Assembly (NCBI GenBank): GCA_024277595.1
Contig: JAJRUV010000117.1
Coordinates: 1-33,246 of the forward strand
Source of the DNA: Gammaproteobacteria bacterium
GTDB taxonomy: Bacteria > Pseudomonadota > Gammaproteobacteria > Thiohalospirales > Thiohalospiraceae
DNA length: 33,246 nucleotides
Reading direction: 5' to 3'
Shown: piece by piece, positions 1-33,246 of the stretch
How positions within the stretch are numbered: the first letter of the stretch is position 1
Layout of the letters: the number at the start of each line of letters is the position of its first letter
Made by a program: the position numbers and the translations under genes
The notes under the pieces: model-generated
Database searches by the model: none
Seen by the model: the letters and a program-made list of their open reading frames with translations, nothing else
What the model was told of the DNA's origin: nothing

Positions 1-162
1 GACACACAACTAAAAATCGCGCCATTCCGGCATGATTTTAGCCGGAATCCAGTAGCTTGAACTATAGATTCCGGCCAGGAGCATACTGGAATGACGGTAT
101 CCACAGTTTCTCTTTCTTTAATTTTGTCATGTTAGGCCTTAACCCGCGTTCAGGTTAGTTAC
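1..162. repeat. Partial copy of 198-bp inverted-end repeat, cut by the window edge
   Basis: This stretch is nearly identical to 7544-7696, apart from a ~10-base insertion near base 78 and a few substitutions. It contains the dyad ATTCCGGC (28-35) / GCCGGAAT and ends at 139-162 in the same terminal sequence as the complete copy (TTAACCCG, then CAGGTTAGTTAC). The left part of the element lies outside the window. No coding capacity is seen. It sits downstream of the DUF799 lipoprotein gene, whose stop is at 201, so it may lie in that operon's 3' region. Confidence 0.85.
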
Positions 163-200
163 GAAATATAAACGCCAGCTTGTGCACCCCGGCGGTTTTG

Positions 201-857
201 CTAGTCAGTTCTTGCAGACGACTGTTTGTACGGACCATCGAGCATTCCACTCGTTCGACTATTTATGGCCATATTATTTGCCTGCCTGGCCAAGCCAGGT
301 GTTGGATCTGCGATAGTGGAGGCTATCACTTGAGTAACAACCGCATTTAAGAGCGCTCCTGCAAGGCCACCACCCCCATCGCCAGATGATTGTTTGGCTC
401 GAGCAGTCGATTCCCAAAGAAGTTCACCCGTTTTGACACTGACCAGTTTAAGGCTGGCTTCAACTCGCGTTACCGAAGATAAAATTTGGAATTTTTGCCC
501 CCAATCCTCGATGGTGATATACAGTACCGCATCGGCTCCAATGTGTTCGCCAATTTTATCCAGAGGAATACCGTTCATCTCAGCGGGTGTCGGTAAACCG
601 TTTTCTTTAAGAAAATGGTCAATCACCGAAACCGGAAATACGTAATATCCTTTTTCTGCCAGTGGGCGTGAAAGTGTGGACAAATAGATGTAAGGCGCAT
701 TGGCTTCCAGAGAGTTATTGTTTGGCGGAATGATCATAATAGACCCTGGTTTGCTGTTCTCAAATGCAGAGTTGTCATGGGGAGTTGTTGCACACCCTGA
801 AGTGAAAACAACAATGAAGGGAAACAATAACAACCAGTGCCTGAACGAGAAGTTCAT
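201..857 (-). CDS. DUF799 (GNA1162-like) outer-membrane lipoprotein
   Basis: This is a 218-aa predicted lipoprotein. A short basic N-terminus and hydrophobic stretch lead to the lipobox FTSGC, with Cys22 as the lipidated residue. The body (SIMIIPPNNNS, then GADAVLYITIEDWGQ, and a strand on conversion of a signal 'TGELLWE') matches the DUF799/GNA1162 family, which has a TolB-N-like fold. The family is known as the third member of a conserved operon with a CsgG-like and a DUF4810 lipoprotein, as in Neisseria. Its ATG overlaps the DUF4810 stop by 4 nt (ATGA), so translation is probably coupled. The Gly-rich segment SGDGGGGLAGALLNAVV near residues 157-173 is typical of the family. The molecular function is not established; a role in an outer-membrane secretion or assembly complex is inferred from the CsgG-like partner. 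Confidence 0.88.
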   Translation of the reverse strand: MNFSFRHWLLLFPFIVVFTSGCATTPHDNSAFENSKPGSIMIIPPNNNSLEANAPYIYLSTLSRPLAEKGYYVFPVSVIDHFLKENGLPTPAEMNGIPLDKIGEHIGADAVLYITIEDWGQKFQILSSVTRVEASLKLVSVKTGELLWESTARAKQSSGDGGGGLAGALLNAVVTQVIASTIADPTPGLARQANNMAINSRTSGMLDGPYKQSSARTD

Positions 858-1216
858 CGATGATTTTCCTCGCTTTTTTTTGCGCGATTCAACATTCCAT
901 CAATAAAAATTTTTGATTCGGGGTACAAGGATTTTTCCTCCATAAAGGCGGCCTTGGATTGAGAGTTTTTCCCCTGAATCGCATATAAAAACCCCAAATG
1001 GGCATAGATGCCTGGCGCAGCTTTTTTACCCAGGCTCCCGGTTTTTTGAAGATCGACATTGAGTTTCTCAATTTGTGTTTGTGGATCAGCAGACCCCGGT
1101 TTCACATAGGCATCATGAATCAGTTGTTCATATTCGCCCCAATAGTACATCTCCTGGTTGGTGGTCGCGCATCCAGCGACCAGAAAAATACTCAATAAAG
1201 GGGCCTTTAACCTCAT
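854..1216 (-). CDS. DUF4810 lipoprotein
   Basis: This is a 120-aa small lipoprotein with signal peptide and lipobox LVAGC (Cys16), followed by ATTNQEMYYWGEYEQLIHDAY. The YYWGxYE motif and the TPR-like helical C-terminus (GIYAHLGFLYAIQGKNSQSKAAFMEEKSLYPES) are typical of DUF4810 proteins. They are found almost only between a CsgG-like gene and a DUF799 gene, exactly as here. It lies 7 bp after the CsgG-like gene and overlaps DUF799 by 4 nt. It probably acts as a periplasmic-side accessory of a CsgG-like channel; this is an inference from context, and no biochemical role is known to me. Confidence 0.87.
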   Translation of the reverse strand: MRLKAPLLSIFLVAGCATTNQEMYYWGEYEQLIHDAYVKPGSADPQTQIEKLNVDLQKTGSLGKKAAPGIYAHLGFLYAIQGKNSQSKAAFMEEKSLYPESKIFIDGMLNRAKKSEENHR

Positions 1217-1223
1217 TTTTGTT

Positions 1224-1913
1224 TTATTTCAGTTGAATGAGCCAAGCACCATTCTGGATGTCACGCACCATATTGTTGACCGATTCTTTGATAGCAAAAT
1301 TCAGAACCTTGCCGTTCAGGGTTGCGTCATATCCTGCGGTACCACCAAAACCAAGAACCTCCCGGTTACTCATGGCATATTCACCTGCACCCTGAGTGGA
1401 GTACACGATTTTAGATGTCAACACATCAACTACATTAAGTGAAACTTTTGCATAAGCCGTTTGATTTTTACCCGATCCGAATATCCCAAACAGCTGACGA
1501 TCGCCAGTTACTTTTCGGCCAAATTCAGTAACATCTCCTGTCACTGTGTAGCGAGCACCCTGGATGCTTTGTTTGGCACCGAGAAACGTTGCTTCCTGCT
1601 CGTTTTGCTGCAAGCTCTGGCGATCAACGATGTTAAAGCGGTTGGTTTGTTGCAAATGAGTTTTTAAAATGGTTTTAGCCTGGTTTCCCAGCCGGTCTGA
1701 ATTTGATGAAAACAGGCCTTGCATGTAACTGGAACGATTTTGGAAATTACCAACAACCATTGTCGCTCGCGGCCCACTGTAGGATGTTCCGTAAGATTCC
1801 ACTTTTTCTGAAGCGACTGTTCTATGGGATTCTGTTGCACATCCGGAAAAAGCAGCGAACACTCCTAGCGAGAGTACCAAACCAACCCTGCTCCTGACTT
1901 TTAATCCAAACAA
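1224..1913 (-). CDS. CsgG/HfaB-family lipoprotein, probable outer-membrane secretion or assembly factor
   Basis: This is a 229-aa lipoprotein, with lipobox AFSGC (Cys25) after a hydrophobic leader. The body shows CsgG-family features: a beta strand ATMVVGNFQNRS, KTILKTHLQQTNRFNIVDRQSL ('F.VVDR' motif), the segment GARYTVTGDVTEFGRKV and the strand YAKVSLNVVDVLTSKIVYSTQGAGEYA. It is first in the operon with DUF4810 and DUF799. The start is TTG; a GAGAGG Shine-Dalgarno lies 6 nt upstream and no better ATG or GTG precedes the signal peptide. A promoter is visible at 1952-1980. No curlin (CsgA/B) gene is nearby, so curli secretion is not implied. The DUF4810/DUF799 partners point to the separate Neisseria-type lipoprotein trio. 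Confidence 0.87.
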   Translation of the reverse strand: MFGLKVRSRVGLVLSLGVFAAFSGCATESHRTVASEKVESYGTSYSGPRATMVVGNFQNRSSYMQGLFSSNSDRLGNQAKTILKTHLQQTNRFNIVDRQSLQQNEQEATFLGAKQSIQGARYTVTGDVTEFGRKVTGDRQLFGIFGSGKNQTAYAKVSLNVVDVLTSKIVYSTQGAGEYAMSNREVLGFGGTAGYDATLNGKVLNFAIKESVNNMVRDIQNGAWLIQLK

Positions 1914-1951
1914 AATAACCTCTCTATAGTAATGCTAACGTTTCAATTGGC

Positions 1952-1980
1952 ATTATCGCTTGACTAAAAAACCGTGTCAA
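1952..1980 (-). promoter_or_regulatory. Sigma-70 promoter for the csgG-like lipoprotein operon
   Basis: Read on the minus strand, TTGACA (1980-1975) is followed by exactly 17 bp and then GATAAT (1957-1952). This is a perfect -35 box with a 5/6 -10 box. It lies about 40 bp upstream of the TTG start at 1913, leaving a leader of roughly 30 nt that includes the GAGAGG ribosome-binding site. Confidence 0.75.
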
Positions 1981-2257
1981 AACCAGAAAATTATTACTTG
2001 TTCAAAGAGCAAGCTCAAACCCGGTTTCCATACTGAACTGGAAAAACCACGGTGTTGGCCGTTTGACATCTGCTCTAAACTACTTGAGCCACTCGCTCAG
2101 CTTCTGAGCGCCCATGCAGGATGGCATGCATGGCTCCATCATTAGCTGGTGAACATCTTGTCCACTTGCTATCTCCCCGTTTAGACAGCAGCCGAAGCAG
2201 TATTCGTGAATTCTATGCGGGTTCAGGGGTTGTTTGAACAGGGTGCTGGTTTTCGCC
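1981..2257. other. Intergenic stretch with a short hairpin, no gene seen
   Basis: This is the space between the lipoprotein operon promoter and the end of the acyltransferase gene. It holds a 7-bp stem hairpin (CGCTCAG ctt CTGAGCG, 2094-2110) and a locally self-complementary ATGCAGGATGGCATGCAT segment (2115-2132). Neither is followed by a T run in the direction of the minus-strand genes. Open frames here have no recognisable protein features. Confidence 0.5.
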
Positions 2258-3169
2258 TTATCTGTAGAAATCAGTCTCGCCCTGTGGGCGGTTCCGGAAT
2301 CGCTTGTAACTCCATTGATACTGTTCCGGCAGGGTACGCACACACTGCTCCACACCTTGATTCAGACTGGTTGCGGATTTTGTTGGGTCAGAATCCAGGA
2401 TGCCCTCTGGAGCAGGCAAGAAGTGAATGTGGAAACCGTACCCGCGATGCAGGCGCTCGGCATAACAAAATATAACTTCGCTTCCAAATTTCTGAATTAG
2501 TCGTGGGAGCAATGTCATAGTATTTGCGGTAATGTCAAAAAAAGGCGCAAAGATACCCTGTCCTGCAGAGGGAACCTGATCGGGAAGGATGCAGACAATC
2601 TTGCCCTGAGCCAGCGTTTTGTATAGCGCACGTACGCCGCCGGTATCAGCAGGAACCAGCTGTGCCCCCATCCGTTCCCGGCCCCGGCGCACTGTGGCGT
2701 CCATCCCCTCCAGTCGGGGTGGACGATACATGGCAGTGATAGAATAGTTCAGTGAGCTGTACAATCCTACCATCTCCCATGCGCCGAGATGCGGGATTGC
2801 CAGAATGACACCTTTATCCCTTGCCAGCGCGTCATGCAGATGATGTTCCCCGCTCACCTGGTAAATCATTCGCTGAATACGTTGCTTCGGCCACAACCAT
2901 ATCGGTCCCATCTCGGTAGCGGTTTTCCCCGTTTCAATCAGGCTGCATCGGGCCAGTTTGTCGCGGGCTGAAGGTGACAGATCGGGATAACACTGCTCCA
3001 GGTTACGAAGTGTTATCCTCTTCGCCCGTGTCGGCAGTTTCCAAGCTAACCAGCCGGCAACAGCGCCGATTGTGTGATTCAGCGGCAAGGGTAGTAGTGC
3101 GAATAGCCGCAGTACTCCTTCCGCAAACAATGTGCGCATGGACTGTTTGATAATACCGGGTTTTGCCAT
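2258..3169 (-). CDS. LpxL/HtrB-family lysophospholipid/lipid A acyltransferase
   Basis: This 303-aa inner-membrane-associated acyltransferase has length and layout typical of the family. It has an N-terminal hydrophobic/amphipathic anchor (residues ~12-43), the catalytic HX4E motif as HLGAWE (His127, Glu132), the MYRPPR substrate segment (147-152) and the ILPDQVP..GIFAPFF block (194-211) conserved in LpxL, LpxM and LpxP. These enzymes transfer a secondary acyl chain from acyl-ACP onto Kdo2-lipid A; distant members acylate other lipids. HLGAWE instead of HFGNWE and [11 protein letters not shown] suggest a divergent member, so I do not assign lpxL. It is divergent from metH with 54 bp between the likely starts. 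Confidence 0.88.
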
Positions 3170-3187
3170 GCCGGAAGTTTATCCTGT

Positions 3188-3217
3188 TTGCCTGGTGAGG
3201 CATACCTGTACGATAAT
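3188..3217 (+). promoter_or_regulatory. Possible metH promoter giving a very short or absent leader
   Basis: TTGCCT (3188-3193), an 18-bp spacer and GATAAT (3212-3217) lie just ahead of the metH ATG at 3224. If used, transcription would begin within a base or two of the start codon. No good Shine-Dalgarno precedes that ATG. The match is moderate and rests on sequence alone. Confidence 0.3.
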
Positions 3218-3223
3218 CTTGCA

Positions 3224-6200
3224 ATGAAAAATATTACTGAACTGCTTAACCAGCGGATACTCATTCTGGACGGCGCCATGGGCACCATGATCCAGGGTTA
3301 CAGCCTGGATGAGACGGACTACCGCGGCGACCGTTTTGCCGATCATCCCGTGGAGGTCAAAGGCAACAACGATCTGCTGTCATTGACTCGTCCGGATATC
3401 ATCCGTGACATTCATACCGCCTACCTTGAAGCTGGCGCCGATATTGTCGAGACTAATACCTTCAATGCGACCTCCATCTCCATGGCGGATTACCAGATGG
3501 AGCTGCTGGCTGGCGAACTGAACCTTGCCGGGGCCAGAGTGGCGCGTGAAGCAGCGGATGCGGTAACGGCGCGGAACCCGCAACGGCCCCGTTTCGTGGC
3601 CGGTGTACTGGGACCGACCGGGCGCACCTGCTCCATCTCGCCGGATGTGAACAATCCCGGTTTCCGCAATGTTACCTTTGATGAACTGGTTGCCGCCTAC
3701 GACGAGGCCATCCGCGGTCTGGTGGAAGGGGGCGCTGACCTGCTGCTGGTGGAGACCGTCTTCGATACCCTCAATGCCAAGGCCGCTCTGTTTGCTATCG
3801 AACAGTACTTTGAACGGTATGGCACGACTCTGCCTGTCATGATCTCCGGCACCATCACTGATGCCAGCGGCCGCACCCTGTCTGGCCAGACCACGGAGGC
3901 GTTCTATAATTCCCTGCGTCATATCAAACCGCTCAGCATTGGTCTCAATTGTGCGCTGGGGGCAAACGAGTTACGTCAGTACGTGGAAGAGCTGTCCCGT
4001 GTCTCCGGGACTTTTGTCAGTGCACACCCCAATGCCGGTCTGCCCAATGAGTTTGGCGAATATGATGAAACGCCGGAGCAGATGGCGGCCGAGATCGGGC
4101 GTTGGGCTGAAGGTGGTTTTCTGAATATTGTTGGTGGTTGCTGTGGAACCACACCAGCGCATATCCAGGCAATTGCCGAGGCAGTGGGAAAATATTCTCC
4201 CCGTGCTCTGCCAACTATCGAAAATCAGTGCCGGCTGTCCGGCCTCGAACCGTTCAACATTGCTCCCGACAGTTTGTTTGTCAATGTGGGGGAGCGGGCC
4301 AATGTGACCGGTTCCGCCCGTTTCAAGCGCCTCATCCTAGAGGAACAGTATGATGAAGCGCTAGAGGTGTGCCGTGAGCAGGTGGAGAATGGCGCGCAGA
4401 TCATTGATATCAATATGGATGAGGCAATGCTCGACGGCGAAAAGGCGATGGTTACTTTTCTCAACCTGATTGCCTCAGAGCCGGATATTGCCAGGGTTCC
4501 GGTGATGGTGGACTCTTCCAAATGGAATATTATCGAGGCTGGCCTCAAGTGCATCCAGGGGAAGGGGATTGTCAACTCCATCTCGATGAAAGAGGGTGAG
4601 CAGTCCTTCATCAAGCATGCCAGAAAGCTGCGCAACTACGGCGCGGCGGTGGTAGTAATGGCCTTTGATAAGGAGGGGCAGGCAGATACCCGTGCACGGA
4701 AACTGGAGATCTGTACCAACTCCTACCAGATTCTGACCGAAGTGGTGGGTTTCCCGGCAGAAGATATTATTTTTGACCCCAACATTTTTGCCGTTGCGAC
4801 CGGTATCGAGGAGCACAACAACTATGCAGTGGATTTTATCGAAGCCACCCGGGAGATAAAACAGAGTCTGCCCTGTGCCCTGATTTCCGGTGGGGTGTCC
4901 AACGTCTCTTTCTCCTTCCGCGGCAATAACCCGGTGCGTGAGGCGATCCACTCGGTATTTCTATACCATGCCATCAAGGCCGGTATGGATATGGGTATCG
5001 TCAATGCTTCACAGCTTGCAGTCTATGATGATCTTCCCAGAGAGCTGCGAGAGCGGGTCGAGGACGTGGTACTCAACCGCCGTCCTGATGCGACAGAAAG
5101 GTTGCTGGAGATTGCTGAAAAATACCGGGGAGATGGCAGCGCCGCAGAAAAAAAAGAGGATCTGGCCTGGCGTGACTGGCCGGTGGAGAGGCGGCTCGAG
5201 CATGCGCTGGTCAAGGGGCTGGATCAGCATGTCGAGCAGGATACCGAAGAGGCGCGCCAGCAGTTTGACCGCCCCATCCACGTCATCGAAGGGCCACTTA
5301 TGCAGGGCATGAATATCGTGGGCGATCTGTTTGGCGAAGGCAAGATGTTTCTTCCCCAGGTGGTCAAGAGTGCGCGAGTGATGAAAAAAGCAGTAGCCTG
5401 GCTGATACCCCACATTGAGGCAGAAAAGGGAGGAGATACAAAGGCTGCCGCCAAGGTGCTGATGGCAACGGTGAAGGGCGATGTCCACGATATCGGCAAA
5501 AATATCGTCGGTGTAGTGTTGCAGTGCAACAACTTCGAGGTGATTGATCTGGGGGTGATGGTTCCGGCTGCGACCATCCTGCAGCAGGCACGGGAGCATG
5601 ATATCGATATCATCGGTCTTTCCGGCCTCATTACTCCGTCACTGGAAGAGATGGCGCACATAGCCAAAGAGATGCAGCGCGAGGGGTTTGATATTCCCCT
5701 GCTAATCGGTGGCGCTACTACCTCCAAGGCCCATACCGCAGTAAAAATAGATCCCGGCTATTCAGGTGCTGCGGTCTGGGTCAAGGATGCTTCGAGAGCG
5801 GTTGGAGTCGTGCAGAGTCTGATCTCTGATGAACTGAAAAGCGAGTTTGTCAGCAAGTTGAAAAAAGAGTACCAGCAGGTGCGCAAACAACACGCCAGCC
5901 GGCGTGCCCAGACCAAATGGCTTGCTCTTGAGCAGGCTCGCGCCAACAAGGAAAAAGTTGATTGGCAGCAGTATCAGCCCCCCGGCTCTGCGCAGGCCGG
6001 GGTGCAGGTGTTCAATGATTTCGACCTGGCAGAGATCGCACGGTACATCGACTGGACGCCGTTCTTCTATGCTTGGGAACTACGCGGTATTTATCCGAAG
6101 ATTCTGGAGAACGAAAAGCACGGTGAGGAGGCGCGCAAACTGTTTGCTGATGCCCAGGCGATGCTCAAACGGATTATTGATGACAAATGGCTGCGTGCCA

Positions 6201-6904
6201 GTGGCGTGGCGGCTGTATTTCCGGCCAACGCGGTAAATGATGATGTAGCGATCTATGCTGATGAGTCACGTCATCGGGTAGTTGCCACCTTCCATTTTCT
6301 GCGTCAGCAGCAGGAAAAACCACCGGGCCGCGCTAACCAGTGCCTGGCGGACTACATTGCGCCCCGTGACTCTGGCAAGGCGGACTATCTGGGATTATTT
6401 GCCGTTACCACCGGTCACGGAGTCGATGAAAAGGTGGCGGAGTTCGAGGCCAAACATGATGACTACAACGCCATTATGCTGAAAGCGCTTGCCGATCGCC
6501 TGGCGGAGGCATTTGCCGAACTGCTGCATAAAAAAATCCGCAAGGAGATCTGGGGGTATGCGGTGCAGGAGCAGTTGGACAACAACGCCCTTATCGAAGA
6601 GAAATACCAGGGAATTCGTCCTGCGCCGGGTTATCCCGCTTGTCCGGAGCATACTGAAAAAGGAATATTGTGGGAGCTGCTGGATGTGGAGAAAAACAGC
6701 GGCATTTCCCTTACCGAACACTTTGCAATGTGGCCTACTGCCGCAGTGAGCGGGTTCTGTTTTTCCCATCCACAAGCGAAATATTTTACCGTGGGGAAAA
6801 TCAACCGGGATCAGGTGGAAGATTATGCCCGGCGCAAAGGGATGAGTCTGGGGAAGGCTGAGCAGTGGCTGGCATCCAATCTGGGTTACAGTCCAGATGA
6901 TTGA
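3224..6904 (+). CDS. metH: Cobalamin-dependent methionine synthase MetH
   Basis: This cytosolic enzyme transfers the methyl group of 5-methyltetrahydrofolate to homocysteine through methylcobalamin. All four modules are present in 1226 aa, matching the usual ~1227. The homocysteine domain opens with [10 protein letters not shown] and has zinc ligands in GLNCALG and GGCCGTTP. The pterin-binding domain follows ([13 protein letters not shown], then MVDSSKW, then SISMKEG). The B12 domain has its cap and the DxHxxG motif DVHDIGKN (His755). The C-terminal SAM reactivation domain includes [12 protein letters not shown] and the end [19 protein letters not shown]. The frame is open back to a TTG at 3188, but family alignment (short N-terminus before [12 protein letters not shown]) favours the ATG at 3224. 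The 54-bp upstream gap leaves no room for a cobalamin riboswitch. It is monocistronic by context. Confidence 0.98.
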
Positions 6905-6958
6905 ACCAGGATTCCTTCGTAGAGACTGCTCCGGGTCTGGTTAAACCGCGGAATCCGG

Positions 6959-6987
6959 TTGACGTAAATCTTCGTGCCGCGTATTAT
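6959..6987 (+). promoter_or_regulatory. Sigma-70 promoter for the tRNA-Pro-Arg-His cluster
   Basis: TTGACG (6959-6964), a 17-bp spacer and TATTAT (6982-6987) lie 30 bp upstream of tRNA-Pro. The 5/6 matches at both boxes and ideal spacing make this a strong candidate. The three tRNAs that follow in the same direction have no comparable second promoter. Confidence 0.7.
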
Positions 6988-7017
6988 TCGTCGCCTTGTG
7001 TACAATTGCGCACAACT

Positions 7018-7094
7018 CGGGGTATAGCGCAGTCTGGTAGCGCGCCTGCTTTGGGAGCAGGATGTCGGGAGTTCGAATCTCTCTACCCCGACCA
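7018..7094 (+). tRNA. tRNA-Pro (anticodon TGG)
   Basis: This is a 77-nt cloverleaf with acceptor CGGGGTA pairing with TACCCCG, T-loop TTCGAAT and an encoded CCA end. The anticodon stem CCTGC/GCAGG encloses loop TTTGGGA, with anticodon TGG at 7052-7054. It is the first of three tRNA genes behind the promoter at 6959. Confidence 0.97.
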
Positions 7095-7103
7095 AATTTT
7101 GAT

Positions 7104-7124
7104 ATACTCAACCCTGTTGAGTAT
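7104..7124 (+). other. Hairpin between tRNA-Pro and tRNA-Arg
   Basis: A perfect 9-bp stem, ATACTCAAC / GTTGAGTAT with a 3-nt loop, starts 9 nt after the tRNA-Pro CCA end. There is no T tract, so it is more likely a processing or stability structure in the polycistronic tRNA transcript than a terminator. Confidence 0.5.
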
Positions 7125-7173
7125 CAGGTACGTCAAGGGAAGGCTTGTGATAGAATCCCGGCGTGGGAATTAT

Positions 7174-7250
7174 GCGCCCGTAGCTCATCTGGATAGAGCA
7201 TCGGCCTTCTAAGCCGAGGGTAGCAGGTTCGAGTCCTGCCGGGCGTGCCA
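7174..7250 (+). tRNA. tRNA-Arg (anticodon TCT)
   Basis: This is a 77-nt cloverleaf with acceptor GCGCCCG / CGGGCGT and encoded CCA. The anticodon stem TCGGC/GCCGA encloses loop CTTCTAA, giving anticodon TCT (7208-7210), which reads AGA/AGG codons. It is the middle member of the Pro-Arg-His cluster. Confidence 0.96.
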
Positions 7251-7283
7251 TATTGATGCCTGAGAGGGCGCTTTTTTACTATG

Positions 7284-7359
7284 GTGGGCGTAGCTCAGTT
7301 GGTAGAGCCCCGGATTGTGATTCCGGTCGTCGTGGGTTCAAGTCCCATCGTCCACCCCA
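7284..7359 (+). tRNA. tRNA-His (anticodon GTG)
   Basis: This is a 76-nt cloverleaf with acceptor GTGGGCG / CGTCCAC. The C73 discriminator faces a G at 7283 that would be the characteristic -1 guanosine of tRNA-His. The anticodon stem CCGGA/TCCGG encloses TTGTGAT with anticodon GTG. CCA is encoded. It is last in the cluster; no convincing terminator follows. Confidence 0.96.
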
Positions 7360-7498
7360 TTCTCTTTCCTCGCGTTAATCTGACGCACAAACCTTACCTC
7401 TGTTGCAGCGATAAATTGTTGGCTGTGGGGGTGGCGCGGCGTTAACTTTCTAATAAGAGACCAGTCGAGAAGTGAGGTACGGAGAAGATAACAATATG
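7360..7498. other. Intergenic, no feature recognised
   Basis: This is the space between tRNA-His and the left end of the 198-bp repeat. No open frame, terminator or integrase-type sequence is seen. Confidence 0.5.
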
Positions 7499-7696
7499 GT
7501 AATTAACCTGAATTCGGGTTAAGCAATATTTCATCTAAAAGCTGACACACAACTAAAAATCGCGCCATTCCGGCATGATTTTAGCCGGAATCCAGTAGCT
7601 TGAACTATAGATTCCGGCCACGGAATGACGGTATCCACAGTTTCTCTTGCTTTAATTTTGTCATGTTAGGCCTTAACCCGAGCTCAGGTTAATTAC
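7499..7696. repeat. Complete 198-bp non-coding repeat with 24-bp inverted ends
   Basis: The left end GTAATTAACCTGAATTCGGG(TTAA) at 7499-7522 is the inverted complement of the right end at 7673-7696, with 2 mismatches in 24. The interior carries the dyad ATTCCGGC / GCCGGAAT and a second ATTCCGGC..GGAAT. The portion from 7544 to 7696 recurs at 1-162. There is no ORF, so this resembles a MITE or dispersed intergenic repeat. Its right end overlaps the left terminus of the palindromic element at 7689. Confidence 0.8.
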
Positions 7697-7811
7697 TCAG
7701 CTCACCCCTGAAATCCGCCATTTCTGCGTCAAAAAATGGTCATTTACACATGTAAACTCCCGTTTTTCGCCTTGAACTGACGAATTTTTTAGGGGCAATC
7801 TGAGCAGTTAC
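7689..7811 (+). repeat. Palindromic MITE-like element, copy B
   Basis: This 123-bp unit has inverted termini (about 7689-7717 against 7783-7811; the right end reads CTGAGCAGTTAC). Its interior is nearly identical to 17472-17592 (CCGCCATTTCTGCGT, AAAAAATGGTCATTTAC, CGTTTTTCGCCTTGAA). The right arm has two extra T. The 17 bp after the right end, CGGCAATATTGACTATT (7812-7828), also follow copy C. A third terminus-like motif, CTGAGTAGTTAC, follows at 7831-7842. It is non-coding. Confidence 0.85.
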
Positions 7812-7856
7812 CGGCAATATTGACTATTCGCTGAGTAGTTACACAATATGTTTGTA

Positions 7857-7888
7857 TTTGCTCTCTCTTTTTCAAAAGAGGGAGCAAA
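7857..7888 (-). terminator. Hairpin downstream of the cytochrome c5 gene
   Basis: A 15-bp stem, TTTGCTCTCTCTTTT / AAAAGAGGGAGCAAA with a 2-nt loop and one G-T pair, lies 13 bp beyond the cytochrome c5 stop. It lacks a long T tract on the minus strand, so it may be a 3'-end stabiliser or a weak terminator rather than a canonical one. Confidence 0.5.
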
Positions 7889-7900
7889 TTCCAGGAAGTA

Positions 7901-8404
7901 TTATTGACTCTTTGACACCATATGCTCTATAGCATCTTTCAATTCATCATCGGAACAATTTCCACAGGTACCACGAGGAGGCATTGCGTTTTTCCCCTTG
8001 ATCGCGACTTCCAGCATAGTATCCATCCCGGTGGCAATCCGTGGCGCCCACGCTTCTTTATCGCCTACCTTGGGAGCCCCGGCTGCTCCGGTGGAGTGAC
8101 AGGCGCTACAGGAGGAGTTGAACACATCTTCTCCAGAGCGTGCAGGTGAAGCTGCTGTTGTCCCGAGTGTTGCAGGGGCGGCGGATTCAGCAGCTGCGGT
8201 TTCTGATTTGGCTGGTGCCGCCGCTGCAGGTTCAGCGGTTGCGGCAACAGAGCCAACCGGTTTGATCCTTTCCTGTACAGCTGCTTCACTTGTATCCACA
8301 TCTGGCCCACTTCCCAGGGTGGGTAGCACCATATAAGCTGTTATTGCCAGTACAATGCCTGCGCCTATCGCCAGCGATGTGGGGAATTTACTTTGGTTTG
8401 CCAT
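7901..8404 (-). CDS. Membrane-anchored cytochrome c5 family protein
   Basis: This is a 167-aa periplasmic electron-transfer protein. An N-terminal segment (residues 11-30) forms an uncleaved-looking membrane anchor, followed by a 50-residue Ala/Pro-rich linker and one c-type haem domain. The haem site is CSACH (Cys99, Cys102, His103), the likely distal ligand is Met141 in NAMPPRG, and Cys147/Cys150 in the CGNC motif form the disulfide typical of cytochrome c5. The ATG has a GGAG Shine-Dalgarno 8 nt upstream. It follows lemA by 29 bp on the same strand, so the two are probably co-transcribed. Cytochromes of this type pass electrons to terminal oxidases or reductases; the specific partner is not visible here. 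Confidence 0.93.
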   Translation of the reverse strand: MANQSKFPTSLAIGAGIVLAITAYMVLPTLGSGPDVDTSEAAVQERIKPVGSVAATAEPAAAAPAKSETAAAESAAPATLGTTAASPARSGEDVFNSSCSACHSTGAAGAPKVGDKEAWAPRIATGMDTMLEVAIKGKNAMPPRGTCGNCSDDELKDAIEHMVSKSQ

Positions 8405-8433
8405 CTATCAAGCTCCTTCGTTGCCAGGGTTGG

Positions 8434-8985
8434 TTAAAAATTAACATCAGGGAATTCGCGTTGTGTTGCAAGTTCAAGTGTAAAATAATTAAAAATTTTA
8501 AAATTAAATATTCTCGCCATGATATTGCTGGGAAACGATTCAACCAGTGTGTTGAATTTCCGTACTGCCGCATTATAATTTTGCCGGGCCTGCTGAACCT
8601 CTTTCTCTATCTCATTGAGACTGCTCTGCAGAGCAAGGAAGTTACTGCTTGCCTTGAGATCAGGGTACTGTTCCGCAACGGCCAGCAGGTTATTCAATGA
8701 TCGGGAAATTTCACTTTCGCTGGCTGCGCGCTGTGCAATGTTATTCCCGCTGGTTCGCTGCTCTGTGGTTTTTTGCAGTAGCTCTGATTCATGTTGTCCA
8801 TACCCTTTCACTGCTTTAATCAGGTTGGGGATGAGGTTATAACGCCGCCTCAGCGCTACATCGATGCCGCTCCACTGCTCTTCTAACATATTGCGGCGTT
8901 TAATAAAACTATTATATGTCCCGACAAGCCATAAAACGGCAACAAGGCAAATAAACAGGATTATCGGTGCGTACTCTTCGAACAT
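8434..8985 (-). CDS. LemA family protein
   Basis: This 183-aa protein has a single N-terminal transmembrane segment (residues ~8-24, outside-facing helical domain). Typical LemA sequence follows: YNSFIKRRNMLEEQWSGIDVALRRRYNLIPNLIKAVKGYGQHE. The later block EKEVQQARQNYNAAVRKFNTLVESFPSNIMA carries the family's YN..V..FN pattern. LemA proteins are helical envelope proteins of unsettled function, often near htpX or TPM-domain genes; neither is present. Here the partner is a cytochrome c5 gene 29 bp downstream. AGGAG lies ~9 nt before the ATG. Confidence 0.93.
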   Translation of the reverse strand: MFEEYAPIILFICLVAVLWLVGTYNSFIKRRNMLEEQWSGIDVALRRRYNLIPNLIKAVKGYGQHESELLQKTTEQRTSGNNIAQRAASESEISRSLNNLLAVAEQYPDLKASSNFLALQSSLNEIEKEVQQARQNYNAAVRKFNTLVESFPSNIMARIFNFKIFNYFTLELATQREFPDVNF

Positions 8986-9619
8986 TTGGATCAGACTCCT
9001 GTAAACTCTTCGTGGTATCTGTACGACTCTCCCTTGAGCCAGCCCAGCTGCCAGAGTAAGCGTACTGATTGCCAGTTTACCAACTATCAGGGCTGTCTGT
9101 ATTAAAAAATATTAAGTGATTATGGTTTATCAGCTTGTATATGCTATGAATTATCCCGGAGATCGAGCGATTAGGGAGAAAACTTGCCATTTTGGCTCGA
9201 AAATTGCGCTGCGGGGGGGAATGATTTTCTGCCTTTATTTATCGGGAAGATCCATTGGCTTGCGTTGCTATTTCCCCGCTATCTCCGCTACAATCCGGAA
9301 TCTTGTGGTTCGTGTCTCTGCGCATTTGATTACATACAGACGGTGCCTGCTTTACTTTCGGTGTCAAAACGCCGGTCTTTGTCTTGCCACCCGATCAGAG
9401 CTGCGGGCCTTGAATAGGTTTGTGGCTTATGGTGATTACCTTCCAGTAGTGTAACTATTCAGCACAGTTAAGAAATGGATATGTGTCGGAAAGCGGGTGT
9501 CAAATCCACCTGTTTTTTGGGCTGCCTGTCGATGTGGTTTGATTTTCAGTGTGAAGTATGGCCTGCGCCAGGCTGATCATTCTTGGTAAAAAAATGAACC
9601 GGATGTACCGGAGATCTAT
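8986..9619. other. 634-bp intergenic region between divergent lemA and ompA-like genes
   Basis: This region must hold the promoters of both divergent units, but I cannot assign a clear -35/-10 pair. A small hairpin GCCTG cgc CAGGC sits at 9561-9573, and ACCGG is repeated just before the ribosome-binding site GGAG of the gene at 9620. Two open frames (9116-9454 and 9184-9417) lack Shine-Dalgarno, domain or codon-pattern support. Confidence 0.5.
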
Positions 9620-10687
9620 ATGAAAAAAACGCTCATTCTATTGCTCGGGGTTATCGCGCTTGTGCTGCTGCTCTGGTTGTGCATGGGACAGCATGCGCCA
9701 GCTATTGAACAGGATCTTGTGACTCGTACGGATGATTCACTGAACGCGGTTGGCATCAATTGGTCTCATGTTGGTATCGATGGCCGGGATGTCACATTGA
9801 TGGGTACTGCACCCAGTACCGCTCTTCGGGACAAGGCGGGGGAGATTGTCCGCAGTGTCTATGGCGTGCGTACCGTTGATAACCGTATCGCTGTCGAGAA
9901 GCCGACCCTGTCTGCAGCAGCTGTTCCACCACCTGTACCCTACGAGATTGGTTTCATCAAAGATGAGAGCGGGGTGATTGTTAACGGTATGGTGCCGGAT
10001 GAAGAGAGCCGGGCAGCGGTGATCGCAGCAGCCAGCCAACATATTGGTGTCGATAAAGTTCAGGATCAGCTGGAAATTGTTTCCGGTGCTCCTGTCGGTT
10101 GGCTTTCTGCCGCAGAGGGTATTGCGGCCATACTGGATCAATTTGTCAGCATGAATGCAACGTTGGTTGATACCGATCTTCGATTGGCCGGAATTGTTGA
10201 CTCTGATAGCACACGGACGGATGTCGAACAGGCCATTAGCGACTCTCTGGCGGCAGGTGGTTATAGACACCAGTATGATATTGCCGTACCAGCACCTGCG
10301 ACTATTGCAACTGAAATCAGTTGTCAACAGCAGTTCGAAAAGTTACTGGCTGAGCGGAAAATTCATTTTGAAACAGCTCGTGCGCAAATCGCTCCGGAAA
10401 GCTATTCACTGCTTGATGACCTTGCGCGTGTTGCATCTGAATGTCGTGAAGCGAAAATCGAAATTGAGGGACATACCGATGCGAACGGAAGTGAGCAGAT
10501 GAATAGGAAGCTGAGCCAGGCACGCGCCGAATCGGTGGTCGAATACCTGACGGCTAAGGGAGTCGCCGCAGACCGGCTGTCTGCCGCAGGTTATGGAGAA
10601 TCAAGACCTGTTGCTGACAACAAAACCGAAGCCGGACGCGCAAAAAATCGTCGTATCGAGTTTAACGTCAATATTCAGGGGAGTTAG
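9620..10687 (+). CDS. OmpA-family protein with tandem BON-like domains
   Basis: This is a 355-aa envelope protein. Residues 5-22 are a hydrophobic signal/anchor. Residues ~33-92 form a BON-like unit (VTLMGTAPS..VRSVYGVRTVDNRI). A second follows at ~110-155 (GVIVNGMVPDEESR..VDKVQDQLEI) and a degenerate third at ~160-222. Residues ~240-352 are an OmpA C-terminal domain (IHFETARAQI, then IEIEGHTDANG, then AESVVEYLTAKGVAADRLSAAGYGESRPVADN, then RAKNRRIEF). Asp287 and Arg344/345 are in the positions that bind peptidoglycan diaminopimelate. Cys235 and Cys275 could form a disulfide. The BON-plus-OmpA layout resembles mycobacterial ArfA/OmpATb. Two nucleotides separate it from the next gene, which it probably co-expresses. 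GGAG precedes the ATG by 7 nt. Confidence 0.88.
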   Translation: MKKTLILLLGVIALVLLLWLCMGQHAPAIEQDLVTRTDDSLNAVGINWSHVGIDGRDVTLMGTAPSTALRDKAGEIVRSVYGVRTVDNRIAVEKPTLSAAAVPPPVPYEIGFIKDESGVIVNGMVPDEESRAAVIAAASQHIGVDKVQDQLEIVSGAPVGWLSAAEGIAAILDQFVSMNATLVDTDLRLAGIVDSDSTRTDVEQAISDSLAAGGYRHQYDIAVPAPATIATEISCQQQFEKLLAERKIHFETARAQIAPESYSLLDDLARVASECREAKIEIEGHTDANGSEQMNRKLSQARAESVVEYLTAKGVAADRLSAAGYGESRPVADNKTEAGRAKNRRIEFNVNIQGS

Positions 10688-10689
10688 TC

Positions 10690-11451
10690 ATGGGTTATTT
10701 AGTCGGGCAGATAATTCTGTGTTTGTTAATCGCATTTGTACTTGGGTTTGTCATTGGCTGTCTTTTCTGCCGCAGCAGGCGCACTGAATCCGTTGATGAT
10801 ATCGACTGGGCGGGCAGACATGAGCGTCTGAAGAATGACCATGCGGAGTTGCAGGGTGAAAGTGGTAATTGGGCGGTTCGTTTTGAGCAGCTAAAACAGA
10901 GTTATGAACGCCTGAAAGATGGACAGGTGGAACTTCAACAAGAGCGTAACGACTGGAAGGAAAAACATGATGCGCTATTGGTTGCCAAGGATGCCAGTCA
11001 GGTTACCACTCATGAGTATCGTGAAGGTCTGGTCAGTGATGATTATCCCTATCCGGTTGAAGAGGTTGAAGGTATTGGCAAAGGTTTTGGCAAGAAGCTA
11101 CGGGATTTGGGAATCGAAACCACCGAAGATTTGCTGCAGCGTTGTTGCACCAATGATGGTTGGGAAGAAACCGCGAACAGGATTGGCCTGAAAGAACAGT
11201 ATGTTGTCAGAAAATGGGCAAGCATGGCAGATTTGATGCGTGTCCCCGGGGTTATGGGACAGTTTGCAGAGTTGCTTGAGTTTTCCGGCGTTGAATCAGT
11301 GCAGGATTTGTCCACACGGGAACCTGACCAGCTTCTGGAAAAACTTAAAAAAGTCAATGAGCGCGAGCATCGTGTCAAGGAGGTTCCTGGAGTGGATGTT
11401 GTCAGTCACTGGATTAATAGCGCCAAATCCTTGAGTATAGTGATGAAATGA
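10690..11451 (+). CDS. Membrane-anchored coiled-coil protein with DUF4332 helix-hairpin-helix domain
   Basis: This 253-aa protein has an N-terminal transmembrane helix (residues 4-26) ending in CRSRR. A charged, probably coiled-coil stretch follows (~40-100, repeats of ERLK/EQLKQSYERLKDG). The C-terminal DUF4332-type domain is built of helix-hairpin-helix units: VEGIGKGFGKKLRDLGI (126-142), VPGVMGQFAELLEFSGV (185-201) and a shorter VPGVDVVSHWINSA (232-245). Such HhH units usually bind DNA non-specifically or mediate protein contacts; with a membrane anchor the role is unclear. GGGGAG lies ~7 nt before the ATG. The start is 2 nt after the OmpA/BON gene stop, so the two form one translational unit and may act together in the envelope. 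Confidence 0.8.
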   Translation: MGYLVGQIILCLLIAFVLGFVIGCLFCRSRRTESVDDIDWAGRHERLKNDHAELQGESGNWAVRFEQLKQSYERLKDGQVELQQERNDWKEKHDALLVAKDASQVTTHEYREGLVSDDYPYPVEEVEGIGKGFGKKLRDLGIETTEDLLQRCCTNDGWEETANRIGLKEQYVVRKWASMADLMRVPGVMGQFAELLEFSGVESVQDLSTREPDQLLEKLKKVNEREHRVKEVPGVDVVSHWINSAKSLSIVMK

Positions 11452-11978
11452 AAACACGAAAAATCCAACCCCGGGGTGCAATATCGACATGCTTCTTCTC
11501 AAATAGCACGGAACTTCGGGATAAGCCAGAGCGTGGCTATCAAGGGCATTTTGTTGATTTGTATGCGCTTTTAACGGCCATCTTGCAAGTTATTGAGAAA
11601 TGTCACTGCTTTGGTTGTGACAAGCGCATCTATATCTGATAATTACTTGTTTTTCAATAGTGACTTGTTATTGTTACAGAAGAGTATTTTGCTTTAGCCT
11701 ATCAGACCAATAAACTAACTCCGACAAGCTTCGGTGGGGCAGGTTATAGTGCTGGTTTTCTACGGTGTTAGTAAAAGTGGTATTTTCCCCTGCCTTTATT
11801 TATAGCAACCAGTTGCTCTTGCTGGTTTCTCGGAAGGCGGTTAGTTGAATTGCATGGGGGTATTCCCTCCCGTTTGTGATGTTAAAAGAATTGTGATGAA
11901 ATCACCAAGTTTCAGAGAGTATATCTTGACAGCTCGCCTGTTTGTGACGGGGGTTTTTATTGTGGATGGGGGTTACTC
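11452..11978 (+). other. 527-bp leader/intergenic region upstream of xrtD
   Basis: No credible gene is present. A 63-codon frame from 11448 has no recognisable features. A dyad GTGAT gaa ATCAC (11893-11905) is preceded by another GTGAT at 11876-11880, which could be an operator half-site arrangement. TTGACA occurs at 11926-11931, but no -10 box lies at a proper distance. A G-rich Shine-Dalgarno (ATGGGGG, 11966-11972) precedes the GTG start of xrtD. Confidence 0.4.
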
Positions 11979-13607
11979 GTGGAAGATGGCTTGAAACAGC
12001 AAACCATATGGAAAGAACCAGCATGGATATGGATTGGTCTACTCGGTCTGTTCGGGTTGCTCGGTACTATTTTTTACGATGGCTTGTCTGCAATGGTACG
12101 GGCTTGGGGCAGGGAAGAGTATAGTCATGGTTATATGATTCCACTGGTGGTCGCTTTTCTTGTCTGGCAGAGAAAAGACCAACTGGAAAAAATTCAGTTC
12201 AGCGACTCCTGGGTCGGTGTTGTCATTGTTCTATTGGGGATTGGGCTCTATTTTTTGGGCGAGTTGAGCACTCTTTATATCATTATCCAGTACGCTTTTC
12301 TGGTAACTGTTTTCGGTATTGCGTTTTGTATGGTGGGCCGGGAAGGCATGCGGAAGATCTGGGTTCCATTGCTCTTCCTGGGTTTTATGATCCCGTTACC
12401 ATCGTTCCTCTTTAATAACCTCTCCTCTCTGCTCCAGCTGATTTCATCTCAGCTAGGGGTTTCAGTAATCCGTTTTTTCGGCGTCAGTGTCTATCTGGAA
12501 GGAAATGTCATTGATCTGGGGAACTATCAGTTGCAGGTAGTTGAAGCCTGTAATGGACTGCGTTATCTGTTCCCGTTAATGAGTCTGGCCTTTTTGTGTG
12601 CCTATTTTTTCAAGGGTGCTCTCTGGAAGCGGGCCGTTATCTTTATTTCCAGCATTCCGATTACGGTATTGATGAACAGCTTTCGCATTGGTGTCACCGG
12701 GGTTCTCGTTGATTACAAGGGCATTGCGATGGCGGAAGGGTTTCTTCATGACTTTGAAGGCTGGTTTATTTTCATGAGCTGCCTGGGAGTTCTTATTGCC
12801 GAGATGTGGGTATTGTCTAAAATAGGTCGTGATGGAAGTCGGCCGCTGCGCGAAGTGTTTGGCCTTGATTTTCCCAATCCTTCTCCTGAAGGTGCGGCCA
12901 TTCGTTATCGTTCTTTACCAAAATCACTTGTTTTTTCCGCGTTCTTGCTGGTGATAACAGCGGCATCCTCTTTTTTGGTGGTGCAACGTGAGGAAGTGAT
13001 TCCATCGCGGGCAGATTTTTCCGGGTTTCCATTACAGATTGGCAGCTGGCAGGGAACCGGTGAGCGTATGGAGCAAATCTATATTGATGCACTCAAGTTT
13101 GATGACTACATCATGGCGAATTTTGACAATGGTGCCGGGAAAGTCATTAATTTTTACGTTGCCTATTATGGGTCACAGAGAAAGGGTGAATCGGCTCATT
13201 CTCCCCGGTCGTGCCTGCCTGGAGATGGATGGCAAATGACCGGGTTGACGGTCAAGAGTATCGAAGGTGCGGGTACGAATGGTATTCCTCTGAGGGTAAA
13301 CCGCGTTGAAATACAGAAAGGCGATTATAAGCAGTTGGTCTACTACTGGTTTAATCAACGAGGCCGGGTGATTACCAATGAATATCTGGTGAAATGGTAT
13401 CTGTTCTGGGATGCATTGACCAAAAATCGTACAGATGGGGCGTTAGTTAGATTGACCACGCTGGTGATGCCGAATGAAGATATAAAAGAAGTGGAAGAGC
13501 GACTGGATGATTTCACAAAATCTGTTGCCGGGGTGCTTGATGATTACGTTCCTGGAGATACCATTGATACTAGTGTAACTGCGCCCCAGGTTGCGATCCG
13601 GAAATAA
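11979..13607 (+). CDS. xrtD: VPLPA-CTERM-specific exosortase XrtD with fused EpsI-like domain
   Basis: This 542-aa inner-membrane transpeptidase-like protease is predicted to cut and process C-terminally tagged exported proteins. The N-terminal ~285 residues are a multi-pass exosortase core with the three catalytic residues in family context: Cys191 in VVEACNGLRY, Arg236 in MNSFRIGVTG and His257 in FLHDFEGW. YSHGYMIPLVV (48-58) is another exosortase signature. After a further membrane segment (~316-335), residues ~345-525 form an EpsI-type periplasmic domain with the conserved HSPRSCLPGDGW (His407, Cys412). The fusion is characteristic of XrtD. The start is GTG with a strong G-rich ribosome site. 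The VPLPA-CTERM substrate encoded at 16657 supports the subtype. No polysaccharide genes are adjacent. Confidence 0.92.
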   Translation: MEDGLKQQTIWKEPAWIWIGLLGLFGLLGTIFYDGLSAMVRAWGREEYSHGYMIPLVVAFLVWQRKDQLEKIQFSDSWVGVVIVLLGIGLYFLGELSTLYIIIQYAFLVTVFGIAFCMVGREGMRKIWVPLLFLGFMIPLPSFLFNNLSSLLQLISSQLGVSVIRFFGVSVYLEGNVIDLGNYQLQVVEACNGLRYLFPLMSLAFLCAYFFKGALWKRAVIFISSIPITVLMNSFRIGVTGVLVDYKGIAMAEGFLHDFEGWFIFMSCLGVLIAEMWVLSKIGRDGSRPLREVFGLDFPNPSPEGAAIRYRSLPKSLVFSAFLLVITAASSFLVVQREEVIPSRADFSGFPLQIGSWQGTGERMEQIYIDALKFDDYIMANFDNGAGKVINFYVAYYGSQRKGESAHSPRSCLPGDGWQMTGLTVKSIEGAGTNGIPLRVNRVEIQKGDYKQLVYYWFNQRGRVITNEYLVKWYLFWDALTKNRTDGALVRLTTLVMPNEDIKEVEERLDDFTKSVAGVLDDYVPGDTIDTSVTAPQVAIRK

Positions 13608-13628
13608 GGAAAGTTATTCCGGTTTCCG

Positions 13629-13749
13629 CTAACTACTCAGATCGCTCCTGAAATTCGTCAGTTCAAGGCGAAAAATGTGAGTTTACGCAGGGAAATGATC
13701 ATTTTTTAACGCGGAAGTAGCGGATTTCAGGGGTGATTTGGGTAGTTAC
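13629..13749 (-). repeat. Palindromic MITE-like element, copy A (inverted)
   Basis: This 121-bp unit begins CTAACTACTCAGATCGCTCC and ends GGGTGATTTGGGTAGTTAC. It is the reverse complement of the element at 17472-17592 in more diverged form; it keeps GTTCAAGGCGAAAAA and ATGATCATTTTTTAACGC on the plus strand. It lies between the xrtD stop and prsT, in the 245-bp gap that must also hold any prsT promoter, and could affect transcript read-through. Confidence 0.8.
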
Positions 13750-13852
13750 GAATGAACAAGAGTGACTAAACAACGTTATTGCATGTAACTTGTTGTTATG
13801 TTGAATATTAAATCCGTGAATTGAAAACGGGTATATGCGTGCTGGAGACAAT

Positions 13853-16240
13853 ATGTTTTATCAAGGGGTGAAGTATCTTTGCTTGTCTTTTTTTATGGTG
13901 CTGTTTCTTGCTGCCTGCAGTTCAAGTGAACAGGCTGCCAAATACCTGGAGCGTGGCAAGGCTTATTATGAGGAAGGCAATTACGATAAAGCCAGGGTTG
14001 AGCTAAAAAACGTTCTCCAGATCGACCCAAAAAGTATAGATGGGCACTATTATCTTGCCCTTACACTGGAAAAAAAACAGGATTTGAAGAAGGCCTTTTC
14101 ACATTTTCTGGCGGTATTGGAGCTTGATCCGAAAAGCATCCCTGGTCGGCTCCAGGTTGGGAGATATTATCTGCTCGCCCAACAAAATGATAAGGCAATG
14201 GAGATGGTTCGTTCACTTTTGGCGGATGAACCAGGCAATCCGGAAGGTATTGCTCTGAAGGGTGCCGTGCTTGCCCGCCAAGGCGATGAGGCAGGTGCGC
14301 TGAAGCAAGCCGAAAAGGCTTATCAACTGGCTCCCGGCAACAGGGATGTTGTTCTGCTGTTGTCATCGCTCTATCAGAAAAACCAGGCGGATAAAGCGGC
14401 TGAGGTGCTGATGAAGGGGATGGAAAAAGACCCCGATGCAGAAATTCTTCGCCTGAAGCTGGCAGAAGTGTACTGGAATAGCAAGAATACCGAGGCGTTG
14501 GAGAAGTTGCTGCATGAAAGTATCGATAGTTATCCCCGGAACGCTCTGTATGTAACCCAGCTGGCGCAGCTCTACACCAGGTTGGAACAACTGGATAAAG
14601 CAGAAAAAGTTCTGCGTGATTCGGTTGCGGCTAACCCGGAGGATGAAGATCGGGAGCTGGTACTGGGCACTTTTTTACAGGAAAAACGGGGCGACAAAGC
14701 AGCTGAAACGGAACTTCTCAGATTTATTGATAAAAACCCGGAAGCTTACAAGGTTCGTTTTGGTCTGGCAAAGCTGTACAAAAAAAATAATAAACCGAAG
14801 CAGGCGGAACAACTGTACGTTGATATTATCAAAATAAGGGGAACGAATCTGGAAGGTTTGCAGGCAAAAAATGAACTGGCAATCCTTCGTTTGGACAATG
14901 GGCAGCATACTGACTCAAAACAACTGGTTACAGATGTGCTGGAAAACAACCCCAACGATCCACAGGCGCTGATGACGCGTGGGCGCATAGCCTTGCAGCA
15001 AGGGGATGCAAAGGGGGCCATCAATGATTTTCGTACTATCCTGCTGGGTGATCCTGCTTCTGACTCCATTCTGGTGCTGTTGGCCAGTGCGCATATGCGT
15101 AATAGTGAACCGGAACTGGCCCGGGAAAGTTTGCGCAAGGCCATTAAAGTCAATCCCCGTGCGTTCAAAGCCCGTTATGCATTGATCAGTTTTCTGACTT
15201 CGCAAAAAAAATATGATGATGCCCTGCGGCAGGCGGCAGAGCTTTTGAAATTGGCGCCCGATGATCGTCGGGGGCTGTTAACCGTGGCCGATATCCATGC
15301 CTTCAAGGGTAACTGGAAACAGGCCGAGCAGGCTGCCCAAAAAATCAAGCAGAATTATCCGGAAAATTCTGCAGGAAATATCAAGCTGGGACAGCTGTAT
15401 GCTGCACAAAAGAGATATGATGAGGCTATCAGCGAGCTTGAAATTGCCATTAAAAAATCTCCCGAACAAGCTGCTCCCGTTATTGCATTGACGAAGACCT
15501 ACGTGGCGAAAGGCAAGCCGGACAACGCGATTTCCCTGTTGCTACAGCAAATCAAAAAATCACCTGCCAATCAAGGCGGATACTATAATCTTCTGGGCGA
15601 ACTCTACCTGCTGCGACAGCAGGAACAGCAGGCAATCAATGCCTTTCAGAACTCAATTTCATCTTCATCGAAAAAAAGCTGGAATGCTGCGGTAAAAAAC
15701 CTGGCCAATATTTACTTGAAGCAGGGTAACAAGGATGAAGCAGTAAAGCTTGTCAGGGATGCTGTAGAAAAGGAGCCAGGCAACAGCGTATCCATGCTCT
15801 TTCTGGCCGGTATTTATGAGCGTACTGCTGACTATGATTATGCGATACAGCTCTACAGGGAAATGCTGAAAGTGAATCCAGGCAGTGATGTGGCTTCCAA
15901 CAATCTCGCTTCACTGTTGACTGACTTCAAAGGCGATGCTGCAAGCCTGCAACAGGCACTCAAACTGGCCGGACATTTCAAAAACTCTCCCAATCCGGCC
16001 TATATCGATACGCTTGGGTGGGCGTATTACAAATCCGGTGATACTGGCAAGGCCCTGGCGCTGCTGAAAAAAGCAGTACAAAAGGCTCCAAAGGTAACCA
16101 TTTTTAACTACCATCTTGGTGTGGTGTACTCTGCGGCTGGAGATAAAGCTCTTGCGCGCGAGCATCTGGGAGCAGTACTGGCGGCAGAAGATGGGTTGCA
16201 GTATGCAGATGAAGCCAAAAAAATACTTGATTCGCTATAA
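13853..16240 (+). CDS. prsT: PEP-CTERM system TPR-repeat lipoprotein PrsT
   Basis: This 795-aa lipoprotein has signal peptide and lipobox FLAAC (Cys22), then SSSEQAAKYLERGKAYYEEGNYDKARVELKNVLQIDP, which opens a long solenoid of TPR units (roughly 20) running to the C-terminus. This matches the very long TPR lipoprotein PrsT that accompanies PEP-CTERM/exosortase loci in Gram-negative bacteria. It is thought to act as an envelope scaffold for exopolysaccharide or substrate handling; the exact role is not proven. An in-frame ATG at 13835 exists, but the ATG at 13853 has GGAG 5 nt upstream and gives a proper signal peptide, so I prefer it. It is separated from xrtD by a MITE copy. Confidence 0.9.
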   Translation: MFYQGVKYLCLSFFMVLFLAACSSSEQAAKYLERGKAYYEEGNYDKARVELKNVLQIDPKSIDGHYYLALTLEKKQDLKKAFSHFLAVLELDPKSIPGRLQVGRYYLLAQQNDKAMEMVRSLLADEPGNPEGIALKGAVLARQGDEAGALKQAEKAYQLAPGNRDVVLLLSSLYQKNQADKAAEVLMKGMEKDPDAEILRLKLAEVYWNSKNTEALEKLLHESIDSYPRNALYVTQLAQLYTRLEQLDKAEKVLRDSVAANPEDEDRELVLGTFLQEKRGDKAAETELLRFIDKNPEAYKVRFGLAKLYKKNNKPKQAEQLYVDIIKIRGTNLEGLQAKNELAILRLDNGQHTDSKQLVTDVLENNPNDPQALMTRGRIALQQGDAKGAINDFRTILLGDPASDSILVLLASAHMRNSEPELARESLRKAIKVNPRAFKARYALISFLTSQKKYDDALRQAAELLKLAPDDRRGLLTVADIHAFKGNWKQAEQAAQKIKQNYPENSAGNIKLGQLYAAQKRYDEAISELEIAIKKSPEQAAPVIALTKTYVAKGKPDNAISLLLQQIKKSPANQGGYYNLLGELYLLRQQEQQAINAFQNSISSSSKKSWNAAVKNLANIYLKQGNKDEAVKLVRDAVEKEPGNSVSMLFLAGIYERTADYDYAIQLYREMLKVNPGSDVASNNLASLLTDFKGDAASLQQALKLAGHFKNSPNPAYIDTLGWAYYKSGDTGKALALLKKAVQKAPKVTIFNYHLGVVYSAAGDKALAREHLGAVLAAEDGLQYADEAKKILDSL

Positions 16241-16375
16241 AATGCCCCCGCATAAGCATATTGCAAAGTACTGCATTGGGCTGTCGGTGCGGGAGTCTGG
16301 CGCTGTTCTCCAATCAGCTCGATAGCGGTTGACTTGTGATAATGGGGTTTACCTCTTGCAAATGCCAATATAGCG

Positions 16376-16399
16376 ATATTGACGTCGTCAATATTTTTT
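16376..16399 (+). terminator. Probable rho-independent terminator after prsT
   Basis: The stem ATATTGAC / GTCAATAT with a 3-nt loop is followed at once by six T. It lies 136 bp after the prsT stop and ~230 bp before the substrate gene, so the VPLPA-CTERM gene is likely transcribed separately. The stem is AT-rich, so strength is uncertain. Confidence 0.55.
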
Positions 16400-16601
16400 A
16401 CAAAACAATAAATGGAGAGTAAAGATGTTGCTTCCTATGTAATTAATTGATTTTTTTGTTTTTTATTGTGATTTTGCAAATGGTTTCAAGAGATGCTGAA
16501 TAATTATCCGGGTAATAGTGACGGTTGTTTTTACAGGTTGCTAACCTGCCAATTAAGTTCAGTCATTATAACCTTCTGAAAAAAAAGAACAACAAGGTTT
16601 G

Positions 16602-16617
16602 TGGCGTGAATTATGCA
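16602..16617 (+). promoter_or_regulatory. Candidate sigma-54 (RpoN) promoter for the VPLPA-CTERM gene
   Basis: The sequence TGGCGTGAATTATGCA has the invariant GG (16603-16604) and GC (16615-16616) exactly 10 nt apart, and agrees with TGGCACGNNNNTTGCW at 9 of 12 defined positions. Transcription would start near 16628, giving a ~29-nt leader with the AAGGG ribosome site. Sigma-54 control by PrsK/PrsR is established for PEP-CTERM substrate genes in other bacteria, which raises the prior. Confidence 0.6.
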
Positions 16618-16656
16618 GATCGGTCTGAGGTTATTAAAAAATAAGGGTTGCAAAAA

Positions 16657-17277
16657 ATGAACAAAATTAAAACGGGCATGTTGTTGGGAGGGATGTTCTT
16701 CGCTCTTGCGGCAAACGCATCTGTGACGGGTTTCACTTCCGGCGTTGAGTCAGTTTCAGACCTTGGCGACGGTTACAACGCTACTCACCCGGGAACAGAA
16801 AACGACAATACTGTTGTATTTCAAGAGCAGTATTCTTTTCAGCTGGGAAGTGATTTGGTTACTGATACAGGTGGCACTATTGGCGCAGGCACATACATCG
16901 GTAGCTATCTTGTTAACTACAGCCCGGTGGGAACAGGGCCCAGATCAGCGGGGCTTCAGGAAATTTCGTTTAGTGACGAAATCCTGGGGGTCATCTACAC
17001 TACCAGCGGGTTAAATGCTACGGATGGAATGCTCGGACACAGTAATGTATCCTATTCGACCAACACTTACGGCTGGCGCGGTCTGGAAGGAAACGACACG
17101 GTTAATTTCACTGGCATGACTGTGGCGCAGCTCTTGAATACAACTAATGATGGCATTGATCAGATGCGTGTTATTACGGCTGCCCCGGTACCCCTCCCTG
17201 CTGCGGTGTGGATGTTTGGTGCGGGTCTTCTGGGTCTGGTTGGTTTTGCCCGGAGGTCAGCAAGCAAAGCTGTTTAA
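16657..17277 (+). CDS. VPLPA-CTERM sorting-domain protein (exosortase substrate)
   Basis: This 206-aa exported protein has a cleavable signal peptide (residues 1-~21, ending ALAANA). A cargo domain of ~150 residues follows, of the kind common in PEP-CTERM proteins (GTIGAGTYIGSYLVNYSPVGTG, ISFSDEILGVIYTTSGLNATDGMLG, WRGLEGNDTVNFTG, IDQMRVITA). The C-terminal tripartite signal is VPLPA (178-182), a hydrophobic helix (~183-197) and the basic ARR. These signals are recognised by exosortase; XrtD is encoded 3 kb upstream. The ATG at 16657 has AAGGG 9 nt upstream; an upstream in-frame TTG (16648) is less likely. The surface or extracellular fate and function of the mature domain are unknown. A strong terminator follows. 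Confidence 0.93.
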   Translation: MNKIKTGMLLGGMFFALAANASVTGFTSGVESVSDLGDGYNATHPGTENDNTVVFQEQYSFQLGSDLVTDTGGTIGAGTYIGSYLVNYSPVGTGPRSAGLQEISFSDEILGVIYTTSGLNATDGMLGHSNVSYSTNTYGWRGLEGNDTVNFTGMTVAQLLNTTNDGIDQMRVITAAPVPLPAAVWMFGAGLLGLVGFARRSASKAV

Positions 17278-17299
17278 CCAAACAGTTTGGTATCTCTAC

Positions 17300-17329
17300 G
17301 GTGCGGGCTGTTTAGCCCGCACCTTTTTT
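17300..17329 (+). terminator. Strong rho-independent terminator of the VPLPA-CTERM gene
   Basis: A perfect 10-bp GC-rich stem, GGTGCGGGCT / AGCCCGCACC with loop GTTT, is followed by TTTTTT. It lies 22 bp after the stop codon. Confidence 0.93.
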
Positions 17330-17471
17330 GTTTGCTGTTGAGAAGAACCTGCCTGTTTTTTGTCTGAGCGCAGCAGCTCAAACGTATCGACTGCTTCTCA
17401 TATCAATCCAATCTGCCAGTTCTCAAAATAACATTTAGCCCCCCTTCTGCACACAAATACCAACCTTGGGC

Positions 17472-17592
17472 GTAACTGCTCAGCTCACCCCTAAAATCCG
17501 CCATTTCTGCGTTAAAAAATGGTCATTTACGCATGTAAACCCCCGTTTTTCGCCTTGAATTGACGAATTTTAGGGGTGAGCTGAGCAGTTAC
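17472..17592 (+). repeat. Palindromic MITE-like element, copy C (best preserved)
   Basis: This 121-bp unit has near-perfect ~29-bp inverted ends. GTAACTGCTCAGCTCACCCC (and on through CTAAAAT) starts at 17472, and its complement ends at 17592; 28 of the 29 terminal positions pair. The interior has a CCATTT/AAATGG dyad and TTTAC gcat GTAAA. There is no ORF. It lies between the convergent VPLPA-CTERM gene and the JAMM-peptidase operon, and is followed by CGGCAATATTGACTATT (17593-17609), also found after copy B. Confidence 0.9.
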
Positions 17593-17654
17593 CGGCAATA
17601 TTGACTATTACCCCTGGGCAAGATAATTGTTTCTGATGCGCGCATGCGGGAGAC

Positions 17655-18089
17655 TCAGGGGCTGACCTCCAATACAATTTCTTTCAATATATCGTTGCTT
17701 AGCCGGTAACCACGTATCTCCAGTACCCCTTTGGTGTCAAGGGAGATAATTAGATAAAGCGCATCAGGGTAGTCGGCTTGTTGCAGGTCGGTGGCGGATG
17801 GCACCGCCGGACTGCGTGGATGAGAGTGATAGATGGCGAATAGTTCTTTATTCTGCTCGCGCATGTTGCGCATGGCATCAATCAGACCCTGCGGTTCCAT
17901 CTGAAATAACCGCCCGGGCTCGGCTGCAATATTAGGTACTGGATAAACCTTCGTTGGCTGGCCGTTGCGGCTGGAAACCAGGCCACAGATCTCTTTTTCC
18001 GGCGACTGCTGGGCCTGGGTCAACAGCAGGTTGACCAGGGAGCGGGGGAGGGTGGTTGTTTGTTCAGGCATGACTGTTGTTATGTTCAC
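17655..18089 (-). CDS. JAMM/MPN-type M67 family metallopeptidase
   Basis: This 144-aa zinc peptidase has a complete JAMM motif: catalytic Glu33 in KEICGLV, His88 and His90 in YHSHPRSPAVPS, Ser98, and Asp101 in ATDLQQADYPDALYLIIS. Bacterial stand-alone members of this size (such as mycobacterial Mec) cleave adducts from the C-terminus of ubiquitin-like sulfur carriers. The preceding gene encodes an E1-like MoeB/ThiF protein, which supports that reading; no sulfur-carrier gene is in the window. The start is GTG at 18089, 26 nt inside moeB, chosen because AAGGA lies 8 nt upstream; an ATG at 18071 lacks a ribosome site. It is last in the hemA operon. Confidence 0.88.
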   Translation of the reverse strand: MNITTVMPEQTTTLPRSLVNLLLTQAQQSPEKEICGLVSSRNGQPTKVYPVPNIAAEPGRLFQMEPQGLIDAMRNMREQNKELFAIYHSHPRSPAVPSATDLQQADYPDALYLIISLDTKGVLEIRGYRLSNDILKEIVLEVSP

Positions 18090-18837
18090 GGTTTAATTCC
18101 TTACAGACGGGACATTGCGGATCCTTGCGCAGCTTTACGATGCGGAACTCCATATTCATCAGATCGACCAGCAACAGGCGGCCATCCAGGGTTGAACCCA
18201 TGTTGAGCACCACCTTGATGGCTTCAGCCGCCTGCAGGCTGCCGATCACACCAACCAGTGGCGCCAGCACGCCATTTTCACTGCAGCTCTCTTGCATCTC
18301 TTCGCCATCACGGTAGAGGCAGCGGTAACACGGGCTGTTCGAGCGGTCGTTTGGGAATAGGGTTATCTGGCCTTCCATCCGGATAGCGGCACCGGATACC
18401 AGTGGTTTACCCGCTTTGACACAGGCCTCGTTGAGAGCATAGCGGGTGGTAAAGTTATCGGAGGCGTCGATGATTACATCTGCAAGCTGAATCTGTTCCT
18501 GCAGTATCCCCCCGTCAAGGCGCTGGTTGATTGCAGTGAGTTTGATGTCGGGGTTGAGTTCGTTCAGTGTGCCAGTGGCCGACTCGGCTTTTGAGCGGCC
18601 AATATCCCCACTGCCGTGAATAATCTGACGTTGCAGGTTGGAGAGCTCGACGGTGTCGAAGTCAGAGATGACCAGATGACCAATACCGGCTGCAGCAAGA
18701 TACATGGCGACAGGGGAGCCCAGCCCTCCCAGCCCGATGAGCAGTATCCGGGAATTCAGCAGCTTAAGCTGTCCCTCGGCATCGATCTGCGGCAGCAGGA
18801 TGTGGCGGCTGTAGCGCAGGAGTTGTTCGTCGTTCAT
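18064..18837 (-). CDS. moeB: MoeB/ThiF-family E1-like adenylyltransferase
   Basis: This 257-aa cytosolic enzyme adenylates the C-terminal glycine of a ubiquitin-like sulfur carrier (MoaD or ThiS). The N-terminus LLRYSRHILLPQIDAEGQ is the family signature. The nucleotide loop is GLGGLG (35-40), with acidic DFDTVELSNLQRQ (59-71). Catalytic-type Cys185 lies in ESCSENGVLAPLVG, and the zinc site is CYRC (170/173) plus CPVC (242/245). The 257-aa length without a C-terminal rhodanese domain fits MoeB rather than the MoeZ type. It lies 8 bp after prmC and overlaps the JAMM peptidase gene. MoeB versus a dedicated partner of the peptidase cannot be settled from sequence alone. Confidence 0.9.
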   Translation of the reverse strand: MNDEQLLRYSRHILLPQIDAEGQLKLLNSRILLIGLGGLGSPVAMYLAAAGIGHLVISDFDTVELSNLQRQIIHGSGDIGRSKAESATGTLNELNPDIKLTAINQRLDGGILQEQIQLADVIIDASDNFTTRYALNEACVKAGKPLVSGAAIRMEGQITLFPNDRSNSPCYRCLYRDGEEMQESCSENGVLAPLVGVIGSLQAAEAIKVVLNMGSTLDGRLLLVDLMNMEFRIVKLRKDPQCPVCKELNREHNNSHA

Positions 18838-18845
18838 GACCGGGA

Positions 18846-19691
18846 TTATACCGCCTGTCCCTCACTGATACGATCATGTCCCGCCAGATCGGGATAACAC
18901 TGGATCCGGCTGTAACCGGAATGTTGTAAAAGGCGGGCAACCGCTGCTCTTTGATCGAAACCGTATTCGACCATTAGCCAGCCACCGGGATTGAGATAGT
19001 CGTGGCTATTGCAAACAAGAGTATGGATGGCGTCCAGCCCGTCATGGCCTGCTGTCAGTGCCGTGAGTGGTTCAAAGGGGAGGTCACCCTGTTGCAGATG
19101 CGGATCGCCGCTGGCGATGTAGGGAGGGTTTGAGGTGATGATGTCGAATCGTTCACCTGCCAGTGGTTGATACCAGTCGCCAGTTCTGAAGATGATATTG
19201 CTCAGGCCTTGCTTGCCGGCGTTGCGTTGGGCGGTGGCCAGTGCTGTTGGGCAACGATCGGTGGCCACGACAGTGCAGCCGGGCCGTTCCACGGCAAGGG
19301 TGATGGCGATAGCGCCACTTCCGGTGCCTAGATCGGCGATCCGCAGGGTTGCGCCAGGCGGGACACGCTGCAGAATCTGTTCGACCAGCAATTCGGTCTC
19401 CGGCCGGGGGATCAGTGTGGCCGGGTTGACCTCCAGGGAGAGCGACCAGAATTCACACTTGCCGGTGAGATAGGCAGTGGGTATTCCCTTCAGGCGCTGT
19501 TCGATGAGCCGCTGAAACTGCTCCGATTCGCTAACGGTGGGGTAGTGATTCGGCCAGGTGTAGATCCAGGTACGGGATTTCCCCAGTGCATGAGCCAACA
19601 ACAGCTCGCTGTCCAGATCAGCGGTATCATGAACGGTCGAGAGCCGTGACCGTGCGCTGCGCAGTATCCCTGCGATAGTCGTTCTGTTCAC
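18846..19691 (-). CDS. prmC: Peptide chain release factor N5-glutamine methyltransferase PrmC
   Basis: This 281-aa SAM-dependent enzyme methylates the Gln of the GGQ motif of release factors. An N-terminal helical domain recognises the factor. RPETE (96-100), the SAM loop DLGTGSGAI (120-128) and the catalytic NPPY (188-191) are present. It directly follows prfA, its substrate gene, with a 4-nt GTGA overlap (GTG start at 19691). This hemA-prfA-prmC arrangement is conserved in gammaproteobacteria. Confidence 0.97.
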
Positions 19692-20776
19692 TGCTCCTCT
19701 GCCAGTGCCGCCAGTTGATCGGCCTGATATTCGTTGATGAGTGGTTCTATAATTTGATCCAGTGCCCCTTGCAGAATGTCATCCAGTTTGTACAGTGTTA
19801 GATTGATACGGTGATCGGTGACACGCCCCTGGGGGAAATTATAGGTGCGGATGCGTTCCGATCGATCACCGCTCCCCACCTGCAGGCGGCGGTTTTCAGC
19901 CTGTTCTGCCGCCTGTTTGTCCTGTTGTGCGGCGAGTAACCGGGCTTGCAGCAGCGCCATCGCCCTAGCGCGGTTTTTGTGCTGCGAACGTTCGTCCTGG
20001 CACTCCACCACGAGACCGGTGGGCAAGTGGGTGAGGCGGATGGCGGAGTCGGTCTTGTTGACATGCTGGCCACCTGCTCCGGATGCGCGGTAGGTGTCAA
20101 CCTTCAGATCGGCCGGGTTGATGGCTATTGTTTCGATCTCATCGGCTTCCGGCATGATGGCAACGGTGCAGGCGGAGGTGTGGATGCGGCCCTGGGACTC
20201 CGTCTCCGGGACGCGCTGTACCCGGTGTACGCCGGACTCGAATTTGAGATGTGAATAGGCTCCTCGCCCGATGATACGGGCGATAATCTCCTTGTAGCCG
20301 CCGTGCTCGCCCGGACTGGTACCGATTATCTCTACCCCCCATCTGCGCAGTTCGGCGTAGCGTGAATACATGCGAAACAGATCGCCGGCGAACAGGGCGG
20401 CTTCGTCTCCACCGGTGCCGGCCCGGATCTCCAGGTAGATATTTTTCTCGTCATTGGGGTCGGTAGGCAGCAGCAGGCGTTGCAGCTCCTTTTCCAGAGT
20501 CTGTTGGCGCTGCAGCGCCTGGCTGATCTCCTCCTCGGCCATGGCACGCAGTTCCCTGTCTTCCTCCTTGAGCATGGTTTTAGCGCTGTCGATATCCTCC
20601 TGAAGCTGAAGATACTCCTGCCAGGCGGTGATCAGGGGATTGAGCTGCGCGTACTCCCGGGAAAGGGTGCGGAAACGGTTCTGATCAGCAATGACACCGG
20701 GGTCGGTGAGTAAAGCATTGATCTCTTCCAGCCGTTCGGCAAGACCGTCTATTTTGCTGCGAATGGAGGGTTTCAA
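19688..20776 (-). CDS. prfA: Peptide chain release factor 1 (RF1)
   Basis: This 362-aa factor reads UAA and UAG stop codons. The codon-recognition segment [16 protein letters not shown] carries the RF1 PxT motif as PET. The peptidyl-hydrolysis motif GGQ lies in [18 protein letters not shown]. Length equals the usual ~360. The conserved opening MKPSI fixes the start at a TTG that overlaps the hemA stop by 4 nt (TTGA, 20773-20776), with no strong ribosome site. Translation therefore probably depends on ribosomes finishing hemA. Confidence 0.97.
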
Positions 20777-22056
20777 GATTCGGTGTTGTCAATCGTATTG
20801 AGGTTGAACAACTCACGCGCCGCCTGCAGCAGTTCATCCCGTCCGGCATAGGCTGCCTGGCTCATCTGCGCGGTGGGCGTATGTATCAGTTTGTTGGTCA
20901 GGCTGTAAGCGAGCTCCTGTAACACCTGTTCGGGGTCACAGCCCGCAGCCAGATGGCGTTGCGCCTTTTCCAGTACCACGTTGCGGATTTTTGCTGCATC
21001 TTCGCGATAACTGCGGATAGTGTCCACAGCGTTCAACGACTGGAGCCAACCCATGAAATGAGAAACGTGGTTGTCGATGATCTCGTCGGCTTGTTTGGCA
21101 GCCTCCTGGCGGGAGCGCAGTCCCTCCTGGATAATGTCCTGCAGGTCGTCTACCGTATACAGATAGATGTCATCCAGTTCGTTCACATCAGAGGCGATGT
21201 CTCGCGGTACAGCGATATCGATCATCAGAATCGGGCGCCGTTTGCGGATTTTAATAGCTTGTTGGGCATCCTCTTTGTTGACCACCGGCTTCTGACTGGC
21301 AGTGGATGAAACCACCAGATCCGCTTCGGCCAGGTGCCCCTTGATATCTGACAGCCCTATGGCGAACCCATTGACTTCAGTGGCCAACAGATGGGCTTTT
21401 TCAACGGTGCGATTGGCAACAATGATGCGGCCGATGCCATTTTCCCGTAGGTGGCGCGCTACCAGTTCAGTGGTCTCGCCAGCGCCGATCAACAGAGCGG
21501 TGTGTTTGTTGAGATCGCTGAAAAACTGCCGTGCCAGACTGACTGCGGCAAAGGCAACAGAAACTGGACTGGCGCCGATGGCTGTATCAGTCCGCACCCG
21601 CTTGGCAACAGAAAAGGTGTGTTGGAACAGTCGATTGAGATGGCCGCCGATAGTTCCTGCCTGGTATGCGGTGGCATAAGCAGCCTTCATCTGTCCCAGA
21701 ATCTGGGGTTCGCCCAGCACCAAGGAGTCCAGCCCGCTGGCCACCCGCATGATCTGTCGTACTGCGGATTGATCCGGGTAGAGATAGGTGTAGGGTTCAA
21801 CCAGTTTGCAGTCGATATTGTGGTAGGAACAGAACCACTGCAGCAGTATGTTTCTGTAGTCCGCATTGTTGTTATCTGCTGTCCCGCAGTACAGTTCGGT
21901 ACGGTTGCACGTCGACAGAATGGCTGCCTCGCGCAATCCATCACGCGCCAGCAGTTCGTGCAGCGCACCATAAAGCCCTTCGGGGGCAAAAACCACCTTT
22001 TCCCGAATTTCGACAGGAGCTGTTTTGTGGTTAACACCAAATGCCAGTAGCGACAT
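20773..22056 (-). CDS. hemA: Glutamyl-tRNA reductase HemA
   Basis: This 427-aa cytosolic enzyme reduces glutamyl-tRNA(Glu) to glutamate-1-semialdehyde, the first committed step of C5 haem and corrin synthesis. The opening [18 protein letters not shown], the nucleophile Cys50 in [23 protein letters not shown] and the NADPH domain [17 protein letters not shown] are all present, followed by the C-terminal dimerisation helices. It heads the operon with prfA, prmC, moeB and the JAMM peptidase, and is divergent from the TPR lipoprotein gene across 150 bp. It supplies haem for the cytochrome and corrin for MetH if a corrin pathway exists. Confidence 0.98.
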
Positions 22057-22206
22057 AAATTATCTTGCAGATTGATATACCATGAATTCTGCGCCATGCA
22101 CCGCACGAATACAAGGTTGATGTATCAGAATTAACAATTTTAGTGAAAATCAAGGGTGAACTTGGGTATAGTTGTTCATTCGTTGTAATCGGGAGTTGTT
22201 TGTTAA

Positions 22207-24003
22207 ATGAGAGTATATACCCATTGCGGACAGGTTTCCGCCATGAAGAACTTCGTGCTTGTTGCTGCGAAAATCTGGCCGTGGCGGAGCCATCTGCCGG
22301 TGACTGTCTTTGCACTGGTTACTGCCTTGTTGTCAGCGTGCGTTACATCCTTGCCATCGGCAGGAAAAAAGGAGTTGTCGTCGATAACACAGAATAGTGC
22401 TGCGATACAACAGTCTCCCCAGGCCGAACTGCTCTATGAAATTCTGGTTGGGGAAATTGCCGGTCAGCGGGGGGCTGTTGATGTATCTGCTGAAAACTAT
22501 CTTCGTGCAGCGCGACAGTCAGGCGACCCGCGGATTGCGGAACGGGCGGCAAAAATTGCGGTTTTTACTGGTAATGAAAAAAAGGCGCTGGAGGCTGCCC
22601 GAAGGTGGGTGACGCTTGCGCCGGAAGATACCGAAGCACAGCAGGTGGTCGCCATTATGTACCTCCGCAATGGGCAGGCGGATGAGGCGGTGCCATTTCT
22701 GGAGCAGGTGCGAGCCTCACATGTAAAACAACCGCAAAAAGGATTTATGTTTATTGCCCGGCTACTTAGTCGTGAGAAGGACAGGACAACCGCGCTGCAA
22801 GCCATGTCTCGCCTGGTCGAAAAATATCCTGACGATGCAGATGCTCTGTTTGCCCAGGCGCACCTGGCCATGCAGGCAGAGCAGTATGGCAAAGCGCACC
22901 AGCTATTGAGTAAGTCGATGGTATTGCGACCGGACTGGAGTGATGCCTATGTACTGCAGGCTAACCTGTACCAGGCTGAAGATGATGTTGATGCTGCATC
23001 CACAGCTTATCAGAAAGCGATCGGACTTGATCCTGATAATCTGGAAATACATCTCTCTTATGCGCGCATGCTGGTAGATGAGCGCCGTTTCGAGCAGGCG
23101 CGGGAAGAGTTTAAGCGGCTTGAGAGGCGCGCTCCCGATAATACGGATATCCTGTTTGCATTGGGGTTGCTGGCTCTCCAGGCTGAGCATGACGAGGAGG
23201 CCAGAAGATATTTTTCTACGTTGATTCGCAGTGGGCAGCGTGTGTCCGAAGCCAGTTTTTTCCTTGGTCGCATAGCGGAAAGTGAAGAGAATGACTCCGA
23301 AGCGCTTCGCTGGTACGGAAAGGTCAGCAGCGGGGGGAATTTTGCAGAAGCTCAGCTTCGTATTGCCATCCTGACGGCACGGCAAGGGGATATGGATGGT
23401 GCCCGGCAACTGCTGCATGAACTGGCGCAGGACAATCCCCGCCAGGAGGTGCGTACCATTCTTGTTGAAGGGGATATCCTGCGGGTTTCTGGTCAGGACA
23501 AAGAGGCTTTTGATGTGCTTGGCAGCGGCCTGGAAAAATTCCCCAACAATCCGGAGCTGCTCTACGCTCAAGCGATGGCCGCAGAACGGATTGGCCTGAT
23601 TGAAGTGCTTGAACAGAATTTGAACAAAATGCTACAGGCTGATGCGGATAATGCCCAGGTGCTGAATGCGTTGGGATATACGCTGGCTGATCGTACCGAA
23701 CGATATGAAGAGGCGTACCGCTATATACAACGAGCCCTGGAGCTTGAGCCGGATGACGCCGCTATCCTGGACAGCATGGGCTGGGTGCTTTATCGGCTGG
23801 GTCGTTATCAGGAGTCAATTGAGTATCTGCGGCGTGCGCTGGAAAAGGCCGAGGCTGGTGATGCGGAAATAGCTGCCCATCTGGGCGAGGTTCTTTGGGT
23901 TTCCGGTGATCAGGCCGCTGCCCGTGAGGTGTGGGAACAGGCGCAGAAGCAGCACCCTGATGATGACGAACTTCATGATACCATCCAGCGCTATTTGAAA
24001 TGA
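22207..24003 (+). CDS. TPR-repeat lipoprotein upstream of lolB
   Basis: This is a 598-aa predicted lipoprotein: hydrophobic leader with lipobox LLSAC, then ~12-14 TPR-like helical repeats along the whole length (for example DADALFAQAHLAMQAEQYGKAHQLL and YQKAIGLDPDNLEIHLSYARML, ending LGEVLWVSGDQAAAREVWEQAQKQHPDDDEL). Genes of this type are regularly found directly upstream of lolB in gammaproteobacteria. The TPRs suggest an envelope scaffold; the partner is unknown. The start at 22207 has GGGAG ~11 nt upstream; an in-frame ATG at 22243 (MKNFVLV) would give a more usual signal peptide and is a real alternative. Its stop overlaps the lolB start by 4 nt. Confidence 0.88.
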   Translation: MRVYTHCGQVSAMKNFVLVAAKIWPWRSHLPVTVFALVTALLSACVTSLPSAGKKELSSITQNSAAIQQSPQAELLYEILVGEIAGQRGAVDVSAENYLRAARQSGDPRIAERAAKIAVFTGNEKKALEAARRWVTLAPEDTEAQQVVAIMYLRNGQADEAVPFLEQVRASHVKQPQKGFMFIARLLSREKDRTTALQAMSRLVEKYPDDADALFAQAHLAMQAEQYGKAHQLLSKSMVLRPDWSDAYVLQANLYQAEDDVDAASTAYQKAIGLDPDNLEIHLSYARMLVDERRFEQAREEFKRLERRAPDNTDILFALGLLALQAEHDEEARRYFSTLIRSGQRVSEASFFLGRIAESEENDSEALRWYGKVSSGGNFAEAQLRIAILTARQGDMDGARQLLHELAQDNPRQEVRTILVEGDILRVSGQDKEAFDVLGSGLEKFPNNPELLYAQAMAAERIGLIEVLEQNLNKMLQADADNAQVLNALGYTLADRTERYEEAYRYIQRALELEPDDAAILDSMGWVLYRLGRYQESIEYLRRALEKAEAGDAEIAAHLGEVLWVSGDQAAAREVWEQAQKQHPDDDELHDTIQRYLK

Positions 24004-24629
24004 TGCTGCGCCGTCTGTTTGTACTGTTCTCCAGCCTGCTGTTGCTGATTGGCTGCAGCGGACAGCAGATACGGCCACTTGGCAAGGATACCGCTCAGGC
24101 GTGGCGTATGCAGCAACAGCTGTTGCAAGAAGTGACCAGTTGGGAGCTGCGCGGCCGTATTGCCATACAGACCGGGCGTGACGGACTCAACGCAAACCTC
24201 TTCTGGCGGCAGTGGGGCGAAAACTATCATATCCAGCTGAGTGGCCCATTCGGGATGGGTACATTGACACTGGCGGGTGATCCCAATGGCGTTGCCCTGC
24301 GCAGCCGTGGAAAAACCGTATTCAACCGGGGCGATGCCGAGACGCTGTTTTTCCAGCAAACGGGTGTGCAGTTGCCGATAAAATTGCTGCGTCACTGGGT
24401 ACGCGGTATCCCTCGGCGGGGAGTTGAGGCGAAAATGGTGCTGGACAGCCAGGGCAGATTGAAGGAGTTATGGCAGTCGGGGTGGCAGATACACTACAAA
24501 CGCTATATCCGGTACCGGGGGATGCAGTTGCCGGCCAAGCTGTTCCTGGATAACCGGCAGCTTAAGGTGCGACTGGTTATTGATCGCTGGGTGTTGGCTG
24601 CATTGCCGGTTTTACGGCAACAAAAATGA
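24000..24629 (+). CDS. lolB: Outer-membrane lipoprotein insertion protein LolB
   Basis: This 209-aa lipoprotein accepts lipoproteins from the periplasmic carrier LolA and inserts them into the outer membrane. The signal ends at lipobox LLIGC (Cys19). The body SWELRGRIAIQTGRDGLNANLFWRQ, then YHIQLSGPFGMGTLTLAGD and LPIKLLRHWVRGIP, matches LolB, with the typical length of ~205. It overlaps both neighbours by 4 nt (ATGA). It would serve the several lipoproteins encoded in this window. Confidence 0.95.
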   Translation: MMLRRLFVLFSSLLLLIGCSGQQIRPLGKDTAQAWRMQQQLLQEVTSWELRGRIAIQTGRDGLNANLFWRQWGENYHIQLSGPFGMGTLTLAGDPNGVALRSRGKTVFNRGDAETLFFQQTGVQLPIKLLRHWVRGIPRRGVEAKMVLDSQGRLKELWQSGWQIHYKRYIRYRGMQLPAKLFLDNRQLKVRLVIDRWVLAALPVLRQQK

Positions 24630-25489
24630 GCGGATCGCGCGGTATGAACCCCTGGCCTGCGCCAGCCAAGCTTAATCTGTTCCTGCATGTGACTGGCCGC
24701 CGGGCTGATGGTTACCATCTGTTACAGACCGTTTTTCAGTTTCTCGATTTTGGTGATGAGGTTGTCTTTCAGATCCGAAGTGATGGTTTGATTCGCCGCC
24801 TTTCCCCGCTGCCAGGGGTTAGCGAAAATCAGGATTTGGTGGTAAAAGCGGCTCACACGCTGCAGCAACAGTGTGACGTTGCTCAGGGTGTTGATATACA
24901 CCTCAACAAGCGTCTGCCCATGGGAGGCGGGTTGGGAGGTGGAAGTTCGGATGCAGCAACCACATTAGTGGCTCTGAACCGTCTGTGGGAAACCGGCCTG
25001 AGCAGAGAAGATCTCTCTTCCCTGGGCCTGAGTCTGGGTGCTGATATCCCCATATTCATTCATGGTCAAGCCGCCTGGGCGGAGGGTGTTGGCGAACAGT
25101 TCACCCCGGTGGAGCTGCCGGAGCCGTGGTTTCTGGTCGTTATCCCCCCGGTTGCGGTCGCCACAGCCGAAGTTTTTTCTGCCACAAATTTGATACGCAA
25201 CGCCCACCCTATTACAATACGCGCCTTTCTCGAAGGGAAAGGGTGTAACACCCTCGAACCGGTCGTGGTGGAACACTATCCTGAAGTGGCGGAGGCGCTG
25301 GCTTGGTTAAATGGGCACGGCCAGGCAAGAATGACCGGAAGCGGGGGTTGTGTATTTGCGCCCTTCGGAGAGCGGGTGGAAGCAGAACGGGTATTGCATC
25401 AGCTTCCTGCTGATTGGCGGGGATTCGTGGCCAGGGGCCGGAACTACTCGCCGTTACTGGAACGGTTGTGTGAAGCGAATACCATCTGA
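24626..25489 (+). CDS. ispE: 4-diphosphocytidyl-2-C-methyl-D-erythritol kinase IspE
   Basis: This 287-aa GHMP-family kinase phosphorylates CDP-methylerythritol in the MEP isoprenoid pathway. It has the N-terminal PAPAKLNLFLHVTGRRADGYH (Lys15), the ATP loop PMGGGLGGGSSDAA (98-111), catalytic Asp140 in LGADIPIF and the C-terminal RMTGSGGCVFA. Overlap of 4 nt with lolB and a following tRNA-Gln then prs reproduce the well-known lolB-ispE-tRNA-prs order. Confidence 0.97.
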   Translation: MSGSRGMNPWPAPAKLNLFLHVTGRRADGYHLLQTVFQFLDFGDEVVFQIRSDGLIRRLSPLPGVSENQDLVVKAAHTLQQQCDVAQGVDIHLNKRLPMGGGLGGGSSDAATTLVALNRLWETGLSREDLSSLGLSLGADIPIFIHGQAAWAEGVGEQFTPVELPEPWFLVVIPPVAVATAEVFSATNLIRNAHPITIRAFLEGKGCNTLEPVVVEHYPEVAEALAWLNGHGQARMTGSGGCVFAPFGERVEAERVLHQLPADWRGFVARGRNYSPLLERLCEANTI

Positions 25490-25501
25490 TGAAGTTTAAA
25501 C

Positions 25502-25576
25502 TGGGGCGTCGCCAAGCGGTAAGGCACAGGGTTTTGATCCCTGCATTCCCAGGTTCGAATCCTGGCGCCCCAACCA
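25502..25576 (+). tRNA. tRNA-Gln (anticodon TTG)
   Basis: This is a 75-nt cloverleaf with acceptor TGGGGCG / CGCCCCA and encoded CCA. The anticodon stem CAGGG/CCCTG encloses TTTTGAT, giving TTG. It lies 12 bp after ispE and ahead of prs, so it is probably excised from the lolB-ispE-prs transcript. Confidence 0.96.
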
Positions 25577-25714
25577 TTTTGGTATCCATCCGTGAATAAT
25601 CTGCATAAGTTGCATCAAGCTATTGCCCTCGCCAAGAGCCGTTGCCGGGCATAAAAATAAATGGTTACCCGCATACATTCAGAAAATTTCATATCCGGTT
25701 CCAAAGGGACAGCC

Positions 25715-26668
25715 GTGTCTGACAACAGGATGATGGTGTTTTCCGGCAACGCAAATCCCCAGCTTGCCCGTGCTATCGTTGGCCACCTGAACATGCCATT
25801 GGGTAAAGCCATCGTCGGCCGTTTCAGCGATGGTGAGGTGATGGTCGAGATCATGGAAAATGTCCGTGGCAAGGACGTTTTTGTCGTCCAGCCCACCTGT
25901 GCGCCGACCAATGACAATTTGATGGAGCTATTGGTAATGGTTGATGCGCTGCGCCGCGCATCGGCCGGACGCGTTACCACGGTAGTTCCCTATTTTGGTT
26001 ATGCCCGCCAGGATCGGCGCTCTCGTTCTGTGCGCGTGGCGATTACTGCCAAGGTGGTTGCCAACATGATCGAGGCCGTGGGTACTGATCGGGTGCTGAC
26101 TGTGGATCTGCATGCCGATCAAATTAAGGGTTTTTTCGATATCCCTGTGGATAATGTGTATGGTTCTCCCATCCTGTTTGGTGACATCTGGCGTCAGAAG
26201 CACAAAAATCTGATCGTTGTTTCCCCGGATGTGGGCGGAGTTGTTCGGGCCAGAGCCGTGGCTAAACAACTGGATGATGCCGAACTGGCGATTATCGACA
26301 AGCGCCGTCCGCGTGCCAATGAGGCCAAGGTGATGAATATTATTGGTGATGTGGCGGGCCGAAACTGCGTTTTGGTGGATGATCTGGTGGACACTGCCGG
26401 AACCTTGTGTCAAGCCGCTGGAGCACTCAAGGAGCATGATGCCGCCAGTGTAACAGCCTACTGCACCCACCCGGTATTGTCCGGTCCGGCCGTAAAAAAT
26501 CTGATGGAGTCCCAGTTGGACGAACTGGTGGTAACCGATACAGTGCTGCTGCGATCTGATGCTCGTGAGTGTGGGCGTATCCGGGTGCTGAGTATCGCGG
26601 GAATGCTGGCAGAAACCATGCGCCGCATCAGTAATGAAGAGTCCGTGAGTTCCCTGTATATGGAGTAA
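25715..26668 (+). CDS. prs: Ribose-phosphate pyrophosphokinase (PRPP synthetase)
   Basis: This 317-aa enzyme makes phosphoribosyl pyrophosphate from ribose-5-phosphate and ATP for nucleotide, His and Trp synthesis. It has the N-terminal [17 protein letters not shown], a flexible-loop [10 protein letters not shown], the divalent-cation/ATP motif [11 protein letters not shown] (131-141) and the PRPP loop [11 protein letters not shown] (221-231). The frame extends back to an ATG at 25661, but a GTG at 25715 with AAGGGA 5 nt upstream gives the family's usual N-terminus and length (~315), so I use it. Confidence 0.96.
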
Positions 26669-26761
26669 CAGGGCAATTTTTTTGCCGAACCTGGTCGCGG
26701 GGGAGGCTGTCTGTTATCCGTCTCGACAGAGCCGGATATAACATTTAGTGTGGAGAAAGAG

Positions 26762-27409
26762 ATGAGTAGTGAATTTGTCGTATCAGCAGAACCTCGCAAT
26801 GACCAGGGCAAGGGTGCGAGCCGCCGCCTGCGTCGTACGGGAAAGGTGCCTGCAATTTTATACGGGGCAGGTAAAACCCCGGTTCCGCTGACGCTGGACC
26901 ATAATGAACTTCTTAAGCAGTTGGATAATGAAGCGTTTTATTCTCGTATCCTCACTGTTGATCTCGGAGGTAGCAAAGAGCAGGCTATTCTCAAGGATAT
27001 GCAGCGTCACCCGGCCAAGCCATTTATTTTGCATATCGATTTCATGCGGGTAAGTGCGGGCGAAAAAATCCGGGTAAATGTTCCGTTGCATTTTACCGGC
27101 ACTGATGTGGCTCCGGGGGTAAAAATTGGCGGTGGAATCGTTACCCATGCTGTCACCGAGGTTGAGATAAACTGTCTTCCCAGGGATTTGCCGGAATATA
27201 TCAACGTCGATCTGTCCGAGCTGGAGCTGGGACAGTCCCTGCATCTTTCCGACATCAAGCTCCCCAAAGGAGTGGAGCTGCTGCAGGGTAATGAGCATGA
27301 TACTGCCATTGCGGCGATTCAGACCATCCGTGGCGCCGTTGATACTGAAGCTGAGGGCGAGGAGGGTGAAGCTGAAAGTGAAGGCACAGATGAAGCTGAT
27401 AAAGAGTAG
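26762..27409 (+). CDS. rplY: 50S ribosomal protein L25/Ctc family (RplY)
   Basis: This 215-aa protein binds 5S rRNA. The N-terminal L25 domain (NDQGKGASRRLRRTGKVPAILYG, then FILHIDFMRV) is followed by the TL5/Ctc-type second beta domain (VNVPLHFTGTDVAPGVKIGGG, LPEYINVDLSELELGQSLHLSDIKLPKGV) and a very acidic tail. The ATG at 26762 has GGAG 6 nt upstream; a GTG at 26750 is in frame but less likely. It lies between prs and pth, as in many gammaproteobacteria. Confidence 0.96.
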   Translation: MSSEFVVSAEPRNDQGKGASRRLRRTGKVPAILYGAGKTPVPLTLDHNELLKQLDNEAFYSRILTVDLGGSKEQAILKDMQRHPAKPFILHIDFMRVSAGEKIRVNVPLHFTGTDVAPGVKIGGGIVTHAVTEVEINCLPRDLPEYINVDLSELELGQSLHLSDIKLPKGVELLQGNEHDTAIAAIQTIRGAVDTEAEGEEGEAESEGTDEADKE

Positions 27410-27452
27410 ACTGGCTGTTTTATAGTTATTGTTCAGCAGGAAATCGGCGCCA

Positions 27453-28034
27453 GTGTCTCCCGTTCAGCTCATTGTCGGCTTGGGGAATCCAGGTGATGAG
27501 CATGAGTTGACGCGGCACAATGCCGGTTTCTGGTTTGCCAATGCCCTGAGCCAGCATTGGGATACCCCGTTTCGCAGGGAAGCAAAATTTCATGGTGAAG
27601 TGTGCCGCATTTCGGTACAGGGGGAGCCGGTCTGGTTGCTCAAGCCCGATACCTGGATGAACCGCAGTGGTCAGGCGGTTGCACGCCTGGCCCGGTTTTA
27701 TAAAATCTCTCTGGAAGCGATCCTGGTGGCCCATGATGAACTGGATCTGTCACCGGGGACCGTGCGCCTCAAGCAGGGTGGCGGCCATGGCGGGCATAAT
27801 GGATTGCGCGATATCATCTCCCTGATGGGGGCGAATGAATTTGCGCGCTTGCGCGTCGGCATCGGCCATCCCGGCAGTTCGCAAGATGTCACCGGGTTTG
27901 TCCTGGGAAGACCTCCGGCAGCGGAGCGCCAGCTGATAGATGAGGCCATCGGCAGGACGGTGAATGAGCTGCCGCACATCATACACGGCGACTACCAGAA
28001 AGCCATGAACCGGCTCCATTCCCGAGTGACGTAG
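27453..28034 (+). CDS. pth: Peptidyl-tRNA hydrolase Pth
   Basis: This 193-aa enzyme releases peptides from stalled peptidyl-tRNA. It has LIVGLGNPGDEHELTRHNAGF with catalytic His22, the FRREAKFHGEV segment, PDTWMNRSGQAV, VAHDELDL (catalytic-helper Asp), KQGGGHGGHNGLRD and RLRVGIGHPG. A TTG at 27429 is in frame, but the GTG at 27453 gives the family's short N-terminus and length (E. coli 194) with an AGGAAA ribosome site ~10 nt ahead. Confidence 0.96.
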   Translation: MSPVQLIVGLGNPGDEHELTRHNAGFWFANALSQHWDTPFRREAKFHGEVCRISVQGEPVWLLKPDTWMNRSGQAVARLARFYKISLEAILVAHDELDLSPGTVRLKQGGGHGGHNGLRDIISLMGANEFARLRVGIGHPGSSQDVTGFVLGRPPAAERQLIDEAIGRTVNELPHIIHGDYQKAMNRLHSRVT

Positions 28035-28065
28035 CTACGGACTTAAACAGACAACAGGATAATCT

Positions 28066-29157
28066 ATGGGATTCAAGTGTGGCATTGTCGGATTGCCAAA
28101 TGTGGGCAAATCCACCTTGTTCAATGCGTTGACCAAAGCCGGCATTCAGGCGGAAAATTACCCGTTTTGCACCATAGAGCCAAATGTGGGCGTGGTGCCG
28201 GTACCGGATCCGCGTCAGGAGAAACTGGCGGCTATCGTCAAACCGGAGCGAATTGTTCCCACCGCCATGGAGTTTGTGGATATTGCCGGGCTGGTGGCGG
28301 GAGCCTCCCGCGGGGAGGGATTGGGAAACAAATTTCTGGCCAACATCCGTGAAACAGATGCCATTGCCCAGGTGGTTCGCTGTTTCGAGAACGATGATAT
28401 TGTTCATGTAGCGGGGAAGATTGATCCACTGAATGATATTGAGGTTATCAATACCGAACTGGCGCTGGCCGATCTGGAAAGTGTGGAGAAGGCGGTGCTG
28501 CGCGTTGGCAAGATTGCCAAGAGCGGAGACAAGGAGGCCAGGGCAAAACTCGAACTGCTTGAACAGGTACGTGTTCAACTGGACAGAGGTGAACCGGTTC
28601 GGACCATGGGGCTGGATGAAGATCAGCTTAAACAGATCTACGACCTCCATCTCCTTACTATCAAACCCACCATGTATATCGCGAACGTCAATGAAAACGG
28701 CTTCGAGGATAACCCCTATTTCGATCAGGTGTGCACTCTGGCGCAGCAGGAGGGGGCGGTCACCGTAGCCGTGTGTGCGGCTATCGAGGCGGAGCTGGTT
28801 GAACTCGAAGAGGAAGAGAAGACAGAATTCCTGGCCGATCTGGGTCTGGAAGAGCCCGGCTTGAACCGGGTAATCCGGGCCGGATATCAACTACTGGGTT
28901 TGCAGACCTACTTTACTGCCGGGGTCAAGGAGGTTCGCGCCTGGACCATTCCGGTTGGTGCCACTGCTCCACAGGCAGCGGGAGTGATCCATACTGATTT
29001 TGAAAAAGGTTTTATCCGTGCTGAAGTGACATCATATGATGACTTCATCGCTTATAACGGGGAACAAGGTGCCCGCGAGGCAGGCAAGCTCCGGCTGGAA
29101 GGCAAGGAGTATATTGTGCAGGATGGTGATGTGATGCACTTTCGTTTCAATGTCTGA
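28066..29157 (+). CDS. ychF: Redox-regulated ATPase YchF (Obg family)
   Basis: This 363-aa ribosome-associated P-loop ATPase has P-loop GLPNVGKST (9-17), DIAG (72-75) and NVNE (207-210) in place of the G-protein NKxD, the hallmark of the ATP preference of YchF. A TGS domain ends the protein ([30 protein letters not shown]). Its pairing with pth, 31 bp upstream, is highly conserved. Confidence 0.97.
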
Positions 29158-29176
29158 GAACAGGGGACATGTCAAA

Positions 29177-29647
29177 ATGAAAAAAACAGCTGTGATTCTG
29201 GTTGTGGTGATGGCGCTGCTGATTACTGGCGCAGGCTACGCAAACTGCGGTCATCATCAGAAAGATTACTCCATTGAAGATGCGTGGATCCCGGAGGCGC
29301 CTCCGGTAGTGAAGGTGCTGGCCGGGTTTATGAAGATTGGCAATCCAACTGACCAGACTCAGGTGCTGCTAGGTGCTGAAAGCCTGGCATTCGAGAAGAT
29401 TGAGATGCACCGAACCGTAATGGAAGAGGGCATGGCCAAAATGATACAGCAGAAAGAGATAGAGATCCCGGCTGAAGGCGAGGTGGAGTTTGCCCCCGGC
29501 GGTCTGCACCTGATGCTGATTAACCCCAACAAGCCGCTGAAGGCGAGGGAAAAGATAACCATTACCCTGCGATTTGAGGGGGGCAAGAGCATCCCCGTTT
29601 CATTCGCCGTTCGCCCCATGGAGGGGATGGAACATCATCACCATTGA
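29177..29647 (+). CDS. PCu(A)C periplasmic copper chaperone
   Basis: This 156-aa exported protein has a signal peptide (residues 1-22, ending GAGYA). The copper-binding signature H(M)X10MX21HXM is exact: Met77-His78, Met89, His111-x-Met113. The mature N-terminus (NCGHH) and the C-terminal MEGMEHHHH offer extra metal ligands. Such proteins deliver Cu(I) to the Cu(A) centre of cytochrome oxidase or buffer periplasmic copper. The frame is open from 29150 (overlapping ychF), but the ATG at 29177 with GGGGA ~9 nt upstream starts the signal peptide. No SenC/Sco gene is adjacent. Confidence 0.92.
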   Translation: MKKTAVILVVVMALLITGAGYANCGHHQKDYSIEDAWIPEAPPVVKVLAGFMKIGNPTDQTQVLLGAESLAFEKIEMHRTVMEEGMAKMIQQKEIEIPAEGEVEFAPGGLHLMLINPNKPLKAREKITITLRFEGGKSIPVSFAVRPMEGMEHHHH

Positions 29648-29674
29648 GGCCTATCGAACCGCGGGGAATGCATA

Positions 29675-29703
29675 TTGCCACGATCCGGTTTTTATGGTTG
29701 AAT
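29675..29703 (+). promoter_or_regulatory. Candidate promoter for tRNA-Lys
   Basis: TTGCCA (29675-29680), a 17-bp spacer and TTGAAT (29698-29703) lie 14 bp before the mature tRNA start. The -10 box matches only 4/6, so this is moderate. Confidence 0.45.
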
Positions 29704-29716
29704 AAGCCTCCTTTCA

Positions 29717-29792
<76 letters not shown>

Positions 29793-29801
29793 ATTACACA
29801 G

Positions 29802-29827
29802 GGGCAAACGGCCGTTTGCCCTTTTTT
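29802..29827 (+). terminator. Rho-independent terminator after tRNA-Lys
   Basis: The perfect palindrome GGGCAAACGGCCGTTTGCCC is followed by TTTTTT, 9 nt after the tRNA CCA end. Confidence 0.92.
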
Positions 29828-29893
29828 GTTATTCCGTGTTGTAACGTCAGGTTTTTCGTTTCTATACGGCACTGAGCCCGGGACAATAGCCTC

Positions 29894-30532
29894 ATGACAC
29901 ATTCAACCCATTTCAACCCGGATTGCCACTCCTGTCCACGTCTGGCCGGTTTTCTTGCTGATATCCGGGTGGAATATCCCTCCTATCATGCCAGGCCGGT
30001 GGCGCCGTTTGGTGATCCCGGTGCCCACCTGTTGATCGTTGGGCTGGCGCCGGGAATGCATGGTGCCAACGCGACCGGGCGACCCTTTACCGGGGATTAT
30101 GCCGGAATTCTGCTGTACGAAACACTGCACCGCTTTGGTTTTAGCAACCAGCCTGTTGCTACAGTGAGAGATGATGGCCTGATCCTCAAGAACTGCCGCA
30201 TTACCAACGCCGTAAAATGCCTGCCGCCGCAGAACAAGCCGGCCAGCAGTGAGGTTAATGAGTGTAATGCCTATCTGCGTGCAGAGTTGGCCGATCTCGG
30301 TGAAGGAGCGGTGGTTTTGGCGCTGGGTACAGTTGCCCATCGCGCCGTGTTGCGGGCGCTTGGGTTGAAAATAAAGGACTATCCGTTTGGTCACTGCCGG
30401 AAATATATACTCGACAGGCAGCGCTGGCTGATCGACTCCTATCACTGCAGTCGCTACAATACGCAGACACGCCGTCTCACGGAGGAGATGTTTTACGATG
30501 TGTTCCGGGAGATAGCAACACTCCTGGCATGA
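29894..30532 (+). CDS. Uracil-DNA glycosylase, family 5 (UDGb) type with Fe-S cluster
   Basis: This 212-aa base-excision repair enzyme removes uracil and probably other deaminated bases. Motif 1 is GLAPGMHGANATGRPFTGDYAG (50-71), which has the family-5 GLAP..HG.N.TGR.FTGD pattern lacking the usual catalytic Asp/Asn of families 1 and 4. Motif 2 is SYHCSRYNTQTRRLT near the C-terminus. Four cysteines, Cys11, Cys14, Cys109 (in NAVKCLPPQNKP) and Cys124, are placed to bind a [4Fe-4S] cluster. It overlaps uvrC by 4 nt, placing two DNA repair functions in one operon. Confidence 0.92.
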   Translation: MTHSTHFNPDCHSCPRLAGFLADIRVEYPSYHARPVAPFGDPGAHLLIVGLAPGMHGANATGRPFTGDYAGILLYETLHRFGFSNQPVATVRDDGLILKNCRITNAVKCLPPQNKPASSEVNECNAYLRAELADLGEGAVVLALGTVAHRAVLRALGLKIKDYPFGHCRKYILDRQRWLIDSYHCSRYNTQTRRLTEEMFYDVFREIATLLA

Positions 30533-32370
30533 CTTCGCCCATTTTTGATTTCAAGGCATTTCTCGCCACGCTGACCAGCCGGCCGGGTGTGTATCGCATG
30601 CTGAATAGTGCAGGCGAGGTCATCTATGTCGGCAAGGCGCGCAACCTCAAGAAGCGGATCTCCAGCTACTTTCAGAAAAACATCCCCAGCCCCAAGACGC
30701 GCAGCATGGTGGCGCAGATTCGGCAGATCGAGATCACCATCACCCATACTGAAAACGAGGCGCTAATCCTGGAGAACAATCTCATCAAGGAGCTGAAGCC
30801 TCGCTACAACATCCTGCTCCGTGATGATAAAAGCTATCCCTATATCTATCTGTCCACCCACCACAAACACCCGCGCCTGAGCAGTTATCGGGGGGCCAGG
30901 AGTGGCCAGGGCTGCTATTTCGGGCCATACCCCAGTGCGGGGGCGGTGCGCGAAACGCTCAATCTGATGCAGAAGCTGTTTCAGGTGCGCCAGTGTGAAG
31001 ACTCGTTTTATGAAAATCGTAGCCGTCCCTGCCTGCAGTACCAGATCGAACGCTGCAGCGCGCCCTGTGCCGGGTTGGTCACAGCGGAGCGCTATCAGGA
31101 AGATGTCCGCCATGCGGAGCTGTTTCTGGAGGGAAAAAGCAGTGTGGTGATCGATGATCTGGTGGCGCAGATGAAAGCGGCATCGCAGGCACTGGAGTTT
31201 GAACAAGCCGCAGGCTACCGGGACCAGATTGCCAGTCTGCGCCGGGTGCAGGAGCGGCAGTATGTCAGCGGTGCCAGCGGGGATCTGGATGTGATTGCCG
31301 GCGTGGTGAAAAATGGAGTCGGCTGCGTCCAGGTGTTTTTCATTCGTGACGGGCGTAATCTAGGTAATAAAACCTGGTTTCCTCGCCACACCGACAACAG
31401 TGATGCAGCTGAGTTGCTGACGGCCTTTTTGCCGCAATACTATCTTTCCGGCGGCAACCGTTGCCGGGAGATTCCCACTGATATTCTGCTCAATCAGCCG
31501 CTGGATGAGGCGAAATGGCTGGCTGGTGTACTGGGTACCCAGGCTGGGCACAAGGTAGCCATCCGTCATCGGCTGCGGGGTGAGCGGACCCGCTGGGTGC
31601 AGTTGGCTGAGGAAAATGCCATTGCAGCTTTGGAGAGTCACCTGACAGGGAAGGCCAACATGCGCAGCCGGTTTGAGGTGTTGCAGGAGGCGCTGAGGCT
31701 GGAAGAGCTGCCCCGGCGGATTGAGTGCTTTGATATCAGCCACACCACGGGAGAGTCTCCGGTCGGCGCCTGTGTGGTGTTCGATGTTAGTGGCCCGGTG
31801 AAGACGGACTATCGCCGTTTCAATATTCGAGACATTACCCCGGGTGATGACTATGCTGCGCTGGAGCAAGCGCTCAGCCGCCGTTATACCCGGGTCAAAA
31901 AGGGTGAGGGAAAACTGCCGGATGTGCTGATTATCGACGGAGGCAAGGGGCAGATTGCCCAGGCAAGCAAGGTGCTGGAAGAGCTGCAGATAACCGGAGT
32001 TGTCATACTGGGCATCGCCAAGGGACCGACTCGAAAACCGGGGCAGGAGATGCTGTTCTTGTCCGGACGGGAGCAGCCCCTTATACTGCCGGGAGACTCA
32101 CCGGCGCTGCATCTGATTCAGCGGGTGGATGGGGAGGCACATCGCTTCGCCATCACCGGACACCGTCAGCAGCGTGGAAAAGCGCGTTCCACCTCGATGC
32201 TTGAGGGAATTTCCGGACTGGGTCCCAAACGGCGCCGACAGTTGCTGCAGCAGTTTGGTGGTCTTCAGGAGGTGGCGCGTGCAGGGGTCGAGGATCTGTC
32301 GCGGATACAAGGTATAAGCAGCGCCTTGGCGCAACGAATTTATGACAATTTTCACCCGGATAGCGAATAA
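30529..32370 (+). CDS. uvrC: Excinuclease ABC subunit C (UvrC)
   Basis: This 613-aa nuclease makes both incisions in nucleotide excision repair. The GIY-YIG domain is at the N-terminus ([26 protein letters not shown]). A cysteine-containing linker follows ([15 protein letters not shown]), then a UVR motif (~residues 205-240), the RNase H-like 3'-nuclease half ([32 protein letters not shown]) and tandem HhH ([37 protein letters not shown]). Length matches E. coli (610). pgsA follows after 5 nt, as in many proteobacteria. Confidence 0.98.
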
Positions 32371-32375
32371 GCAAT

Positions 32376-32951
32376 ATGTGGTTAAATATCCCCAATATCC
32401 TCACCCTGCTGCGTATTGCACTGATTCCGATCTTCGTCATCTGTTTCTATCTGCCCGTGTCATGGGCGGATACTGCCAGTGCGCTGCTGTTTACACTGGC
32501 AGCGGTGACAGACTGGCTGGATGGCTATCTTGCCCGCCGTCTGCAACAAACTTCACCGTTTGGTGCCTTCCTCGATCCGGTTGCAGACAAGCTGATGGTG
32601 GCAGCTGCCCTGGTGTTGTTGGTCGAACATAACCCAACCCATTATGCGGGACTCTATATTGCCATACCGGCAATTATCATCATCGGTCGGGAGATAGCGA
32701 TATCGGCGCTGCGCGAATGGATGGCGGAGCTGGGTGCCCGCACCAAAGTGGCTGTATCCCGTATTGGCAAGGCAAAAACTGCGCTGCAAATGGTAGCAAT
32801 CATCCTGTTGCTTTACCGTGCTCCTGTCGGAAGTATTCCGGTGGTGGAAGTGGGGTTCTGGCTGTTATACATAGCGGCCGGATTGACACTGTGGTCGGCA
32901 GCAGTTTATCTAAAGGCGGCATGGCCGATATTGAGTGGAAGTTCATCTTGA
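32376..32951 (+). CDS. pgsA: CDP-diacylglycerol-glycerol-3-phosphate 3-phosphatidyltransferase PgsA
   Basis: This 191-aa multi-pass inner-membrane enzyme commits CDP-diacylglycerol to phosphatidylglycerol. The CDP-alcohol phosphotransferase motif D-x2-DG-x2-AR-x8-G-x3-D-x3-D is complete (Asp46, Asp49, Gly50, Ala53-Arg54, Gly63, Asp67, Asp71). The N-terminal [17 protein letters not shown] and [16 protein letters not shown] are PgsA-typical. It starts 5 nt after uvrC. Confidence 0.97.
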
Positions 32952-32976
32952 CAGGACTCTTCCGAAACCGGAAAAT
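32948..32976 (+). promoter_or_regulatory. Candidate promoter for tRNA-Met overlapping the pgsA stop
   Basis: A perfect -35 TTGACA (32948-32953) includes the pgsA stop codon TGA. After 17 bp comes GAAAAT (32971-32976), a 4/6 -10 box. The mature tRNA begins 19 bp further on. Confidence 0.55.
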
Positions 32977-32995
32977 GCGCGTGCGGTACAGTCAT

Positions 32996-33072
32996 GGCTA
33001 TGTAGCTCAGCTGGTTAGAGCACAGCACTCATAATGCTGGGGTCGGTGGTTCGAATCCACCCATAGCCACCA
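32996..33072 (+). tRNA. tRNA-Met, elongator type (anticodon CAT)
   Basis: This is a 77-nt cloverleaf with acceptor GGCTATG / CATAGCC and encoded CCA. The anticodon stem CAGCA/TGCTG encloses CTCATAA, giving CAT. The paired first base and close resemblance to E. coli elongator tRNA-Met argue against initiator; a lysidine-modified tRNA-Ile is less likely. Confidence 0.95.
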
Positions 33073-33130
33073 TATTTACTATCCACAGAATCTCCATCAC
33101 TATACTGGTGTTCCGTTATTATCTCACCTT

Positions 33131-33184
33131 GACAGACTCCTGGGAGTCTGTCGGGTTTAGCCACCCGGCAGAGTGATACTCTGC
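33131..33184. other. Three consecutive hairpins near the window end
   Basis: GACAGACTCC tg GGAGTCTGTC (33131-33152), CGGGT ttagcc ACCCG (33152-33167) and GCAGAGT gat ACTCTGC (33168-33184) follow one another without gaps. None has a T tract. They could end the tRNA-Met transcript, but compact hairpin series also occur at insertion-sequence ends. The remaining 62 bases to the window edge show nothing recognisable. Confidence 0.5.
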
Positions 33185-33246
33185 GCCATTTCGGACCTCA
33201 AAACAGAATTCCTGGCAAAGCAAAACACGAGGCACACTGAAATGCA

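What the first reader, a model, noticed from the sequence alone, without database searches (positions are those of the whole stretch)
17472..17592. Palindromic ~121-bp MITE family with long near-perfect inverted ends
Copy C has ~29-bp terminal inverted repeats with a single mismatch, no ORF, and a structured interior with further dyads. Three copies in 10 kb, two of them 121 bp and one 123 bp, imply recent activity of a transposase elsewhere. As RNA it would fold almost end to end, so copies between convergent or co-directional genes could terminate, stabilise or insulate transcripts.
Basis: seen in the sequence. Interest (0 to 1): 0.55.

Follow-up and report, generated by a model that had tools for sequence, protein, structure and literature searches.

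The report
IS66-type MITE with doubled right end
The repeat is a small parasitic DNA element with no genes of its own, about 152 bases long rather than 121, that has spread to about a hundred places in this bacterium's genome, most likely by borrowing the transposase of IS66-type insertion sequences.

Summary
The palindrome is real, and so is the MITE reading, but the boundaries are wrong. Across the genome the unit is about 152 bp: the 121-bp palindrome, which ends in a copy of the terminal sequence, plus a 31-bp right tail ending in a second copy (GTAACTAYTCAGC ... GCTGARTAGTTAC). Of 83 copies with an outer end, 67 have an 8-bp target duplication (at least 7 of 8) at the outer boundary and none at the 121-bp boundary. 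The same ends flank single-ORF IS66 transposase genes (ISBst12-like). Fragments of these lie at contig edges in this genome, and an intact relative has its own 8-bp duplication. All three window copies are damaged: C lost 12 bp of its outer end, A was split by a second MITE, and B has no recognisable outer end. A role as terminator or insulator is not supported. The unusual point is the doubled right end. Its two copies lie 31 bp apart in 72 of 84 copies, and in 17 of 22 units with a target duplication from other genera, although the spacer is only about 39% identical. I call it a new variant of a known kind. That both end copies are functional is inferred.

The parts
17464..17471 (.). left target duplication of copy C, CCTTGGGC
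   Evidence: sequence; best match 19 bases beyond the inner end, 7 of 8
17472..17611 (+). MITE copy C (140 bp left of a 152-bp unit; 12 bp of the outer right end deleted)
17472..17592 (+).
17580..17592 (+). inner right end (complement reads GTAACTGCTCAGC)
17593..17611 (+). remnant of the 31-bp tail, CGGCAATATTGACTATTAC
   Evidence: compare with intact tails
17612..17619 (.). right target duplication of copy C, CCCTGGGC (7 of 8)
7491..7498 (.). left target duplication of copy A, ACAATATG
7499..7505 (+). first 7 bases of MITE copy A (GTAATTA)
7506..7689 (.). second MITE family (usually 193 bp, here 184) inserted in the left end of copy A; its 6-bp duplication TAATTA is 7500-7505 / 7690-7695
7696..7842 (+). 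rest of MITE copy A with inner end and intact outer end
7843..7850 (.). right target duplication of copy A, ACAATATG (8 of 8)
13629..13749 (-). MITE copy B, 121-bp core only; outer end not recognisable
1..155 (.). part of another copy of the second MITE, cut by the contig start; followed by TAGTTAC, which looks like the stub of a GTAACTA end

Best explanation
A non-autonomous transposable element (MITE) of about 152 bp, moved in trans by single-ORF IS66-family (ISBst12-group-like) transposases that recognise the end GTAACTAYTCAGC and make 8-bp target duplications. Shown: ends, duplications, copy number, and IS66 transposase genes or fragments with the same ends in this genome and its relatives. 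The unit has one left end, a 121-bp palindromic core closing in an inner right end, an 18-bp spacer and an outer right end. The outer end is the one normally used. Rare units that stop at the inner end also carry duplications, so the core alone can apparently move. Inferred: that this transposase does the moving, that it binds both right ends, and that the usual 31-bp step (about three helical turns) places them on the same face of the DNA.
For: Duplication at least 7 of 8 in 67 of 83 copies at the outer end (48 perfect), 0 of 83 at the inner end (maximum 5), 8 of 6806 in mixed pairs. 111 right-arm matches in the own genome and 239 in G003, reversed control 0 (a copy split over two contig ends could count twice). 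IS66 transposase C-termini directly before the same end: own genome L166, L168 and L171, G003 L169 and all 13 fetched loci of G020, all at contig edges (17 of the 18 loci looked at); G020 has 27 such matches. Left end before tnpC in G003. Intact IS in L134 (1727 bp) and in L122 (1722 bp, perfect duplication AATTTTTT). The proteins match PF03050 and NF033517. ISDge4, an ISBst12-group IS caught transposing, has ends GTGACTACTCAGCA / GTAACTGCTCAGCA, one ORF and an 8-bp repeat (PMC12898284, passages).
Against: No complete parent IS is present in the own assembly, only fragments. Only 12-14 bp are shared between MITE and IS ends, so the MITE is not a simple internal deletion of any IS seen. L134 has no target duplication. 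The C/T variant at position 8 is found in both MITE and IS of the own genome, but G020, whose fetched IS ends are all C, has MITEs with a C left end and a T outer end. Movement itself was not observed. Genome G003 lacks the element between the matching flanking genes of copy C, but the intergenic DNA there is too diverged to show an empty site base by base.
Confidence: 0.88

Rival explanations
1. The 121-bp palindrome is itself the mobile unit, and the tail is unrelated flanking DNA.
For: Units ending at the inner end with duplications exist: L141 (8 of 8, core shortened to 109 bp) and L155 (7 of 8), L230 (8 of 8, 121 bp) and a 140-bp unit in L225 (8 of 8).
Against: 0 of 83 tailed copies have a duplication at the inner end; copies C and A in the window have theirs beyond the tail.
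Confidence: 0.05
2. The repeat is kept by selection as an RNA or DNA hairpin (terminator, mRNA stabiliser or insulator, like REP/BIME repeats), and its spread is secondary.
For: Very stable predicted hairpin on both strands; in 67 of 75 classified copies removing the element joins no predicted ORF, so most are extragenic; the left end and inner end co-vary at position 8 (T-A 54, C-G 21 of 81).
Against: Target duplications; no enrichment between convergent genes; minor wobble changes equal on both strands, 29 against 30; no terminator-like site in this MITE's own sequence in the window; no Rfam match there.
Confidence: 0.04
3. Another transposase family with similar ends moves the element and IS66 only shares the end sequence.
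For: The own assembly holds no intact IS66 copy; other repeat types with ends beginning GTAACTAYTCA occur (L069, L086).
Against: 8-bp duplications and GTAA ends are features of IS66 (recalled, and seen in ISDge4); transposase gene pieces sit directly inside these ends in own genome, G002, G003 and G020.
Confidence: 0.05

Closest known systems
ISBst12 group of the IS66 family (e.g. ISDge4 of Deinococcus geothermalis)
   Same: Ends nearly identical (GTGACTACTCAGCA / GTAACTGCTCAGCA against GTAACTACTCAGC / inner GTAACTGCTCAGC), 8-bp duplication, single transposase ORF in the matching IS
   Different: The finding carries no gene, is 152 bp, has a long palindromic core and two right ends
MITECca01 of Cardinium (IS982-derived MITE, 169 copies; PMC9769881, passages seen)
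   Same: High-copy MITE thought to depend on a resident IS, mostly intergenic
   Different: Other transposase family; [quoted passage not shown]
MITEPsy1 of Pseudomonas syringae (PMC3189936, passages seen)
   Same: 100-nt element with no coding sequence, transposition shown
   Different: 4-nt duplication, tentatively IS5-related, few copies
REP/BIME palindromes with RAYT transposases (recalled)
   Same: Extragenic palindromes in high copy
   Different: Here 8-bp target duplications and IS66-type ends

Membership tests
MITE | Short, no coding capacity, many copies | tested here: met
   152 bp; no ORF of 80 aa or more overlaps the three window copies; 111 right-arm matches in own genome
MITE | Terminal inverted repeats and target duplications | tested here: met
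   12-13 bp outer ends; 8-bp duplication in 67 of 83
MITE | Ends shared with an autonomous element in the same genome | tested here: met
   L166, L168, L171 of the own genome carry IS66 C-termini before the same end; no complete copy is assembled
MITE | Mobilisation by that transposase | not testable with these tools
   needs a transposition assay
IS66 family, ISBst12 group (mobilising element) | DDE transposase of IS66 type | tested here: met
   PF03050 and NF033517 over cut-off for L134, L122, L123
IS66 family, ISBst12 group (mobilising element) | Single ORF, no tnpA/tnpB | tested here: met
   L134: one long sense ORF between the ends; in L134 and L122 only 260 and 262 bp lie between the left end and tnpC, too short for tnpA plus tnpB (gene sizes recalled). 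L122 was listed only for ORFs of 150 aa or more.
IS66 family, ISBst12 group (mobilising element) | 8-bp target duplication | tested here: met
   L122 AATTTTTT on both sides; L134 has none
REP/BIME | No target duplication (recalled) | tested here: not met
   duplications present
Known RNA family | Rfam match above gathering score | tested here: not met
   only six tRNAs in the window

The most novel reading that the evidence does not exclude
The right terminus is a two-site transposase landing pad: two copies of the end, held 31 bp (three turns) apart, are both bound, so that the inner copy acts as an accessory site or as an alternative cleavage site that lets the element switch between a 121-bp and a 152-bp form. 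The inner copy is the best conserved block (95.7% pairwise identity over 10 representatives) while the spacer is 38.9% identical.
Probability: 0.35. Interest if true: 0.55.

Novelty: new variant of a known kind. Interest (0 to 1): 0.36.

Why it matters
IS66 transposition is said to remain insufficiently characterised (PMC12898284, passages). This family gives hundreds of natural insertions, many with exact ends and target duplications. Its doubled right end is a ready-made test of how many end copies the transposase needs and at what spacing. The repeats also lie at the ends of several contigs of these draft genomes and so help explain the breaks.

Tried and rejected
A canonical IS66 parent was sought by PF03050: hits in own genome, G002, G003 and G005 were fragments or broken copies, none in G001, G004, G006, G007, G020; one of them (L057) is a different IS66 with a tnpB-like stretch. 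Plasmid and phage collections: no match. Composite transposon of two MITEs (my first reading of copy A, still in a checkpoint note): rejected, because the second repeat has its own 6-bp duplication (7 of 12 perfect, 3 at 5 of 6, 2 worse) and is simply nested in TAACTA/TAGTTA-like sites of the first. RNA-level selection: minor wobbles are equal in both orientations (29 against 30, pairs 1-36), so not supported; five consensus pairs in the outer stem form a wobble only on the reverse strand, too few to matter. Strict pairing of MITE and IS variants by the C/T at position 8: contradicted by G020. Origin of the tail from an IS right end: best spacer matches 6-10 of 18, inconclusive. First counts included the reverse reading of each palindrome (106 of 212 rows); these were dropped. 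Sampling bias: L084-L113 were picked with a T-type pattern and L218-L265 by likeness to a 152-base query, so the T share in G003 and the share of tailed units are not unbiased. One search scored only 40 of 125 candidates and two per genome. In one search the G000 C-type representative dropped out, so ten rows were compared; the spacer comparison used 13 spacers. The paper search (names of the two MAGs) listed only unrelated papers by their titles.

Full report
What is there. Window 17472-17592 is a near-perfect 121-bp palindrome that would fold almost end to end on either strand. Related copies lie at 7690-7811 and, inverted, at 13629-13749. The window is one contig of a 2.5-Mb draft genome of 196 contigs. 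A search with the 121 bases listed 41 places in that genome, with only 40 of 125 candidates scored. The 25-base end pattern matched 96+94 times with up to three mismatches, and its reversed control 0 times. A right-arm pattern meant to count each copy once gave 111 in this genome, 239 in G003, 77 in G007, 20 in G001, 14 in G004, 4 in G002, and 0 at this stringency in G005, G006, G020 and four genomes of other genera in the family; control 0. Copies at contig ends might be counted twice.

True boundaries. Flanks of the first 30 copies showed that most repeats go on for 31 bp past the palindrome to a second end, followed in many by an 8-bp repeat of the left flank. Over 106 distinct forward copies from nine genomes, 84 have a recognisable outer end. 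Of 83 with enough flank, 67 have a duplication of at least 7 of 8 bases there (48 perfect), against 0 of 83 at the 121-bp boundary (maximum 5 of 8) and 8 of 6806 mixed pairs. The 16 that fail include copies with the second MITE nested in an end, and others with no visible reason. Of the 22 copies without an outer end, several are cut by contig ends and others have damaged tails; L141 (8 of 8) and L155 (7 of 8) have the duplication at the inner end. So the common unit is about 152 bp, and a form ending at the inner end exists.

The three window copies. C: 17472-17611 with a 12-bp deletion in the tail and a 7-of-8 duplication (CCTTGGGC / CCCTGGGC). A: 7499-7842 with a perfect duplication ACAATATG, its left end split at TAATTA by a second MITE (7506-7689). 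That second family has 27 matches in the genome, many partial, is 193 bp in 9 of 12 measured copies, and makes 6-bp TANNTA-like duplications (7 of 12 perfect, 3 at 5 of 6, 2 at 3-4). This explains why it lands in TAACTA/TAGTTA of the first family's ends, as in 5 of those 12 (L191, L193, L194, L200, L204). B: core only, diverged, no outer end seen.

Who moves it. IS66-type transposase genes lie directly inside the same ends. In G003 a left end GTAACTATTCAGCTGAG precedes a tnpC that is broken by another transposase-like gene (RAYT-like by recall). In G002 a tnpC C-terminus is followed by ...GGGCTGAATAGTTAC. In the own genome, contigs C13 and C161 break in a tnpC next to a T-type end and C41 next to a C-type end; G003 has one such place, and G020 has 27 matches to the C-terminus, all 13 fetched ones at contig edges and with a C-type end. 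Such breaks are expected where a repeated IS collapses in assembly (inference). An intact relative (476 aa, 1727 bp between ends, no duplication seen) is in a MAG named uncultured Ectothiorhodospiraceae bacterium (CAMYIO010000103.1), and another (483 aa, 1722 bp) has a perfect 8-bp duplication. The proteins are IS66 transposases by Pfam and NCBIfam, with one ORF, as in the ISBst12 group. ISDge4 of that group, caught moving in Deinococcus, has ends GTGACTACTCAGCA / GTAACTGCTCAGCA and an 8-bp repeat (PMC12898284, passages only). These resemble the MITE's outer and inner ends almost letter for letter.

Doubled right end. The distance from inner to outer end is 31 bp in 72 of 84 copies and 32 in 8; the other four have 21, 33, 35 and 36. 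To look further I examined 48 loci: 36 from other genera and 12 from two genomes of the window's genus that are diverged (G005, G006); 8 came and 40 were fetched by place, all chosen by likeness to the 152-base query. The scan fixed neither length nor spacing. 30 of 48 have a pair of ends with a duplication of at least 7 of 8; 18 have none. Of the 30, 23 have an inner end (up to 2 mismatches) exactly 31 bp from the outer, four have 21, 29, 30 or 32, and three have none (L225, L228, L230). Taking the other genera alone, 17 of 22 have exactly 31. The first element of L225, seen only, also has 31 (172 bp, 7 of 8). Comparing the first flank with the second 3, 5, 11, 17, 23 or 40 bases off gave 0 loci; 31 bases off gave 14, which is the inner end read against the outer duplication. 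Pairwise identity over ten representatives: left end 93.3%, inner end 95.7%, outer end 92.1%, spacer 38.9% (39.2% over 13 spacers, shuffled 26.1%). A spacer that has changed this much and kept its length suggests a constraint of about three helical turns. Common descent with few indels is the sober alternative and is not excluded: the spacers are still more alike than shuffled ones, and 32 bp is found in several copies.

Distribution. All 8 genomes of the genus match, 0 of 4 of other genera in the same family, and 4 of 44 others in the class at E up to 0.001, three of those weak. In a class-wide draw, 19 of 369 match at E up to 1e-10, in ten families. The pattern is patchy. Sampled cores in G003 are 97.5% identical at the median (30 cores), in the own genome 92.6% (39 cores). 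G003 has three sets of identical cores with at least two members inside contigs and with their own duplications, which speaks for recent movement there; the two identical pairs of the own genome all end at contig edges and may be an assembly effect.

Function. Nothing found supports a host role. Genes around 75 classified copies are convergent in 23, tandem in 40, divergent in 12; other gaps in the same loci give 13, 17 and 9 (ORFs called mechanically; 31 copies left out as too near an edge or without a flanking ORF). Removing the element would join an ORF in 8 of 75. No terminator-like site falls in this MITE's own sequence in the window; one (7563-7575) is in the second MITE nested in copy A, and one weak promoter-like match (7820-7847, 9 of 12) overlaps the outer end of copy A, promoter-like matches being no commoner than in shuffles. 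Minor stem changes make wobble pairs equally on either strand (29 against 30).

Known or new. In the literature searched (open-licence PMC) I found no IS66-derived MITE with these ends; of six papers that hold one of five end sequences, only the ISDge4 paper is about a bacterium, judged by titles. MITEs as such are well known. I therefore call this a new variant of a known kind, the variant being the doubled, evenly spaced right end.

Noticed in passing
window 1-162 and 7506-7689: A second MITE family (usually 193 bp, ends ACCTGAACTCGGGTTAAG, 6-bp TANNTA-like duplications, 27 full or partial matches in the genome) that in 5 of 12 measured copies sits inside a GTAACTA-type end of the first family.
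   Followed up: partly
L014 1501-1811; L069 1499-1833: Two elements in tandem with exactly 7 bp between them, the eighth base of the first element's duplication being the G of the next element; seen twice in different genomes, unexplained.
   Followed up: no
L069 1658-1833; L086 about 1542 (minus strand): Other repeats or ends beginning GTAACTACTCACCACGAAG and GTAACTATTCAGCCCCCAAGG, perhaps further MITEs of the same transposase.
   Followed up: no
L071 627-665, L072 1501-1538, L073 1501-1533: Palindromic stretches in other families that share only a core or part of an arm with this MITE and have different ends.
   Followed up: no
L083 1749-2699: A RAYT-like (by recall) gene interrupts the IS66 tnpC of G003.
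   Followed up: no
L134 2028-2101, L168 80-141: The right end of the T-type IS seems to hold a second TCAGC(C)ACATT motif 19 bp inside the first, reminiscent of the doubled MITE end.
   Followed up: no
window 11979-13607, 13835-16240: Exosortase EpsH gene followed by a large TPR protein gene, with MITE copy B between them.
   Followed up: no
G000 contigs C46, C112, C186, C145, C107, C85: Contigs begin or end inside the MITE tail, so the repeat itself seems to break the assembly.
   Followed up: no
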